A DNA stretch of 64,000 nt from Neorhizobium galegae bv. orientalis str. HAMBI 540 (GTDB taxonomy: Bacteria > Pseudomonadota > Alphaproteobacteria > Rhizobiales > Rhizobiaceae), in assembly GCF_000731315.1 (NCBI RefSeq), contig NZ_HG938353.1, positions 434,001 through 498,000 on the forward strand. The letters run 5' to 3'. The notes under the pieces are model-generated. The model searched no databases. It was not told the origin of the DNA and saw only the letters and a program-made list of their open reading frames with translations. Position 1 is the stretch's first letter. Each line of letters opens with the position of its first letter. A program made the translations under genes and the position numbers. Of the stretch, positions 1-64,000 are shown one piece after another.

Positions 1-837
1 GATGCCAGATCGCGGTTTTCGACAGCGGGCCTGCCGGATGCGGTGATCGAGGCGCGGCTGCTGATCGGCGGTTTGCTCGGCCTTTCGTCGACGGAAGTTT
101 TTACCGGCGGCGACCGTGTCCTGACGGACCAGGAATTGTCCCTCGTCGAGAAAGCGGTCGAGCGGCGCTTGAAACGGGAGCCGGTGCACCGCATATTAGG
201 GATACGTGAATTCCACGGCATGGAGCTCCTGATTTCGAAGGAAACGCTGGAGCCGCGCCCGGACACCGAAATCCTGGTAGATTCGATGCTCGCCTATCTG
301 AGGCAGATTGTCGCAGGCAAGGGTTCGGCACGTATTCTCGATCTTGGAACCGGAACCGGCGCGATCGTTTTGGCACTGCTGAAAGAAAGCCCGCAAGCTC
401 AAGGGATCGGCAGCGATATCTCGGAGGATGCCCTTCAAACGGCGTTGAGGAATGCGGCGCGGCTGGGAATGTCCGAGAGATTTCAAGCGATCCGCAGCGA
501 TTGGTTCGACGCAATTTCTGGCCGGTTCGACATAATCGTGTCAAATCCGCCCTATATACGTAGCGATGTTATCCCCGCATTGGACCCGGAAGTCCGGGAT
601 TTCGATCCGTTGACAGCGCTAGATGGAGGTCCGGATGGGCTCGAAGCCTATCGCGCGATTGCAGCGAGTGCAGGAGATTTCCTCGAAAAGGACGGCGTTA
701 TCGGCGTCGAGATCGGGTTCGATCAAAAGGAAACCGTGACCGCGATTTTCCGCGTCGCCGGCTTTACGCTGGTGGAGGCGCTACGCGACTACGGCGACAA
801 TGATCGAGTTCTCGTATTTACCGTGAATCATCCTTGA
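1..837 (+). CDS. prmC: Peptide chain release factor N5-glutamine methyltransferase PrmC (5' end outside the window)
   Basis: PrmC methylates the Gln of the GGQ motif in release factors RF1 and RF2, using S-adenosylmethionine. The reading frame is open from base 1, and the residues before the first GTG (base 43) still look like family sequence, so the true start lies upstream. Visible are the SAM-binding motif ILDLGTGTGAIVLALL and the catalytic SNPPYI motif that binds the target glutamine. The helical N-terminal domain is only partly present. In rhizobia the gene usually follows prfA and precedes a DUF4167 gene, as it does here. The identification is secure; only the start is missing. Confidence 0.95.
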   Translation, partial: DARSRFSTAGLPDAVIEARLLIGGLLGLSSTEVFTGGDRVLTDQELSLVEKAVERRLKREPVHRILGIREFHGMELLISKETLEPRPDTEILVDSMLAYLRQIVAGKGSARILDLGTGTGAIVLALLKESPQAQGIGSDISEDALQTALRNAARLGMSERFQAIRSDWFDAISGRFDIIVSNPPYIRSDVIPALDPEVRDFDPLTALDGGPDGLEAYRAIAASAGDFLEKDGVIGVEIGFDQKETVTAIFRVAGFTLVEALRDYGDNDRVLVFTVNHP

Positions 838-1138
838 TTTTGCAGGCAAAAGAAAAGGCTTGGATTTCCGGAGGAAGCGGGATAGCTTGCAAATACGCAC
901 TGGGACGGCTGGGAATGAACAGCGATTCGTTCGGGTTACAGGGCAACCCTTTGATCCTTCTCTTTTCGAAGAGTTGCGAAGGTTGAACAATTCCCGGTGC
1001 GTGAATCAGTTAATTTGACTTTCACAAGCGGCAGGACGCTTTGATCGGCCTGTGCGCGGCACGCGAAGTCTTGTTCGGCTCTGTCCGACAGACCGCGTGG
1101 CCCCTTATCAGCGAAGACAGAGAATTGGTGAACGATAG
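838..1138. other. Intergenic region between prmC and the DUF4167 gene
   Basis: About 300 bases with no convincing gene. Short reading frames on both strands lack good codon use and ribosome binding sites. The region should hold the DUF4167 promoter, but I found no clear CTTGAC-N17-CTATAT match. A weak GGTGAA just before base 1139 could serve as ribosome binding site. Confidence 0.5.
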
Positions 1139-1999
1139 ATGAGGCCAGGACAGCAGAACAAACGCGGTCGAGGTCGCGGCAGTAACAACAATAACAATAA
1201 TGGCGGCGGCGGCGGTGGTGGAAATAACAACTTCAACCGCAAGGGCGGCAATCCTCTCAGCCGTACCTACGATAGCTCCGGCCCGGACGTGAAGATCCGC
1301 GGGACCGCCCAGCATATCGCCGAAAAATATAGCCAGCTCGGCCGCGACGCCCAAAGTTCAGGCGATCGCGTGATTGCGGAGAACTATCTCCAGCACGCCG
1401 AACACTATAACCGCATCATTGCCGCCGCACAGGCGCAGATGCAGGATCGGTTCCAGCACGACAATCGCGGTGAGTATCAGGATCGGGACGGCAACGTCCA
1501 GGATCAGGACGACATGGACAATGGCGACAACGAGGACAATGGTTTCTCGCAGCAGCCGTCCATGGACGAGGCTCCCCAGCCGCAGGTCCAGCAACAGCAG
1601 CCCCGCCGGGAACAGCCCCGGGAACAGCGCGAGCAGCGGGAACCCCGTGAACAACGCGAGCCCCGCGAACAGCGTGACCAGCAGCGCGAACGCCCCCGCC
1701 GCGAAAATCGTCCGGAACAGCCGGCCGTTGCAGCGGTTCCGGCCCAGGTCGCAGCACCTCAGCCAGTCGCTCCGGTCGTCGATGGTTCCGGTCCGCAGCC
1801 GGTGATCGAAGGCACGCCTGCCGAAGTGGCGGTCGAGGAAGAGGCACAGGCAGAAGCCGCTCCGCGCCGCCGCCGCGCTGCCGGCAGCCGCCCGCGTCGT
1901 CCGCGTCGTGGCGAAGGCGCCGGTGAAGAGGGTGGTTCCGAAGGCGAAGCCTCGGGCGACGGCTCGCAGCCGGCCCTGGCTGATGCCGCTTCCGAATAA
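1139..1999 (+). CDS. DUF4167 domain protein, low-complexity and probably RNA-binding
   Basis: A 286-residue protein. The N-terminus is disordered and rich in Arg, Asn and Gly (a run of six Asn, then a run of Gly). Next comes the conserved DUF4167 core at about residues 45-105, with the AEKYSQLGRDAQSSGDR type signature and AENYLQHAEHYNRI. The rest is disordered: Gln/Arg/Glu/Pro repeats (REQREQREPREQ type) followed by an Ala/Arg-rich basic stretch. No enzyme motif is visible. The family is common in Rhizobiales next to prmC, and its role is not established. The basic, glycine-rich ends suggest nucleic acid binding, which is inference. An intrinsic terminator follows. Confidence 0.85.
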   Translation: MRPGQQNKRGRGRGSNNNNNNGGGGGGGNNNFNRKGGNPLSRTYDSSGPDVKIRGTAQHIAEKYSQLGRDAQSSGDRVIAENYLQHAEHYNRIIAAAQAQMQDRFQHDNRGEYQDRDGNVQDQDDMDNGDNEDNGFSQQPSMDEAPQPQVQQQQPRREQPREQREQREPREQREPREQRDQQRERPRRENRPEQPAVAAVPAQVAAPQPVAPVVDGSGPQPVIEGTPAEVAVEEEAQAEAAPRRRRAAGSRPRRPRRGEGAGEEGGSEGEASGDGSQPALADAASE

Positions 2000-2028
2000 G
2001 CCCCACGGGCTGGAACAACGAGATCAAG

Positions 2029-2060
2029 AAGGCCGCTCGGGAAACCGGGCGGCCTTTTTC
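2029..2060 (+). terminator. Intrinsic terminator after the DUF4167 gene
   Basis: Inverted repeat AAGGCCGCTCGG / CCGGGCGGCCTT with a GAAA loop (one bulged or mismatched position), followed by a run of T. It lies between two convergent genes, so it probably serves DUF4167 and may also help end aroG transcripts. Confidence 0.8.
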
Positions 2061-2081
2061 TGTAATCAAAGCCCTTCTGCT

Positions 2082-3158
2082 TCAGGCCCGAGTTTGGCGC
2101 CGATCGCGGACGGAGCGGGCAAGCTCTTCGAGCACCAGGACCGATGCCTCCCAATCGATGCAGCCGTCGGTGATGCTCTGGCCGTAAACGAGAGGTCTGC
2201 CGGGCACCAGATCCTGGCGGCCGCCGACGATATTGCTCTCGATCATCATACCCTTGATGGCCATGTTGCCGGCAGCGATCTGCGTCGCGACGTTTTTGAC
2301 GACCAGCGGCTGGTTCATCGGATCCTTGCCGCTGTTGGCATGGCTGGCATCGATGAGGATGCGCGGCTCCAAACCGCGTTTCTCCGCGTCCCCGGAAACG
2401 GCCTCGACATCGGTCGCCTCGTAGTTCGGCTGTCTTCCGCCGCGAAGGATGACGTGACAATCCTCGTTGCCGGTCGTCGTGGCGATCGCGGCCCGGCCGT
2501 CCTTGGTCACCGCCGGAAAATGGTGCGTCTGCGAGGCGGCCAGTATGGCGTCGAGCGCAACCGCGACGCCGCCATCGGTGCCGTTCTTGAAGCCGATCGG
2601 GCAGGAGAGGCCGGATGCCAGCTGGCGATGTACCTGGCTTTCGGTCGTCCGCGCCCCGATCGCGCCCCAGCTGACGAGGTCGGCAATGTATTGCGGGGTA
2701 ATCGTATCGAGGAATTCGCAGCCGGCCGGAAGGCCCGTCGCATTGATGTCGAGAAGAAGCTGCCGGGCGATCCTCAATCCCTCTTCGATGCGGTAGCTGC
2801 CATCGAGATGCGGGTCGTTCATCAGGCCCTTCCAGCCGACGGTGGTGCGCGGCTTTTCGAAATAGACGCGCATGATGATTTCGAGATCGCCACCGAAACG
2901 TCGTCGCTGTTCTTCCAGCCGGGCCGCATAGTCCCGCGCGGCAATCGGGTCATGAATGGAGCAGGGGCCGATGATGACGATCAGCCGGTCGTCCTCTCCA
3001 TGCAGTATGCGGTGGACCGTGTCACGTGTGCGAGTCACGGTCTCGGTGACCGCGTCGTTGCGCGGAATTTCGGCGATGATGTCGGCGGGGATAGTCAGCG
3101 GCGTGATCTCGACGATGCGGCGATCGTCGACAGTATTGGCGGGAGTGGCGTTCGGCAC
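2082..3158 (-). CDS. aroG: 3-deoxy-7-phosphoheptulonate (DAHP) synthase, class I (AroG/F/H type)
   Basis: Catalyses condensation of phosphoenolpyruvate and erythrose 4-phosphate, the first step of the shikimate pathway. The 358-residue length matches class I alpha enzymes. Family motifs include IIGPCSIHD, MRVYFEKPRTTVGWKG, GARTTESQVHR, GFKNGTDG and IDASHANSGKDP. The start is GTG at 3158, chosen because AGGAG lies 8 bases upstream. It is transcribed leftward behind a leader peptide and attenuator (3196-3325), which suggests control by Phe/Tyr supply. Many alphaproteobacteria use a class II enzyme, so this may be a second isozyme; the window cannot show that. Confidence 0.95.
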   Translation of the reverse strand: MPNATPANTVDDRRIVEITPLTIPADIIAEIPRNDAVTETVTRTRDTVHRILHGEDDRLIVIIGPCSIHDPIAARDYAARLEEQRRRFGGDLEIIMRVYFEKPRTTVGWKGLMNDPHLDGSYRIEEGLRIARQLLLDINATGLPAGCEFLDTITPQYIADLVSWGAIGARTTESQVHRQLASGLSCPIGFKNGTDGGVAVALDAILAASQTHHFPAVTKDGRAAIATTTGNEDCHVILRGGRQPNYEATDVEAVSGDAEKRGLEPRILIDASHANSGKDPMNQPLVVKNVATQIAAGNMAIKGMMIESNIVGGRQDLVPGRPLVYGQSITDGCIDWEASVLVLEELARSVRDRRQTRA

Positions 3159-3195
3159 GGGTATGGCTCCTGTTTGGTCCTACCGTGCGGAATTG

Positions 3196-3223
3196 AAAAA
3201 GCCGCCAGGTAGACCAGCGGCTT
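3196..3223 (-). terminator. Intrinsic terminator (arms 3 and 4) of the aroG attenuator
   Basis: On the minus strand AAGCCGC (3223-3217) pairs with GCGGCTT (3205-3199). The stem is partly extended inward by GGT/ACC, and five T residues (3200-3196) overlap and follow the 3' arm. It lies between the leader peptide stop (3251) and the aroG start (3158), where an attenuator terminator belongs. Confidence 0.85.
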
Positions 3224-3284
3224 GAGGGAATGTCGTTGCGTCGAAATCAGCTACGCACGGACCCGCATCCGCTGGGAAAAGCGG
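3214..3284 (-). promoter_or_regulatory. Alternative pairings of the aroG attenuator (arms 1:2 and 2:3)
   Basis: Arm 1 (CCGCT, 3284-3280) pairs with AGCGG in arm 2, forming a 5-bp hairpin with a 6-base loop. Arm 2 (CCAGCGG, 3275-3269) is exactly complementary to CCGCTGG (3220-3214) inside the terminator's 5' arm, so 2:3 pairing would prevent the terminator. Arm 1 overlaps the Tyr14-Arg15-Phe16 codons of the leader peptide. A ribosome stalled there for lack of charged tRNA would free arm 2 and allow read-through. The pairings are read directly; the mechanism is inferred from classical amino-acid attenuators. Confidence 0.75.
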
Positions 3285-3325
3285 TAGCTATAAAATCGCG
3301 AGGCGTAGGCGGACGTGAAAGACAT
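3251..3325 (-). CDS. aroG leader peptide (24 residues, Phe/Tyr-rich)
   Basis: A 24-codon frame with three Phe and three Tyr (Phe3, Tyr7, Phe11, Tyr12, Tyr14, Phe16), all before the pause hairpin. It ends in TAG at 3253-3251. The peptide reads MSFTSAYASRFYSYRFS and then a short basic tail. No Shine-Dalgarno sequence precedes the ATG. A promoter-like -35/-10 pair places the transcription start at or next to the A of the ATG, so it is probably a leaderless message, as reported for rhizobial trpL. Its likely role is to sense charged tRNA-Phe and tRNA-Tyr rather than to act as a protein. Confidence 0.75.
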   Translation of the reverse strand: MSFTSAYASRFYSYRFSQRMRVRA

Positions 3326-3331
3326 GGGGTT

Positions 3332-3360
3332 TCTGTATTCGCTCGATTGTGGATTGTCAC
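3332..3360 (-). promoter_or_regulatory. Predicted promoter of the aroG leader
   Basis: On the minus strand GTGACA (3360-3355), a 17-base spacer, and TACAGA (3337-3332). In alphaproteobacterial register this is CGTGAC-N17-ATACAG. Six bases separate the -10 hexamer from the leader ATG, so the message would begin at about the start codon. Confidence 0.5.
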
Positions 3361-3408
3361 GCGGAAAATTTGTGAGGTTTCCGCTCGCAGATTTTGACCG
3401 TCTGAACA

Positions 3409-3437
3409 CTTTAAACAGGAGAATCCGCTTACCATAT
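3409..3437 (+). promoter_or_regulatory. Possible heat-shock (RpoH) promoter of clpB
   Basis: CTTTAA (3409-3414), 17 bases, CCATAT (3432-3437). This resembles the sigma-32 pattern CTTGAA...CCATAT, with one mismatch in the -35 box. It would give a leader of about 100 bases before clpB. The heat-shock role of clpB makes it plausible, but the match is modest. Confidence 0.35.
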
Positions 3438-3542
3438 CTCCAGCAACGCCGAGACTTCGGCAGGGCTCGCCTTTGAGGGAGCTCAATCTCAATCATCGGT
3501 CCGTGCCTTATAAAGGGCGGGTCGATCACTGGAGGTACCATA

Positions 3543-6143
<2,601 letters not shown>

Positions 6144-6199
6144 CCTGCAAAATGGCGGCTCCGCAGCCCAGCGTGAGCCGTCGAACAGATCAGTCAAAG

Positions 6200-6232
6200 A
6201 ATGGCCGCACCGGAAACAGTGCGGCCATTTTC
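6200..6232 (+). terminator. Intrinsic terminator after clpB
   Basis: Perfect 11-bp inverted repeat AATGGCCGCAC / GTGCGGCCATT with a short loop (CGGAAACA) followed by T residues, 57 bases after the clpB stop. Confidence 0.85.
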
Positions 6233-6295
6233 ATTGGGGTGTGTTCTGGGGCGGCGGGGCCAGGTTTGTTTCGCGAAGTGGGGTCGCGGACCCTC

Positions 6296-6327
6296 AAACA
6301 GAAAGGGCCCCGGTCAAACCGGAGCCC
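6296..6327 (-). terminator. Probable terminator of the groES-groEL transcript
   Basis: On the minus strand GGGCTCCGG, loop TTTGA, CCGGGGCCC, then TTTCTGTTT. It lies about 100 bases after the groEL stop. One G-T pair interrupts the 9-bp stem. Confidence 0.65.
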
Positions 6328-6363
6328 TAAATCGTTTTCAAACTAGGCTGCTTCTTGCCGCCT

Positions 6364-6388
6364 GTTCAGCGCGCTTGACGCGCTGAAC
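6364..6388. repeat. Perfect inverted repeat between clpB and groEL
   Basis: GTTCAGCGCG / CGCGCTGAAC, a 10-bp stem with loop CTTGA. It is flanked by a looser GCCGCC...GGCGGC pair. A second hairpin (GATAGGC / GCCTATC, 6415-6432) runs into the groEL stop codon. None is followed by a clear T run. They may protect the groEL 3' end or act as bidirectional stops. Confidence 0.6.
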
Positions 6389-6430
6389 CACTTGAGGTGA
6401 GAGGCGGCTTCGGCGATAGGCTTGCGCCTA

Positions 6431-8098
<1,668 letters not shown>

Positions 8099-8133
8099 TC
8101 AGCGATTTCGGATAAAGAGCAAACGGCCGGAAA

Positions 8134-8430
8134 TCAGCCGATGATGCCCATGATGTCGGATTCCTTCATGATCAGAAGGTCTTCGCCATCGAGCTTGACT
8201 TCGGTGCCCGACCACTTGCCGAACAGGACGCGATCGCCAGCCTTGACGTCGAGAGCAGTGATGTTGCCCTTGTCGTCGCGGGTGCCGGTGCCGACGGCGA
8301 CGATTTCGCCTTCCTGCGGCTTTTCCTTGGCGGTATCAGGAATGATGATGCCGCCCTTGGTCTTGGCTTCGGATTCGACGCGACGAACAACGACGCGGTC
8401 ATGAAGGGGGCGGAAATTGGTGCTTGCCAT
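8134..8430 (-). CDS. groS: 10 kDa co-chaperonin GroES
   Basis: The heptameric lid of the GroEL cage. It has 98 residues and the family start [19 protein letters not shown] ([17 protein letters not shown]), the mobile-loop region ([15 protein letters not shown]) and [14 protein letters not shown]. It is the first gene of the groESL operon, with a promoter and CIRCE element immediately upstream. Confidence 0.98.
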
Positions 8431-8485
8431 TGTCTAATCCCTCGATCAAATGACATGGACGGGTGAAACCCGTATCTCGGTGCTG

Positions 8486-8512
8486 TTAGCACTCCCGGTT
8501 GGAGAGTGCCAG
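8486..8512. promoter_or_regulatory. CIRCE operator (HrcA binding site) of groESL
   Basis: TTAGCACTC, 9 bases, GAGTGCCAG. The left arm is a perfect match to the consensus TTAGCACTC-N9-GAGTGCTAA; the right arm differs at two positions. It lies just downstream of the predicted -10 box and about 55 bases before groES, as expected for HrcA repression released by heat. Confidence 0.93.
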
Positions 8513-8521
8513 CCCGCGTCG

Positions 8522-8550
8522 AGATAAGGCTGGCTGGCGGATGAGTCAAG
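8522..8550 (-). promoter_or_regulatory. Predicted groESL promoter
   Basis: On the minus strand CTTGAC (8550-8545), a 17-base spacer and TTATCT (8527-8522). The -35 is a perfect alphaproteobacterial match. Transcription would start at the edge of the CIRCE element, so bound HrcA would block initiation. Confidence 0.7.
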
Positions 8551-8884
8551 AACGGCCGTAAAATTTTCGAGACGGCTCGGAACTTCATACGAAATACGCT
8601 TAACGATACGGATGCTGGCTGAACGCCTGCTGTCTCACGGAACTGACGGCTATCTGCGGCCCCTTCGGGGTCTCTCGTTTCGGCCACCCCTTTCGGGCAG
8701 GTCGGCATGTTGCACGGGACTTTGGTGGAAGAATGGCGCCGACGCGGCTGCGATCCGGGTACCGTTGCGAAGAGTTATCCTTGCCGACGTCGGCGATCTC
8801 GTCGCGGTTTTTCTCCCGATTATCTCTTGTAATCCTCAACCGGGTTTGTCATGTGACCCGGGACTTGCGAGATGGGAAGATTAC
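8551..8884. other. Intergenic region between groES and the HAD phosphatase
   Basis: About 330 bases without a convincing gene; a 79-codon frame on the minus strand lacks support. Visible structures are a small UUCG-type hairpin CCCCTTCGGGG (8660-8670) and a CCGGGT...ACCCGG pair (about 8840-8862) just before the next gene. Confidence 0.5.
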
Positions 8885-9733
8885 ATGGCAAAGCGCATCG
8901 GCAATCTGAGCGAAGTGATCGGCGACTACGACGTTGTCCTCTCGGACGTCTGGGGTGTGGTTCACAACGGTGTCGAGGCTTTCCAGCATTCCTGCAAGGC
9001 GCTCGCCGCAGTCCGCGAAGCCGGCGCCACCGTCGTGCTGATCACCAATTCGCCGCGCACGGCACCCGGCGTCATCGAGCAGATGCGGGCGCTCGGCGTG
9101 CCAGACGGCACCTATGACCGGATCGTCACATCCGGCGACGTCACCCAGCACCTGATCGTCGACGGTCCGAAAAAGGTTTTTCTGATCGGTCCCGAACGCG
9201 ACCTCAACTTGTTCGACGGGCTCGGCGTCGAGGTGGTCCCCGCCGACGAAGCCGAATGCATCGTCTGCACCGGCTTTTTCGACGACGAGAAGGAAGTGCC
9301 GGAAGACTATACCGACATGCTGATGGCGTTTGCCAAGCGTGACGTGCCCTTCATCTGCGCCAACCCGGATCTCGTCGTCGAGCGCGGCCACAAGATCATC
9401 CCCTGCGCCGGCGCGGTCGCGGCCTATTACGAAGAGTTCGGAGGCAAGACCCGCGTCGCCGGCAAACCGCACCGCCCGATCTACGAGGCGACGATCGAAG
9501 CCGCCCGCGAAGTGCGCGGCGATTTCCCGATGAACCGGGTGCTGGCGATCGGCGACGGCATGCCGACCGACGTGCGCGGCGCGCTCGCATACGGCCTCGA
9601 CCTGCTTTATATCAGCGGGGGCATCCATGTTTCGGAATATACCGTCAACGGCCAGACCGACGAAGCGATCCTCAACGCCTGGCTGAAGCGGGAAAATGCC
9701 GCGCCGAAATACTGGATGCCGCGCCTCGCATAG
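8885..9733 (+). CDS. HAD superfamily class IIA hydrolase (TIGR01459-like)
   Basis: A 282-residue phosphatase of the NagD/PGP-like class IIA group; the natural substrate is unknown. Motif I is DVVLSDVWGVVHNG, an atypical form in which the second Asp is replaced (DVWG). The Ser/Thr motif is VLITNSPRTAPG, and the late acidic motif is LAIGDGMPTDVRGA. The ATG at 8885 was chosen because family similarity begins there (MAKRIGNLSEVIGDYD); the longer frame upstream is non-coding in style. It is followed 39 bases later by ribF, the usual rhizobial neighbour. Confidence 0.85.
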   Translation: MAKRIGNLSEVIGDYDVVLSDVWGVVHNGVEAFQHSCKALAAVREAGATVVLITNSPRTAPGVIEQMRALGVPDGTYDRIVTSGDVTQHLIVDGPKKVFLIGPERDLNLFDGLGVEVVPADEAECIVCTGFFDDEKEVPEDYTDMLMAFAKRDVPFICANPDLVVERGHKIIPCAGAVAAYYEEFGGKTRVAGKPHRPIYEATIEAAREVRGDFPMNRVLAIGDGMPTDVRGALAYGLDLLYISGGIHVSEYTVNGQTDEAILNAWLKRENAAPKYWMPRLA

Positions 9734-9772
9734 CCCCCTGGGCCTGAATTGGGCCTGAACCGGAATCCGCGC

Positions 9773-10753
9773 ATGACTGTCTTCCATCGCAACGAGAAGA
9801 AGGAACCGCTGCCCGAGGAGTTGAAGGGCGGCGTCATCGCCATCGGTAATTTCGACGGCGTGCATCGCGGTCATCGCAGCGTATTGGAGCGCGCGTTGGC
9901 ACTTGCCGAACAGCGCGGCGTGCCAGCCCTGGTGCTGACCTTCGAGCCGCATCCGCGCACCGTTTTCCGCCCGGAGGAACCGGTCTTCCGTCTGACCCCG
10001 GCGCCGCTCAAGGCTCGCCTGCTCGAGGCCATGGGTTTCCGCTCGGTGATCGAATATCCCTTCACCCGCGAGTTCGCGACCCGTTCGGCGGAAGAATTCA
10101 TCCAGACCATTCTCGTGGATTGGCTCGCCGCCAGCGCCGTCGTCACCGGCTTCGACTTTCATTTCGGCAAGGACAGGAAAGGTGGCCCCGCCTTTCTGAT
10201 GGCATCCGGCGCCAAGCATGGTTTCAACGTGCAATTGGTCGATGCCTTCCGTGACGAGAATGCCGAGGTGATCTCGTCCAGCCGCATCCGCGATCTGCTG
10301 GCGGAAGGCGATGTTTCCGCCGCAGCCGGCCTGCTCGGTTATCGCTACACGCTTGAGGCGGAGGTGATCGGCGGCGAAAAGCTCGGCCGCCAACTCGGTT
10401 TCCCGACCGCCAACATGCAGCTTCCCCCCGAAGCCGTACTCAAGGCCGGCATTTACGCCGTCCGCTTCCGCCGCCCCGACGGCACGCTTTTCGACGGCGT
10501 CGCCAGCTACGGCCGCCGCCCGACGGTGACCGAAAACGGTGCGCCCCTGCTCGAAACCTACCTTTTCGATTTCTCCGGCAGCCTTTACGGCGAAACCTGC
10601 TCCGTCTCCTTCTTCGGCCACCTGCGCGACGAACTGAAATTTGACGGCCTCGATGCCCTGGTCGCCCAGATCAAGCGCGACGAGGAAGAGGCGCGGGCGC
10701 TGCTGTCCGGCGTCAGGCCGCTCGGCGAGGTGGACGCCAAGATCGCGTTTTGA
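9773..10753 (+). CDS. ribF: Bifunctional riboflavin kinase / FAD synthetase RibF
   Basis: Converts riboflavin to FMN and then to FAD. It has 326 residues. The N-terminal FAD synthetase domain carries the nucleotidyltransferase motif GNFDGVHRGH (25-34) and VTGFDFHFGKDRKG. The C-terminal riboflavin kinase domain carries LGRQLGFPTANM and GVASYGRRPTV. The ATG at 9773 is preferred over an upstream TTG because family similarity starts there. It lies downstream of the HAD gene, probably in one transcript. A toxin-antitoxin pair separates it from ileS. Confidence 0.95.
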   Translation: MTVFHRNEKKEPLPEELKGGVIAIGNFDGVHRGHRSVLERALALAEQRGVPALVLTFEPHPRTVFRPEEPVFRLTPAPLKARLLEAMGFRSVIEYPFTREFATRSAEEFIQTILVDWLAASAVVTGFDFHFGKDRKGGPAFLMASGAKHGFNVQLVDAFRDENAEVISSSRIRDLLAEGDVSAAAGLLGYRYTLEAEVIGGEKLGRQLGFPTANMQLPPEAVLKAGIYAVRFRRPDGTLFDGVASYGRRPTVTENGAPLLETYLFDFSGSLYGETCSVSFFGHLRDELKFDGLDALVAQIKRDEEEARALLSGVRPLGEVDAKIAF

Positions 10754-10757
10754 GGGG

Positions 10758-11192
10758 TTACTTCAGCAGCCGGCTGTCGAAGGGATAGCGTACCGCTTTT
10801 TCGATTGTCAGCTTCCCGGCATCCGCATGCTCCGGATTGACAAGAATGTTTGCAGCTTCAGGCAAAATCGCCGACGGCACCTTCAGAAGGCAGAATTTGT
10901 TTTCCACGAGCCAGGCGTTTCCCGCCTGACCTGTTTCAGTGGTATCCAAAAGGTCGACATCGCCCGACGTAATCGTCTGGGCGGCAATCTCGTCCGGGCA
11001 ATGGATCTTCAGTAGTTGAAAATCCAGCGGCAAGTCTTCGGCGTCCACATGCACCAATATTTCCAGAAGTGCGGTCGAAGGGTGATCGCAGCAATAGACG
11101 ATTGGGCTTCCTTGTTTATGCCATCGCCCGGGCGCGACCAGTCCACCTCCGCCTGATAAATCCGCATAGTTGGAAATGCGCCACAGGATCAT
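10758..11192 (-). CDS. RES domain toxin (putative NAD+-degrading)
   Basis: A 144-residue RES-domain protein. Characterised members kill or arrest cells by breaking down NAD+. Features are an N-terminal Arg (MILWRIS), GGGLVAPGRWHKQGSPIVYC, and HPSTALLEILVH, which hold the conserved Arg, Tyr and Glu of the fold. It begins 3 bases after the stop of the Xre-type antitoxin on the same strand, the standard antitoxin-first order. The stop lies 4 bases from the ribF stop, convergently. Substrate and toxicity here are inferred from the family. Confidence 0.88.
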   Translation of the reverse strand: MILWRISNYADLSGGGGLVAPGRWHKQGSPIVYCCDHPSTALLEILVHVDAEDLPLDFQLLKIHCPDEIAAQTITSGDVDLLDTTETGQAGNAWLVENKFCLLKVPSAILPEAANILVNPEHADAGKLTIEKAVRYPFDSRLLK

Positions 11193-11195
11193 GGA

Positions 11196-11615
11196 TCAGA
11201 CGTAAATGCCGTGATCGATCTGATGCAACGCCTGCTCGACGAGCACTGCGCCAGTTTCCGATTCAAGGAGATCGAGCGGCACGACGCCATCCATTCCTCT
11301 GTTCGGTTTGCGCAACCAGCGATGAGCGCGATCCTGATCACCGAAGACCCGCTTGGCGAGTTCCATCACGCGCACTACACGCAGGGCTCCGTCGTTCTCG
11401 CTGACAGTTAATGTCTCTCTATTTGCGATCCGCCGGGCAAGCGTGCGACGCGGGGCCACAAATCTATAGAGTTCTTCCATCGAAAAGCCGAGCTTGGTCA
11501 ACTCTGATACATTGGCTCCGTCATAGGCTTGCAACTGACCACGCGATGCGATCTCAAGTCGCTTGCGAATAGGTATGTCAGCAGATGCGCGCACTTCAAA
11601 TTGCCTCCGTGCCAT
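11196..11615 (-). CDS. Xre/MbcA/ParS-type (DUF2384) antitoxin of the RES module
   Basis: 139 residues when started at ATG 11615. The N-terminal part resembles a degenerate Xre-like helix-turn-helix (SELTKLGFSMEELYRFVAPRRTLARR). The C-terminal part is the DUF2384 toxin-binding domain (RVFGDQDRAHRWLRKPNRGMDGVVPLDLLESETGA, cited in two pieces: residues 90-109 and 110-123). It is the partner of the RES toxin just downstream and probably represses the pair. The same frame is open far upstream, but that portion is antisense to ileS. A start at 11728 is possible but less family-like. Confidence 0.85.
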   Translation of the reverse strand: MARRQFEVRASADIPIRKRLEIASRGQLQAYDGANVSELTKLGFSMEELYRFVAPRRTLARRIANRETLTVSENDGALRVVRVMELAKRVFGDQDRAHRWLRKPNRGMDGVVPLDLLESETGAVLVEQALHQIDHGIYV

Positions 11616-11891
11616 TTGCCCAGAAATATAAGCGCAGATGGCACCAAAATCAAATGCGGCTTCGGGAGGAAATTGGCTTGGTAAATCCCCTTCCTTTCCG
11701 CCGCAAAAACCCTTAAGAACCGCCACCATGAAAAAATTCCGGCTGGCCCAGATCATTCGAATTATAGGCCCGGTCTTCCGCGCGCTGTAAGAGCGGCCGG
11801 AGGGTCCGGGTTTTTGGCGCTTCATGAGCGCCTTCCGCCAGCGAATTTTCATCGAGATGCGCCCCGTTGCGGCGCCAGGACGATTGCTCCC

Positions 11892-14795
11892 ATGACCGAT
11901 ACCGCCGAAAAAATCGACTATTCGAAAACCCTCTATCTGCCCGAAACCGATTTCCCGATGCGCGCCGGCCTGCCGCAGAAGGAACCGGAACTGGTTGCCC
12001 GCTGGCAGCAGATGGACCTCTACAAGCAGCTCCGCGCCTCCGCCGCGGGCCGGACAAAATTCGTGCTGCATGACGGCCCGCCCTATGCCAACGGCAATAT
12101 CCATATCGGCCACGCGCTGAACAAGATCCTCAAAGACGTCATCACCCGCTCGTTCCAGATGCGTGGGTATGACTCGAACTATGTTCCGGGCTGGGATTGC
12201 CACGGCCTGCCGATCGAATGGAAGATCGAGGAAGCCTACCGCGCCAAGGGCAAGAACAAGGACGAGGTTCCGATCAACGAATTCCGCCAGGAATGCCGCG
12301 AATTCGCCGCCGGCTGGATCAAGGTCCAGGGGGAAGAATTCAAGCGCCTCGGCATCGTCGGCGATTTCGAAAACCCGTACCTGACGATGAACTTTCACGC
12401 CGAGAGCCGCATCGCCGGCGAGCTTTTGAAGATCGCCCAGAGCGGCCAGCTCTATCGCGGCTCGAAGCCGATCATGTGGTCGGTCGTCGAGCGCACCGCG
12501 CTGGCGGAGGCTGAGGTCGAGTACCACGATTACGAGAGCGACACGATCTGGGTGAAGTTCCCTGTCAACAACGCCGTTCGTGATGGTGCTGTGATGGGAG
12601 ACCTCGTGGGCGCCTTCGTCGTCATCTGGACCACTACCCCTTGGACGATCCCCGGCAACCGAGCGATCTCCTATTCTTCAAAGGTCAATTACAGCCTCTA
12701 CGAGATCACCGAAGCAGAGAATGATTTTGGCCCTCGTCCGGGTGAGAAGCTTATATTTGCGGATAGACTGGCTGCAGACGCTTTCGCAAAGGCCAAGCTT
12801 CAATATCGTGTTGTGCGTTCTGTCTCTGCCCTGGAACTGGCCGGTTTGGGCGTGCGGCATCCTTTGGAAGGATTGGGTGGTGGATATCACTTTGCCGTTC
12901 CCATGCTGGACGGGGACCACGTTACAGATACGGACGGAACAGGTTTTGTTCATACGGCTCCTGGGCACGGACGCGAAGACTTTGACATTTGGATGGAGCA
13001 AGCCCGCCATAAAGGCGTAGATACGAAAATCCCCTTCACGGTCGATGACGGCGGTTTCTACACCGCCGACGCCCCCGGTTTCGAGGGCGTTCGCGTCATG
13101 GACGACAACGGCAAGAAGGGCGATGCCAACGACCGCGTCATCAAGGCGCTGATCGAGCGGAACGCGCTGTTTGCCCGCGGCCGGATGAAGCATCAGTATC
13201 CGCATTCCTGGCGGTCGAAGAAGCCGATCATCTTCCGCAACACGCCGCAGTGGTTCGTCTACATGGACAAGGACCTTGCCGACGGCACCACGCTGCGCTC
13301 GCGCGCCCTGAAGGCGATCGACGACACGCGTTTCGTGCCCGCGGCCGGCCAGAACCGCCTGCGCGCCATGATCGAACAGCGCCCGGACTGGGTGCTTTCG
13401 CGTCAGCGCGCCTGGGGCGTCCCGATCTGCGTCTTTGTCGACGAACAGGGCGAAATCCTCCAGGACGAGGCGGTCAACCAGCGCATCCTCGAAGCCTTCG
13501 ATCTCGAAGGTGCCGACGCCTGGTTCGCCGAAGGTGCTCGTGAGCGTTTCCTCGGCTCGCGCGCCAACGAAGGCTGGACCCAGGTCAGGGATATCCTCGA
13601 TGTCTGGTTCGACTCGGGCTCGACGCACACGTTCACGCTGGAGGACCGCCCGGACCTGAAATGGCCGGCCGACGTCTATCTGGAAGGATCGGACCAGCAT
13701 CGCGGCTGGTTCCATTCCTCGCTGCTGGAATCCGCCGCCACCCGCGGCCGGGCACCTTATGACACGGTCGTCACCCATGGCTTCACCATGGATGAAAAGG
13801 GCCAGAAGATGTCGAAGTCGCTCGGCAATGTCGTGGCCCCGCAGGACGTCATGAAGGATGCCGGCGCCGATATCCTTCGCCTCTGGGTGATGACGACCGA
13901 CTATTGGGAAGACCAGCGCCTCGGCAAGACGATCATCCAGACCAATGTCGACGCGTATCGCAAGCTGCGCAACACGATCCGTTGGATGCTCGGCACGCTC
14001 GCCCATGACGAGGGCGAGGAGATCGCCTATGCCGATCTGCCTGAACTCGAAAAGCTGATGCTGCATCGTCTGGCCGAACTCGATAAGCTGGTGCGCGAAG
14101 GTTATGACGCCTTCGAGTTCAAGAAGATCGCCCGGGCGCTGATCGATTTTTCCAATATCGAGCTGTCGGCCTTCTACTTCGATATCCGCAAGGATGCGCT
14201 CTATTGCGACGCCCCGTCGTCGCTGCGCCGCCGTGCGGCTCTTGCGGTCATCCGCAAGATCTTCGAATGCACGGTGACCTGGCTTGCCCCCATGCTGCCA
14301 TTCACCACCGAAGAATCCTGGCTGTCGCGCAACCCGAATGCGGTTTCGATCCATCTCGAACAGTTCCCGACGGTCCCGGCCGAGTGGAAGAACGAGGCGG
14401 TTGCCGAGAAGTGGGCGCAGATCCGCAAGGTGCGTTCGGTTGTCACAGGCGCGCTCGAAATCGAACGCAAGGACAAGCGGATCGGCTCTTCGCTGGAGGC
14501 CGCGCCGGTCGTTTATGTCAACGATCCGGAGCTGATGAAGGCGCTGGAAGGCCAGGAGTTCGAAGAGACCTGCATCACCTCGGGCATCGCGATCGTTGCG
14601 GGCGAGGGGCCGGAAAACGCCTTCCGTCTGCCGGAAGTGCAGGGCGTCGCGGTCGATCCGAAGCTCGCCGAAGGCACCAAATGTGCACGCTCGTGGCGGG
14701 TGACGACCGATGTCGGCTCCGATCCTGCCTATCCGGATGTATCGGCGCGCGACGCCGCCGCATTGCGCGAACTCGCTGCACTTGGTCGGCTTTGA
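11892..14795 (+). CDS. ileS: Isoleucyl-tRNA synthetase IleS
   Basis: Charges tRNA-Ile and hydrolyses mischarged Val-tRNA-Ile. 967 residues. HIGH is at 71-74 ([14 protein letters not shown]) and KMSKS at 639-643. The CP1 editing domain lies roughly at 200-400 with [10 protein letters not shown] and the editing aspartate region [19 protein letters not shown] 11892 is the family start ([17 protein letters not shown]); the longer frame from 11814 is not. The segment at about 12541-13030 is lower in GC and richer in rare codons (ATA, AGA, TCT, GTT) than the rest, suggesting allelic replacement of the editing domain. Confidence 0.97.
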
Positions 14796-14807
14796 CGGCT
14801 TGAAATC

Positions 14808-14884
14808 ACCGGATGATTGCGCTTTGGGCAATCATCCGGTAAAACCGCCTGAAATTGGCCGGATTTTCCGGCCATCAGGCGTTT
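14808..14884 (+). terminator. Two tandem hairpins after ileS, the second terminator-like
   Basis: Hairpin 1 is a perfect 13-bp stem ACCGGATGATTGC / GCAATCATCCGGT (14808-14840, 7-base loop). Hairpin 2 is a nested stem CGCCTGA...GGCCGGA-TTT-TCCGGCC-A-TCAGGCG (14846-14881) followed by TTTGATT. The second fits an intrinsic terminator of ileS. The first, followed by A residues, would suit the opposite strand or transcript protection. Confidence 0.7.
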
Positions 14885-14929
14885 GATTGTGTCTGAGGCG
14901 TCAGGACGGGCGCCGCTGGAAGGGTTTTG

Positions 14930-15559
14930 ATGAAAGCGACATATGCGTTTCGTGTCGGCATGGGCTTGGCCGGTATCCTCGCCTCGACATTGACCCTTTC
15001 GGGCTGCATCGGCGGCCCGACCTACGGCACTGACAAGACCGCCATGGAGCAGCTGACCGACGATCTTGGTCAGTCCGTCTCGCTGGGCGGCAAGAATACC
15101 GAAGCGAAAGCCGGCCTGAAATACAACCCGCGTCCTTCGCTGGTTGTCGCCAAGGGACAGGACCAGGCGCTGCCGGCGCCGCAGCAGTCGCTGGCGAACC
15201 GCGAGAGCAACCCCAATTGGGTCGAATCTCCGGAAGAAACCCGCAAGCGTCTGCGTGCCGAGGCGGCGGCTCACGAGAATGATCCCAACTATCGCTCACC
15301 GCTATTGGCGGGCAATGGCCAGGCCGGTCAGATGACCGAGACGGAAAAGTGGGAAGCCTTCCGCAAGGCCAAGGAAAACGCCGAGACCGTCAGCGTCACC
15401 GGACGCCGCCGTTCGCTCGCCGAGCCGCCGGCGGAGTTCCGCTCGGCGGACGCAGCAGCACTGTCGGATGTCGGCGAGCCCGAAAGCCAGAAGGAAAAGC
15501 GCCGCAAGGCGCAAGCCGCGGACGCCAAGAAGGGCAGTGACTGGTGGAAGCTCTTCTAG
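14930..15559 (+). CDS. Putative outer-membrane lipoprotein, rhizobial hypothetical
   Basis: 209 residues. The N-terminus is a lipoprotein signal peptide: a basic start, a hydrophobic core and the lipobox LTLSGC, so Cys at about residue 26 would be lipidated. The mature part is hydrophilic, rich in Ala, Glu, Lys and Arg, and probably largely disordered; the end is SDWWKLF. No catalytic motif is seen. ATG 14930 was preferred over the adjacent TTG. I recognise it only as a conserved type of rhizobial lipoprotein of unknown role. Confidence 0.8.
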   Translation: MKATYAFRVGMGLAGILASTLTLSGCIGGPTYGTDKTAMEQLTDDLGQSVSLGGKNTEAKAGLKYNPRPSLVVAKGQDQALPAPQQSLANRESNPNWVESPEETRKRLRAEAAAHENDPNYRSPLLAGNGQAGQMTETEKWEAFRKAKENAETVSVTGRRRSLAEPPAEFRSADAAALSDVGEPESQKEKRRKAQAADAKKGSDWWKLF

Positions 15560-15566
15560 GCCCGCT

Positions 15567-16022
15567 CTAGCTCTCTCTTTTCGATCTGAAGAAGCTGGTG
15601 AGCAGGATCGCGGCTTCGCTTTCGCCGAGGCCGGAATAGACCTCCGGTGCGTGATGGCAGGTCGGCTGGGCGAAGAAGCGCACGCCGTTGTCCACCGCTC
15701 CGCCTTTCGGGTCTTCCGCGCCGTAATAGAGCCGCCGGATGCGCGCAAACGAGATCGCCGCCGCGCACATGGTGCAGGGTTCGAGCGTCACGTAAAGGTC
15801 GGCACCTGACAGCCGCTCCTGTCCAAGCGCGGCCGCGGCATCCCGGATGACGGCGATTTCGGCATGGGCGGTAACGTCGTTTTCGGCGCGGGTCCGATTT
15901 CCGGAGCGGGCGACGATAACGCCGTCGACGACCAGAACGGCGCCGATCGGAACCTCGCCGCGGGCGGCCGCGTCTTTGGCTTCCGCAAGGGCTGCGTCCA
16001 TGAACCCGTCGCTATTAGGCAT
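15567..16022 (-). CDS. tadA: tRNA-specific adenosine deaminase TadA
   Basis: Deaminates A34 to inosine in tRNA-Arg(ACG). 151 residues. Zinc site: HAE (His53, catalytic Glu55) and PCTMC (Cys83, Cys86). The C-terminus has the usual family helices. It is convergent with the lipoprotein gene (7 bases between stops) and divergent from the pseudouridine synthase gene; the pairing of tadA beside this synthase is common in rhizobia. Confidence 0.95.
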   Translation of the reverse strand: MPNSDGFMDAALAEAKDAAARGEVPIGAVLVVDGVIVARSGNRTRAENDVTAHAEIAVIRDAAAALGQERLSGADLYVTLEPCTMCAAAISFARIRRLYYGAEDPKGGAVDNGVRFFAQPTCHHAPEVYSGLGESEAAILLTSFFRSKRES

Positions 16023-16169
16023 TTCGGCGATTCCCTCTTAACCCGGATCGCGCGAACTGGTAGGAAGCATCCAACTGGACGCCCGGCTGCGGGCACGAAT
16101 CCATCTCAGTCAACACGAACAAGAATGTCCGGATCGCTCCGTAGACATCACGCTTCAGGCAAACAACAA

Positions 16170-18398
16170 ATGAATTCCAAAGACAAGCCGAAGCGCGGCG
16201 AAGGCAAGACTTTCGTTCGCGAAACCAAACCGAGAGCCGCTCCGAAGGCCGGCGCTGCAGGCAAGGCGGGTTTTTCCGCCAAGGAAGGCCTCGGCCCCAG
16301 GAAGAGTTCCGCGGCCAAGAGCGGCGCTGAAAAGGCGGCAAAGCCCGTCCGCAAGCTGCCGCCGGCACCGGAAACCATGGAGGCCGAGGGCAAGCCCGAG
16401 CGCATCTCCAAGATTCTCGCCCGTGTCGGCGTCGCGTCGCGCCGCGATATCGAGCGGATGATCATGGAAGGCCGGGTCAGCCTGAACGGCAAGGTTCTCG
16501 ATACGCCGGTCGTCAACGTGACGCTCGCCGACAGAATAGAAGTGGATGGCATGCCGATCCGCGGCATCGAGCGCACCCGCCTCTGGCTCTACCACAAGCC
16601 CGCCGGCCTGGTGACCACCAATTCCGATCCGGAAGGCCGCGCCACCGTCTTCGACAACCTGCCGGAAGGCCTGCCGCGGGTGCTCTCCATCGGCCGCCTC
16701 GACATCAATACCGAAGGCCTGCTGCTGCTGACCAACGATGGCGGCCTGTCGCGCGTGCTGGAACTGCCGACCACCGGCTGGCTGCGCCGCTACCGCGTGC
16801 GTGCCCATGGCGAGATCAAGCAGGAGGAGTTGGACAAGCTGAAGGAGGGCATCGCCGTCGAAGGCGTGCTCTACGGCTCGATCGACGCGACGCTCGACCG
16901 CAGCCAGGGCAGCAATGTCTGGATCACCATGGGCCTTCGCGAAGGCAAGAACCGCGAGATCAAGAACGTGCTCGGCGCGCTCGGCCTCGAGGTCAACCGT
17001 CTGATACGCATTTCCTACGGACCTTTCCAGCTCGGAGACCTGCCGGAAGGCCAGGTGGTGGAAGTGCGCGGCCGCATGCTGCGCGACCAGCTTGGGCCCC
17101 GCTTGATCGAGGAATCGAAGGCCAATTTCGACGCGCCGATTTATACCGAGATCGCCGCTGACGAGGAAGAGAAGCCCGCCCGCGCCGAGCGTTCGGAATG
17201 GACTGCAAGGCCGGAGCGGACCGAACGCCCGCGTGCCGGCAAGCCGGAGGATCGGCGTGAGAAGCCGTCTGGCCGCCCCGACACCCAACGCGACGACCGC
17301 AAGTTTGCCGACAAGCCGCGTGGTGCCAAGCCGTTTGGCAATCGCGCCGAGGACGAGGACGACCGTCCGAAGAAGCGTCCGCCGATGGGCACCAGCCGCA
17401 CCGCCAATGTCTGGATGGCGCCCGGCGCCCGTCCGACCACCGAAAGCAAGACGCGCAAATCCTCCGCCCGTGCCGAGGCCGAGCAGCTTTTCAAGAAGCC
17501 CACGCCGCAGAACGACCGGCCGGTCATCGTCAATCGCGCCGAAGAGGACCACGACTGGATCCGCGCCGACGGGCCTGACAAGCCGGAAAAGGCTGATTTC
17601 GGCCGCAAGAAGTCCTTTGGCGATCGGCCGGACCGCGGCGATCGTCCCGTCGGCGACAAGCCGAGGGGCGAACGTTCCTTCGGCGACAAACCCCGTGGCG
17701 ACCGCAAACCGCGCGAAGGCGGCGACCGTCCGCGCACCAAATCCTTCTCGGGCGACGCCCGTTCGGAACGTCCACGCGGCGAGCGCGCCTTTGGTGACCG
17801 CCCGCCCCGCGGCGACCGCCCGTTCGGCGACAAGCCCAGAGGCGACCGCCCATTTGCCGACCGCAAGCCGCGAGCCGACGGCGACCGCCCAGCACGCGCC
17901 TTCGGCGAAGGCCGCCCTGAGCGTCCGCGCGGCGAACGTCCTTCCGGTGCCCGCCCGCCCCGTGGTGACCGCCCGTTCAGCGACAAGCCGAGGGGCGAAC
18001 GCTCTTTCGGTGATAAGCCGAGAGGGGAACGTTCGTTCGGCGACCGCAAGCCGCGCGAGGATGGCGAGCGTCCCGCACGGTCCTTCTCCGCAGGCGAGGG
18101 GCGCTCCGAGCGTCCGCGCAGCGACCGGCCGTTCTCGGATCGGCCTCCGCGCGGAGATCGTCCCGCAGGTGACCGTCCCACAGGTGATCGGCCCGCCGGC
18201 GACCGGCCGCGCGGTGGAAAGCCAGGCGGCAAACCATTGGGCGCCAAGCCGGGCGGCGGCAAGAGCTTTGGCGGAAAACCTTCCGGCGGCCGTGGAAAAC
18301 CGGCGGGTGCCGGTGGCAAGCCCGGGGGCAAGCCTGGTGGCCGGCCCGCGTCGGGCGGACGCCCGGCCGGCGGCAAGCCGCGCACGCCGAGAGGGTAA
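16170..18398 (+). CDS. RluB/RsuA-family pseudouridine synthase with a very long disordered tail
   Basis: 742 residues, about three times the usual size. In order: a basic Lys/Ala-rich N-terminus, an S4 RNA-binding domain (about 70-115, RISKILARVGVASRRDIERM), then the RsuA/RluB/E/F catalytic domain with GRLDINTEGLLLLTNDGG and catalytic Asp178, ending at about residue 320. The rest, over 400 residues, is a disordered basic tail made of imperfect GDRPFGDKPRGERSFGD-type repeats, ending in Gly/Lys/Pro-rich repeats. By family it should modify 23S rRNA. The ATG at 16170 fits the family start. Overlong antisense frames over the tail are artefacts of the repeat. Confidence 0.92.
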   Translation: MNSKDKPKRGEGKTFVRETKPRAAPKAGAAGKAGFSAKEGLGPRKSSAAKSGAEKAAKPVRKLPPAPETMEAEGKPERISKILARVGVASRRDIERMIMEGRVSLNGKVLDTPVVNVTLADRIEVDGMPIRGIERTRLWLYHKPAGLVTTNSDPEGRATVFDNLPEGLPRVLSIGRLDINTEGLLLLTNDGGLSRVLELPTTGWLRRYRVRAHGEIKQEELDKLKEGIAVEGVLYGSIDATLDRSQGSNVWITMGLREGKNREIKNVLGALGLEVNRLIRISYGPFQLGDLPEGQVVEVRGRMLRDQLGPRLIEESKANFDAPIYTEIAADEEEKPARAERSEWTARPERTERPRAGKPEDRREKPSGRPDTQRDDRKFADKPRGAKPFGNRAEDEDDRPKKRPPMGTSRTANVWMAPGARPTTESKTRKSSARAEAEQLFKKPTPQNDRPVIVNRAEEDHDWIRADGPDKPEKADFGRKKSFGDRPDRGDRPVGDKPRGERSFGDKPRGDRKPREGGDRPRTKSFSGDARSERPRGERAFGDRPPRGDRPFGDKPRGDRPFADRKPRADGDRPARAFGEGRPERPRGERPSGARPPRGDRPFSDKPRGERSFGDKPRGERSFGDRKPREDGERPARSFSAGEGRSERPRSDRPFSDRPPRGDRPAGDRPTGDRPAGDRPRGGKPGGKPLGAKPGGGKSFGGKPSGGRGKPAGAGGKPGGKPGGRPASGGRPAGGKPRTPRG

Positions 18399-18404
18399 CG
18401 GGTA

Positions 18405-18965
18405 GTGCGGATCGTCGGTGGTGAATTTCGCGGCCGGTCTCTGGCCACGCCCAAAACGAGCGATATCCGGCCGACCATCGACCGGACGCGCGAAAGCCTG
18501 TTCAACATCATCGGCCACGTCTATCCGCAGGCGCTGGACGGCGGCCGGGTGATCGACCTCTTCGCGGGTACCGGCGCTGTCGGGCTGGAGGCGCTGTCGC
18601 GCGGCTGCAAGAGCGCGCTCTTCGTCGAGAACGGCGTCGAGGGTAGGGGCCTGTTGTGGGAGAATATCGACAGTCTCGGCCTGCATGGCCGGGCGCGCAT
18701 TCTGCGCCGTGATGCCACCAAGCTCGGCACGGCCAACAATATCGAGCCGTTTCATTTCCTGTTCGCCGACCCGCCCTATGGCCAGGGGCTTGGCGAGGGC
18801 GCAATGCTTTCGGCCCATGTGGGCGGCTGGCTCGCACCCGGAGCCCTTGCCATTCTGGAGGAGCGGGCCGACATCAATCCTGCTGTCGATGCCGCGTTCA
18901 AGCTCCTGGAGAGCCGCACATTCGGCGATACCCGCATGGATTTTTTCCGCTACCAGCCGACCTGA
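18405..18965 (+). CDS. rsmD: 16S rRNA (guanine966-N2)-methyltransferase RsmD
   Basis: 186 residues; SAM-dependent methylation of G966 in 16S rRNA. Motifs: MRIVGGEFRGR at the start, RPTIDRTRESLFNI, the SAM loop VIDLFAGTGAVGLEALSRG, and the catalytic FADPPYGQ. GTG start, 6 bases after the pseudouridine synthase stop, so the two rRNA-modifying genes are probably co-transcribed. Confidence 0.95.
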   Translation: MRIVGGEFRGRSLATPKTSDIRPTIDRTRESLFNIIGHVYPQALDGGRVIDLFAGTGAVGLEALSRGCKSALFVENGVEGRGLLWENIDSLGLHGRARILRRDATKLGTANNIEPFHFLFADPPYGQGLGEGAMLSAHVGGWLAPGALAILEERADINPAVDAAFKLLESRTFGDTRMDFFRYQPT

Positions 18966-18975
18966 GGTCAGAGGA

Positions 18976-19857
18976 ATGAATACGAGGCTTGCAGTTCCCG
19001 ATCTCGAAGCCGTTGGAGCCAAGGGCGGCCTGACGTTTGCCATCGCTCTCGGCGGCGGCGGGGCGCGGGGCATCTCGCATATCCAGGTCATCGAGGCGCT
19101 CGACGAACTCGGCATACGGCCGGTGGCGATTTCCGGCTCGTCGATCGGCGCGATCATCGGCGCCGGCATGGCGTCGGGCATGACCGGCCGCGAAATCCGC
19201 CAATATGCGCTGGAGACGGTCGGCCACCGCGGCACCCTTTTGAATAAGCTCTGGGGCCTCGGCCCGGCGACCATGCGCGACAAGCTCGGCGGCTTCCGTT
19301 TCGGGCAGTTCAATCTTGAACTGATCCTCGATGCCTTCCTGCCGCCGCAGGTGCCGGAGGATTTTGCCGATCTCGAAATCCCGATGAAGATCTCCGCCAC
19401 CGACTACTACGGCCAGGCGGAAGTGATCCTCGAACAGGGCGAGCTGCGCACCGCGATCGCCGCTTCGGCCGCCATTCCGGGCCTGTTCATGCCGGTCCGG
19501 GTCAACGGCCGGGTGATGATCGATGGCGGCGTCTTCAATCCCGTCCCCTATGAGCAGCTGATGGACGTGGCCGACGTGGTGATCGGCGTCGACGTGGTCG
19601 GTGCGCCGGAAGGCGACGGCACCCATGCGCCCAGTCGCATCGACAGCCTGTTCGGCGCCAGCCAGCTGACGATGCAGGCGAGCATCGCGCTCAAGCTGAA
19701 GCTCAATCCGCCGCATATCTTCCTTCGGCCGTCGGTCAACCGTTTCCGGGTGCTCGATTTCCTGAAGGCCCGCGAAATCCTCGACGAATCCGAGCACGTC
19801 AAGGACGAACTGAAGCGCGCCATCGACGCACTGCATGCGGCGGCAGCCGAAGCCTGA
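18976..19857 (+). CDS. Patatin-like phospholipase (RssA type)
   Basis: 293 residues. Patatin-like serine lipid hydrolase with the oxyanion loop GGGGARG (26-32), nucleophile elbow GSSIG (54-58, Ser56) and catalytic Asp183 in DGG. No signal peptide, so probably cytoplasmic or at the inner membrane face. Substrate unknown. Start at ATG 18976 with GAGG just upstream, 10 bases after rsmD, likely the last gene of that operon. Confidence 0.9.
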   Translation: MNTRLAVPDLEAVGAKGGLTFAIALGGGGARGISHIQVIEALDELGIRPVAISGSSIGAIIGAGMASGMTGREIRQYALETVGHRGTLLNKLWGLGPATMRDKLGGFRFGQFNLELILDAFLPPQVPEDFADLEIPMKISATDYYGQAEVILEQGELRTAIAASAAIPGLFMPVRVNGRVMIDGGVFNPVPYEQLMDVADVVIGVDVVGAPEGDGTHAPSRIDSLFGASQLTMQASIALKLKLNPPHIFLRPSVNRFRVLDFLKAREILDESEHVKDELKRAIDALHAAAAEA

Positions 19858-19869
19858 CGTTTGGGCTGG

Positions 19870-20475
19870 CTAAGCGGCCTCGGTTTTCCGGGCCGTGCTG
19901 AAAACATTGCGGCCGATCTTGCGCGCGATCTCTGATGGGAAATCGGGCTTATCCAGCTCTTCCTCCAGGAGAAGCTCGGATGCCATGACCGGCGCGCCGC
20001 AATAATCGAATATCCCATGATCGATCTGTGTTCTCATCGCGCCGAAATAGCCATGTCGCGCATAGGTGCGCATGTCGGCGCCGCCGATCGCGACCAGATG
20101 GATGGGAAGGTGGTGAAGTTTCTTCACCACCTTGGCGCCTTCCGCGTCGTCATAGGCCCAGCCGTTTGCGAACACGCGGTCGATCCATCCTTTCAGTAGC
20201 CCCGGCATGGACCACCAGTAGACAGGATAGACGAGCACCAGAACATCGGCACGATCGATCCTCGCCTGTTCGGCCGTGACATCCGCCGAGGGTGCTTCCT
20301 CCCTGCGATGCGCGGCGAGATCCGCCTGCGTAAATCTCGGATCGAAGCCCTCCGCCGCAAGATCGGCAATCTCGAAAGAACCGCCGGACATGGTGACGCC
20401 CTCGGCCAGATGGGCGGCGACGTTATGGGTGAGGGATCCGGGTTCGGGATGCGAAACGACGATCAGTGCGTGCAT
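19870..20475 (-). CDS. NAD(P)H quinone oxidoreductase, flavodoxin-like fold
   Basis: 201 residues of the NQO1/MdaB/KefF group, FMN- or FAD-dependent reductases that pass two electrons to quinones. Motifs: LIVVSHPEPGSLTHN (phosphate loop), VLVYPVYWWSMPGLLKGWIDRVF, and GGADMRTYARHG. AGGAG precedes the ATG. It is divergent from a TetR regulator across a symmetric operator, so it is probably repressed by it and induced by quinones or electrophiles. A Kef-type antiporter lies nearby, which recalls KefF-KefC pairs, but it is transcribed separately. Confidence 0.88.
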   Translation of the reverse strand: MHALIVVSHPEPGSLTHNVAAHLAEGVTMSGGSFEIADLAAEGFDPRFTQADLAAHRREEAPSADVTAEQARIDRADVLVLVYPVYWWSMPGLLKGWIDRVFANGWAYDDAEGAKVVKKLHHLPIHLVAIGGADMRTYARHGYFGAMRTQIDHGIFDYCGAPVMASELLLEEELDKPDFPSEIARKIGRNVFSTARKTEAA

Positions 20476-20517
20476 GGCGATAACTCCTGCTGGCAGATTG
20501 AAACTGACGGGCGATAG

Positions 20518-20552
20518 CTATATACTTTTAGTAAGTTACTTTTGGTATATAG
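20518..20552. promoter_or_regulatory. Symmetric operator between the quinone reductase and tetR genes
   Basis: Nested inverted repeats centred on 20535: outer CTATATAC (20518-20525) / GTATATAG (20545-20552), inner AGTAA-G-TTACT (20530-20540). It fills the 79-base gap between divergent starts and ends 2 bases before the tetR ATG. A TetR dimer, or two, bound here would cover both promoters. Confidence 0.75.
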
Positions 20553-20554
20553 TC

Positions 20555-21175
20555 ATGTCAAGCATCGAACTGAAAGAACCGGCGCGTCTCCGGCAACGCC
20601 TCTCGCGGCAGGGAAGGCGCCAGCAGTTGATGGAGGTTGCGTGGCGCATCGTCCGGGAGGAGGGCACCGATGCCCTGACGCTTCCCCGGCTGGCGGAGCA
20701 GGCGGGCGTCGCAAAGCCCGTCGTCTACGATCATTTCAGCACCCGGCCCGTTCTCTTGGCAGCACTTTACGAGGATTTCGACAGCCGCCAGACGGCCATC
20801 ATGGACGCTGCCCTGCAATCGAGCGCCCCGACGCTCGCTGACCGGGCGGCGGTCATCGCCTCCTCCTATGTGGATTGTGTTCTGTTGCAGGGCCGGGAGA
20901 TACCGGGCGTAATCGCCGCCTTGGCGAGTTCCCCCGAGCTTGAACGGATCAAGCGCGACTACGAGGTTATTTTCATGGAAAAATGCCGGCTTGCGCTTGT
21001 CCCGTTCGCGGAAGCCCGCCACATAGCGCTGCCCGGTCTTTGGGCCATGCTCGGTGCAGCCGAAGCGCTGTCCAACGCCGCCGCGAGCGGGGACATCACG
21101 GCGGCAGAGGCCAAGGATGAGCTTTCCGAGACGATCGTCGCGATGGTCGCAAGAGCAAGCGCCCGCCGGCCCTAA
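20555..21175 (+). CDS. TetR/AcrR family transcriptional regulator
   Basis: 206 residues. N-terminal HTH at about 20-65 (RIVREEGTDALTLPRLAEQ then AGVAKPVVYDHF), followed by a helical ligand-binding domain. The start at 20555 lies directly behind the operator, with no Shine-Dalgarno, so it may be leaderless or weakly translated. By position it controls the quinone reductase and itself. Its stop overlaps the antiporter stop by a few bases, convergently. Confidence 0.9.
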   Translation: MSSIELKEPARLRQRLSRQGRRQQLMEVAWRIVREEGTDALTLPRLAEQAGVAKPVVYDHFSTRPVLLAALYEDFDSRQTAIMDAALQSSAPTLADRAAVIASSYVDCVLLQGREIPGVIAALASSPELERIKRDYEVIFMEKCRLALVPFAEARHIALPGLWAMLGAAEALSNAAASGDITAAEAKDELSETIVAMVARASARRP

Positions 21176-22983
21176 CCATTCTCCGCCGTCGCCGGCTCCG
21201 GGCTCAGTTCGTCGTCGACCACCATCGACCGCTTCGGCTTGATCAGCGGTTCCGGCCGGACCGGGCTGTTGAACAGCATTTCGCGGCCGGCGCCGAGCCC
21301 CTGGACGGCCTGGATCTGCAGCCGCTCCTCGTCGCGCTGGCGGATGTCGTTACCGATCTCCTCAGCGTCGATTTCGCCCATGCCAAGCGCCTCCAGCGTC
21401 TTTCTTCCGAACAGCAGGCCTGATTCCAATGTCTCGCGCAGCTCGTATTCGACGTTCCGGTCCCGCAGCGACAGGGAATGGATACGGTCGTAGGAGCGCA
21501 CATAGAGACGCACGTCCGGAAATTCCGAGCGGATCAGATCGACGATCTGGTCGGTCGTCTCGCGCTTCTGGGTGGTGACGGCAACGACCTTCGCCTTTTC
21601 GATGCCCGACGCGATCAGCACGTCCCGGCGCGTCCCGTCGCCGAAATAGATGCGGAAACCGAAGGAGGCCGCCTGGCGGATACGGTCGGCGGAATCGTCG
21701 ATGACGGTCACCTCGCGGCCGCCGGCCAGCAGGATCTGCGCGGCGATCTGGCCGAAACGCGAAAACCCGATCATCAGCACGTCGGCGCCGGCGCCGTCGA
21801 AATCTTCCTCGAGTTCCTCGCGGCTCTCACCATTGAGAAGCCGCTTGGAAAGTGCTGCGCCGAACGGGGTGAGGGCCATCGAAAGCGTCACGCCGGCGAT
21901 CAGCAGCGAGGCGGTGGCCGACGAGAACAGGCCGCTGGCCGTTGCCGTGGTGAACAGCACGAAGCCGAATTCGCCGCCCTGCGGCAGCAGGAAGGCGATG
22001 CGCACCGCATCGTTGTGTGGCGAACCCCAGAGCCGGGAGAGCCCGTAGACGATCAGCGCCTTGAGCGCCATGAAGATCGGCACCGCTGGCAGGATGAAGA
22101 AGATGTTGTCGAGGATGACATGGACTTCCAGCGACAGGCCGACGGCCATGAAGAACAGCGCCAGAAGCAGGCCGCGGAACGGTTCGATATCCGCTTCCAG
22201 CTCATGTCGGTAGGAAGACTCGGCCAGCATCACGCCGGACAGGAAGGCGCCCATCGCCATCGACAGGCCGACCGCCTGCATCGCCGCCGCCGACCCCAGC
22301 ACCACCAGCAGCGCTGCGGCGATCATCACCTCGCGCGCACCAGTGCGGGCGATGATCTGGAACATCGGCGTCAAGAGATAGCGCCCGGCGATCACCATGG
22401 CGCCAACGGCTCCGACCGCGATTGCGAAATCCAGAAGTGGCGAGGCTTCTGTCTCCGTGGTTCCCGGCGCCAGAATGGTGATCAGCGCCAGCAGCGGCAC
22501 GATCGCGAGATCCTGGAACAGCAGTACCGAGAACGAGCGTTGGCCGTGCCGGCTGTTCATTTCGCCGTCGTCGTTGAGGATCTGCAGCGCAAACGCGGTC
22601 GACGATAATGCAAGGCCGAAGCCGACGATCAGGCTGCCGCGCCAGTCCGCCATGTTCGTCAGATACGCCAGCCCGGTGAGCGCGAACCCCGAAATTGCCA
22701 CCTGTGCCGGACCGAGGCCAAACACGTCGCCGCGCATCTGCCAGAGACGCGAAGGCTTCAGTTCGAGCCCGATGATGAACAGCAGGAAAACAACGCCGAA
22801 TTCCGCGAAATGCAGCACTTCTTCGGTCTCGACGATCTGCTGCATGATCGGTCCGATGACCACTCCGGCGGCAAGATAACCGAGCACCGTGCCAAGCCCC
22901 AGCTTCCTGAACACCGGGGCGGCGATCACCGCGCCGGCAAGCAGGAGAAGCATTTGGGAAAATAGCGAGCCGGCAGCGGTCAT
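21172..22983 (-). CDS. Monovalent cation:proton antiporter-2 (Kef-type, CPA2) with RCK domain
   Basis: 603 residues. About 12 membrane segments in the Na+/H+ exchanger fold (first at MLLLLAGAVIAAPVF), with LALSSTAFALQ and FQDLAIVPLL typical of CPA2. A cytoplasmic RCK/TrkA-N domain follows, with the Rossmann sequence VLMIGFSRFGQIAAQ and VIDDS. Probably glutathione- or nucleotide-gated K+/H+ exchange, protective against electrophiles. ATG 22983 is chosen on family similarity; starts at 23013 and 23085 are possible. No ribosome binding site is obvious. Confidence 0.9.
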   Translation of the reverse strand: MTAAGSLFSQMLLLLAGAVIAAPVFRKLGLGTVLGYLAAGVVIGPIMQQIVETEEVLHFAEFGVVFLLFIIGLELKPSRLWQMRGDVFGLGPAQVAISGFALTGLAYLTNMADWRGSLIVGFGLALSSTAFALQILNDDGEMNSRHGQRSFSVLLFQDLAIVPLLALITILAPGTTETEASPLLDFAIAVGAVGAMVIAGRYLLTPMFQIIARTGAREVMIAAALLVVLGSAAAMQAVGLSMAMGAFLSGVMLAESSYRHELEADIEPFRGLLLALFFMAVGLSLEVHVILDNIFFILPAVPIFMALKALIVYGLSRLWGSPHNDAVRIAFLLPQGGEFGFVLFTTATASGLFSSATASLLIAGVTLSMALTPFGAALSKRLLNGESREELEEDFDGAGADVLMIGFSRFGQIAAQILLAGGREVTVIDDSADRIRQAASFGFRIYFGDGTRRDVLIASGIEKAKVVAVTTQKRETTDQIVDLIRSEFPDVRLYVRSYDRIHSLSLRDRNVEYELRETLESGLLFGRKTLEALGMGEIDAEEIGNDIRQRDEERLQIQAVQGLGAGREMLFNSPVRPEPLIKPKRSMVVDDELSPEPATAENG

Positions 22984-23087
22984 GCGGGATACTTTCAGTC
23001 TAAGGTGGGACATCAAGAATCGGCGAGCCGCCCTTGATGCTTCTAACAGTGCACAATAAATGGGACGAGAATGAAAGGCTTGCAATC

Positions 23088-24434
23088 ATGACCTCTGAAA
23101 TCGATTCCGCCGACCTGCTTTCCCGCGCCAGCCAATTGATCGATCTAGCCAAGGCCGCGGGAGCGGATCAGGCGGACGCGGTCGTGGTTCGCTCCCGCTC
23201 CCGCTCCGTCAGCGTCCGCCTCGGCAAGGTCGAGGGCACGGAGGCCTCCGAGAGCGACGATTTCTCGCTCCGCGTCTTCGTCGGTCAAAAAGTCGCGAGC
23301 GTCTCGGCCAATCCCGGCTTCGACATGAAGATCCTCGCCGAGCGTGCCGTCGCCATGGCCAAGGTCTCTCCCGAAGATCCCTTCGCCTGCCTTGCGGACG
23401 AGGCGGATCTCGCCAGATCCTATCCGGACCTCGAGCTTTACGATCCCACCGACATCTCGACCGACGCGCTCCGTGAAGCATCGCTCGAAATGGAACAGGC
23501 GGCGCTCGATGTTCAGGGCGTCACCAATTCCTCCGGCGCCGGCGCATCGTCGGGCATGGGCGGCCTCGTGCTCGTCACCTCGCACGGCTTTTCCGGCAGC
23601 TATATGGCTTCCCGTTTCGGCCGCTCCGTCAGCGTCATTGCCGGCGAGGGCACCAAGATGGAGCGCGACTACGATTTCGACAGCCGCCTTTATGCCGCCG
23701 ATCTCGACGATCCGAAGCTGATCGGCCGCCGCGCCGGCGAGCGCACCGTGAAACGCGTCAATCCACGCCAGGTCGATACCGGCAGCAACATCACCGTCGT
23801 CTTCGATCCGCGCATTGCCCGCGGTTTCGTCGGCCATATTGCCGGCGCTATCAATGGCGCGTCGGTCGCCCGTAAGACCAGCTTCCTGCGCGACAAGATG
23901 GGCCAGCAGGTGCTCAAAGCCGGGCTCAGCATCACCGACGATCCGCTGATCGTCCGCGGCTCCTCTTCGCGTCCTTTCGATGGCGAGGGTGTTTCCGGCG
24001 AACGCATGGTGATGATCGAGGACGGCGTCCTGAACCACTGGTTCCTGTCGACCTCGACGGCGCGCGAGCTCGGGCTTGTCACCAACGGCCGCGGCGTGCG
24101 CGGTGGCACGGCTGTCTCGCCGGCCTCCACCAATCTGGCGCTGGAGCCTGGCGACATCTCGCCCGAGGATCTGATCAAGTCGATCGGCAACGGCTTCTAC
24201 ATCACCGAGCTGATCGGCCAGGGCGTCAACATGATCACCGGCGAATACTCGCGCGGTGCGACCGGCTTCTGGATCGAGAATGGCGAGCTCGCCTATCCCG
24301 TTTCGGAAGTGACGATCGCCTCCAACCTCAAGGACATGTTCATGCGCCTGACGCCGGCCAATGACATCGACCGCAAGTTCGGCGTCGCGTCCCCGACCAT
24401 TGCCATCGAGGGCATGACGCTGGCGGGACGCTGA
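23088..24434 (+). CDS. pmbA: TldE/PmbA family metalloprotease-like protein
   Basis: 448 residues, matching PmbA/TldE, the partner of TldD in a zinc protease that matures microcins and degrades unfolded peptides. Visible are LRVFVGQKVASVSANP near the N-terminus, SSGAGASSGMGGLVLVTSHG in the middle, and the C-terminal GEYSRGATGFWIENGELAYP. As in other TldE proteins no HExxH motif is seen; the zinc ligands are in TldD, which is not in this window. ATG 23088 has AAAGG upstream. It begins a probable operon running through cysQ and lpxK. Confidence 0.93.
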   Translation: MTSEIDSADLLSRASQLIDLAKAAGADQADAVVVRSRSRSVSVRLGKVEGTEASESDDFSLRVFVGQKVASVSANPGFDMKILAERAVAMAKVSPEDPFACLADEADLARSYPDLELYDPTDISTDALREASLEMEQAALDVQGVTNSSGAGASSGMGGLVLVTSHGFSGSYMASRFGRSVSVIAGEGTKMERDYDFDSRLYAADLDDPKLIGRRAGERTVKRVNPRQVDTGSNITVVFDPRIARGFVGHIAGAINGASVARKTSFLRDKMGQQVLKAGLSITDDPLIVRGSSSRPFDGEGVSGERMVMIEDGVLNHWFLSTSTARELGLVTNGRGVRGGTAVSPASTNLALEPGDISPEDLIKSIGNGFYITELIGQGVNMITGEYSRGATGFWIENGELAYPVSEVTIASNLKDMFMRLTPANDIDRKFGVASPTIAIEGMTLAGR

Positions 24435-24439
24435 TCCCG

Positions 24440-25243
24440 GTGGCGGAAGTGCTGGACTGGGGCCAGGACCTCGAACTCATTCTCGACGCGGCGCGCCAGG
24501 CCGGCGAGATCGCCCATGGCTTTTTCGGCCGCTCGCCGGAAGTCTGGTGGAAGAACGAGGGCCGGTCTCCGGTCAGCGCCGCCGATTTTGCCGCCAACGA
24601 CCGGCTGCAGAGCCTGCTCCTGACGGCCCGGCCGAACTACGGCTGGCTCTCCGAAGAGACCGACGACGATGTTGCCCGGCTTGACCGTGAAACGCTTTTC
24701 GTCGTCGATCCGATCGACGGCACCCGGGCCTTCATCAATGGCGAAAAGACCTGGTGCGTCTCGGTCGCCGTCGTCCATCGCGGCCAGCCGGTCGCCGGTG
24801 TCCTGGTCGCGCCGGCGCTCGACGAGGAGTTTTGTGCGGTGAAGGATGGTCCGGCGCTGAAGAATGGGCGCCCGATTTCAGTCACCGGTGAGCGCGCCAA
24901 CGGCGAACTGGTTATCGCGGCCGACGAAAACCTCGTCAAGAAATTCGAGCCGGGTTTTCGAGACGAAGTCCGTCGGGTGCGGCATGTACCGTCGCTTGCC
25001 TACAGGCTCGCCATGATCGCCGACGGCAGCATCGATGGCACGGTCGTCAAGCGCGCCTCCCACGACTGGGATCTGGCGGCTGCCGACCTCATTCTCGAAC
25101 GGGCAGGCGGGTGCCTTGTCGATCTTGCCGGCAACCGGCTTGTCTATAACCGCGAGAGTGTCGTCCACGAAATGCTGGCCGCCGGCGCCGAACATGCGCT
25201 CCGCAGCCTTTTGCCCCAGCTTGCCGGCCTCGCTCCGGGTTGA
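24440..25243 (+). CDS. Inositol monophosphatase family, CysQ-like 3'(2'),5'-bisphosphate nucleotidase
   Basis: 267 residues of the Mg2+/Li+-sensitive phosphatase family. Metal-binding motifs: SEETDDD (Glu at about 73), DPIDGTRAFI (about 93-102) and WDLAAADLIL. Likely substrates are 3'-phosphoadenosine 5'-phosphate or inositol phosphates; sequence alone does not decide. GTG start 5 bases after pmbA, so translation is probably coupled. Confidence 0.88.
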   Translation: MAEVLDWGQDLELILDAARQAGEIAHGFFGRSPEVWWKNEGRSPVSAADFAANDRLQSLLLTARPNYGWLSEETDDDVARLDRETLFVVDPIDGTRAFINGEKTWCVSVAVVHRGQPVAGVLVAPALDEEFCAVKDGPALKNGRPISVTGERANGELVIAADENLVKKFEPGFRDEVRRVRHVPSLAYRLAMIADGSIDGTVVKRASHDWDLAAADLILERAGGCLVDLAGNRLVYNRESVVHEMLAAGAEHALRSLLPQLAGLAPG

Positions 25244-25304
25244 CCTTTCATTAGGAATGCAGCACAGGAAGAGCCGGGGGAGCTGGAACGGACGGATACG
25301 GACA

Positions 25305-25547
25305 ATGACGGAAACGGGCGAAAAGAAACAACTTCTGCATCTGGTCTTTGGCGGCGAACTGCAGAGCTTGGAAGGTCTTCAATTCAAGGATCTTTCGGCG
25401 CTTGATATCGTCGGCATCTATCCCGACTACGCAAGCGCGCTCGTCGCCTGGCGGGGCAAGGCGCAGCAGACGGTCGACAACGCTCATATGCGTTATTTCA
25501 TCGTCCATATGCACCGCTTGCTCGATCCTGATACTAAGTCGGCTTGA
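25305..25547 (+). CDS. DUF4170 domain protein
   Basis: 80 residues, soluble, no signal peptide. The conserved core is LLHLVFGGELQSLEG, LDIVGIYPDYASALVAW and DNAHMRYFIVHMHRLL. It is found in alphaproteobacteria beside waaA and lpxK. Function unknown; the constant location suggests a link to lipid A or Kdo assembly. ATG 25305; no strong ribosome binding site. Confidence 0.88.
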   Translation: MTETGEKKQLLHLVFGGELQSLEGLQFKDLSALDIVGIYPDYASALVAWRGKAQQTVDNAHMRYFIVHMHRLLDPDTKSA

Positions 25548-25716
25548 GATAAGCCTCGCGTTTTACAATGTGCTCGCAATGCTGGTCCCTCGCCTGGTAT
25601 CGATCCCGGGGACCCTTTTTTGACGCATTTGTAAAACACAAAAAACTGGGCTACGGATGAGCAATCGGAGGGTCTATCACATTGATGGCGGCCATCACGC
25701 ATCGGGGGCAAACACG

Positions 25717-27036
25717 GTGAGCAAGATTTCTGCGCGCCTGGCTCTCGCTGGCTACCGGGCGGCCGGTATTACCCTCTATCCGTTGGTTGGTCCTTACCTT
25801 GCCTATCGCGCCATGAAGGGCAAGGAGGACAGGACCCGCAAGCTGGAACGGCTCGGTTATGCAAGCCTTGCCAGGCCCCGCGGCCCGCTGATCTGGGTCC
25901 ATGCGGCAAGCGTCGGGGAAACCATCGCCATCATGCCGATGATCCGCGAGCTGCGGCGCCGCGAAGTCCACATCCTTCTGACGACGGGCACTGTTACATC
26001 CGCAAATCTCGTCCGGTCACGGCTGGCCGACGAGGTGATCCATCAATACGTGCCGCTCGACCTGAAATTTCCGATCAAGCGCTTCATCGCCTACTGGAAG
26101 CCCGACGCCTGCATCACGGCGGAATCGGAAATCTGGCCGACGACGATCGCCGAACTCGCCCGCCGCCGCATTCCGCAGATCCGCGTCAACGCCCGTATCT
26201 CCGACCGGTCCTTCGATCGCTGGCGCAACCGCAGCTCGATCGCCGAGGCCATTTTCGGCAGGATGGCGCTGGTCATCGCCCAGTCGGATCTGGATGCCGA
26301 ACGCTTCCGCGATCTCGGCGCCTGGCCTGTCATCACATCCGGCAACCTGAAGAGCGATACGGACCCGCCACCCTGCGACGAGGCGCTGCTTGCAAGTTAT
26401 CGCAAGCAAATCGGCAGCCGCCGGACCTGGGCGGCGATCTCGACCTTCGACGGCGAGGAAAAGGCGGCGGCAACCGTGCACAAGGCGCTGAAGCCGAAAA
26501 ACGGCCAGTTGACCATTCTCGTGCCGCGCCACCCCGATCGCGCCGACGCGGTCGAGGAGATGCTGAAGGAAGCAGGCCTGACCGTGGCGCGCCGTTCGCG
26601 CAACGACGTGGTGACGCCGGAGACCGACGTCTTTCTCGGCGACTCCATCGGCGAAATGGGACTTTACCTGCGTTTGACCGAAATCGCCTTCGTCGGCAGG
26701 TCGCTGACCAACGAGGGTGGGCAGAACCCCCTGGAACCGGCCATGCTCGGCTGCGCCGTGCTTTCCGGCCCGCATGTCCAGAATTTCCGCGACGCCTATC
26801 AGCATCTGGTGCGCAAGGGTGCCGCCCGCATCGTCAAGGACGTCGAGATGCTGGCAAAGGCCGTCCATTACCTGATGATCAACGACCTCGCCCGCGTGAA
26901 GATGATCGATTCCGGCCATGACGCGATGGAGGAGATGCGCGGTGCCCTGTCGAAGACGATCAAGGCGCTGGAGCCCTATGTCAATCCGCTGACGGTGAGC
27001 GCAAGGCTGCAGCCGAAAGCCGCCGCCGTTCGATGA
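25717..27036 (+). CDS. waaA: 3-deoxy-D-manno-octulosonic acid (Kdo) transferase WaaA
   Basis: Transfers Kdo from CMP-Kdo to lipid A precursor at the inner membrane, a GT-B (GT30) enzyme. 439 residues from GTG 25717: an N-terminal membrane anchor (LALAGYRAAGITLYPLVGPY), the family motif GPLIWVHAASVGE with the catalytic Glu, TESEIWPTT, and NEGGQNPLEPAMLGC near the C-terminus. The GTG was chosen because family similarity begins with SKISARLALAGYR and a G-rich site lies upstream; an ATG at 25657 is the alternative. The stop overlaps the next ATG. Confidence 0.95.
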   Translation: MSKISARLALAGYRAAGITLYPLVGPYLAYRAMKGKEDRTRKLERLGYASLARPRGPLIWVHAASVGETIAIMPMIRELRRREVHILLTTGTVTSANLVRSRLADEVIHQYVPLDLKFPIKRFIAYWKPDACITAESEIWPTTIAELARRRIPQIRVNARISDRSFDRWRNRSSIAEAIFGRMALVIAQSDLDAERFRDLGAWPVITSGNLKSDTDPPPCDEALLASYRKQIGSRRTWAAISTFDGEEKAAATVHKALKPKNGQLTILVPRHPDRADAVEEMLKEAGLTVARRSRNDVVTPETDVFLGDSIGEMGLYLRLTEIAFVGRSLTNEGGQNPLEPAMLGCAVLSGPHVQNFRDAYQHLVRKGAARIVKDVEMLAKAVHYLMINDLARVKMIDSGHDAMEEMRGALSKTIKALEPYVNPLTVSARLQPKAAAVR

Positions 27037-27761
27037 CCCCGGAAACGCTCGCACACATTAGCGGCATCCTGTTCGACAAGGACGGCACGTTGTTGCTCTA
27101 TGACGAAAGCTGGGGACCGGTGAACCGCGAGGCGGCCCGCATCGCCTCGGCTGGCGACGCCGAGCTCGAACCGCAGCTTCTGTTTTCCGGCGGCATGGAC
27201 CCGGTATCCGGCCACACCCGCCCGGACAGCCTGCTGGCCGCCGGCAATGCCGCGGAAATCGCTGCCGGCTTCGTCGCCGCCGGCTCACCGATTGCCGTTG
27301 CCGAACTCACCCGGCTGCTCGACGACCTCTTTATCCGTTCGGCCGAATTTTCGGTACCGGTCACCGATCTGGCGGCGCTGTTCGGCAAGCTCAAGGCGCG
27401 GGGCTTCAAGCTCGGCATCGCCTCCAGCGACAACGAACAGGCGATCCGCCAGACTGCCATCCGCTTCGGCATCATCGATCATGTGGATTTCATCGCCGGC
27501 TACGACAGCGGTCATGGCGTAAAGCCGGGGCCTGGCATGGTGCTCGGCTTCTGCCGCGCCACCGGGCTCGATCCCGCCGAGGTCGCCATGGTCGGCGACA
27601 ACAATCACGACATGCATATGGGCGCGAGCGCTGGCGTCGGCCTCAAGGTCGCGGTGCTGACCGGCACCGGTTCCCGCGAGACGCTGTCGGCCTCGGCGGA
27701 TATCTGCCTTGCCGATATCACCGCGCTCGTGGACCTTCTGCCGGAAAAGCTTCACGCCTGA
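27033..27761 (+). CDS. HAD family hydrolase (phosphoglycolate phosphatase-like)
   Basis: 242 residues. HAD motif I DKDGTL (15-20), cap domain, motif II region GIASSDNEQA, motif III Lys in GVKPGPGM, and motif IV MVGDNNHDM. It overlaps waaA by 4 bases (ATGA), so it is translationally coupled. It sits between waaA and lpxK. Not KdsC by length or cap type; a role in clearing a phosphate by-product of envelope synthesis is only a guess. Confidence 0.9.
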   Translation: MTPETLAHISGILFDKDGTLLLYDESWGPVNREAARIASAGDAELEPQLLFSGGMDPVSGHTRPDSLLAAGNAAEIAAGFVAAGSPIAVAELTRLLDDLFIRSAEFSVPVTDLAALFGKLKARGFKLGIASSDNEQAIRQTAIRFGIIDHVDFIAGYDSGHGVKPGPGMVLGFCRATGLDPAEVAMVGDNNHDMHMGASAGVGLKVAVLTGTGSRETLSASADICLADITALVDLLPEKLHA

Positions 27762-27851
27762 AGCGGGCTTTGGTTTCAAAGACTTGCCTTTTTTCAAAAA
27801 CTGCCATTTTGTTCGCGGGCTGTTTCAGGATGGATCAGCCGGAGTTTGGGT

Positions 27852-28898
27852 ATGGTATCGGAAGCACCGCCATTCTGGTGGACGAAAGCGGATTGGCGTG
27901 CCTGGGGCCTTGCCCCCGTTTCGTTTCTTTATGGCCGGATCGCCGGCCGGCGCATGGCGAAAGCCAGGCGCGCCAGCATTCCCGTGCCGGTCATCTGCGT
28001 CGGCAATTTTACGGTCGGCGGCGCCGGCAAGACCCCGACCGCGGTCACCCTTGCCCGAGCGGCAAAAGAAAAGGGCCTGAAGCCCGGTTTTCTCAGCCGC
28101 GGTTACGGCGGTTCGCTTGACGTCACGACCGTGGTCGATCCCGAACACCATCGGGCCGAGGCGGTCGGCGACGAGGCGCTGCTGCTCTGCCGCGAGACGC
28201 TGACGGTGATTTCGCGCACCCGCGTCGACGGCGCTCATCGACTGGTCGCCGAGGGCGCCGACCTGATCATCATGGACGACGGTTTCCAGAGCGCCCGGCT
28301 GGCGCTGGATTTCGCGCTCGTCGTCATCGATACGGTGCGCGGCATCGGCAACGGCCATCTCGTGCCGGGCGGCCCGGTGAGGGCGCCGATATCCGAGCAG
28401 ATGCGCCAGCTCTCGGCCATCCTCAAGGTCGGCAACGGCGAGGCTGCCGACAAGCTGGTGCGCCAGGCGGCCCGCGCCGGCAAGCAGTTCTATGTCGCGA
28501 CGCTGAAGCCGCGAGAAAATCGCGAGATCGCCGGCAAGTCGCTGTTTGCCTTCGCCGGCATCGCCGATCCGGAAAAGTTCTACCGCACCGTCAGAGAAGT
28601 CGGCGGGCTGGTCGTGGAAAAACGCGCCTTCCCGGACCACCATTATTTCAGCGAGGACGAGATTTCGGACCTGCTGGATGATGCCGCGAAAGACAATCTG
28701 ACGCTCGTCACCACAGCCAAGGATGCGGTGCGGCTGCAGGGGCATCACGGACGCATGGAGGAACTGGCGAAAAAGGTAAGCGTCGTCGAGGTCGACATGG
28801 CGTTCGACGATCCGCAGGCGCCGGGCAAGATCATCGATACGGCGATCGCCAATTTCCGAGAGCGGCGCATCCGGGAAGGAAATGCGGTGAAAGCCTAG
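27852..28898 (+). CDS. lpxK: Tetraacyldisaccharide 4'-kinase LpxK
   Basis: Phosphorylates the 4' position of the lipid A disaccharide. 348 residues; an N-terminal amphipathic helix, then the P-loop [13 protein letters not shown] (51-63), GFLSRGYGG, and [16 protein letters not shown] precedes ATG 27852. Last forward gene of the envelope cluster; its stop overlaps that of the convergent DUF2093 gene by 3 bases. Confidence 0.96.
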
Positions 28899-29128
28899 CC
28901 GCGGCTCTGGTTCGGCAGCATGCCGGCGCGTTTGTCGGCTTCCAGCGAGGAGGCACAATCGACATAGGGCTCCTGCCGCGCGACGCTCCAGTAACGCAAC
29001 TCGTCGATCGGGATCTGCGCACCGGTCATGGCGCATATGACATACGAGCCGGCGGTCAGGATCTGGTAGTCGCCGTCGAGATAGCGGATCTTCGCTTCGC
29101 GGAACCCGCTTCCCTCGAACCGGTTCAT
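28895..29128 (-). CDS. DUF2093 domain protein
   Basis: 77 residues. Core [37 protein letters not shown] and [14 protein letters not shown] lies upstream of ATG 29128. Small, soluble and of unknown function; the two Cys and the CAxTG pattern could suggest metal binding, which is inference. Conserved next to lpxK and mutL in rhizobia. Confidence 0.88.
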
Positions 29129-29194
29129 CTGTCGTCTCCTGCGGAAAAACATGGCGCCTGCTCTATCCCGATTGTCGCTGAATTGCCAGCTTTT

Positions 29195-31009
29195 TCAGCT
29201 TCGGCCGAAGAGCCGCTCGATGTCGGAAAGCTTGAGTTCGATGTAGGTCGGACGTCCGTGGTTGCAGGTGCCGGAGCCGGGCGTCGCTTCCATTTCCCGC
29301 AGAAGCGCGTTCATCTCCTCCGGCCTCAGCCGCCGGCCGGAACGCACCGAACCGTGGCAGGCCATGGTGGCGGCGACATATTCGAGCTTGCCGCGCAGGC
29401 CCCCGGCGGTGTTCCATTCGGCGATCTCGTCGGCGAGGTCGCGGACCATCGAGGCCGCATCGACTTCGCCGAGCATGGCGGGCGTCTCGCGCACGGCGAC
29501 AGCGCCGGGGCCGAACCGTTCGATCGCCAGCCCCAGCCGGTCGAGTTCCGTCGCATTCGCCATCAGCCGGTCGCAATCCTCTTCCGGCAAGTCGATGATT
29601 TCCGGGATCAGGAGCACCTGGCTCGCCAGCCGCTTGTTGTCGAGTGCCTTGCGCATCGCCTCGAACACCAGCCGTTCGTGCGCGGCATGCTGGTCGACGA
29701 TGACCAGCCCGTCTTCGGTCTGCGCGACGATATAGTTTTCGTGGACCTGCGCCCGTGCGGCGCCCAGGCGATAGCGCGGCGCGTCTTCGGCAGCGGTCCT
29801 TGGAGCGGCTTCCGCGATCACCGTGTCGGCGCGCGCGGCCGGCATGGTCAGCACGTCGAAACCGGATTGCGCCGGTTCGGCAAAGCCGTTGGCCGGCTGC
29901 GGATGGAGCGGCCTGAACGGCGATGCCGCGGCCGCCCAAGGGGTGCGCGGGGCGGCATGAGCCGGCGGAAAGCCGGGGCGGAAGGCGCGCATCATGCCCG
30001 ACGTACCGGTCGTTGCCGCCCGGTCGCCTTCGCGATGCAGCGCCTCGCGGATCGCCCCGACGATCAGGCCTCGCACCAGGCCGGGATCGCGGAACCGCAC
30101 GTCCGACTTCGCCGGATGCACGTTAACGTCCACCAGCGCCGGATCGATCTTGATCGAAAGGACTGCCACCGGATAGCGGCCGGAGGGCACGCTTTCCGCA
30201 TAGGCGCCGCGCAGGGCCGACAGGATCAGCTTGTCCTGCACCGGCCGCCCATTGACGAAGGCATATTGATGCGCCGAGTTCCCACGGTGAAAGGTCGGCA
30301 CGCCGACGAAGCCGGAAAGCCCGACATCTTCCCGCACCGCATCGATCTCGATCGCATTGTCGCGGAAATCGGCACCGAGGATCTGCGCCATGCGGGAAAG
30401 ATGGTCGTCGCCGGTCGCCGGGAATTCCAGCGTCGTGCGGTCGGAGCCCGACAGCACGAAGCGGATATGTGGGAAGGCGATCGCCATGCGCTTGACCACT
30501 TCGGTGATCGCGCCGGCCTCGGCCTTTTCGGTCTTTAAAAATTTCAGCCGCGCCGGGGTCGCGAAGAAGATGTCGCGCACCTCGACGACCGTGCCGGTAT
30601 TGGCGGGCGCCGGCTTCACGCCGGACATCTTGCCGCCGACGACTGCCACCTGCGATCCTTCCGAATGACCGTTGCGGCGGCTGGTGATGGTGAGTTTTGC
30701 CACCGACCCGATCGAGGGCAGGGCCTCGCCGCGGAAGCCGAGCGTGCGAATGTCGTCGAGCGTCTCGGAAATCTTCGAGGTGCAGTGCCGCCGCACGGCA
30801 AGATCGAGATCGGCCGCATCCATGCCGGAACCGTTATCGGTAATGCGGATCAGGCTCTTGCCGCCGCCAGCGGTGGCGATCTCGATGCGGGTCGCGCCGG
30901 CATCGATGGCGTTTTCGATCAGTTCCTTGGCGGCGCTGGCAGGCCTTTCGATGACCTCGCCGGCAGCGATCTGGTTGATCAGGGTCTCGGGTAGCTGTTT
31001 GACGGACAT
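29195..31009 (-). CDS. mutL: DNA mismatch repair protein MutL
   Basis: 604 residues. The N-terminal GHKL ATPase has [17 protein letters not shown] and [13 protein letters not shown] Pro/Ala-rich linker spans about residues 330-410. The C-terminal dimerisation domain carries [12 protein letters not shown], matching the endonuclease motif DQHA-x2-E-x4-E, plus [12 protein letters not shown] and CNHGRPT. It should therefore nick DNA itself, as in bacteria without MutH. Start ATG 31009. Confidence 0.96.
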
Positions 31010-31370
31010 GCGCCATTTTCCCGGATTCGGCGCCGGAAGGAAAGCCCGGATCGCGCCTTTCCTTGCCCGTTGAAATGAACTTTAGGTTGATGCACGGCCG
31101 TTCATTAATCCGGCTTTAAGATAAAGGCGATAATTTGTTCCGTATTAAACTTGGATGAAACCGGGGAGGCGCCAGCTTCCCGCGAGTGACCGGGATGGCG
31201 GCCAGCTGGGCACCGTCATGCGAGCCCCGATTACCCGTTGAGGACTTGGAGCCAGCATGTTCCCGCGCCGACAAGACGAAAACTAGAAGGAATAACGCCG
31301 AGAGGCGAATATCGGCATTACGGTCCGATTTTTCATTCGGTCCGAAAAAGCATACGGGGAGTTTCATCCT
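31010..31370. other. Intergenic region between divergent mutL and the PAS-REC gene
   Basis: About 360 bases with both promoters presumably inside. It holds a TTAA-N7-TTAA site (31105-31119) and a direct repeat CGGTCCGA near 31321 and 31340. A 62-codon plus-strand frame (31186-31374) ends on the PAS gene's ATG (ATGA overlap) but has no ribosome binding site and poor codon use. Otherwise nothing recognised. Confidence 0.5.
31105..31119. promoter_or_regulatory. CtrA-like box TTAA-N7-TTAA
   Basis: TTAA (31105-31108), 7 bases, TTAA (31116-31119), followed by G. This is the alphaproteobacterial CtrA consensus form without the final C. It lies about 250 bases before the PAS-REC gene and about 95 before mutL. 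A single short AT-rich motif can occur by chance. Confidence 0.35.
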
Positions 31371-33038
31371 ATGAATGATTTGGCGTCGGCGGACGCAAAC
31401 ATTCAAGCTGTCATGCTCGAAGTGATTTCCGAGGGCATTTCGGGCGGCGTCTTTGTCTATGACAGGAATGACCTGATCGTCTTTGCGAGCCAGCAATTGC
31501 TGACCCTCCTGCCGGTTCCGAAGAGCTTTCTGACGCCCGGCACACGCCTTCGGGATTTCCTCGGGGCCGTCTATGATGGCGGCGGACGCTTCTTGACCGA
31601 CGCTTCCGGTCCGCGTCGGATGCTGAGCCGTGAGGACTGGGTTGCCGAACAGATCGCCACTCTCTGGAAGGAACGGGCCGAGTCGCAGGAGCGCCGCGGC
31701 ACCGACCGTTGGGTGAGCTTCACCAAGCGCCGCCTGTCGTCCGGTTACGGCGTCTGCGTCGTCAGGGATATCTCGGATCACAAGAAGCGCGAGGAACAGT
31801 GGCGCGCCGACATGGAGCGGGTGCAGATCACCGAAGAGGTGCTCGACAACCTGCCGTTTCCGGTCACCGTCAAGGATAGCAATCTGACCTTCGTCGCCGT
31901 CAACAAGATGGCCGCAAGTTTCCTCGATCTGCCGCCAGAAGCGATTCTCGGTCGCAAGGGGTCCGATATCCACCCGCCGCAGGTGGAACAACGCCTCGAC
32001 CGCGTCAATCGCGGGGTCATCGATCTCGGCGAGCCCCAGCAGATGTCCGAACTGGTAACGCGGCCGGATGGTTCGCAGGTCGTCATTATCGCCAACAAAT
32101 ACCGTATCGGAAAACCTGGCCGTTATTACCTGGTCACCGCCATGGAAGACATTACCGGGCTGGTCGCAACCGAGGACGGGCAGATCACGCCGCGCATGAG
32201 CCGGGGCGGATTGATCGCCACCTCGCTGCACCGGCATGAACGTGACAGGCCGGTGCAGACCGCGGTCGAGCCTGAAAGGAGCCAGCTCTCCCACCGCAAG
32301 GTCCTGGTCGCGTCCTCCGACCCGAGGACGAGCGCCGAGGCGCTGGATATCCTGGCCGATCTGGGATTCGACACCTCTTCGGTTTCAGACGGTGAGGAAC
32401 TGGAACTCTTCCTGCAGCTTGCAAAGGAAGCCAGCATCACGATCGATCTCGTCGTCGTCGACACCCTGGCGGACAAGGCTTGCCTTGAAATCGTCCAGCG
32501 ACACCGCATTCCCGCCTTGGCAATCAACGGTGTCCGGGTGAAGCGGGACCTGGCCGCCGGCGTCGCTCGTCAGTTCAGCCAGCCTGCCGCAACTGAAGCC
32601 GGGCGCGAAGAGGACTGGCAGATTGCCTCGCGAGCCGGCGAAAACGCAGCCATCGACGTTCTGGTCGCCGAAGACAACGGAGTGAACCAGATCGTCTTTT
32701 CGCAGATACTCGAGGGCCTGGGTTATCGTTATGCGATCGCCGCCGATGGCGAAGAAGCGGTCAGGCTCTGGCAGGAGCGGTCGCCGCGGCTGATCCTGAT
32801 GGATATCACCCTTCCGAAGCTCAGCGGCTTCGATGCGAGCGTGCGCATCCGCAATCTGGAGACGATCGACAACTCCATTCCGATCATCGGCGTCCTTCCC
32901 CAGGCCTTCGAACGCGACCGCGACCAGTGTTTCGCCTCGGGAATGAACGAGGTGATCCTCAAACCGATCAGCCCCGAAGCGCTGGAAGCCGTCTTCCAGA
33001 CGTATCTCGGCATACCCGCAAAGCACTCGTATGCTTAA
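31371..33038 (+). CDS. PAS-PAS-REC signalling protein without kinase domain
   Basis: 555 residues. A PAS-like region (about 10-140), a second PAS (about 155-270, ITEEVLDNLPFPVTVKDSN), a degenerate receiver-like segment (about 300-400, KVLVASSDPRTSAEALDIL), and a C-terminal receiver with VLVAEDNGVNQ, phospho-acceptor Asp478 (LILMDITLPKL) and the conserved Lys in LKPIS. No histidine phosphotransfer or ATPase domain is present, so it must be phosphorylated by another kinase. Soluble. It is followed 100 bases later by a GGDEF-EAL protein, a possible output partner. Confidence 0.88.
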   Translation: MNDLASADANIQAVMLEVISEGISGGVFVYDRNDLIVFASQQLLTLLPVPKSFLTPGTRLRDFLGAVYDGGGRFLTDASGPRRMLSREDWVAEQIATLWKERAESQERRGTDRWVSFTKRRLSSGYGVCVVRDISDHKKREEQWRADMERVQITEEVLDNLPFPVTVKDSNLTFVAVNKMAASFLDLPPEAILGRKGSDIHPPQVEQRLDRVNRGVIDLGEPQQMSELVTRPDGSQVVIIANKYRIGKPGRYYLVTAMEDITGLVATEDGQITPRMSRGGLIATSLHRHERDRPVQTAVEPERSQLSHRKVLVASSDPRTSAEALDILADLGFDTSSVSDGEELELFLQLAKEASITIDLVVVDTLADKACLEIVQRHRIPALAINGVRVKRDLAAGVARQFSQPAATEAGREEDWQIASRAGENAAIDVLVAEDNGVNQIVFSQILEGLGYRYAIAADGEEAVRLWQERSPRLILMDITLPKLSGFDASVRIRNLETIDNSIPIIGVLPQAFERDRDQCFASGMNEVILKPISPEALEAVFQTYLGIPAKHSYA

Positions 33039-33138
33039 CCGATTAATCAATCCGTTCATGTAAGTTAAGCCCGGGCCATTATTTTTTAATCTTTTTCCCG
33101 CATCCTTCGCCGGTCTGTGAAGCGCAACGGGATAATTC

Positions 33139-34494
33139 ATGAAGTCGGCGGGAAACCCATTGCCGCAGGTCAGCCAGAATGAACTTCAGGCTATGGCTTA
33201 CAGCGACGCCCTGACGGGGCTGGGAAATAGATATCGTCTGCGCGACAAGGTGCGCCTGTTGGCCGCCGAACGAGCCCAGGATCCCGCACCCTTTACCATC
33301 TGCATTGCCAATCTCGACGGTTTCAAGCCGATCAACGATCTGTTCGGCGCCGAAGCGGGCGACGAGATCCTGTGCCAGGTCGCCCATCGGCTGAAAGCCT
33401 GCATTCCGGACGGCGCGACCGTGACCCGCCATGACGGTGACGAGTTCGCCTTCATCCTGCCTCTGGTCTTCGAGCGCATCGGCGCTGAGCGCATCGGCCA
33501 GATGATCAAGGACGTCCTGTCCGCGCCCTACGATCTCGGCGACCGCAACGTTCGCCTTTCGGCCTCCTTCGGCTTTGCGATTTATCCCTTTGCCGGCGAG
33601 GATTTCGAGGAACTGCTGAAAAGCGCCGAAACCGCGCTTTACCGCTCCAAACGCCGCGGCCGCGGGCAGATCACCGTCTATTCACGCGAGATCGCCCAGG
33701 AAATGAAGCGGGCGACACAGCTGGAGCAGGCGCTTCGCAACGCCATCATTGCCGATGCCGTGGACGTCCACTTCCAGCCGATCGTGCGCATCAGCGATGG
33801 CGGTGTGGTCGGTTTCGAGGCGCTCGCCCGCTGGATCGATGCCGATCTCGGCTTCGTCTCGCCCGCGGTTTTTGTGCCCCTTGCCGAAGAGCGCGGTTTT
33901 ATTGACGCACTTTCTGAAACGTTACTGCGCAAGGCTGCGGAGGCCGCACTCTCCTGGCCGCGCGAGCTTTTCCTCTCTTTCAATCTCTCTTCAGCGCAGC
34001 TGATGGACCCCGGCACGACCGAGACCATCCTCGCGACGCTCGCACGCGTCGGGCTTGATCCCTATCGTCTGGAGCTGGAGATAACCGAAACAGCGGTGAT
34101 GACATCGGCCGATACGGCGCAGCGCATCATCACCGACTTGCGCCAGCAGGGCGTGCGTATCTCGCTCGACGATTTCGGCACAGGCCAGTCGAGCCTCGGG
34201 CGCCTGCGGGACTTCACCTTCGACAAGGTGAAGATCGACCGCGCGTTCGTCTCTCGCATCACCACCGACCGGGCGTCGGAACACATCGTCAAGGCGATCA
34301 TCGCCATGTGCGACGGCCTTAATCTGGCCGTGGTAGCGGAAGGCATCGAGGAAAAGGCCGATGCGGACAAGCTCAATGAACTCGGCTGCGCGATGGGGCA
34401 GGGCTACTATTATGGCAGGCCCGCCGACAGCGCCGCCACTCTGCGCTATCTCCAGGAACACTACCGCGATTTCATGACCATCGAACGGGCTTGA
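33139..34494 (+). CDS. GGDEF-EAL cyclic-di-GMP signalling protein, probable phosphodiesterase
   Basis: 451 residues, no membrane segments. The N-terminal GGDEF domain has the active-site variant DGDEF (99-103, in RHDGDEFAF), so the first Gly of GGDEF is Asp. The C-terminal EAL domain keeps GFEALARW (EAL at 227-229), NLSSAQL, ELEITETA, DDFGTGQSS, KIDRAF and EGIEE, the metal and catalytic residues of active phosphodiesterases. Likely net activity is c-di-GMP breakdown, with the GGDEF part regulatory or weakly active (inference). It may share a transcript with the PAS-REC gene. Confidence 0.93.
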   Translation: MKSAGNPLPQVSQNELQAMAYSDALTGLGNRYRLRDKVRLLAAERAQDPAPFTICIANLDGFKPINDLFGAEAGDEILCQVAHRLKACIPDGATVTRHDGDEFAFILPLVFERIGAERIGQMIKDVLSAPYDLGDRNVRLSASFGFAIYPFAGEDFEELLKSAETALYRSKRRGRGQITVYSREIAQEMKRATQLEQALRNAIIADAVDVHFQPIVRISDGGVVGFEALARWIDADLGFVSPAVFVPLAEERGFIDALSETLLRKAAEAALSWPRELFLSFNLSSAQLMDPGTTETILATLARVGLDPYRLELEITETAVMTSADTAQRIITDLRQQGVRISLDDFGTGQSSLGRLRDFTFDKVKIDRAFVSRITTDRASEHIVKAIIAMCDGLNLAVVAEGIEEKADADKLNELGCAMGQGYYYGRPADSAATLRYLQEHYRDFMTIERA

Positions 34495-34534
34495 CCCCCG
34501 AGATTTGGCTTTCGCGATCAGCGCCTGCAAAGAA

Positions 34535-34560
34535 GGGCGGCACCTGCGGTACCGCCCCGT
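34535..34560. terminator. Possible bidirectional terminator between the EAL and PRC-barrel genes
   Basis: GGGCGG (34535-34540) and CCGCCC (34552-34557) around an 11-base loop, followed by GTTTCGT. Short stem and weak T tract; position between convergent stops is the main support. Confidence 0.4.
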
Positions 34561-34610
34561 TTCGTGGTGACGACGTGTCACCCGTTCCGGACCCTTAATT
34601 GACCGAGCGG

Positions 34611-35228
34611 TTACTTGCTCGGGGCAGCCGGGGTCGTCGACGGGTTGGTGGCGCCGCCTGCAGGCATCGAGGTGCCGGTGGAGGATGTGGTCGTCCGGTC
34701 GGTTTCCGCCTGCTTGTCTGCCAAGGTCTTGAATTCCGGAGCAGCCTGAAGAGCTTCTGCCGTTTCCGTCGTGGTCAGGCGCATCTCGTTGTTGTTGTTC
34801 ATATCACGTGTCATGGTGATCTTGTTCATCGGCAGCCCGACTTCCTTTTCGCCGATGCCGAGGAAACCGCCGACGCCGATTACAGCTGCAACGATGCCGC
34901 CGTTTTCTTCGAGAATCAGGTCGTTGACGTCCCCGATGCTCTTGTTTTCTGCGTTGTAGACCGACTTGCCGATATAGTCGTTGGCGCTGATCTGGTTTTC
35001 GGCCTGTTCGGTCAGGTAGCCGCCGGAAGCGCTCGCCGTGTCGGTGCCGGTCTTCGGAGCTGGCGTTGCGGCGCTGTCAGCCGGTTTTGCAGCCGGAGCC
35101 GTCGGAGCGGCAGGGGCTGCCGGAGCCGGGGAGGCCGGCGGCGTCGGCTGGGTCTGGGCAAACGCTGGTGCAATGGCGGTGGACGCCAAAAGAACTGCGG
35201 CTGCCATCATGCTGAGGGTCTTCTTCAT
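34611..35228 (-). CDS. Exported PRC-barrel domain protein
   Basis: 205 residues. A Sec signal peptide (MKKTLSMMAAAVLLASTAIA, cleavage likely at AFA-Q), an Ala/Pro-rich linker, and a PRC-barrel (about 85-150: YIGKSVYNAENKSIGDVNDL). The C-terminus is disordered and Thr/Ser-rich. Periplasmic. PRC-barrel proteins of this kind are often in the rhizobial general stress response, and a GGAAC-type promoter is present upstream. Molecular role unknown. Confidence 0.88.
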   Translation of the reverse strand: MKKTLSMMAAAVLLASTAIAPAFAQTQPTPPASPAPAAPAAPTAPAAKPADSAATPAPKTGTDTASASGGYLTEQAENQISANDYIGKSVYNAENKSIGDVNDLILEENGGIVAAVIGVGGFLGIGEKEVGLPMNKITMTRDMNNNNEMRLTTTETAEALQAAPEFKTLADKQAETDRTTTSSTGTSMPAGGATNPSTTPAAPSK

Positions 35229-35316
35229 AACGAACCTACCTTCCTCTGCTCAATTTATCTCTCTGAACACACGGCGCTAGGTTGCGGACTTCTCCGCCGC
35301 GCCAGTTCGAGAGGAA

Positions 35317-35341
35317 AATGTTATGAAAGGCTATTGGTTCC
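35317..35341 (-). promoter_or_regulatory. Possible RpoE2/EcfG-type stress promoter of the PRC-barrel gene
   Basis: On the minus strand GGAAC (35341-35337), 18 bases, TT (35318-35317). This fits the rhizobial general-stress pattern GGAAC-N18/19-TT, about 90 bases before the start codon. The downstream half is only two bases, so chance matches occur; one of the same form on the plus strand nearby was rejected. Confidence 0.4.
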
Positions 35342-35420
35342 GGGTAAGATTGCTGAAATTTTAGGCGATTAAGCGGGAACTTTTTTGCGTTTTGCTAGTT
35401 TGAAATGCCTTCTGCATTCT

Positions 35421-36299
35421 TTATAGTCGATAGACGGGCTCCGGATCGCATTCGATCGAGACGGCGATCTCGAAGAGCGAGCCGGCGAGGGGATCCGCGG
35501 CGCGGGCGGCCTCGTCCAAACCCTCCCAGGCAGACGTGACGGCCAAGCGATCCTTGCCGATGAAGACCGGGCAGGTGGTTCGTCGCGCCGGCACCAGGTA
35601 CCGCGACAGGTGCCGGCCGTCAGCCGAATAGTGATCCAGGGCGCCTTGGCCCCATCGGGCGTTCCAGATGGTCCCGTCGCTGGCGCAGATCGAGCCGTCG
35701 ATGCCGCCCGGCTTGCCGTTCTCGTCGACCAGGACTTCGGCCTCACCGTTTGGCAGACCCGTTGCGGGGTCGAGAGATATCCGCATCAGCCGGTTGGCGC
35801 GGGTATCGGCATAATAGCCAACCGCACCGTCAGGCGAAAAGCAGATCGAATTGGGGATGCTGATGTGGTCGAAGAGTTTCGTCACCTCGCCCTGTCGGAC
35901 ATGGTAGATCGCGCCGACGCCGTCCTCGCCCTTCCGGCCCATCGTTCCGATCCAGAAGCTGCCGGAAGGGTGCACCCTGCCGTCGTTCGAGCGGTTGCCC
36001 GGCTTTTCCGGCTCCAGTTCGCGATAGGGAGAAAGCTCGCCAGTGGCGCGGTCACGGATGAAAAGCCCCTTGTCGCTCGCGATCAGTTGTCGGGCGGCGT
36101 CGATCGACGCAAGCGCACTGCCCATCACCGGCAATGCGTGGACGATCTCCCGCCCGGTCGGCAGATGCAATTCATGCAGTCCCTTGCCGAGAATGTCGAA
36201 CCACCAGAGCGTTTCCGTCTCCGATTCGAAGGACGGGCCTTCTCCAAGTTCGCAGAGGGAGGAGGAAAGGACACGGCCTTCGAAAGTGTATGTTGTCAC
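35421..36299 (-). CDS. SMP-30/gluconolactonase family sugar lactonase
   Basis: 292 residues from GTG 36299, with GGAG 10 bases upstream; an ATG at 36335 would add 12 unlike residues. Six-bladed beta-propeller hydrolase. Metal-ligand motifs: CELGEGPSF (Glu), ISIPNSICFSPDG (Asn) and GGIDGSICASDG (Asp). Resembles L-arabinono- or gluconolactonases of sugar oxidation pathways; no sugar genes are adjacent, so the substrate is unknown. Confidence 0.87.
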   Translation of the reverse strand: MTTYTFEGRVLSSSLCELGEGPSFESETETLWWFDILGKGLHELHLPTGREIVHALPVMGSALASIDAARQLIASDKGLFIRDRATGELSPYRELEPEKPGNRSNDGRVHPSGSFWIGTMGRKGEDGVGAIYHVRQGEVTKLFDHISIPNSICFSPDGAVGYYADTRANRLMRISLDPATGLPNGEAEVLVDENGKPGGIDGSICASDGTIWNARWGQGALDHYSADGRHLSRYLVPARRTTCPVFIGKDRLAVTSAWEGLDEAARAADPLAGSLFEIAVSIECDPEPVYRL

Positions 36300-36714
36300 C
36301 AAGTGAAATCTCCAATTGCATGCCGAGGTGATCAATTAGTATCATCGACGCGAGAGAGTCGGCAAACACCCTGCATAAGTGATTTGATCCCCAATAAATA
36401 TCTCCTGACAAGCAGATGGAGGCATGCAAGAGTTTGCAAATGCGAGCAGATGTCATCATTATCCGAAGTTGAGGACGTATGTCATCATTACCGGGAATTA
36501 ATAATAGCCACGAATTCAGCAGCAAATTAAAATTTGAAATAGCAGTCCTCCGCCACGCGGACACGTTCAGCGGGACATGTCTGGGCAAGTCCGGAGAGCC
36601 TCCCGCGTTCCAAGCGTCGGAGATGGGAACTGCGAATGCGAAAGGCCGATTGGGCGGATGTATGGGAAATACCAGGGATCGCTCGACGCCACCAGGCGAG
36701 CAGAGAAGCAAGTG
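36300..36714. other. AT-rich intergenic region with a 12-bp direct repeat, upstream of the LuxR-type gene
   Basis: About 415 bases, clearly lower in GC than the surroundings. ATGTCATCATTA occurs twice (36450-36461 and 36479-36490), 29 bases apart, close to three helical turns. Could be regulator binding sites for the LuxR-type gene or the lactonase. A 78-codon frame (36479-36715) starts inside the second repeat and overlaps the LuxR start by one base; it is unsupported. Confidence 0.5.
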
Positions 36715-37446
36715 ATGGCCAATACCGAGAAAGCAGAAGCCCCTCGGGCCTTTGATGGAAACGTCGAAGAAATCGCCGATCTCAAGACGCAGTTCGATGT
36801 CATCCGGTTCATGAAGCGGATGGCGGAGCACTACGGTTGCCGCACGTTTATGGTTCTCAACCTGCCCCACGCCACGTCGCGCGAACTGTCCAACAATACG
36901 GTGATCACCAATTGGCCGGCGGAACTGATGTCGCTTTTCGATCGGGAAGGCATGATGCAGACGAGCCCCGTGCTCCGGCGGCTGCGCACCTCGACCATCC
37001 CGTTCACCTTCGATTTGGACACGGTGCCGCCCGAGCGGCAAGGACCAACCATCCGCGGCATTTTTGGACGATTCGGTGTCGTTCGGGGGGCTTATTTTCC
37101 GGTCCACGACATGTCCGGCAGCCGCGGCGCCGTTTCCTTCGCAGGCGATGGGCTGACATTCACACACCAGCAGATGATGGAGTTGATGTATATCTCCATC
37201 CATGTCTTCGAGCGGCTGGCGGAAATCCGCAACCTCGATGTGCGCCCGACCGATACGCTGACAGACCGGGAGATCGACTGTCTCAACTGGACGGCCGCCG
37301 GGAAGACAAGCGCCGAGATCGCCGAGATTCTCGGACTATCGGAGCATACGGTCAATCATTATCTCAATCGCGCGGCAAAGAAGCTCGATACGGTCAATCG
37401 CACCCAGGCGGTCGCCAAGGCGCTGAGAATTGGTTTGATCAAATAA
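36715..37446 (+). CDS. LuxR-type transcriptional regulator (autoinducer-binding-like + GerE HTH)
   Basis: 243 residues. N-terminal domain (about 20-165) of the autoinducer-binding type (HYGCRTFMVLNLP, VITNWPAELMSLFDREG). C-terminal LuxR HTH at about 178-240 (LTDREIDCLNWTAAGKTSAE, IAEILGLSEHTVNHYLNRA). No LuxI-type synthase gene is nearby, so it would be a solo regulator; ligand binding is unproven. ATG 36715 is chosen; in-frame starts upstream (36661, 36577) exist but read poorly. Confidence 0.85.
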   Translation: MANTEKAEAPRAFDGNVEEIADLKTQFDVIRFMKRMAEHYGCRTFMVLNLPHATSRELSNNTVITNWPAELMSLFDREGMMQTSPVLRRLRTSTIPFTFDLDTVPPERQGPTIRGIFGRFGVVRGAYFPVHDMSGSRGAVSFAGDGLTFTHQQMMELMYISIHVFERLAEIRNLDVRPTDTLTDREIDCLNWTAAGKTSAEIAEILGLSEHTVNHYLNRAAKKLDTVNRTQAVAKALRIGLIK

Positions 37447-37671
37447 CCAAAACCAATGCTGCGATGCGCAAAATTTCATCGCTGCTCAAGCCGTGACCGG
37501 CGCCAAATGCGGCTTCAGCCAAGGGATGCTGCGATGCAGCAGGCGCTTTAGCCGGAAGTGGCTGAAAAAGCTCATCAATAGGAAGTATCTTCCCGTCTGG
37601 CATGTTTCGTGCTTCTGTAGCGTCAGGTCCAGAGGGGACTGCAAGCGCCCCAAGAGGCGTAACAAGAAAAG

Positions 37672-37722
37672 CTGCCGTTCGATCAGTGCGCCACATGGCT
37701 GCCGATCGAACGGCAGTTTATC
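37672..37722. terminator. 13-bp perfect hairpin, probably a bidirectional terminator
   Basis: CTGCCGTTCGATC (37672-37684) / GATCGAACGGCAG (37704-37716), 19-base loop. Followed on the plus strand by TTTATCTT; on the minus strand the arm is followed by CTTTTCTTGTT. The long loop is unusual for a plain terminator. Confidence 0.6.
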
Positions 37723-37725
37723 TTG

Positions 37726-37755
37726 CTTGCTCCCGGCAATGCCCAACTCCTATAT
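37726..37755 (+). promoter_or_regulatory. Predicted mrp promoter
   Basis: CTTGCT (37726-37731), 18 bases, CTATAT (37750-37755), a perfect alphaproteobacterial -10 with a 4/6 -35. It lies just after the preceding hairpin and about 65 bases before the mrp start. Confidence 0.55.
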
Positions 37756-37821
37756 ATCTGCGAACGCGGCATCCCGTCTTGAGGGATCTGACCGCATCAG
37801 GCATCTGGGAGTTTTGACATC

Positions 37822-39012
37822 ATGGCTGAAGTGACGAAAGAGGAAGTTCTGGCGGTTCTTGCAAAAGTGCGCGGACCGGGCCTCGAAGGCGATATCGTCT
37901 CGCGCGGCATGGTCTCGGACGTCTTCATCTCCGACAGCAAGGTTTACTTCTCGATCACCGTGCCGGCCGCGCGGGCGAACGAACTGGAACCGTTGCGCAT
38001 AGCAGCCGAACGCACGGTCAAGGCGATGCCGGGCGTAAAGGGCGCCCTGGTGACGTTGACGGCGGACCGCAAAGCCGGCTCCGCCCCACCGCCGCGTCCG
38101 CAACCAGCCGCTCCGGCAGCCCATTCGCATTCGCATGGTCACACCCATGACCACGGGCATTCCCATCCGCCCCAGGGCCAGCAGCCGGGCCAGCCGCCGC
38201 AGCGGGAAAAACCCGGCGTGCCCGGCGTCGGCGCCATCATCGCCGTGGCATCCGGCAAGGGCGGCGTCGGCAAGTCGACGACGGCTGTCAATCTCGCGCT
38301 CGGGCTTCAGGCGAATGGCCTGCGCGTCGGCATTCTCGATGCCGATATCTACGGGCCTTCCGTGCCGCGCCTCCTGAAGATCACCGGCCGGCCGCAGCAG
38401 ATCGAAAACCGTATCATCAAGCCGATGGAGAATTATGGGCTGAAGGCCATGTCGATGGGCTTCCTCGTCGACGAGGAGACGGCGATGATCTGGCGAGGGC
38501 CGATGGTCCAGTCGGCGCTGCTGCAGATGCTGCGCGAAGTCGCCTGGGGCGACCTCGACGTGCTCGTCGTCGACATGCCGCCGGGCACCGGCGACGTGCA
38601 GCTCACTATGGCCCAGCAGGTGCCGCTGGCCGGCGCGGTGATCGTTTCGACGCCGCAGGATCTGGCGCTCCTCGATGCACGCAAGGGCATCGCCATGTTC
38701 CGCAAGGTCGAGGTGCCGCTGCTCGGCATCGTTGAGAACATGAGTTATTTCCTCGCTCCCGATACCGGCAAGCGTTACGACATCTTCGGTCACGGCGGGG
38801 CCAGGGCCGAGGCAGAGCGGATCGGCGTGCCATTCCTCGGCGAGGTTCCGCTGACGATCGACATCCGGGAACGTTCAGATGCCGGCACTCCGGTCGTGGC
38901 CTCCGATCCGCAAAGTGCCTCGGCCAAGATCTACCGGGAGATCGCCGCCAGGGTATGGGCCGAACTCGGCGACCTCACCCCCCGACAAGCGCCGGCAATC
39001 GTTTTCGAATAA
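37822..39012 (+). CDS. Mrp/ApbC-family P-loop ATPase (cysteine-free)
   Basis: 396 residues. N-terminal MIP18-like domain (1-75), a His-rich linker HSHSHGHTHDHGHSH (about 100-115), then the Mrp ATPase with the deviant Walker A SGKGGVGKSTT, DADIYGPSVPRLL, and VVDMPPGTGDVQLT. Mrp/ApbC proteins usually carry an Fe-S cluster on a CxxC motif after ENMSYF; here that place reads ENMSYFLAPDTGKRYDIFG and the whole protein has no Cys. It therefore cannot hold a cluster in the usual way. The His-rich linker suggests metal binding (inference). Confidence 0.92.
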   Translation: MAEVTKEEVLAVLAKVRGPGLEGDIVSRGMVSDVFISDSKVYFSITVPAARANELEPLRIAAERTVKAMPGVKGALVTLTADRKAGSAPPPRPQPAAPAAHSHSHGHTHDHGHSHPPQGQQPGQPPQREKPGVPGVGAIIAVASGKGGVGKSTTAVNLALGLQANGLRVGILDADIYGPSVPRLLKITGRPQQIENRIIKPMENYGLKAMSMGFLVDEETAMIWRGPMVQSALLQMLREVAWGDLDVLVVDMPPGTGDVQLTMAQQVPLAGAVIVSTPQDLALLDARKGIAMFRKVEVPLLGIVENMSYFLAPDTGKRYDIFGHGGARAEAERIGVPFLGEVPLTIDIRERSDAGTPVVASDPQSASAKIYREIAARVWAELGDLTPRQAPAIVFE

Positions 39013-39035
39013 ATATGCCGCGACATTTTGGAATA

Positions 39036-39063
39036 CCTCCCTGCCGCTGGTGGGGAGGCACTT
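39036..39063 (+). terminator. Possible terminator after mrp
   Basis: CCTCCC (39036-39041) / GGGGAGG (39052-39058) with a 10-base loop, then CACTTTC. Short stem and weak T run, 24 bases after the mrp stop. Confidence 0.4.
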
Positions 39064-39184
39064 TCGTGGGCGTTTCCGGTCAAGGCTTTGATGTAGGCCG
39101 CGAATCGTCTTGTTACTGAAGGCCCCTTGAACATATTCGGCCGGAGAGTCATGTTGCGGCGCCCACTGCGGGATTTGTACGGCT

Positions 39185-39213
39185 CTTGATTTTGACGACG
39201 GCTGTCTCTATAG
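39185..39213 (+). promoter_or_regulatory. Predicted corA promoter
   Basis: CTTGAT (39185-39190), exactly 17 bases, CTATAG (39208-39213): 10 of 12 positions match CTTGAC-N17-CTATAT. It would give a leader of about 90 bases before corA. Confidence 0.65.
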
Positions 39214-39309
39214 GCCCGTCCCGCCGGGGGCCGGCTGGCGGTCCCGGAACCAGGGAACCGGTAAGCCCGCTTCTCGTTCAAGGCCGACGAACTCGGCCGG
39301 AGACCACGA

Positions 39310-40281
39310 TTGATCAATGCCTATAGCGCCACTGGCTCGATGAAGACGCTTGCACCGGCCGAGGCGTTGCGACAGCTTGCCGACGATATCGTCTGGATCG
39401 ATCTGATCGAACCGACGCCGCAGGAAGACGCCTATGTCGAAAGTCTCCTCGGAATTCAGGTTCCGACCCGCGACGACCTGAAGGACATAGAGCCCTCGAG
39501 CCGCCTTTATATCGAGAAGGATTCCGTGTTCATGACCGCGTCGCTCGTCTGGCGCGCCGACGGCAAGGATCCGCAGCTCACCGACATCGCCTTCATCCTG
39601 TCCGGCAACCGGCTGATCACCGTGCGTTATGCCGAGCCGAAAAGCTTCCAGCTGTTCATCGCCGGCCTTAGCCGCCTCCCGGAGGCCGGGCGCGATGGCG
39701 CCACGCTTCTGGCAAAACTTCTCGAAACCATTGCCGACCGCACCGCTGAAATTCTCGAGCAGACGGTCGATCGCGTCGATGCACTGTCGACGGATATCTT
39801 CCGTGATCGCGGCAAGCGCCGGCCGCCGCAATTCCTGGAGCGCAAGCTTGCCGACATCGCCGAATACCACCGGCTGATCAGCAAGGTGCGCGACAGCCTC
39901 GGCTCGCTTGCCAGGCTATTGACCTTCCTGATGAACGTGCCATTGATCAGCCAGGACAAGAGCGACGACAACCTCTGTCGCACGGTGGCGCGGGACGTCG
40001 ATTCGCTTTCGGAACATGCCTCTTATATCGCCGGCAACATCGCCTTTCTGCTGGATGCCTCGCTCGGCCTAATCAATGTCGAGCAGAACTCCATCATCAA
40101 GATATTCTCCATCGCGTCGGTGGTGTTCTTGCCGCCGACACTCGTTGCCTCCATCTACGGCATGAACTTTCATTTCATGCCGGAACTCGACTGGCATCTC
40201 GGATATCCGCTCGCGATCCTTGCGATGCTCATGTCCGCCATCATCCCCTTTTTCTTCTTTCGCTGGAAAGGCTGGCTTTAG
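39310..40281 (+). CDS. corA: Magnesium/cobalt transporter CorA family protein
   Basis: 323 residues. A large cytoplasmic N-terminal domain with long helices, then two C-terminal membrane segments; the first ends with the signature YGMNFHFMPE (GMN motif) and the second is PLAILAMLMSAIIPFFFF, closed by a basic end (RWKGWL). Homopentameric Mg2+ channel by family. The start is probably TTG 39310 (residues INAYSATGSM match the family); CCGGAGA lies upstream. kup follows 12 bases downstream, so both cation transporters may share a transcript. Confidence 0.93.
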   Translation: MINAYSATGSMKTLAPAEALRQLADDIVWIDLIEPTPQEDAYVESLLGIQVPTRDDLKDIEPSSRLYIEKDSVFMTASLVWRADGKDPQLTDIAFILSGNRLITVRYAEPKSFQLFIAGLSRLPEAGRDGATLLAKLLETIADRTAEILEQTVDRVDALSTDIFRDRGKRRPPQFLERKLADIAEYHRLISKVRDSLGSLARLLTFLMNVPLISQDKSDDNLCRTVARDVDSLSEHASYIAGNIAFLLDASLGLINVEQNSIIKIFSIASVVFLPPTLVASIYGMNFHFMPELDWHLGYPLAILAMLMSAIIPFFFFRWKGWL

Positions 40282-40293
40282 GCCGGATATCCC

Positions 40294-42195
40294 ATGGGTC
40301 ACCCCGCTGAACATCACGCTGCCGAGAAAACCAAGGTCCAGGGCCTTTTTGCGCTCGCACTCGGCTCCGTCGGCGTCGTCTACGGCGACATCGGCACGAG
40401 CCCGCTTTATGCCTTTCGCGAAGCCCTCAAGCCGATCGCCCACGACGGCGTCACCGAGCTTGAGGTCATCGGCCTCATCTCGCTGATGATCTGGACGCTG
40501 ACGATCATCGTCACGTTCAAATACGTGCTCTTCCTACTGCGCGCCGACAACGACGGCGAAGGCGGCACGCTTTCGCTGCTGGCACTTCTGACCAAGTCCG
40601 CCAACGGTCACAGGGCGCTGCTGATGCTGCTCGGCCTGATCGGCGCAGCACTCTTCCTCGGCGATGCGATGATCACCCCGGCGCTGTCGGTTCTGTCCGC
40701 GGTCGAAGGCCTGAAGCTGGTGGCGCCGTCGATGAGCCGCGCCGTGCTGCCGATCTCGGTCGGCATCCTGATCGGGCTCTTCGCCATCCAGTCGAAGGGG
40801 ACAGGTCTGGTCTCCCGTTTCTTCGGGCCGATCACCGCCGTCTGGTTCATCGTCATCGGTGCCGGCGGCATCGCCCATATTTCGGATGACTATAGCATTC
40901 TGGCGGCTTTCAATCCGCTCTATGCGGTCGAGTTCATGCTGAACGAAAATTTCGTCGGCATCGTCGTTCTCGGCGCCGTCTTCCTGACGGTGACGGGCGC
41001 CGAAGCGCTTTATGCCGATCTTGGCCATTTCGGCCGCCGGCCGATCCAGTGGGCCTGGTTCACGCTTGTCTTCCCGGCGCTGACCTTGAACTACCTGGGG
41101 CAGGGCGCCCTGGTGCTGAAGCATCCGGAAGCGATGTCCGACCCGTTCTACCTGATGTTCCCGCAATGGGCGCTGCTGCCCGTGGTCATTCTGGCGACTG
41201 CGGCCACCATCATCGCCAGCCAGGCGGTGATCACCGGCGCCTTCTCGTTGGTGCGCCAGGGGATCCATCTCGGCTATCTCCCGCGCATGCAGATCCAGTT
41301 CACTTCCGAGACCAATACCGGGCAGATCTTCCTGCCGTCGGTCAACACCCTTCTTCTGGTCGGTGTCATCGCGCTGGTTCTGGGTTTCGAAAGCTCGGAT
41401 TCGCTCGCCACCGCCTACGGTATCTCCGTGACCGGCGCCATGGTCGTCACCACCCTGATGGCGTTCGAGTTCGTACGGATAAAGTGGAAATGGCCACAGA
41501 CTTTCGCGATCTGTATTCTGGCCCCGCTGCTTGCCCTGGAACTGGTCTTCCTCGGCGCCAACCTGTTGAAGATCCACGACGGCGGCTGGGTGCCGGTGAT
41601 GATGGCGATCATCTTCACGATCGTCATGTGGACCTGGAAGCGCGGCACGGCGATCCTGTTCGAAAAGACCCGCCGCATCGACGTGCCGCTCGAAACCTTC
41701 ATTCCGATGGTCGAGAAGAAGAGCGATCATGCGCCGGTCTCCGTGCCCGGCGTCGCGATCTTCCTGACGAGCGACCCGGAAACCGCGCCGGCCGCCCTGC
41801 TGCACAACATCAAGCACAACCACGTTCTGCACGAAAAGAACGTCGTGCTGACCATCATCACCGTCAACAAGCCGCGCGTGTCGCTCGAGGAGCGGTTCAA
41901 GATCGAAAAGCTGTCGGACCGCTTCACGCTGATCGAATTGCGCTTCGGCTTCATGCAGTCCCATAATGTCTCGCAGGCGCTTGCCTATCTGCGCAAGACC
42001 GGCTTCAAGTTCGACATCATGTCGACGTCCTTCTATCTCGGCCGTCGCAAGCTGGTGCCGGATGCCGCTTCCGGCATGCCGATGTGGCAGGACCGGTTGT
42101 TCATCGCCATGGCCAACACCGCGACCGACCCCTCGGACTATTTCCATCTGCCCGCCAACCGCGTCGTCGAACTCGGCTCGCATGTCATCATCTGA
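40294..42195 (+). CDS. kup: Kup-family K+/H+ symporter
   Basis: 633 residues. About 12 membrane segments then a cytoplasmic C-terminal domain. Signature [19 protein letters not shown] in segment 1, [19 protein letters not shown], and [12 protein letters not shown]. Low-affinity potassium uptake. Rhizobia often have more than one Kup. Start ATG 40294. Confidence 0.96.
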
Positions 42196-42279
42196 GGCGC
42201 GGCATTTGGCGTGCCCTTCGCCGACATTGATGTGAATGTGCTAATTCAGGCCGGGTACCGGGCTTTTCGGCCGCCGGCG

Positions 42280-42300
42280 TTAACCGCTCATCAAGGTTAA
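42280..42300. repeat. Inverted repeat TTAACC-N9-GGTTAA upstream of the cell wall hydrolase
   Basis: Two perfectly opposed 6-bp arms spaced by 9 bases, 47 bases before the predicted start. TTAACC resembles a CtrA half-site, and a cell wall hydrolase is a plausible cell-cycle target; other regulators are equally possible. Confidence 0.4.
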
Positions 42301-42346
42301 TGATTGATCTTCATCGGGTTCTTGTTGCCCTGTGGAGTTTAAGGTT

Positions 42347-43519
42347 TTGCGTTCGAAGAGCGTTTTGCGTCGCAGGTCCTCATCCGGACTGAGTGGATGG
42401 ACTTCCCCGGCCGTCTTCGGCCTTGCCTGCTGGCTGATCTTTCCGTCCGCCCCGGCCCACGGCGATCTTGCCGATCTTCTGACCGGTTTCGATGGCGCCG
42501 AACAATGGCGCATGGTGCTGACCGATTCGCCGGCGGGCTCCATCCATCAGGCCTCGCTCGCGTTTCCCGGCGTCAAGAATGCCGTCTCCGGCAATGCCGG
42601 CCTCGAACTTCCCGATGGCCGCAAGATCGCCCTTGTCGACGAAAAGCAGTCCTCCGATCCGCGCCCGGATGAAGACCGCGTCAACCGCGCCGCCAAGAAG
42701 GGCCGCATTGTCAGCGTCGAGCCCATGCAGCCGCCGAAGGCGTTTTCCGCCGGCTCCGTGCTGCAGCGTTCGAGTGCGCTCACTTCGCCCATCGAAGAGA
42801 AAGATGCGATGACAGCCTTCTTGAAGGCCGGCAAGAATGACGCTCCGGTAGAGCTCGCGTCCTTCTATTTCCGCAAGGATGAACCGAGGCGGGCAGAGGA
42901 CGAGCTCATGCCGATGATCGCCAGCCTCATCAACAATCCGAATGCTGATGTGCTGGCCGCCGCCTATGCGCCGGCGGAACCCGATTTCGCCAAACAGTCA
43001 CCGTTCGACGCCATTCTGACTGAAAAGAAAAAGCCTGGCCGGTTCATCCCGCCGATCAGTGCTGATGACCATGCCTGGGCCGCAACCCCGCTGCCGCCCG
43101 ATTCCTTCTCGGCCAAGCAGCAGCAATGCCTCTCATCCGGTATTTATTTCGAGTCGCGCGGCGAATCCGCCCGCGGCCAGGCCGCCGTTGCCCAGGTCAT
43201 CCTCAACCGGGTGCGCAATCCGGCCTATCCGAAGACGATCTGCGACGTCGTCTACCAGAACGAGGACTGGCGCAACCGCTGCCAGTTCTCCTTTGCCTGC
43301 GACAATATCAAGGACCGTATCCGCTCCGAATATCATTGGACGATGGCCCGCGAAGTGGCGATGGCGGTGACCGCCGGCAAGATCTGGCTGCCGGAAGTCG
43401 GTTCCGCCACGCATTATCATGCGGTCTATGTTCATCCGGACTGGGCGCGCACGATGAAGAAGGTCGGCCGCATCGGCCTGCACGTCTTCTATCGTACCTA
43501 TGGCGGCGGCTGGAGCTGA
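42347..43519 (+). CDS. Exported cell wall hydrolase (SleB/CwlJ, Hydrolase_2 family)
   Basis: 390 residues from TTG 42347, chosen for GGAG 9 bases upstream (a GTG at 42332 lacks a site). N-terminal signal or anchor segment (FGLACWLIFPSAPAHG), a long variable region, then the SleB domain (about 255-390): CLSSGIYFESRGESARGQAA with the catalytic Glu, VILNRVRNP, CQFSFACD, and THYHAVYVHPDW. Should cleave peptidoglycan in the periplasm; in rhizobia the role is remodelling rather than spore germination. Confidence 0.9.
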   Translation: MRSKSVLRRRSSSGLSGWTSPAVFGLACWLIFPSAPAHGDLADLLTGFDGAEQWRMVLTDSPAGSIHQASLAFPGVKNAVSGNAGLELPDGRKIALVDEKQSSDPRPDEDRVNRAAKKGRIVSVEPMQPPKAFSAGSVLQRSSALTSPIEEKDAMTAFLKAGKNDAPVELASFYFRKDEPRRAEDELMPMIASLINNPNADVLAAAYAPAEPDFAKQSPFDAILTEKKKPGRFIPPISADDHAWAATPLPPDSFSAKQQQCLSSGIYFESRGESARGQAAVAQVILNRVRNPAYPKTICDVVYQNEDWRNRCQFSFACDNIKDRIRSEYHWTMAREVAMAVTAGKIWLPEVGSATHYHAVYVHPDWARTMKKVGRIGLHVFYRTYGGGWS

Positions 43520-43642
43520 GCCGCTCCCCATCGCCGCAACAGGCAGCGATTCCCGCGGCAGTTTTACCCGGCTTCGGTTGTATCTGTTTTAAGCGGTTGA
43601 ATTTGCTCGGTTAATTTACCTGGAATGAAGAGTCCCGGATGC

Positions 43643-43671
43643 CTTGACTATAAGGACGGGCAAAACTATGT
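43643..43671 (+). promoter_or_regulatory. Predicted promoter of the F0 ATP synthase operon
   Basis: CTTGAC (43643-43648), exactly 17 bases, CTATGT (43666-43671): 11 of 12 positions match the alphaproteobacterial housekeeping consensus. Start of transcription about 110 bases before atpI. Confidence 0.8.
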
Positions 43672-43786
43672 TGCGCGCGACTTGAAAACGGGCCGGATGG
43701 CGCGAAATCCCTCGCTAACTGCAGTTTTTTGCGGTTGGAAAGCATAAAACCGGTTGTGCCGGAAGCAAAAATAGGGGAGGACGCAC

Positions 43787-44152
43787 ATGACGGATCACCG
43801 CGACGATGGTCTGGAAGAGCGCCGGAAGCGCTTGTCCGCAGAACTTGCGGACAGGAAGGCCGACGACGTGGCAGAGGCGAAGAGGGACGCGCAATCCGAG
43901 GAAAGCCGAAAAGGCATGGCCTTGGGTTTCAAGCTTTCCTCCGAGTTCATCTCCGCAGTCGCGGTGGGGGCTATTCTGGGCTTCATGCTCGACCGTTTTG
44001 CCGGCACTGCGCCGTGGGGGATGATTGTTCTTCTTCTCCTCGGGTTCTGTGCCGGTGTGCTGAATGTGCTTCGCTCCGTGGGAAAGGTGGCTCCGTCGCC
44101 GCTTATCACCGGGCAAAGCGGCAAGGATGAGAAGGGAAACGGCGGCCGCTGA
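43787..44152 (+). CDS. atpI: F0F1 ATP synthase assembly protein AtpI/AtpZ family
   Basis: 121 residues. A charged N-terminal half, then two membrane segments (FISAVAVGAILGFMLDRF and WGMIVLLLLGFCAGVLNVL). Small accessory protein implicated in c-ring assembly or Mg2+ supply. GGGAGGA precedes the ATG. First gene of the F0 operon. Confidence 0.92.
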   Translation: MTDHRDDGLEERRKRLSAELADRKADDVAEAKRDAQSEESRKGMALGFKLSSEFISAVAVGAILGFMLDRFAGTAPWGMIVLLLLGFCAGVLNVLRSVGKVAPSPLITGQSGKDEKGNGGR

Positions 44153-44213
44153 GGCTCTGCTTCCTGAATGAAAATTGGGCCGACCTGGCGCGGCTAAGGA
44201 CAAGAGGTAGACG

Positions 44214-44966
44214 GTGGCAAACGATCCGATCCATCAGTTCCAGATCAGCAAGATCGTTCCGATCCAGATCGGCGGCATCGATTTCTCCTTTACCAATGCA
44301 TCTCTGTTCATGGTCGCCACCGTCGCCTGCGCCGCCGGCTTCCTGTATTTCGCCACCTCGCAGCGCGGCCTGATCCCCGGGCGGGCGCAGTCGGTCGCGG
44401 AAATGTCCTATGAGTTCATCGCCGGCATGCTGCGCGAAGGCGCCGGCAGCAGCGGCATGAAATTCTTCCCGCTGGTCTTCTCGCTGTTCATGTTCGTGCT
44501 GACCGCCAACCTGCTCGGCATGTTCCCGTATTTCTATACGATCACCAGCCAGATCATCGTCACCTTCGCTCTGGCGCTGCTGGTTATCGGCACCGTCATC
44601 GTCTACGGCTTCTACAAGCACGGACTGCACTTCCTGCAACTCTTCGTGCCGAGCGGCATTCCCGGCCTGCTGATCCCGCTGGTCGTCGCCATCGAAGTCA
44701 TTTCCTTCCTGTCCCGTCCGATCTCGCTGTCTGTTCGTTTGTTTGCGAACATGCTCGCCGGCCACATCACGCTCAAAGTGTTCGCAGGCTTCGTCGCCTC
44801 GCTCGGAACCATGGGCGCACTGGGCGTTGGCGGCGCAGTCCTGCCTCTCATCATGACGGTCGCCCTGACCGGTCTCGAATTCCTCGTCGCCTTCCTCCAG
44901 GCTTACGTCTTTGCGGTACTGACTTGCATGTACCTCAACGATGCGATCCATCCCGGCGGGCACTAA
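44214..44966 (+). CDS. atpB: ATP synthase F0 subunit a
   Basis: 250 residues, polytopic. The essential Arg of the proton half-channel lies in [12 protein letters not shown]. Also [18 protein letters not shown] and [21 protein letters not shown] start with GAGG upstream. Second gene of the F0 operon. Confidence 0.97.
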
Positions 44967-45033
44967 GGATAACCGACATTGGCGTCCTGGGCGTCAGTCA
45001 TCAGCCGCAACAACCATTTCGAAGGAGTTTCTC

Positions 45034-45261
45034 ATGGAAGCGGAAGCAGCAAAGTTCATCGGTGCAGGCCTGGCTTGCTTTGGCATGGCCGGCACGGCTC
45101 TTGGCCTTGGCAACATCTTCGGCAGCTACCTGTCGGGCGCTCTGCGCAACCCGTCCGCCGCTGACAGCCAGTTCGGCCGTCTGGTGTTCGGCTTCGCCGT
45201 TACGGAAGCTCTGGGCATCTTCTCGCTGCTCATCGCTCTCCTGCTCCTGTACGCAGTCTAA
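45034..45261 (+). CDS. atpE: ATP synthase F0 subunit c
   Basis: 75 residues, a two-helix hairpin. The proton-carrying carboxylate is Glu58 ([15 protein letters not shown]); the polar loop is ALRNPSAA and the glycine-rich helix is [21 protein letters not shown] precedes the ATG. Confidence 0.97.
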
Positions 45262-45346
45262 GATCTGTCCAGGAAATATCGGATCGCGGCCGCTTGCAAA
45301 CAGCGCGCCGTGATCCTTCGCATTTGGAATACACCTGGAGGTGATG

Positions 45347-45946
45347 ATGTTCGTGACCTCGGCATATGCGCAAACCGCGCCGGCCGCTACTGATCCGCAT
45401 GCCGCGCCTGCTGGCGAAGCGCATACCGAAACCGGCGCTGCCCATGGCGGCGGCGTCTTTCCGCCGTTCGACGCGACCCATTTTTCGTCGCAGTTGCTTT
45501 GGCTCGTCATCACCTTCGGCCTCTTCTATCTTTTGATGAAAAAGGTCATCGTTCCTCGCGTCGGCGGCATTCTCGAACACCGCCACGACCGGATCGCTCA
45601 GGACCTCGATGAAGCCGCCCGCCTGAAGGCGGAAGCGGACGCTGCCGTCGAGACCTATGAAAAGGAACTGGCGGCTGCCCGTTCCAAGGGCCACAAGATT
45701 GCCGAAACCGCGCGCGAGGCCGCCAAGACCAAGGCTGCCGCCGACCGCACCGCGATCGAGGCCGAACTTGCCGGCAAGCTCGCTGCTGCGGAAACCCGCA
45801 TCGGCGAAATCAAGGCAAAAGCTTTTGCAGAAGTCGGCCAGATTGCTGAAGAAACTGCCACCGCCATCGTCGATCAGCTGATCGGCGCCAAGGCGAGCGG
45901 CGACGACATCAAGGCTGCAGTCGCAGCCGCGAAGACGGAGGCCTGA
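45347..45946 (+). CDS. ATP synthase F0 subunit b'
   Basis: 199 residues. One N-terminal membrane helix ([20 protein letters not shown]), then a long charged coiled coil to the end. The second b-type stalk subunit of alphaproteobacteria and phototrophs. Three candidate starts (GTG 45341, ATG 45344, ATG 45347) overlap GGAGG; 45347 gives the best spacing. Its extra N-terminal stretch (about 40 residues, Ala/His-rich) is normal for b'. Confidence 0.94.
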
Positions 45947-45950
45947 TCCT

Positions 45951-46436
45951 ATGGCATTCGATGCAACATTTTTCGCATTCGTCGGCCTCGTTCTCTTCCT
46001 GGCCCTGGTCGTCTATCTGAAAGTGCCTGGCATGATGGCGAAGTCGCTCGACGAGCGCGCCGCCAACATCAGCAAGGAACTCGACGAAGCCAAGCGTCTG
46101 CGCGAGGAAGCGCAAACCCTGCTCGCCGAATACCAGCGCAAGCGCAAGGAAGCCGAAGCGGAAGCCGCACAGATCGTGGCTGTCGCCGAGCGTGAAGCAG
46201 CGGCTCTGACCGAGGAAGCTCGCCAGAAGACCGACGAATTCGTCACTCGCCGCAACGCGCTTTCCGAGCAGAAGATCAAACAGGCGGAAGCCGAAGCGAT
46301 CGGCGCCGTGCGCGCTGCCGCAGTCGACCTCGCCATCGCCGCTGCCCAGAGCGTTATCGCCCGCAAGGCCGATGCCTCCACCCAGGACACGCTCTTCAAG
46401 GACGCCGTCGGCAAGGTGCAGTCGCGTTTGAACTGA
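45951..46436 (+). CDS. atpF: ATP synthase F0 subunit b
   Basis: 161 residues. N-terminal membrane helix (FFAFVGLVLFLALVVYL) then a coiled coil that reaches the F1 delta subunit. It begins 4 bases after b' and closes the operon; the F1 genes are elsewhere, as usual in this group. Confidence 0.96.
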   Translation: MAFDATFFAFVGLVLFLALVVYLKVPGMMAKSLDERAANISKELDEAKRLREEAQTLLAEYQRKRKEAEAEAAQIVAVAEREAAALTEEARQKTDEFVTRRNALSEQKIKQAEAEAIGAVRAAAVDLAIAAAQSVIARKADASTQDTLFKDAVGKVQSRLN

Positions 46437-46455
46437 TTTCGGTCACATAAGAATT

Positions 46456-46494
46456 CAAAAAGGCCGGGCGAAAAACCCGGCCTTTTTGTTTTTG
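46456..46494 (+). terminator. Strong intrinsic terminator of the F0 operon
   Basis: AAAAAGGCCGGG...CCCGGCCTTTTT around a GCGAAAAA-type loop, followed by GTTTTT, 20 bases after the atpF stop. Symmetric A and T runs let it also stop rnhB transcripts from the other side. Confidence 0.9.
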
Positions 46495-46521
46495 GAGAAT
46501 GAACGAAGGACTTGCCGCGCA

Positions 46522-47190
46522 TCAAGCCTCCGGCAGGTCGTCCTTCTTCAGCGGCCGAAAGCTCATGCGGTGCAGCGAGCACGGCCCATGCGCCTCGATA
46601 CCGGCGCGGTGTTGCGCTGTCCCATAACCCACGTGATTGGCAAACCCGTAAGCCGGGAAGACCAGATGAGCGCGGGTCATCATCCGGTCGCGGGTGACTT
46701 TTGCGATGATAGAGGCAGCGGCGATCGAAACGGAGCGGGCATCGCCCTTGATGACCGCTTTACCGGGGCAGCAAAGCCCCTGCGGCACGTCGCGGCCGTC
46801 GGTGAGCACATAGGCCGGCGTGACGGCAAGCCCCGCCACTGCGCGGCGCATGGCGTCGAGGCTGGCGCGCAGGATGTTGCGTTCGTCGATATGGCGTGGG
46901 CTGGAGGCGGCGATCGAAACTTCGGCGGTCGCCATGATCGCCTCGAACAGAATTTCCCGCTGGCTGGCGGTCAATTGCTTGGAATCGTTGAGGCCGTCCG
47001 GAATATTGTCTGGGTCGAGGATGACAGCGGCGGCGACGACCGGGCCTGCCAGCGGACCGCGTCCCGCCTCATCTGTGCCCGCGACCGGCCAGTGGCCGGC
47101 CCGGCGTGCCACAAGTTCCAGACTGAAATCCGGAACCAGCGGAATGTCTTCGAAAAGCATCGGAGAATCGGGCGACGTGCGAGGTAACAT
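46522..47190 (-). CDS. rnhB: Ribonuclease HII
   Basis: 222 residues; cuts RNA in RNA-DNA hybrids and at single ribonucleotides. Motifs: [19 protein letters not shown] (catalytic Asp-Glu), [33 protein letters not shown] and [14 protein letters not shown] 47190 (GAGG 8 bases upstream) lies in the loop of a 12-bp hairpin whose 5' arm holds the ribosome binding site; ATG 47160 is the alternative. Follows the radical SAM gene on the same strand. Confidence 0.95.
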
Positions 47191-47209
47191 GGCGGCAACC
47201 TCGCACGTC
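47174..47209 (-). promoter_or_regulatory. 12-bp hairpin enclosing the rnhB ribosome binding site and start codon
   Basis: On the minus strand GACGTGCGAGGT (47209-47198), loop TGCCGCCATGTT (47197-47186), ACCTCGCACGTC (47185-47174). The stem is perfect; GAGG is paired in the 5' arm and the ATG (47190-47188) is in the loop. No T run follows, so it is not a terminator. Confidence 0.7.
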
Positions 47210-47359
47210 GTCCCGACCTCCTGCAACCCCCGGCCAAGCGATTGCGGCGTCGCTATCCACCGAGGGGCGGCGGTGGAACCCGGGGTATTTTTCCGACGCG
47301 GGGACAGGGCGGGTCGCGTCGGAAATGGGAATTTACAATCGAACCTGAATAAGGTCCGG

Positions 47360-48517
47360 TCAGAGCAGCGAGAGCTGGATGCCGCCGCCGTCGGGGCGCA
47401 GGAAGATGTCGTCGCGCAGCGGCAGGCCGCGCCGGACCATGCCGAGCCGCTTGGTCGCCATCTCGAAACGGCGGCCGATCTGCCAGGCATAGGGACCGGC
47501 GCCTCTCATCCGCTTGCCCCATTCGGCGTCGTAATCCTTGCCGCCGCGCATCGAGCGGACGAGAGACATCACATGCCGGTAGCGGTCCGGATAATTCTGC
47601 AGCAGCCAGTCGCGGAAGAGGGGGCTCACTTCCAGCGGCAGGCGCAGGAGCACATAGCTTGCTTCCGTCGCCCCTGCCGCATGGCCGGCGTCGAGGATCC
47701 GCTCGATCTCATGGTCGTTGAGTGCCGGAATGACGGGTGCCACCATGACCGCGGTCGGAATGCCGGCATCGGTCAACGCCTTGATGGCAGTGAGGCGCTT
47801 GGGAGGGGTCGAGGCGCGCGGCTCCATGGTGCGGGCAAGCTTGCGGTCGAGCGTGGTCACCGAAATCCCGACCTTCGCGAGCCCCTTGGATGCCATGTCG
47901 GCAAGAATGTCGATGTCGCGGGTAATCAGCGCCGACTTGGTGACGATCGCGACCGGATGATTGGCCTTCTGCAGCACTTCGAGGATCTGCCGCATGATCC
48001 GCCATTCCCGCTCGATCGGCTGATAGGGGTCGGTATTGGTGCCGATCGCGATCGCCCGCACTTTGTAGTCCGGGCGGCTTAGCTCCCGTTCCAGCAGTTT
48101 CGGCACGTCAGGCTTGGCAAACAGCTTCGATTCGAAATCGAGGCCTGGGGACAGACCCATGAAACTGTGCGTCGGCCGGGCGAAGCAATAGATGCAGCCA
48201 TGCTCGCAGCCGCGATAGGGATTGATTGAGCGGTCGAACGAAAGGTCCGGCGATTCGTTGCGGGTGATCGCGGTGCGCGGCTTTTCCACCTGCACCTCGG
48301 TCTTGAACGGTTCGAGCTCCTCCAGCGTCTGCCAGCCGTCGTCGAAGGCCTCGCGGCGCTCCTCCTCGAAACGGCCGCTCGGATTGAGCCCCGCACCGCG
48401 TCCGCGACGCCGGTCGATCTCCACCCGAAGACCGGAGGATTGGACCAACGCATCGGCAATATCGGCCGTATGAGCAGGCGCGAAAGCGTCCTGCCGCAAT
48501 TGATGCAGCTCGTTCAT
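47360..48517 (-). CDS. PA0069-family radical SAM protein (SplB-like)
   Basis: 385 residues. Radical SAM cluster motif CEHGCIYC (a CxxxCxxC match) after NPYRG, then [19 protein letters not shown] and [14 protein letters not shown]. Related to spore photoproduct lyase, but the substrate of this branch is not known. A LexA-type box lies 63 bases upstream, pointing to DNA damage induction. rnhB follows 169 bases downstream on the same strand. Confidence 0.9.
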
Positions 48518-48579
48518 GGGTTAGCTCCTGAAGGGGAAATTCCCCGTTCCTGATGATTAAATTCCTAGCGCTGAAACAA

Positions 48580-48594
48580 GAACATTGCAAGAAC
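48580..48594. promoter_or_regulatory. LexA (SOS) box, alphaproteobacterial type
   Basis: GAAC (48580-48583), 7 bases, GAAC (48591-48594): exact match to the GAAC-N7-GAAC form used by LexA in Rhizobiales. It lies in the gap between the divergent radical SAM and glycosyltransferase genes and could control either or both. Confidence 0.65.
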
Positions 48595-48650
48595 AAAATT
48601 TGGAACCCGTGTTTCTGGTGTTCCTTGTTGCAATGCGTTACATGTCAGGG

Positions 48651-49169
48651 ATGCTGACTGTCATCATGGAATGCCGCGATCAGGAATCCGAGCTGGCGCA
48701 GACGCTCTCGGTGCTCGTTTCCGCTGCGGTGGAGGGACTTGTAAGCGATGTCGTGGTGCTCGATCACGGTTCGCGGGACGGTTCCTCCAGTGTCGCCGAT
48801 GCGGCCGGCTGCCGTTTTTATGGCCATTGGGACATCAAGGATATTTTGCGCGGCGCCCGTGGAGAATGGTTGTTGCTGGTCGAACCTGGCTCCCGGCTGC
48901 AGGGGGGCTGGATCGATGAGGTGATGGAATATATCGCGCTCAACAAGCAGCCGGCCCGCTTCGCGCCCGCCCGCAATTACCGGCGGCCGTTCTTCAAGCG
49001 CCTCGGCCGTGCCGTGCCGCCGCTGGAATACGGCATGCTGCTGCCGAAGCGGCAGGCGATTGCGCTCGCAAAGTCGGGGATGGACCTGGAAACGCTGGCG
49101 CGGGGCCAGAAGGTGGCGAAGCTCGCCAGCGAGATGATCCCGGCCTGGGTGGCCGCGGCCGTCAGGTAG
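48651..49169 (+). CDS. Glycosyltransferase family 2-like protein
   Basis: 172 residues from ATG 48651 (MLTVIMECRDQESELAQTLS); ATGs at 48642 and 48633 are also in frame and no clear ribosome binding site decides. GT-A type start with VVVLDHGSRDGSS, but it is short and the region after RGARGEWLLLVEPGSRL is truncated relative to full GT2 enzymes. A small rhizobial GT2-like protein; catalytic ability uncertain. Confidence 0.78.
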   Translation: MLTVIMECRDQESELAQTLSVLVSAAVEGLVSDVVVLDHGSRDGSSSVADAAGCRFYGHWDIKDILRGARGEWLLLVEPGSRLQGGWIDEVMEYIALNKQPARFAPARNYRRPFFKRLGRAVPPLEYGMLLPKRQAIALAKSGMDLETLARGQKVAKLASEMIPAWVAAAVR

Positions 49170-49172
49170 CGC

Positions 49173-49721
49173 CTATTTGCCGCCGCGCTTCAGGTGCTCG
49201 TCGAGCCGCGGCATAATCTCGATGAAATTGCAGGGCATGTGGCGGTAGTCGAGTTGCGCCTTCAAAATGCCGTCCCACGCATCCTTGCAGGCGCCGGGCG
49301 AGCCCGGCAGCACGAAGATGAAGGTGGCGTTCGCCACCCCGCCGGTCGCCCGCGACTGGATCGTCGACGTGCCGATCTTGTCGTAGGAAATCCGGTGGAA
49401 CACCTCCGAAAAACCGTCCATGCGCTTTTCGAACAACGGCTCCAGCGCCTCCGGCGTCACGTCCCGGCCGGTAAAGCCCGTGCCACCTGTGGTGATCACC
49501 ACGTCGATATCGGGATCGAGCGTCCATTCCCGCACCTTACCGGCAATGCGGTCCTTGTCGTCCGGCACGATCGCTCGCGCCTTCAGGTCGTGGCCGGCCT
49601 CGGCGATGCGCGACACCAGCGTGTCGCCGGACTTGTCGTCGGCAGGCGTGCGCGTGTCGGAGACGGTCAGCACGGCGATGCCGACGGGGATGAAGGAACG
49701 GGTTTCGTCGCTCCGGTTCAT
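49173..49721 (-). CDS. moaB: Molybdopterin adenylyltransferase / MoaB-family protein
   Basis: 182 residues. MoaB/MogA fold with VLTVSDTRTPADDKSGD, VITTGGTGFTGRDVTPEAL, and VLPGSPGACKDAWDGIL. Acts in molybdenum cofactor synthesis. ATG 49721 overlaps the ispE stop (ATGA), so it is coupled to ispE; no other moa genes are nearby. Confidence 0.93.
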   Translation of the reverse strand: MNRSDETRSFIPVGIAVLTVSDTRTPADDKSGDTLVSRIAEAGHDLKARAIVPDDKDRIAGKVREWTLDPDIDVVITTGGTGFTGRDVTPEALEPLFEKRMDGFSEVFHRISYDKIGTSTIQSRATGGVANATFIFVLPGSPGACKDAWDGILKAQLDYRHMPCNFIEIMPRLDEHLKRGGK

Positions 49722-50647
49722 TGGATTCTCTCGGGCACCTGTCCAACGGTTCTCACCGCCTGAAAATACCATTCCGGCTTCTGGCCGTTAAGGTTCTCCA
49801 TCGCCTTTTCCGCCGCTTCGAAGGAAGGAAATATCCCGAAACAGGTGGCGCCCGAACCGGACATCCGCGTCAGCATCGTGCCTTCCGCGCCGATCAGGCT
49901 GGAAATCTGGTCGATCTCACGCACCAGCGAGCGCGCCGGCGGCTCAAGGTCGTTGCGCAGCATCTTCAGAAAGCTGATCCAGTCGCCGTCGAGCGCGCCG
50001 ATCGGCGAATTGTCCTTCTGGGTCAGGCGGCGGAAGATACCCGGCGTCGAGACCCCGACCAGCGGATTGCCGAGCACCAGCGACAACGATGGCAGGTCGG
50101 GAAGGGCGGTCAGCTCTTCGCCTATCCCCCTGGCCATCAGCGGTTCGCTCTTCAGGCACATCGGCACGTCGGCGCCGAGTGAAAGACCAAGCACTGCCAG
50201 TTCCTCCGCCGGCAGCCCGACATTCCACAAGCGCATCAGACCACGCAGCGTTGCCGCAGCATCCGCCGAACCGCCGCCGATACCGGCCGCGACCGGCAGG
50301 TTCTTTTCAAGATGAATGGCAACCGGCGGCGCCGAAACGCCTTTATCCTGCAGTGCCTTGCGCAGGAGATCGCGGGCTTTCAGCACGAGATTGCCGTGCT
50401 TGCCCTCGACGGATGTCGGCAGCAGCGAGGCGAACCGGCCGGAAAAGGAAATGCCGTCTGCGTCCGCGTCGCTGAAACCGAGCCGATCCCCCGTGTCGGC
50501 AAAGGTCACGATACTTTCGAGCAGGTGATAACCGTCGGCCCGCTGGCCCGTCACATGCAGGGCAAGATTAATCTTGGCGGGCGCGAGTTCGAAAAGGTTC
50601 GCCTCGTCGGCGAACCGGCTGTCAGATGACAAATTGCCCAGAAACAT
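49718..50647 (-). CDS. ispE: 4-diphosphocytidyl-2-C-methyl-D-erythritol kinase IspE
   Basis: 309 residues, a GHMP kinase of the MEP isoprenoid pathway. Motifs: APAKINLALHVTGQRADGYH at the start, PVAAGIGGGSADAAATLRGL (phosphate loop), and MLTRMSGSGATCFGIF. ATG 50647 lies 5 bases after the TPR gene stop and lacks a clear ribosome binding site, suggesting coupling. With the polyprenyl synthase upstream this groups isoprenoid genes. Confidence 0.95.
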   Translation of the reverse strand: MFLGNLSSDSRFADEANLFELAPAKINLALHVTGQRADGYHLLESIVTFADTGDRLGFSDADADGISFSGRFASLLPTSVEGKHGNLVLKARDLLRKALQDKGVSAPPVAIHLEKNLPVAAGIGGGSADAAATLRGLMRLWNVGLPAEELAVLGLSLGADVPMCLKSEPLMARGIGEELTALPDLPSLSLVLGNPLVGVSTPGIFRRLTQKDNSPIGALDGDWISFLKMLRNDLEPPARSLVREIDQISSLIGAEGTMLTRMSGSGATCFGIFPSFEAAEKAMENLNGQKPEWYFQAVRTVGQVPERIQ

Positions 50648-50652
50648 GGGCG

Positions 50653-52488
50653 TCAGGATTTCTTGTCAGGATTGGCCGGCGCCGGCGGAGCGGGCGCTAC
50701 GGGTTCGGACGGGCTGCGGTCGGCAGTCGTCGCGTTCGGATCGAGCGGGGGCAGGCCCTTCTCGATCTTCTCCTTGATCTGCTCGCGGTTGATGTCCTCG
50801 CCTTCCGAGATCAGCGCGCGATTCCATTGGTAGACGGCTTCGAGCTTGCGCCCGACACGCCAGTAGGAATCGCCCAGATGGTCGTTGATCGTCGAATCGC
50901 CGGCGCGCAGCTGCACCGCACGTTCGAGCTCGGTCACGGCATCGTCGAACTTACCCATGCGGAAATAGGCCCAGCCGAGCGAGTCGACGATATAGCCGTC
51001 ATCCGGCCGCGCATCGACGGCCCGCTTGATCATGCCGAGACCCTCGTCGAGGTTCTTGTTCATGTCGACCAGCGAATATCCGAGATAGTTGAGCACCTGC
51101 GGCTGTTCAGGGTTGAGTTCCAGCGATTTGCGGAAACTTGGCTCGGCCTTCTCCCAGTTCTTCAGCCGCTCGTAGGCGATGCCGCGCTGGAAGAAGATGG
51201 TCCAGTCGCCCGGCTTCGGCACCGGCCCGATGACCTCGGCCGCCTTGTCGTAGGTCTCGGCCATGGTCTTGTAGTCCTTGGCGTCGGAAAGCACGCTGCC
51301 ATAGGCGATGTAGCTGCGGATGTCCGACGGATCGGATTCGATCAGCGATTTCAGGTGCTGCTTGGCTTCGTTCACCTTGCCGGTGTCGGAAAGCGTCACG
51401 CCGAGCTGCAGTTCGGAAATCCGGCGCATCGGCGAATCGGCCGGAACGCTCGCATAGAACTTGATGGCGCGATCGGGCTGCTTGAGCTTCTCGGCGATGC
51501 CGCCGAGCAGGATCAGCGTGTCGGCACTCTTGACGTCGAGCGCGTGGGAAATCTGCAGGTAGAGCGAGACCATGTCCTCGGCACCCTGGCGGTTCAGCGC
51601 GCCACCGATCGAAAACAGCACGCCGGCCGCACCTTCGGCGGCGTTGCTCACCTGCTGCTGGGGCTTCTCGCCCTTTTCGATGCTCTGGCGGAGCGCTTTC
51701 AGCGGCGCATAATTGGAGACCATGCCGTCACCGACGGAGATCGCATCGAGCGCCTTCTGCTTGTTGCCGGCAGCCGCTTCAAGACGCGCAAGCGCCATGA
51801 CGGCGCGCATAAACGTGTCCGGCGCGGTGGCGACGGCTTCTTTGTTGGTGACGGCGGTGTTGAGATGCTGCCGTGCAGTGCCGATATCCCCGGTCACCAG
51901 CGCCATGGCGCCGAGATGGTAGTCGGTGAATACCTTGTACCAGGGCGGTCCCTTGAGGTTGTTGATGCTGGCCATCGCCTGCTTGCCCTTGCCGGCGCCG
52001 ACATCCGCCCAGGCGGAGAGAAGCTGGTGGGTCAGCCGGTCGAGATCGTTCGGCCCCTCATAGGCAAGCACTTTCTTGGCGATGTCGAACTTTTTGTCAC
52101 GCAGGGCATCGAGGCCGCGGACGATCTTGGTGATCCGCTCGACGGCGGTGTCATCCTTCAACGCATTGGCCTCGGTGAGACCCTGGTCGAAATCGCCGTT
52201 GAGCAGCAGCGAGATCATCAGCCGTTCGCGGATTTCCAGGTTGGCGGGATCGAAAGCCAGCGCCTTGCGGTAAAGCGCGATCGCGGTGTCGTAGTCGTGG
52301 TCGACGTCGGCAGTGCGGGCCGCCAGAAAGGCGCCGGAAAACGTCTTCACGTTGCCGGGACCGAACGTCACGGTGTCTTTCACCGCTGGCTTCGCTTCCG
52401 CCGTCGCCGCATTGGCCACCGTTCCGAACATGAGGACGGTTGCGAGCGCCGCGCTGGAGAGCAGAAGAAGGCTGGATTTCCGCCGCAT
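50653..52488 (-). CDS. Exported tetratricopeptide repeat protein
   Basis: 611 residues. Sec signal peptide (LLLLSSAALATVLMFGTVANA), then about ten TPR-like repeats (for example DTAIALYRKALAFDPANLEI and WEKAEPSFRKSLELNPEQPQ) and a Pro/Ala-rich tail. Periplasmic scaffold; partner unknown. Conserved upstream of ispE in rhizobia. Start ATG 52488. Confidence 0.9.
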   Translation of the reverse strand: MRRKSSLLLLSSAALATVLMFGTVANAATAEAKPAVKDTVTFGPGNVKTFSGAFLAARTADVDHDYDTAIALYRKALAFDPANLEIRERLMISLLLNGDFDQGLTEANALKDDTAVERITKIVRGLDALRDKKFDIAKKVLAYEGPNDLDRLTHQLLSAWADVGAGKGKQAMASINNLKGPPWYKVFTDYHLGAMALVTGDIGTARQHLNTAVTNKEAVATAPDTFMRAVMALARLEAAAGNKQKALDAISVGDGMVSNYAPLKALRQSIEKGEKPQQQVSNAAEGAAGVLFSIGGALNRQGAEDMVSLYLQISHALDVKSADTLILLGGIAEKLKQPDRAIKFYASVPADSPMRRISELQLGVTLSDTGKVNEAKQHLKSLIESDPSDIRSYIAYGSVLSDAKDYKTMAETYDKAAEVIGPVPKPGDWTIFFQRGIAYERLKNWEKAEPSFRKSLELNPEQPQVLNYLGYSLVDMNKNLDEGLGMIKRAVDARPDDGYIVDSLGWAYFRMGKFDDAVTELERAVQLRAGDSTINDHLGDSYWRVGRKLEAVYQWNRALISEGEDINREQIKEKIEKGLPPLDPNATTADRSPSEPVAPAPPAPANPDKKS

Positions 52489-52651
52489 AAAGATGCCTTT
52501 CGTAAGAGCATGGCGATTCGGTGAGATACCGCCGCCAATTTCGCCCTATTGATTCACGATAGAATGGCTTTTTTGAAGCAGGTCCGCAAGGAAATCCCCA
52601 GCGCCGCACGGGGGCGGCGCCGGTCACACCTTCGTCAACGGACGCCGAGCG

Positions 52652-53668
52652 TCAGTTGACGCGTTGGATCGAGAAGTCGATGACTTCGAGAAGAGCGGCC
52701 TTGAGCGGCGAGGCGGGAAGCGGCGCCAGCGCATCGCGGGCGATCGTCCCGTAATGCAGCGCGCGGCCAATCGTGTCGTTCAGGGCGCCGTATTTGTTGA
52801 TCAATCCGAGCGCCTTTTCGAGGTTCTCATCGCTGCTTTCGCCCTTCTCGATCGCCTGGCGCCAGAAGGCGCGCTCGGCCTCGGTGCCGCGGCGATAGGA
52901 GAGGATGACGGGCAGCGTGATCTTGCCCTCGCGGAAATCGTCGCCGACATTCTTGCCGAGATCGGCAGCCTTGCCGCCGTAATCGAGCGCATCGTCGACG
53001 AGCTGGAAGGCAAGGCCGAGGTTCATGCCGTAGGATTTCAGTGCGCCCCGGCCGGCCTTGTCGGCATTGGCGATGATCGGGCCTACTTCGGCAGCGGCTG
53101 CAAACAGGGCCGCCGTCTTGGCGCGGATGACCGAAAGATAATCGTCCTCGGTCGTTTCCATGTTCTTGGCGACGGACAGCTGCAGCACCTCGCCCTCGGC
53201 GATCACAGAAGCCGCGGCTGACAGCACGTCGAGCGCTTCGAGCGATCCGACATCGACCATCATCCGGAACGCCTGGCCGAGCAGGAAGTCACCGACCAGA
53301 ACGCTTGCCTGGTTGCCCCAGATCATCCGCGCGGTCGAGCGTCCCCGCCGCAGGTCGCTTTCGTCGACCACGTCGTCATGGAGCAGCGTTGCGGTGTGCA
53401 TGAACTCGACGCTGGTCGCGAGTTTTACATGACCTTCGCCCTGATAGCCGAACAGGGCGGCGGAGGCGAGCGTCAGCATCGGCCGCAGCCGCTTGCCGCC
53501 CGACGAGATCAGGTGGTTGGCAACTTCCGGGATCATCTGCACGTCGGAGCCGGCCTTGGACAGGATCAACTGGTTGACCCGATCCATGTCCGCCTTGGTC
53601 AGATCCACCAGCGGTTTGACGGATGCCAGTTTGTTTTTGCCTTCTTCAAGCGGTATGACGACGCCCAA
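52652..53668 (-). CDS. Long-chain polyprenyl diphosphate synthase (octaprenyl/decaprenyl type)
   Basis: 338 residues. Trans-prenyltransferase with the first Asp-rich motif LLHDDVVDESDLRRG, the second LVDDALDY, and GGKRLRP. Makes the ubiquinone side chain; the product length (C40-C50) cannot be read with certainty, but Q10 is usual in rhizobia. The start is TTG 53668, preceded by GGGAGG at good spacing. Confidence 0.93.
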   Translation of the reverse strand: MGVVIPLEEGKNKLASVKPLVDLTKADMDRVNQLILSKAGSDVQMIPEVANHLISSGGKRLRPMLTLASAALFGYQGEGHVKLATSVEFMHTATLLHDDVVDESDLRRGRSTARMIWGNQASVLVGDFLLGQAFRMMVDVGSLEALDVLSAAASVIAEGEVLQLSVAKNMETTEDDYLSVIRAKTAALFAAAAEVGPIIANADKAGRGALKSYGMNLGLAFQLVDDALDYGGKAADLGKNVGDDFREGKITLPVILSYRRGTEAERAFWRQAIEKGESSDENLEKALGLINKYGALNDTIGRALHYGTIARDALAPLPASPLKAALLEVIDFSIQRVN

Positions 53669-53774
53669 TGTCAGGCCTCCCTATCGAAATCTTTCAAACG
53701 ACAATAGAAAGAGGCTGATAGTGCGGCAAGCGCAAATCGCATCCCGCCGGATATAATGGGGTAACAAACAAGCC

Positions 53775-53996
53775 ATGCTGGAGATCATCCGCACCAACGA
53801 CATCGTGATCCTGTCGCTGGCCCAGAGTCTGATGAAGGATGCGGGCATCCATTTCATGGTCGCCGACCAGTCGATGAGCGTGCTCGAAGGCTCGCTCGGG
53901 CTTTTGGCACGTCGCCTGATGGTGGATAGCGAACGGGCCGACGAGGCGCGGCGGATATTGAAGGACGCGGGGCTGGAAGCGGAGCTGCGGCCTTGA
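53775..53996 (+). CDS. DUF2007 domain protein (putative signal-transducing)
   Basis: 73 residues: EIIRTNDIVILSLAQSLMKD, AGIHFMVADQSMSVLEG, and ARRLMVDSERADEARRIL. Small soluble domain with a ferredoxin-like fold by family; function unknown. Divergent from the polyprenyl synthase and followed by the RIME-like repeat. Confidence 0.85.
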   Translation: MLEIIRTNDIVILSLAQSLMKDAGIHFMVADQSMSVLEGSLGLLARRLMVDSERADEARRILKDAGLEAELRP

Positions 53997-54320
53997 TGCT
54001 TGTGGATCCTCGGTCCTCAGTTTTTCCGGAGCTTTAGCATTGAGCGTTCTCGCGGATCGCCCCCCTCTGCCCTGCCGGGCATCTCCCCCACGGGTGGGGA
54101 GATCGGCTGGGCGCACGCTCGCCGCTTCAAATTTGACGTCTCATTCTGCGCACCAACGTGCGGCGTATCTTCTCGCGCATTTTTATCTGGCCTCTCTTCC
54201 GGCACGCCGTATTTGGAAGGGCGATGATCACGCCGCTTGTGATCTCCCCACCTGTGGGGGAGATGCCCGGCAGGGCAGAGGGGGGCTACCGACTACCAGC
54301 GCTCAATGGTGTCGCGAAGG
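53997..54320. other. Intergenic region holding a RIME-like paired repeat
   Basis: About 320 bases between the DUF2007 and methyltransferase genes, largely occupied by two inverted copies of a 45-bp palindromic repeat (54060-54285). No gene recognised; short frames across it are repeat artefacts. Confidence 0.6.
54060..54285. repeat. Inverted pair of 45-bp palindromic repeats (RIME-like intergenic element)
   Basis: Left copy 54060-54104, right copy 54241-54285 in opposite orientation, differing at about one position. Each contains a hairpin (ATCTCCCCCAC...GTGGGGAGAT type) beside CCCTCTGCCCTGCCGGGCA. The 136-base middle is lower in GC. This repeat type is widespread between genes in Rhizobium and Agrobacterium; the RIME assignment is from memory of such elements, not from a search. 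Confidence 0.8.
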
Positions 54321-55121
54321 ATGACCACTCCAACCCACACCATCGACGCCTTCCATCGCGGCCGTTTCCACGTCATGCAGCCGAAGGGCGGAGGCCATCG
54401 CTCCGGCGTCGATGCGATGCTGCTTGCCTCGCTGGTCGCTGCCGACAAGCCGGTCAGCGTCGCCGATCTCGGCTCCGGCGCCGGTGCCGCGGGCCTTGCG
54501 GTCGCCTCAAGGCTGGATCGTGCAAAAGTCCTGCTGATCGAAAAATCGCCGCTGATGGCCGATTACGCTCGCAAAACCCTGGAAATTCCGGAAAACGCTT
54601 TCTTGGCCGGTCGAGTCGAAGTGCTGGAAGCCGACGTGACGCTCACCGGCAAACCCCGTCTCGCCGCCGGCCTCGTGGACGAGATCCATGACCACGTGAT
54701 CATGAACCCGCCCTTCAACGATGCCAGCGACCGCAAGACGCCGGATGCCCTGAAGGCCGAGGCACATGCGATGACGGAAGACCTGTTCGAAGCCTGGATC
54801 CGCACAGCCGGCGCGATCATGAAGCCTGGCGGGCAGTTGTCGCTGATCGCCCGGCCGCAATCGGTCGCTGAGATCATCGAGGCCTGCGGCAGGCGTTTCG
54901 GCGGGCTGGAAATCACTGCCCTTCACCCCCGGCCCGACGAAAGCGCCACGCGCATCCTCGTCACCGCCGTCAAGGGATCGCGCGCCCGGCTGACATTCCG
55001 GGCGCCGCTTTTCGTGCATGGCGCGGATGGCCATGCCTTCTCGGCTTTCGTCGACGACCTGAACAATGGCCGGGCCGCCTATGCCCGCCTCAGCCCGAAA
55101 CGAAATCCACGAGCAGCTTGA
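54321..55121 (+). CDS. SAM-dependent methyltransferase, TrmN6-like (tRNA1Val m6A37 type)
   Basis: 266 residues. [20 protein letters not shown] at the start, SAM motif [16 protein letters not shown], and the amino-methyltransferase motif NPPF ([11 protein letters not shown]). Resembles the YfiC/TrmN6 group that methylates A37 in tRNA-Val. ATG 54321 with CGAAGG upstream. Its 3' end overlaps the end of the convergent mntH by about 30 bases. Confidence 0.88.
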
Positions 55122-56430
55122 CGTTGAGGCCGGCGATGACGACGGCGATCAGCCAGGCAATGCCGGAGAGCCAAATCGGCGCCACGAGTTCGCCCATCTT
55201 GGCCTTGCTGGCGGTGAACATGACCAACGGGAATACCGCGAAGGAAAGCTGCAGGCTGAGCACCACCTGGGTGAGGATCAGCAGTTCCGCGGTGCCCGCA
55301 TCGCCGTACCAGATGGTCACGAACGCGGCCGGGATGATGGCTATCCCCCGGGTGATCAGCCGGCGGATCCATGGCTGCAGCTTCATCTTGAGGAAGCCTT
55401 CCATGACGATCTGACCGGCAAGCGTCGCCGTCACCGTCGAATTCAGACCGCAGCAGAGCAGCGCGATGCCGAACAGCGTCGGCGCGATAGCCAGCCCGAG
55501 CAGCGGTGCGAGCAGCGAATGGGCTTCGCCAAGCTCGGCCACTTCCGTTCGCCCGGTGCTGTTGAAGGCGGCTGCCGCGAGGATCAGGATCGAGGCATTG
55601 ATCAAGAGGGCGAAGCAGAGTGCGACGGTGGAGTCGATCGTCGCAAAGGTCAGCGCTTCCTTCTTTTCCGGCAGGGTATGGCCATAGTTGCGGGTCTGCA
55701 CGATGCCGGAATGCAGGTAGAGGTTATGCGGCATGACGGTCGCGCCGAGGATGCCGAGCGCCAGATAGAGCATCTCCGGATTGGTGACGATCTCGGTGGT
55801 CGGGAAGAAGCCGCGGATGACACCGCCCCATTGCGGATCGGCAAGGAAGATCTGGATCGCGAAGCACACGGCGATGACGCCGAGCAGAGTGATGATGAAG
55901 GCTTCGACCCAGCGGAAACCCATCTTCTGCAAGTAAAGGATGATGAAGACGTCGAGAGCGGTGATCAGCACGCCGAGTTCGAGCGGGATGCCGAAGATCA
56001 GGTTGAGGCCGATCGCGGTGCCGATCACCTCGGCGATGTCCGTGGCGATGATGGCGATCTCGGCAAGTGCCCAGAGCGGAATGGAAACCCATTTCGGAAA
56101 CGCGTCGCGGCAGGCCTGCGCCAGATCCCGGCCCGATGCGATGGCAAGACGGGCACAGAGCGATTGCAGCACGATCGCCATCAGGTTGGACAGCAGCGCC
56201 ACCGCGAGCAGCGCATAGCCGAACTTCGAACCGCCGGCGAGCGAGGTTGCCCAGTTGCCGGGGTCCATATAACCGACCGCGACTAGGTAACCCGGACCCG
56301 CAAAGGCGGCGAGCCGCCGCCACCGCGATCCGGAACTCGAAATATTGATGCTTCGATGGACGTCGGAAAGCGATGCCTCCCCCCGTTTGTTCCGCCAGCC
56401 GCTGTCCTGCTTTGAACTTAAGACGTCCAT
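55090..56430 (-). CDS. mntH: Nramp family divalent metal transporter MntH
   Basis: 446 residues, 11 membrane segments. Segment 1 [10 protein letters not shown] holds the metal-binding DPGN; segment 6 [10 protein letters not shown] holds the MPH motif. Proton-coupled Mn2+ (and Fe2+) uptake. ATG 56430 with AAGGTGA upstream; the longer frame is not family-like. Candidate Mur/Fur-type sites lie 27-64 bases upstream. Confidence 0.96.
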
Positions 56431-56456
56431 CTTCACCTTATCTCCGTTCGTGAGGA

Positions 56457-56494
56457 GATAATGCCTTATTGGAATGATAATGCAAGTCATTCGC
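56457..56494. promoter_or_regulatory. Candidate Mur/Fur-type operator of mntH
   Basis: Two tandem 19-base units, each starting with GATAATGC (56457 and 56476). The second, GATAATGCAAGTCATTCGC, agrees with the Fur consensus GATAATGATAATCATTATC at about 14 of 19 positions. In rhizobia the Fur homologue Mur represses manganese transport, so the position fits. Strength is moderate. Confidence 0.5.
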
Positions 56495-56596
56495 AACTGG
56501 AAAATCAAAATCCTGCTTTAAGTGGCGCAGCCATTGCGTTTGAAATTCCGTCACATACATGCTTTGGCAGAGCCGAACGCGACAGAAGGAAAAGAA

Positions 56597-57463
56597 ATGG
56601 CCGGGTTTTTGAAGAGGTTGATGCCGAAACGATTCCGTAAGAAGGGGCTGACGATTCCCGTCGTCCGGCTTCACGGAGCGATCATGGCCGGCGGCAGCCA
56701 GTTCAAGCAGAGCCTCAACCTGGCCGGTGTGGCGCCGATGCTCGACAAGGCCTTCTCGAAGAAAGATGCCCCGGTCGTCGCAATCTCGATCAATTCGCCG
56801 GGCGGCTCGCCGGTCCAGTCGCGCCTGATCTTCCAGCGCATCCGCTCGCTTGCGGAAGAAAAGGACAAGAAGGTCCTGGTCTTCGTCGAGGACGTCGCGG
56901 CCTCCGGCGGCTACATGATCGCGCTTGCGGGCGACGAGATCTTTGCCGATCCCACCTCCATCGTCGGCTCGATCGGTGTCGTTTCCGGCGGTTTCGGCTT
57001 TCCGGAACTGCTGCGCAAGATCGGCATCGAGCGCCGCGTCTATACCGCCGGCGAGAACAAGGTGATCCTCGATCCCTTTCAGCCGGAAAAGGAAGGCGAC
57101 ATCGAATACCTGAAGGCGCTGCAGCTCGAAATCCACAAAGTCTTCATCGAGATGGTCAAGATGCGCCGTGGAGAGCGGCTGGCGGACGATGCGACGATCT
57201 TTTCGGGTCTGTTCTGGAGCGGGTTGCGCGGCCTCGAACTCGGCCTGATCGACAGCCTCGGCGACATGCGCGAAGTCCTCAAGCGCCGTTACGGCAAGGA
57301 TACCAGGCTGGAACTGATCGGCAGCGCCCGCACCCTGTTCGGCCGCCGCGTGCCCGGCGTCGTCTTCGGGGAGGGCAAGGCCGGAGAAATCGCCGCGGGC
57401 GCAGTCACGGGACTTGCGGCGAGCCTGGAAGAAAAGGCAATGTGGAGCCGCTACGGCCTTTAA
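56597..57463 (+). CDS. S49 family peptidase (SohB/SppA-like)
   Basis: 288 residues. Serine-Lys protease fold: VVRLHGAIMAGGSQFKQSLN, ISINSPGGSPVQSRLIF, catalytic Ser in VEDVAASGGYMIALAGDEIF, and ADPTSIVGSIGVVSGGFGF. It has no strong membrane anchor, unlike E. coli SohB or SppA; probably peripheral. Digests cleaved signal peptides or membrane fragments by family. ATG 56597 with AAGGAAA upstream. Confidence 0.92.
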   Translation: MAGFLKRLMPKRFRKKGLTIPVVRLHGAIMAGGSQFKQSLNLAGVAPMLDKAFSKKDAPVVAISINSPGGSPVQSRLIFQRIRSLAEEKDKKVLVFVEDVAASGGYMIALAGDEIFADPTSIVGSIGVVSGGFGFPELLRKIGIERRVYTAGENKVILDPFQPEKEGDIEYLKALQLEIHKVFIEMVKMRRGERLADDATIFSGLFWSGLRGLELGLIDSLGDMREVLKRRYGKDTRLELIGSARTLFGRRVPGVVFGEGKAGEIAAGAVTGLAASLEEKAMWSRYGL

Positions 57464-57490
57464 GGTCGTCAGGATAGCGCGAGAGGGGAA

Positions 57491-57682
57491 ATGGCGCAGC
57501 TTTTATTTCTGATCATCGTCATCGGCGGAGGCTGGATGCTCTACAAGAAGTTCATCAAGGACGCCGAAAGACTGTCATCGCGCACCCGCCGCGAACAAAA
57601 GGAACGCCAGACCGGCGCGATCGGTACCTTGGAGCGGGACCCGACGACGGGGGAATACCGGGTGAAGCGGGATGAGGAGTGA
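57491..57682 (+). CDS. Small membrane protein, hypothetical
   Basis: 63 residues. One N-terminal membrane segment (MAQLLFLIIVIGGGWMLYKK), then a charged tail rich in Arg, Glu and Lys ending GEYRVKRDEE. GAGAGGGGAA gives a strong ribosome binding site. 27 bases after the S49 peptidase, likely the same transcript. Function unknown. Confidence 0.82.
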   Translation: MAQLLFLIIVIGGGWMLYKKFIKDAERLSSRTRREQKERQTGAIGTLERDPTTGEYRVKRDEE

Positions 57683-57685
57683 GGG

Positions 57686-58003
57686 CTAGAGTCGCTCTTT
57701 CACGCGCGACGCCCAGTCTGAGCCGGCATAACTTACGCAGAGAATGAAGACGGTTCTGGTTTCATCATCGACGGTGAAACAGAGGACGGCTTTTTCTGCG
57801 GCGGGGACGGCGCGCAGGCCCGGAATAAGATCGTCGCGTATCGTGCCGATTTTGGGTAGATCTGCAAGGCGATAAGTTGCGGTTTCGATTTCAGCGAGCT
57901 TTCTCTGGGCTGTGATCCGCCCGGCATAGGCCTCGATGAAATTATAGATGTTGATCAGGTCTTGCTCTGCTTCGGGGTGATAGTCCAACTTGTAGGTGGA
58001 CAT
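57686..58003 (-). CDS. ParE/RelE family toxin
   Basis: 105 residues from ATG 58003. Start YKLDYHPEAEQDLINIYNFI is the family helix pair; the middle is LADLPKIGTIRDDLIPGLRA and the C-terminal strand FILCVSYAGSDW. Probably blocks gyrase (ParE) or translation (RelE); sequence does not decide. Its start overlaps the antitoxin stop (TGATG), the usual coupling. Confidence 0.88.
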   Translation of the reverse strand: MSTYKLDYHPEAEQDLINIYNFIEAYAGRITAQRKLAEIETATYRLADLPKIGTIRDDLIPGLRAVPAAEKAVLCFTVDDETRTVFILCVSYAGSDWASRVKERL

Positions 58004-58287
58004 CACTTGCCTTTGTATTTCTCATCGATCCGCGCACGGACACGATCGAAAAGATTATCCTTATCCATGGACACCCACTGATCCCGCGGCAGCTCCGCTC
58101 GGCGGCGGATTTCGTCCTTCATGCCGATCAATGGGTCGTCATGGGCGGAACTTTCCTCGTCCCTCAGCAAGCTGTCGATGCCGGCCTCCAGCACTTTTTC
58201 GACCGAAGGGAACTGGCCGTCCTCAACGAGCTTTTCGGCAAGTCGCAGGGAGCGCTCGGACAAGGTGAAGCTGTTCTTGACGTTCAT
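58003..58287 (-). CDS. ParD/CopG-type ribbon-helix-helix antitoxin
   Basis: 94 residues from ATG 58287 with CCGGAGA upstream. N-terminal ribbon-helix-helix (NSFTLSERSLRLAEKLVED, GQFPSVEKVLEAGIDSL), then a charged toxin-binding tail. The upstream in-frame extension to 58455 reads as non-coding. Expected to repress the pair with the toxin. It is divergent from glyQ. Confidence 0.87.
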   Translation of the reverse strand: MNVKNSFTLSERSLRLAEKLVEDGQFPSVEKVLEAGIDSLLRDEESSAHDDPLIGMKDEIRRRAELPRDQWVSMDKDNLFDRVRARIDEKYKGK

Positions 58288-58426
58288 GGTCTTTCTCCGG
58301 AAGAACGGGCGGACCTTAGCATGGACCACGTCCGGCGTGCATCCTCGCATACCCCTCAAACGCATAAATCCTTGACCCGCGCCCCTGATGCGTGGCACTC
58401 GTCCGCATCCTCGAACCGACACAGAT

Positions 58427-59386
58427 ATGGCCATGACCGAGCTGCCCGACCACATGTCTCCGACCCGCTCCTTCCAGGGGCTGATCCTCGCGCTCCAGAA
58501 TTACTGGGCCGACAAGGGCTGCGCAATCCTGCAGCCTTACGACATGGAAGTCGGTGCCGGTACATTCCATCCGGCGACGACGCTACGTGCGCTGGGACCG
58601 AAGCCGTGGAAGGCTGCCTATGTGCAGCCGTCGCGTCGTCCGTCCGACGGCCGTTATGGCGAAAACCCCAACCGGCTTCAGCATTATTACCAGTTCCAGG
58701 TCATCCTGAAGCCGAACCCGCCGAACCTGCAGGAACTCTATCTCGGCTCGCTTGCGGCAATCGGCCTCGATCCGCTGCTGCACGATGTGCGTTTCGTCGA
58801 GGACGACTGGGAAAGCCCGACGCTCGGCGCCTGGGGTCTTGGCTGGGAATGCTGGTGCGATGGCATGGAAGTCTCGCAGTTCACCTACTTCCAGCAGGTC
58901 TGCGGCATCGAATGCTCGCCGGTTGCGGGTGAGCTGACCTATGGTCTCGAACGTCTCGCCACCTATCTGCAGGGCGTGGACAGCATCTACGAGCTCAATT
59001 TCAACGGCCGCGAGGGCGAGGAAAAGATCTCCTATGGCGACGTTTTCCTGCAGGCCGAGCAGGAATATTCCCGCCACAATTTCGAATTCGCCGATACCGC
59101 CATGCTGCACCGGCATTTCGTCGACGCCGAGAAGGAATGCCAGGCGCTTTTAGCGGCCGGCGCTCCGGGCGCGAACGCCAACCAGATGCTGCACAAATGC
59201 GTCTTCCCCGCTTATGACCAGTGCATCAAGGCGTCCCACGTCTTCAACTTGCTGGATGCCCGCGGGGTGATCTCGGTCACCGAACGCCAGAGCTACATCC
59301 TGCGCGTCCGCACGCTGGCGAAAGCCTGCGGCGAGGCCTTCCTGATGACCGATGCCGGTGGTGTGAATTTCGGCAAGGCTGCCTGA
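58427..59386 (+). CDS. glyQ: Glycyl-tRNA synthetase alpha subunit
   Basis: 319 residues of the alpha2-beta2 type. Signature [60 protein letters not shown] and [16 protein letters not shown]. Start at ATG 58427 or 58433; neither has a strong ribosome binding site. The beta subunit gene glyS is not in the 4.6 kb that follow; instead lemA, an EPSP synthase, DUF2207 and a toxin gene appear. Confidence 0.95.
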
Positions 59387-59832
59387 GTTCGGATTTTCGT
59401 GGGTCGGGGACCGACGCCGCGTGCGGCGAACCGTTCAAACGGTTCCAGCCCATTGCGTGCCCAGCTGCCAGACGGGTTTGATTGTCGGGTAGGCGCCGGT
59501 CGGAAGCTGCCCGGCATAGATCTGCAAAAACCGACGTGTGCCGGCTGGGGCCGGGGGCTTCATCATTACTCCGTACTGAAAAAACAGTACGGCAAACGCC
59601 AGCACATTGGCGGTTCGCGCTAGGCACGCCATGGCAATTCCATCTAGGTTGTTTTGAGGTGGGGCCGAATCTTTGGAATCGCCCGTTTTCTGTAAGAGAA
59701 TCTAGGGCATCCGGGTGATCGGAACTTTGCGGTAAGTCAAAAAATTGACCGCGAAAAATAATCGATGACTTCAACCACTTTTTTATACCACGCCTCTACT
59801 GTCCCATCGCAATGGCAAGTCGGGAGACTCAG
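59387..59832. other. Intergenic region between glyQ and lemA
   Basis: About 445 bases, lower in GC toward lemA. It contains a perfect 8-bp hairpin CCGTACTG / CAGTACGG with a six-A loop (59571-59592), a doubtful small frame on the minus strand (59435-59632), and an AT-rich stretch at 59740-59800 that probably holds the lemA promoter. No tRNA or other RNA gene recognised. Confidence 0.5.
59435..59632 (-). CDS. Doubtful small exported protein
   Basis: 65 codons. The N-terminus looks like a short membrane or signal segment (NVLAFAVLFFQYGVMM), followed by PAPAGTRRFLQIYAGQLPTG. No clear ribosome binding site; the perfect hairpin at 59571-59592 lies inside the frame. Listed because it is the only frame here with a protein-like profile; it may be spurious. 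Confidence 0.3.
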   Translation of the reverse strand: MACLARTANVLAFAVLFFQYGVMMKPPAPAGTRRFLQIYAGQLPTGAYPTIKPVWQLGTQWAGTV

Positions 59833-60384
59833 ATGTACATTTTGATCGGCATAATTGTTCTCGTCGCACTCTACGTTGTTATGATCTACAACGGCCTCGT
59901 CAAAGCCCGCCAGATGGCGGAGGAGGCGTGGTCCGGCATCGACGTTCAGTTGAAGCGTCGCGCCGACCTGATCCCGAACCTGATAGAGACGGTCAAGGGA
60001 TATGCCGCCCACGAAAAGGGTACGTTCGAGGAAGTCGTCAAGCTGCGCAACCAGGCGCAGGCGGTGCCGGCAGGCGATGTCGCCGGCCGCGCCCAGGCGG
60101 AAGGCTTGCTCGGCCAGGCACTCGGCAAGATCATCGCACTAGCCGAGGCCTATCCGGACCTGAAGGCAAACCAGAACTTTTCCGAACTGCAGGCGTCGCT
60201 CGAAACCATCGAGAGCGAGATCCAGATGTCGCGGCGGTATTACAACGGCGCTGCCCGCGACCTGAACGTCAAAGTCGAGAGCTTCCCCAACAACCTGGTC
60301 GCCGGTCAGTTCGGTTTCTCGAAGCGCGAATATTTCGAGATCGAGAACGCGGCCGACCGGGCGGTCCCGACCGTCAAGTTCTGA
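59833..60384 (+). CDS. lemA: LemA family protein
   Basis: 183 residues. N-terminal membrane helix (MYILIGIIVLVALYVVMIYN), then the helical bundle: VKARQMAEEAWSGIDVQLKR, RADLIPNLIETVKGYAAHEK and SRRYYNGAARDLNVKVESFP. GGGAG precedes ATG 59833. LemA is often paired with DUF2207 or TPM proteins; here the DUF2207 gene lies one gene away, with an EPSP synthase between. Function unclear; envelope-related by context. Confidence 0.93.
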   Translation: MYILIGIIVLVALYVVMIYNGLVKARQMAEEAWSGIDVQLKRRADLIPNLIETVKGYAAHEKGTFEEVVKLRNQAQAVPAGDVAGRAQAEGLLGQALGKIIALAEAYPDLKANQNFSELQASLETIESEIQMSRRYYNGAARDLNVKVESFPNNLVAGQFGFSKREYFEIENAADRAVPTVKF

Positions 60385-60474
60385 AATCCGTCATTGGACC
60401 TTCGTGCCGCAACGGGTTAAGAGCGCGGTCGGCCGCTCGTTGCGGCATTCCATTGGCGTTAAGAGACGAATATC

Positions 60475-61746
60475 ATGGGTAGAGCCAAACTCACCATCCT
60501 GCCGCCGGGCAAGCCGCTTTCCGGGCGTGCCATGCCGCCGGGTTCCAAGTCGATCACCAACCGCGCGCTGCTTCTGGCGGGCCTAGCCAGCGGCACCAGC
60601 CGGTTGACCGGCGCGTTGCGGAGCGACGATACGCGCTATATGGCCGATGCATTGCGGGCCATGGGTGTTTCGGTCGACGAACCGGACGAGACCACCTTCG
60701 TTGTGACGGGCAGCGGCAAGCTTCTGCCGCCGTCCGCCCCGCTGTTCCTCGGCAATGCCGGCACCGCGACCCGTTTCCTGACCGCAGCCGTCGCTTCGGT
60801 CGATGGCACCGTCGTCGTCGATGGCGACGAACACATGCGCAAACGGCCGATCGGCCCGTTGGTCGTCGCCTTGAAGTCGCTCGGCATCGATGCCGAGGCG
60901 CCGACCGGCTGCCCGCCGGTGACGGTGCGTGGCAACGGCCATTTCGCCTCCGGCCGCGTCGAGATCGATGCCGGTCTCTCCAGCCAATACGTATCCGCGC
61001 TGCTGATGGCAGGGCCGCTTGTCAGCCAGGGCGCCAATGCCCCGTTGACGGTCGCGCTAGCCGGCGCGGAAATCGGTGCAAGGGGCTATGTGGACCTGAC
61101 GCTCGCCGCCATGCAGGCCTTTGGCGCCAAGGTGGAGCAGATCGATGCGGCGACCTGGAAGGTCGAACCAACCGGATATAGCGCGGCGGATTTCGTGATT
61201 GAACCGGACGCGTCGGCCGCCACCTATCTCTGGGCCGCCGAGGTGCTGACCGGCGGTGCCATCGATCTCGGCGTGGCGGCCACTGCCTTCACCCAGCCGG
61301 ATGCCAAGGCTTACGAACTGATCGCGCAGTTCCCGCATCTGCCGGCGGAAATCGACGGTTCGCAGATGCAGGATGCGGTGCCCACGCTCGCGGTGCTCGC
61401 CGCCTTCAACGAAACGCCGGTGCGTTTCACCGGCATCGCCAACCTGCGCGTCAAGGAATGCGACCGGGTGAGGGCGCTCTCGCTCGGCCTCAACGCCATC
61501 CGCGAAGGCCTTGCGACGGAAGAGGGCGACGACCTGATCGTCGCCTCCGATCCGTCGCTTGCCGGCCAGACCCTGCCGGCGGAAATCAACACCTTTGCCG
61601 ACCATCGCATCGCCATGAGCTTTGCGCTTGCCGGGCTGATGATCGGCGGCGTCACCATTCTCGATCCCGATTGCGTCGCCAAGACATTCCCCAGCTATTG
61701 GGACGTATTGGCTTCGCTCGGCGTCGAATACACGGACATAGTTTAA
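60475..61746 (+). CDS. aroA: 3-phosphoshikimate 1-carboxyvinyltransferase (EPSP synthase), not CP4-like
   Basis: 423 residues; makes EPSP from shikimate 3-phosphate and phosphoenolpyruvate. Motifs: PGSKSITNRALLLAGLASG (Lys25), GNAGTATRFLTAA, the substrate loop GLSSQYVSALLMA, VKECDRVRAL, and FADHRIAMSFALAG. The loop lacks the class II (CP4-type) GNAATGCR pattern typical of rhizobial aroA, and the residue at the E. coli Pro101 position is Phe101. It lies between lemA and DUF2207, so it may be a second, acquired copy. Confidence 0.9.
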   Translation: MGRAKLTILPPGKPLSGRAMPPGSKSITNRALLLAGLASGTSRLTGALRSDDTRYMADALRAMGVSVDEPDETTFVVTGSGKLLPPSAPLFLGNAGTATRFLTAAVASVDGTVVVDGDEHMRKRPIGPLVVALKSLGIDAEAPTGCPPVTVRGNGHFASGRVEIDAGLSSQYVSALLMAGPLVSQGANAPLTVALAGAEIGARGYVDLTLAAMQAFGAKVEQIDAATWKVEPTGYSAADFVIEPDASAATYLWAAEVLTGGAIDLGVAATAFTQPDAKAYELIAQFPHLPAEIDGSQMQDAVPTLAVLAAFNETPVRFTGIANLRVKECDRVRALSLGLNAIREGLATEEGDDLIVASDPSLAGQTLPAEINTFADHRIAMSFALAGLMIGGVTILDPDCVAKTFPSYWDVLASLGVEYTDIV

Positions 61747-61791
61747 ACGGAAAACCCGGATCGGCTGGCGCCGAAGAGGAGGAATGTCGTG

Positions 61792-63720
61792 ATGCGGTGG
61801 TTCTCCGGCCTTGGCCTGGCTCTGCTTTTCTCCCTGTCGGCGGCGCTGCCCGCCGCGGCGGAAGAATATATCCGCTCCTATCATTCCGACATCCAGGTCG
61901 CCGACAATGGCGACCTGGCGGTGACCGAAACCATCATCGCCAATTCCGAAGGCGACAGGATCAAGCGCGGTCTGTTTCGCGACTTCCCGCTAACCATGAC
62001 GGACGCCAACGGCCGCACCGTGCGGGTCGGCTTCGAGGTCGTTTCCGTCATCCGCGACGGTCAGGCCGAACCCTTCCATACGGAAAGTGTTACCGGCGGC
62101 ATCCGGATCTATTCCGGCGACGAGGATGTGTTCCTCCGCGATGGCGAACACACCTTCGTCTTCACCTACAAGACCGACAGGCAGATCCGCTATTTCGACG
62201 ACCACGACGAGCTTTACTGGAACGCGACCGGCAATGGCTGGGAATTCCGCATCGCCCAGGCCTCGGCGCGGGTGACCCTGCCGGCCGCCGCGCGGATAAC
62301 CCAAACCGCCGCCTACACCGGTCCGCTCGGCTCCACCGCTCGCAATGCCCGCATGCAGGCGAACGGCAATCAGGCGGTCTTTTCGACCACGCGGCCGCTC
62401 GGGGCGCAGGAGGGCCTGACGATCGTCGCGGGCTTTCCCAAAGGCATCGTCGCTCCGCCTTCGAAAGATCAGCAAAGCGAATGGTGGTGGCGCGACAATA
62501 TCGGGACGATCATCTCGATCGTCGGCCTCGTCCTCGTCGTCGGGTATTATGCGCTTTTCTGGGTCCGCGTCGGTCGCGACCCGGATCGCGGCGTCGTGGT
62601 ACCCCGCTGGGATGCGCCGGAGGGGCTGTCGCCGGCTCTGGTCAACTACATCGACAACAAGGGCTTTTCGGGCGGCGGATGGACGGCGTTTGCCGCAAGC
62701 GCGCTCGATCTTGCGGTCAAGGGTTACGTGACGCTGGAGGATCTCGCGGAAAAGATCGTCATCCGGCGCACCGGCAAGGCCGCGCCGAGGGACGTGCCGA
62801 TCGGCCAGGCCTCCATCCTAGGCTCCATCGACGCCAAGGGGCAGGAACTGATCATCGACGAGGCGCACGGCACCTCCGTCCAGTCGATCGGCGCAAGCTT
62901 CCGCCAGGCGATCGAAAAGGAACACCGCGGCAAATATTACAACGGCAACAAGGGTTATGTGATCGGCGGCGTCGTACTGAGCGTGCTTTCCATCGTCTCT
63001 CTGATCGTTTTCGGCAATCTCGAACCGGACATGATCGCGACGCTGATCATCCCGGCCTTTTTTGCCGTGGTCTTCGGAGTGCTCGCCGCCGCCTTCGGCA
63101 AGGGCCTGCGCCGCGGCTCGTCGCTGATTTCGAAAATCGTCTCGGTCGTTATCCTCGGTTTTATCGGCTTGGTGGCCCTGTCGATCGGCTCGGCGGTCCT
63201 GGTGGGGATCATGTCGGAAATGACCGGCGACGAGCATTGGCCGATCATGGTATCGGTCGGCGGCATCGTGCTGGCCAACGTCATCTTCTTCTTCCTGATA
63301 GGCGCTCCGACACCGCTCGGCCGCAAGCTGATGGACGGGATCGAGGGCCTGCGCATCTACCTGACGCTCGCCGAAAAAGACCGCATGAACACCGCCGGCG
63401 CTCCCACCATGTCGCCGCAGCATTTCGAAAAATTGCTGCCCTATGCGGTGGCGCTCGGCGTCGAAAAGCCCTGGAGCAGCACATTCGAAACCTGGCTTGC
63501 GAGCGCCGTTGCGGGCGCTGCCGCCGGCGCCTATGCGCCCGGCTGGTATAGCGGCAATTACGGCTCCAATTTCGGCAACCGCATCGGCGGGTTCTCCTCC
63601 TCGATGGCCTCCACCATCGCCTCGACCATCCCGGCTCCCAAATCCTCCTCGTCCTCCTCCGGCTTTTCCAGCGGTTCGTCCGGCGGCGGCGGAGGCGGCG
63701 GCGGCGGAGGCGGTTGGTGA
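61792..63720 (+). CDS. DUF2207 domain membrane protein
   Basis: 642 residues. Signal peptide (MRWFSGLGLALLFSLSAALP), extracytoplasmic DUF2207 domain (about 25-230, with YIRSYHSDIQVADNGDLAVT), membrane segment at about 237-257 (IISIVGLVLVVGYYALFWV), a cytoplasmic part, more membrane segments at about 385-480, and a Ser/Gly-rich end finishing in a glycine run and Trp. AGGAGG lies upstream; GTG 61789 is an alternative start. Family partner of LemA; function unknown. Confidence 0.9.
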   Translation: MRWFSGLGLALLFSLSAALPAAAEEYIRSYHSDIQVADNGDLAVTETIIANSEGDRIKRGLFRDFPLTMTDANGRTVRVGFEVVSVIRDGQAEPFHTESVTGGIRIYSGDEDVFLRDGEHTFVFTYKTDRQIRYFDDHDELYWNATGNGWEFRIAQASARVTLPAAARITQTAAYTGPLGSTARNARMQANGNQAVFSTTRPLGAQEGLTIVAGFPKGIVAPPSKDQQSEWWWRDNIGTIISIVGLVLVVGYYALFWVRVGRDPDRGVVVPRWDAPEGLSPALVNYIDNKGFSGGGWTAFAASALDLAVKGYVTLEDLAEKIVIRRTGKAAPRDVPIGQASILGSIDAKGQELIIDEAHGTSVQSIGASFRQAIEKEHRGKYYNGNKGYVIGGVVLSVLSIVSLIVFGNLEPDMIATLIIPAFFAVVFGVLAAAFGKGLRRGSSLISKIVSVVILGFIGLVALSIGSAVLVGIMSEMTGDEHWPIMVSVGGIVLANVIFFFLIGAPTPLGRKLMDGIEGLRIYLTLAEKDRMNTAGAPTMSPQHFEKLLPYAVALGVEKPWSSTFETWLASAVAGAAAGAYAPGWYSGNYGSNFGNRIGGFSSSMASTIASTIPAPKSSSSSSGFSSGSSGGGGGGGGGGGW

Positions 63721-63728
63721 GATTGAAA

Positions 63729-63751
63729 TATGTATCGCCTCGTGATACATA
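63729..63751. promoter_or_regulatory. Palindromic operator before the HigB-type gene
   Basis: TATGTATC (63729-63736) / GATACATA (63744-63751), perfect 8-bp arms with a 7-base spacer, 10 bases before the toxin start. Fits an operator for the HigA antitoxin expected downstream of the toxin. Confidence 0.65.
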
Positions 63752-63761
63752 GGAGCGAGGT

Positions 63762-64000
63762 ATGGCGATCCGTTCCTATGCCGATGCGATGACGCAGTCG
63801 ATCGCCAGCGGTAAGGTGCCGAAAGGCTTTCCTGCCGATCTTGCGAGAAGAGCCGTGCGGAAGCTGACGATGATTGAAAATGCGATGGAATTGCACGACC
63901 TGCGTTCACCGCCGGGCAATCATCTGGAAGCGCTGAAAGGCGATCGCGCTGGGCAGCACTCTATCCGCGTCAATGACCAGTGGCGCATCTGCTTCGTCTG
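63762..64000 (+). CDS. HigB/RelE-type toxin, cut off by the window end
   Basis: The first 79 codons are present and the frame is open at the edge. Sequence MAIRSYADAMTQSIASGKVP, then GFPADLARRAVRKLTMIENA and GDRAGQHSIRVNDQWRICFV is the HigB family pattern (mRNA interferase linked to the ribosome). AGGAGCGAG precedes the ATG. The antitoxin higA should follow outside the window. Confidence 0.85.
   Translation, partial: MAIRSYADAMTQSIASGKVPKGFPADLARRAVRKLTMIENAMELHDLRSPPGNHLEALKGDRAGQHSIRVNDQWRICFV

Follow-up and report, generated by a model that had tools for sequence, protein, structure and literature searches.

The class I DAHP synthase gene aroG of Neorhizobium galegae bv. orientalis HAMBI 540 is preceded by a short element that can be identified with high confidence as a ribosome-mediated transcription attenuator. 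Judging from the codons and RNA pairings that its relatives retain, the element very probably turns aroG on when phenylalanine or tyrosine is short. It lies in a window of 64,000 nucleotides, the whole stretch of DNA that was analysed (contig NZ_HG938353.1, positions 434,001 to 498,000). Comparison across relatives establishes the leader, the terminator, the 1:2 hairpin, the position of the promoter, and a near-exclusive link to aroG.

The aroG locus and the parts of the element

The aroG gene occupies 2082..3158 on the minus strand, begins with GTG, and encodes a protein of 358 amino acids that matches PF00793 and TIGR00034 (aroFGH; 516.1 bits against a cut-off of 173.2). On the other side of the element is clpB (3543..6143, plus strand), and since clpB diverges from aroG, a minus-strand terminator between them can serve only aroG-bound transcripts and no upstream gene. 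Beside clpB are groEL (6431..8074) and a small ORF labeled by eye as groES-like (8134..8430), both on the minus strand.

All parts of the element are likewise on the minus strand. A −35 element, GTGACA (3355..3360), contains the TGAC-type word of the relatives and is separated by 17 bases from a −10 element, TACAGA (3332..3337), which ends six bases before the leader ATG; relatives mostly have a CTAxAT-like −10, and the window hexamer is weak by scan. The leader ORF of 24 codons, MSFTSAYASRFYSYRFSQRMRVRA (3251..3325), is kept in relatives, is probably leaderless, and contains three Phe and three Tyr. Its central control codons are Phe11-Tyr12 (TTT TAT, 3290..3295), a choice based on codon constancy and on a modelled sequestration peak over 51 leaders. 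Arm 1, CCGCT (3280..3284), overlaps codons Tyr14, Arg15, and Phe16, and arm 2, CCAGCGG (3269..3275), can pair with either arm 1 or arm 3. Arm 3, AAGCCGCTGG (3214..3223), is common to the proposed antiterminator and the terminator, where it pairs with arm 4, CTGGCGGCTT (3199..3208). The terminator ends in a run of five T (3196..3200), the first two of which also belong to arm 4.

Two further helices would extend the antiterminator. The middle one, suggested by RNAalifold, joins GGG (3262..3264) to CCC (3226..3228); it is paired in 89.8% of cells in the Rhizobium register, and in the window the pairing, read by eye, is shifted by one base. The inner one joins TGCGT (3253..3257), which extends into the stop codon, to ACGCA (3237..3241), with 97.6% of cells paired in the alignment. 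A likely ribosome-binding site for aroG, AGGAG, is found at 3167..3171, and the terminator is separated from the aroG start by about 40 nt.

A preliminary description of the window had proposed the 24-codon frame with its aromatic residues, the four arms and T run, and the promoter with its 17-base spacer. Each of these is present as described, and the three mutually exclusive pairings, 1:2, 2:3, and 3:4, can all be drawn. The window sequence alone is nonetheless weak proof, because a terminator scan of the region returns two sites against 1.9 in shuffles and a promoter scan at 9 of 12 returns none, the 40-nt stretch between terminator and aroG included. The above-chance case is derived from the comparison across relatives.

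A leader family next to class I aroG

With the aroG protein as query, at least 563 candidate stretches encoding a relative were found in one genome collection, and the best 80, a set that leans to close relatives, were kept. By script, 72 of these 80 loci have an aromatic-rich leader that starts with ATG. A separate rule applied to the 300 nt upstream likewise accepted 72 of 80; of 1600 such regions shuffled by dinucleotide, 7.9% (lenient) or 3.1% (strict) passed. Within the best 80, the leader is present in all 71 alphaproteobacterial loci, 69 by the script plus L052, which has a lower aromatic share and covariance-model E-values of 2.3e-12 and 3.2e-11 (models R1 and R2, below), and L045, which has a GTG start and has lost its second half in an assembly gap. 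All three Dyella loci have one as well. Six betaproteobacterial loci of the same set (L057, L059, L074, L077, L078, and L079) have no convincing leader and no R1 or R2 match. In the last four of these, which have no aromatic leader, a short ORF, MPTIKMEGLTVGGTA, is found upstream of aroG.

Several peptide families can be told apart, among them MSxTSxYASRFY(S/W)YRC in Rhizobium, FYWYFSYP in Devosia, and YFWFYGYP in Dyella, and the ten peptides tried have no match in Pfam or NCBIfam. From 159 fetched aroG loci, 151 with a leader by the script’s rule and 8 without, 129 distinct leaders were obtained, L059 being a doubtful member. The rule favors aromatic residues and does not demand both Phe and Tyr, and all 129 contain both. 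The specificity for Phe and Tyr put forward in the preliminary description thus stands in part: it describes the window’s own clade, whose leaders are without Trp, whereas 80 of the 129 contain Trp too.

Two covariance models were built for genome-wide searches. R1 was trained on 49 sequences (48 of the rhizobial type, the window included, and one from Plastoroseomonas), and R2 on 21 other leaders. Over 297 genomes of the order, R1 matches in 28, and by tblastn class I aroG adjoins the match in 28 of 28. Three of these matches are not blind, namely the window’s own genome (G000), G281, which corresponds to L031 of the training set, and G023, which is closely related. In the remaining 25 genomes the leader types are outside the R1 training set; G198 among them corresponds to the Labrys record on which R2 was partly trained.

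Over 385 genomes of the class, R2 gives 21 matches in 20 genomes. Thirteen are at aroG, with E-values of 4.2e-9 or better except for the window’s own (3.1e-4). Another, in G482, lies at a contig edge, and aroG lies at the edge of another contig. The remaining seven, with E-values of 2.9e-5 or worse, are without aroG; L126 and L128-L132 (2.9e-5 to 6.8e-4), whose fetched loci contain no aroG, were set aside as resembling plain terminators by eye. A protein search of the same sample (E 1e-60 or better) finds aroG in 14 of the 385 genomes, and all 14 have an RNA match. Inside the window, R2 also matches 46365-46490 (E 3.2e-7). This second candidate was rejected because it consists of the 3′ end of an ORF (45951..46436), which we take to encode an ATP synthase b-subunit-like protein, followed by a strong terminator; it is a chance match, which gives a measure of the noise in R2 searches.

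Over 398 genomes of the phylum, 39 are matched by R2 at E 1e-5, and the match is at aroG in 37 (25 of 27 newly tested loci and 12 places already placed by tblastn). The two matches away from aroG precede genes read by eye as pheA-like and pheS-like, the former, with the leader MKIFNTRFLFGFFFIPPL, being chorismate mutase-prephenate dehydratase-like. These leaders presumably correspond to the classic pheL and pheM leaders, and the two matches are unplanned positive controls for R2. Class I DAHP synthase occurs in 225 genomes of the phylum sample. The 23 in the class comprise 22 with an R2 match and G000, and outside the class 15 of 202 have a match at aroG, where a non-match is no proof of absence. 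With the two samples joined, which overlap the protein-fetched loci at G281 and G571, a leader match accompanies class I aroG in 35 of 35 distinct alphaproteobacterial genomes. The G000 genome encodes both class I and class II DAHP synthase. Within the same genus, G295 has neither a class I match at E 1e-60 nor an R1 match, so the class I gene and its attenuator are patchy within the genus.

The promoter position is conserved with the leader. A TGAC-type word begins exactly 35 nt before the ATG in 72 of the 129 distinct leaders and 36 nt before it in 23; it falls 30-42 nt upstream of the ATG in 100 of 129, whereas control windows at 50-62, 70-82, and 90-102 nt contain it in 6 of 129, 4 of 128, and 7 of 126, respectively. 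In the 72 leaders with 35-nt spacing, A-30, T-12, and A-11 (the A of ATG being +1), which are outside the search word, are identical throughout. Such spacing is canonical for sigma-70 with transcription beginning at the A of the ATG. Shine-Dalgarno-like words precede only 7 of the 129. Transcription therefore likely begins with the A of the leader’s ATG, giving a leaderless mRNA. Among the 29 leaders without a TGAC-type word, 18 are outside the alphaproteobacteria and may perhaps not be leaderless.

RNA pairings and selection on the leader codons

Conservation in relatives had been set beforehand as the check that could overturn the reading, and relatives retain the leader, the terminator, the 1:2 hairpin, and the position of the promoter. 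Over 49 aligned leaders, 98.4% of cells in the 1:2 and 3:4 helices are paired (95.9% for 1:2 and 100% for 3:4). Two pairs of 1:2 are changed on both sides, 46:53 from UA to GU or AU and 47:52 from GC to CG or UA, the latter being unpaired in 11 of 49, and one pair of 3:4, 109:130, is changed from GC to AU in 10 sequences. Double-changed cells number 28 against 7.5 in shuffles, a count reached by none of 500, while the number of double-changed pairs, three, is equalled or exceeded in 402 of 500 shuffles. Among the 21 other leaders, five have AU instead of GC at the outermost 3:4 pair counted, which amounts to 5 cells against 1.2 in shuffles and one pair against 0.8. Few independent events underlie these counts, since the shuffles ignore relatedness. 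A hairpin followed by a T run is present in 73 of 73 leaders tested. The 1:2 hairpin over the control codons is present in the rhizobial type and varies in form in other lineages.

The 2:3 pairing is the least supported of the three. The full antiterminator (2:3 with the CGGGU:ACCCG and UGCGU:ACGCG helices) is paired in 94.6% of cells of the 49-leader alignment, a value reached by 103 of 500 shuffles, and the 2:3 core is paired in 96.2% of cells in the 21 other leaders, reached by 69 of 500. Controls with the 2:3 register slid give 26.7-75.2% or below, far under the observed pairing. Four antiterminator pairs are changed on both sides, against 1.0 in shuffles. Within 2:3 itself there is a single double-changed cell in each of the two alignments, and 53:114 is unpaired in 9 of 49 leaders. 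Support for 2:3 is thus a matter of constancy more than of covariation, and the covariation anticipated for all three pairings is seen as compensatory change in 1:2 and 3:4. RNAalifold yields 2:3 when arm 4 is omitted and folding begins near arm 2.

Single-sequence thermodynamics was rejected as proof of the switch. Compared with synonymous recodings, only 2 of 73 sequences have a stronger 2:3 duplex at p<0.05; the stall-minus-stop and stall-minus-free contrasts gain little on average and each reach significance in 4 of 37. Recoded leaders give equal 2:3 duplexes and similar stall profiles, and single-sequence energies were set aside because GC-rich synonymous recodings pair as strongly.

Selection on the codons follows the arms. 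Among 42 distinct rhizobial-type ORFs, the same-codon rate is 0.60 for codons 2-9, 0.90 for codons 10-16, and 0.91 for codons 17-24, with pN/pS, uncorrected for kinship, of 0.42, 0.89, and 1.46, respectively. The last third of the ORF therefore looks held by the RNA and the first part by the protein. Codon 17, in the loop of 1:2, serves as an internal control; TCC, TCA, TCT, and TCG alternate there, with a rate of 0.27. At stem codon 19 all 42 have CGG, and arm-1 codon 15 is CGC in 36 and CGT in 6, the pair being kept either way. Codon 11 is TTT in all 42 and codon 12 is TAT in 41, the filter having fixed residues and not codons. Over the 129 leaders, Phe is written TTT 229 times and TTC 62 times, against 40 and 654 in their aroG genes. 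Codon 13 (3287-3289 in the window) is the variable one, with TGG in 15 of the 42 ORFs, TCG in 13, TAT in 6, AGC in 4, GCG in 2, and others in 2. Since TGG and TCG differ by one base outside the arms, sensing of Trp may be gained or lost by a single change.

Proposed mechanism, alternatives, and related leaders

From these features we infer stalling, antitermination, a response to starvation, the transcript start, and a default-off state, as follows. RNA polymerase would start at the A of the leader AUG, and a ribosome would translate the leaderless mRNA. When charged tRNA-Phe or tRNA-Tyr is scarce, the ribosome would stall around Phe11-Tyr12 and cover arm 1. Arm 2 would then pair with arm 3, aided by the GGG:CCC and GCGU:ACGC helices, which would block the terminator and allow transcription of aroG. 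When charged tRNAs are ample, a ribosome at the stop codon would mask arm 2, the 3:4 helix would form, and transcription would end about 130 nt from its start. Without translation, 1:2 and 3:4 would both form, leaving the gene off by default.

A model of the stall, with a ribosome mask of 14 nt and arm-3 sequestration as the readout, is consistent with this account in the family at large. In 51 leaders of 24 codons, mean sequestration is 0.68, 0.62, and 0.60 at codons 11-13, 0.29 at the stop, and 0.23 without a ribosome. It is higher at the aromatic cluster than at the stop in 73 of 73 leaders, and higher there than in free RNA in 66 of 73. The window itself behaves differently: sequestration is 0.78 and flat over codons 1-13, 0.65 without a ribosome, and 0.30 at the stop, so the model gives the window neither a clear peak at Phe11-Tyr12 nor a clear default-off state. 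In equilibrium folding of 22 leaders with the terminator complete, terminator formation is near 0 at the aromatic cluster and near 1 past it in three (L049, L065, and L070), is low and flat in two (L061 and L064), and is mostly high and little changed in the rest; in the window, it is 0.7-0.9 throughout. Arm 3 of the window has a G at column 115, where 47 of 49 aligned leaders have an A, and the G lengthens 2:3 until it is about as strong as 3:4 (−14.8 kcal/mol for each duplex). Given the lengthened 2:3 and the T run of five, the attenuator of this strain may be leakier than those of its relatives, which fits the flat profile.

Three other explanations were weighed against ribosome-mediated attenuation. 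The ORF could be a free-standing small-protein gene whose mRNA merely ends at the hairpin, with the aroG promoter downstream. The protein-like conservation of codons 2-9 (the pN/pS of 0.42 over the 42 rhizobial-type ORFs) would suit such a gene, but in the window only about 40 nt separate the terminator from the aroG start, leader and aroG occur together in every one of the 35 alphaproteobacterial genomes, and most arm codons are nearly invariant at synonymous sites, which makes this reading very unlikely. That the leader mainly affects the translation of aroG or the stability of its RNA, rather than termination, would accommodate the weakness of the 2:3 pairing. The constant hairpin and T run, in all 73 leaders tested, and arms that do not overlap the aroG ribosome-binding site argue against it and render it highly improbable.

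A terminator with alternative arms would also suit any attenuator, such as a metabolite riboswitch, a T-box, or one governed by an RNA-binding protein, with the ORF being incidental. Yet Rfam has no match at the gathering score in the window or in 20 related loci, nor within positions 3140-3420 at E up to 1. Even divergent lineages have an aromatic ORF ahead of the arms, and Phe and Tyr occur in each of the 129 leaders, so an attenuator of this kind is extremely improbable. Ribosome-mediated attenuation remains the preferred reading. In addition to its action in cis, the element might by default release a leaderless transcript of about 130 nt and a peptide of 24 amino acids that act in trans on other mRNAs. 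This idea is prompted by the first part of the peptide, which is outside all arms, is conserved as protein, and is unneeded by cis-attenuation; by analogy with rhizobial trpL, it is possible though rather unlikely.

The mechanism itself is known. The enterobacterial leaders pheL (of pheA) and pheM (of pheST) have an aromatic leader, a terminator, and the same logic; unlike the aroG leader, they read Phe alone and have other target genes. A closer case, the aroR leader of C. glutamicum, is reportedly to be credited to Neshat and colleagues in 2014. In two sources, aroR is reported as a Phe/Tyr leader that attenuates the DAHP synthase gene aroF (PMC11802643, PMC4046766) and is also predicted from RNA-seq (PMC4046766). 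As described there, aroR resembles the aroG leader in placing aromatic codons (Phe-Tyr-Phe) before a DAHP synthase gene whose transcription rises under Phe limitation; it differs in that it belongs to another phylum and that Tyr is reported to be without effect. In Acholeplasma, uORFC-13-1 before aroF is another predicted uORF attenuator of a DAHP synthase gene, sensing Phe; as described, it is set apart by a ribosome-binding site and by its confinement to Acholeplasma and environmental sequences (PMC8632094). Attenuation of a DAHP synthase gene is therefore not without precedent, although the preliminary description knew of none for aroG.

In the same bacterial group as the aroG leader, two reports describe rhizobial trpL (rnTrpL, peTrpL) as a leaderless leader with Trp codons, a terminated small RNA, and trans-acting functions (PMC7298713, PMC10117765). 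The aroG leader shares with it a probably leaderless start and a predicted terminated RNA, whereas the Trp codons and the published trans functions belong to trpL. In the G000 genome, trpE is itself preceded by a leader, MMNSMTIANWWPARSTRP, with a terminator-like hairpin between the two (L113, G000:C1:2565300-2568800, minus strand; by eye). A 2005 survey lists putative attenuators before tyrA operons, including a DAHP synthase-tyrA operon in Vibrio and hisHb-tyrA in Agrobacterium, and states that TyrR is confined to the lower gamma group (PMC1173090). In the literature searched, of which coverage was partial, no description of this leader was found; 12 leader peptide strings gave no match, and the main text of PMC2965389 mentions neither aroG nor DAHP. 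As far as that literature extends, what is new is the family, its probably leaderless form, the mixed reading of Phe, Tyr, and Trp, and how tightly it is linked to class I aroG in alphaproteobacteria. On the comparative evidence, the aroG leader is a widespread, probably leaderless form of ribosome-mediated attenuation.

The aroG leader gives one specific way in which class I DAHP synthase could be controlled in Proteobacteria that lack TyrR. Within its family, which forms a natural series, Phe, Tyr, and often Trp are read by a single leader. Should the RNA and peptide act in trans, aromatic supply would also set the levels of other mRNAs. As a second probably leaderless rhizobial attenuator, the element provides a means of asking whether trans-acting leader RNAs and peptides are general.
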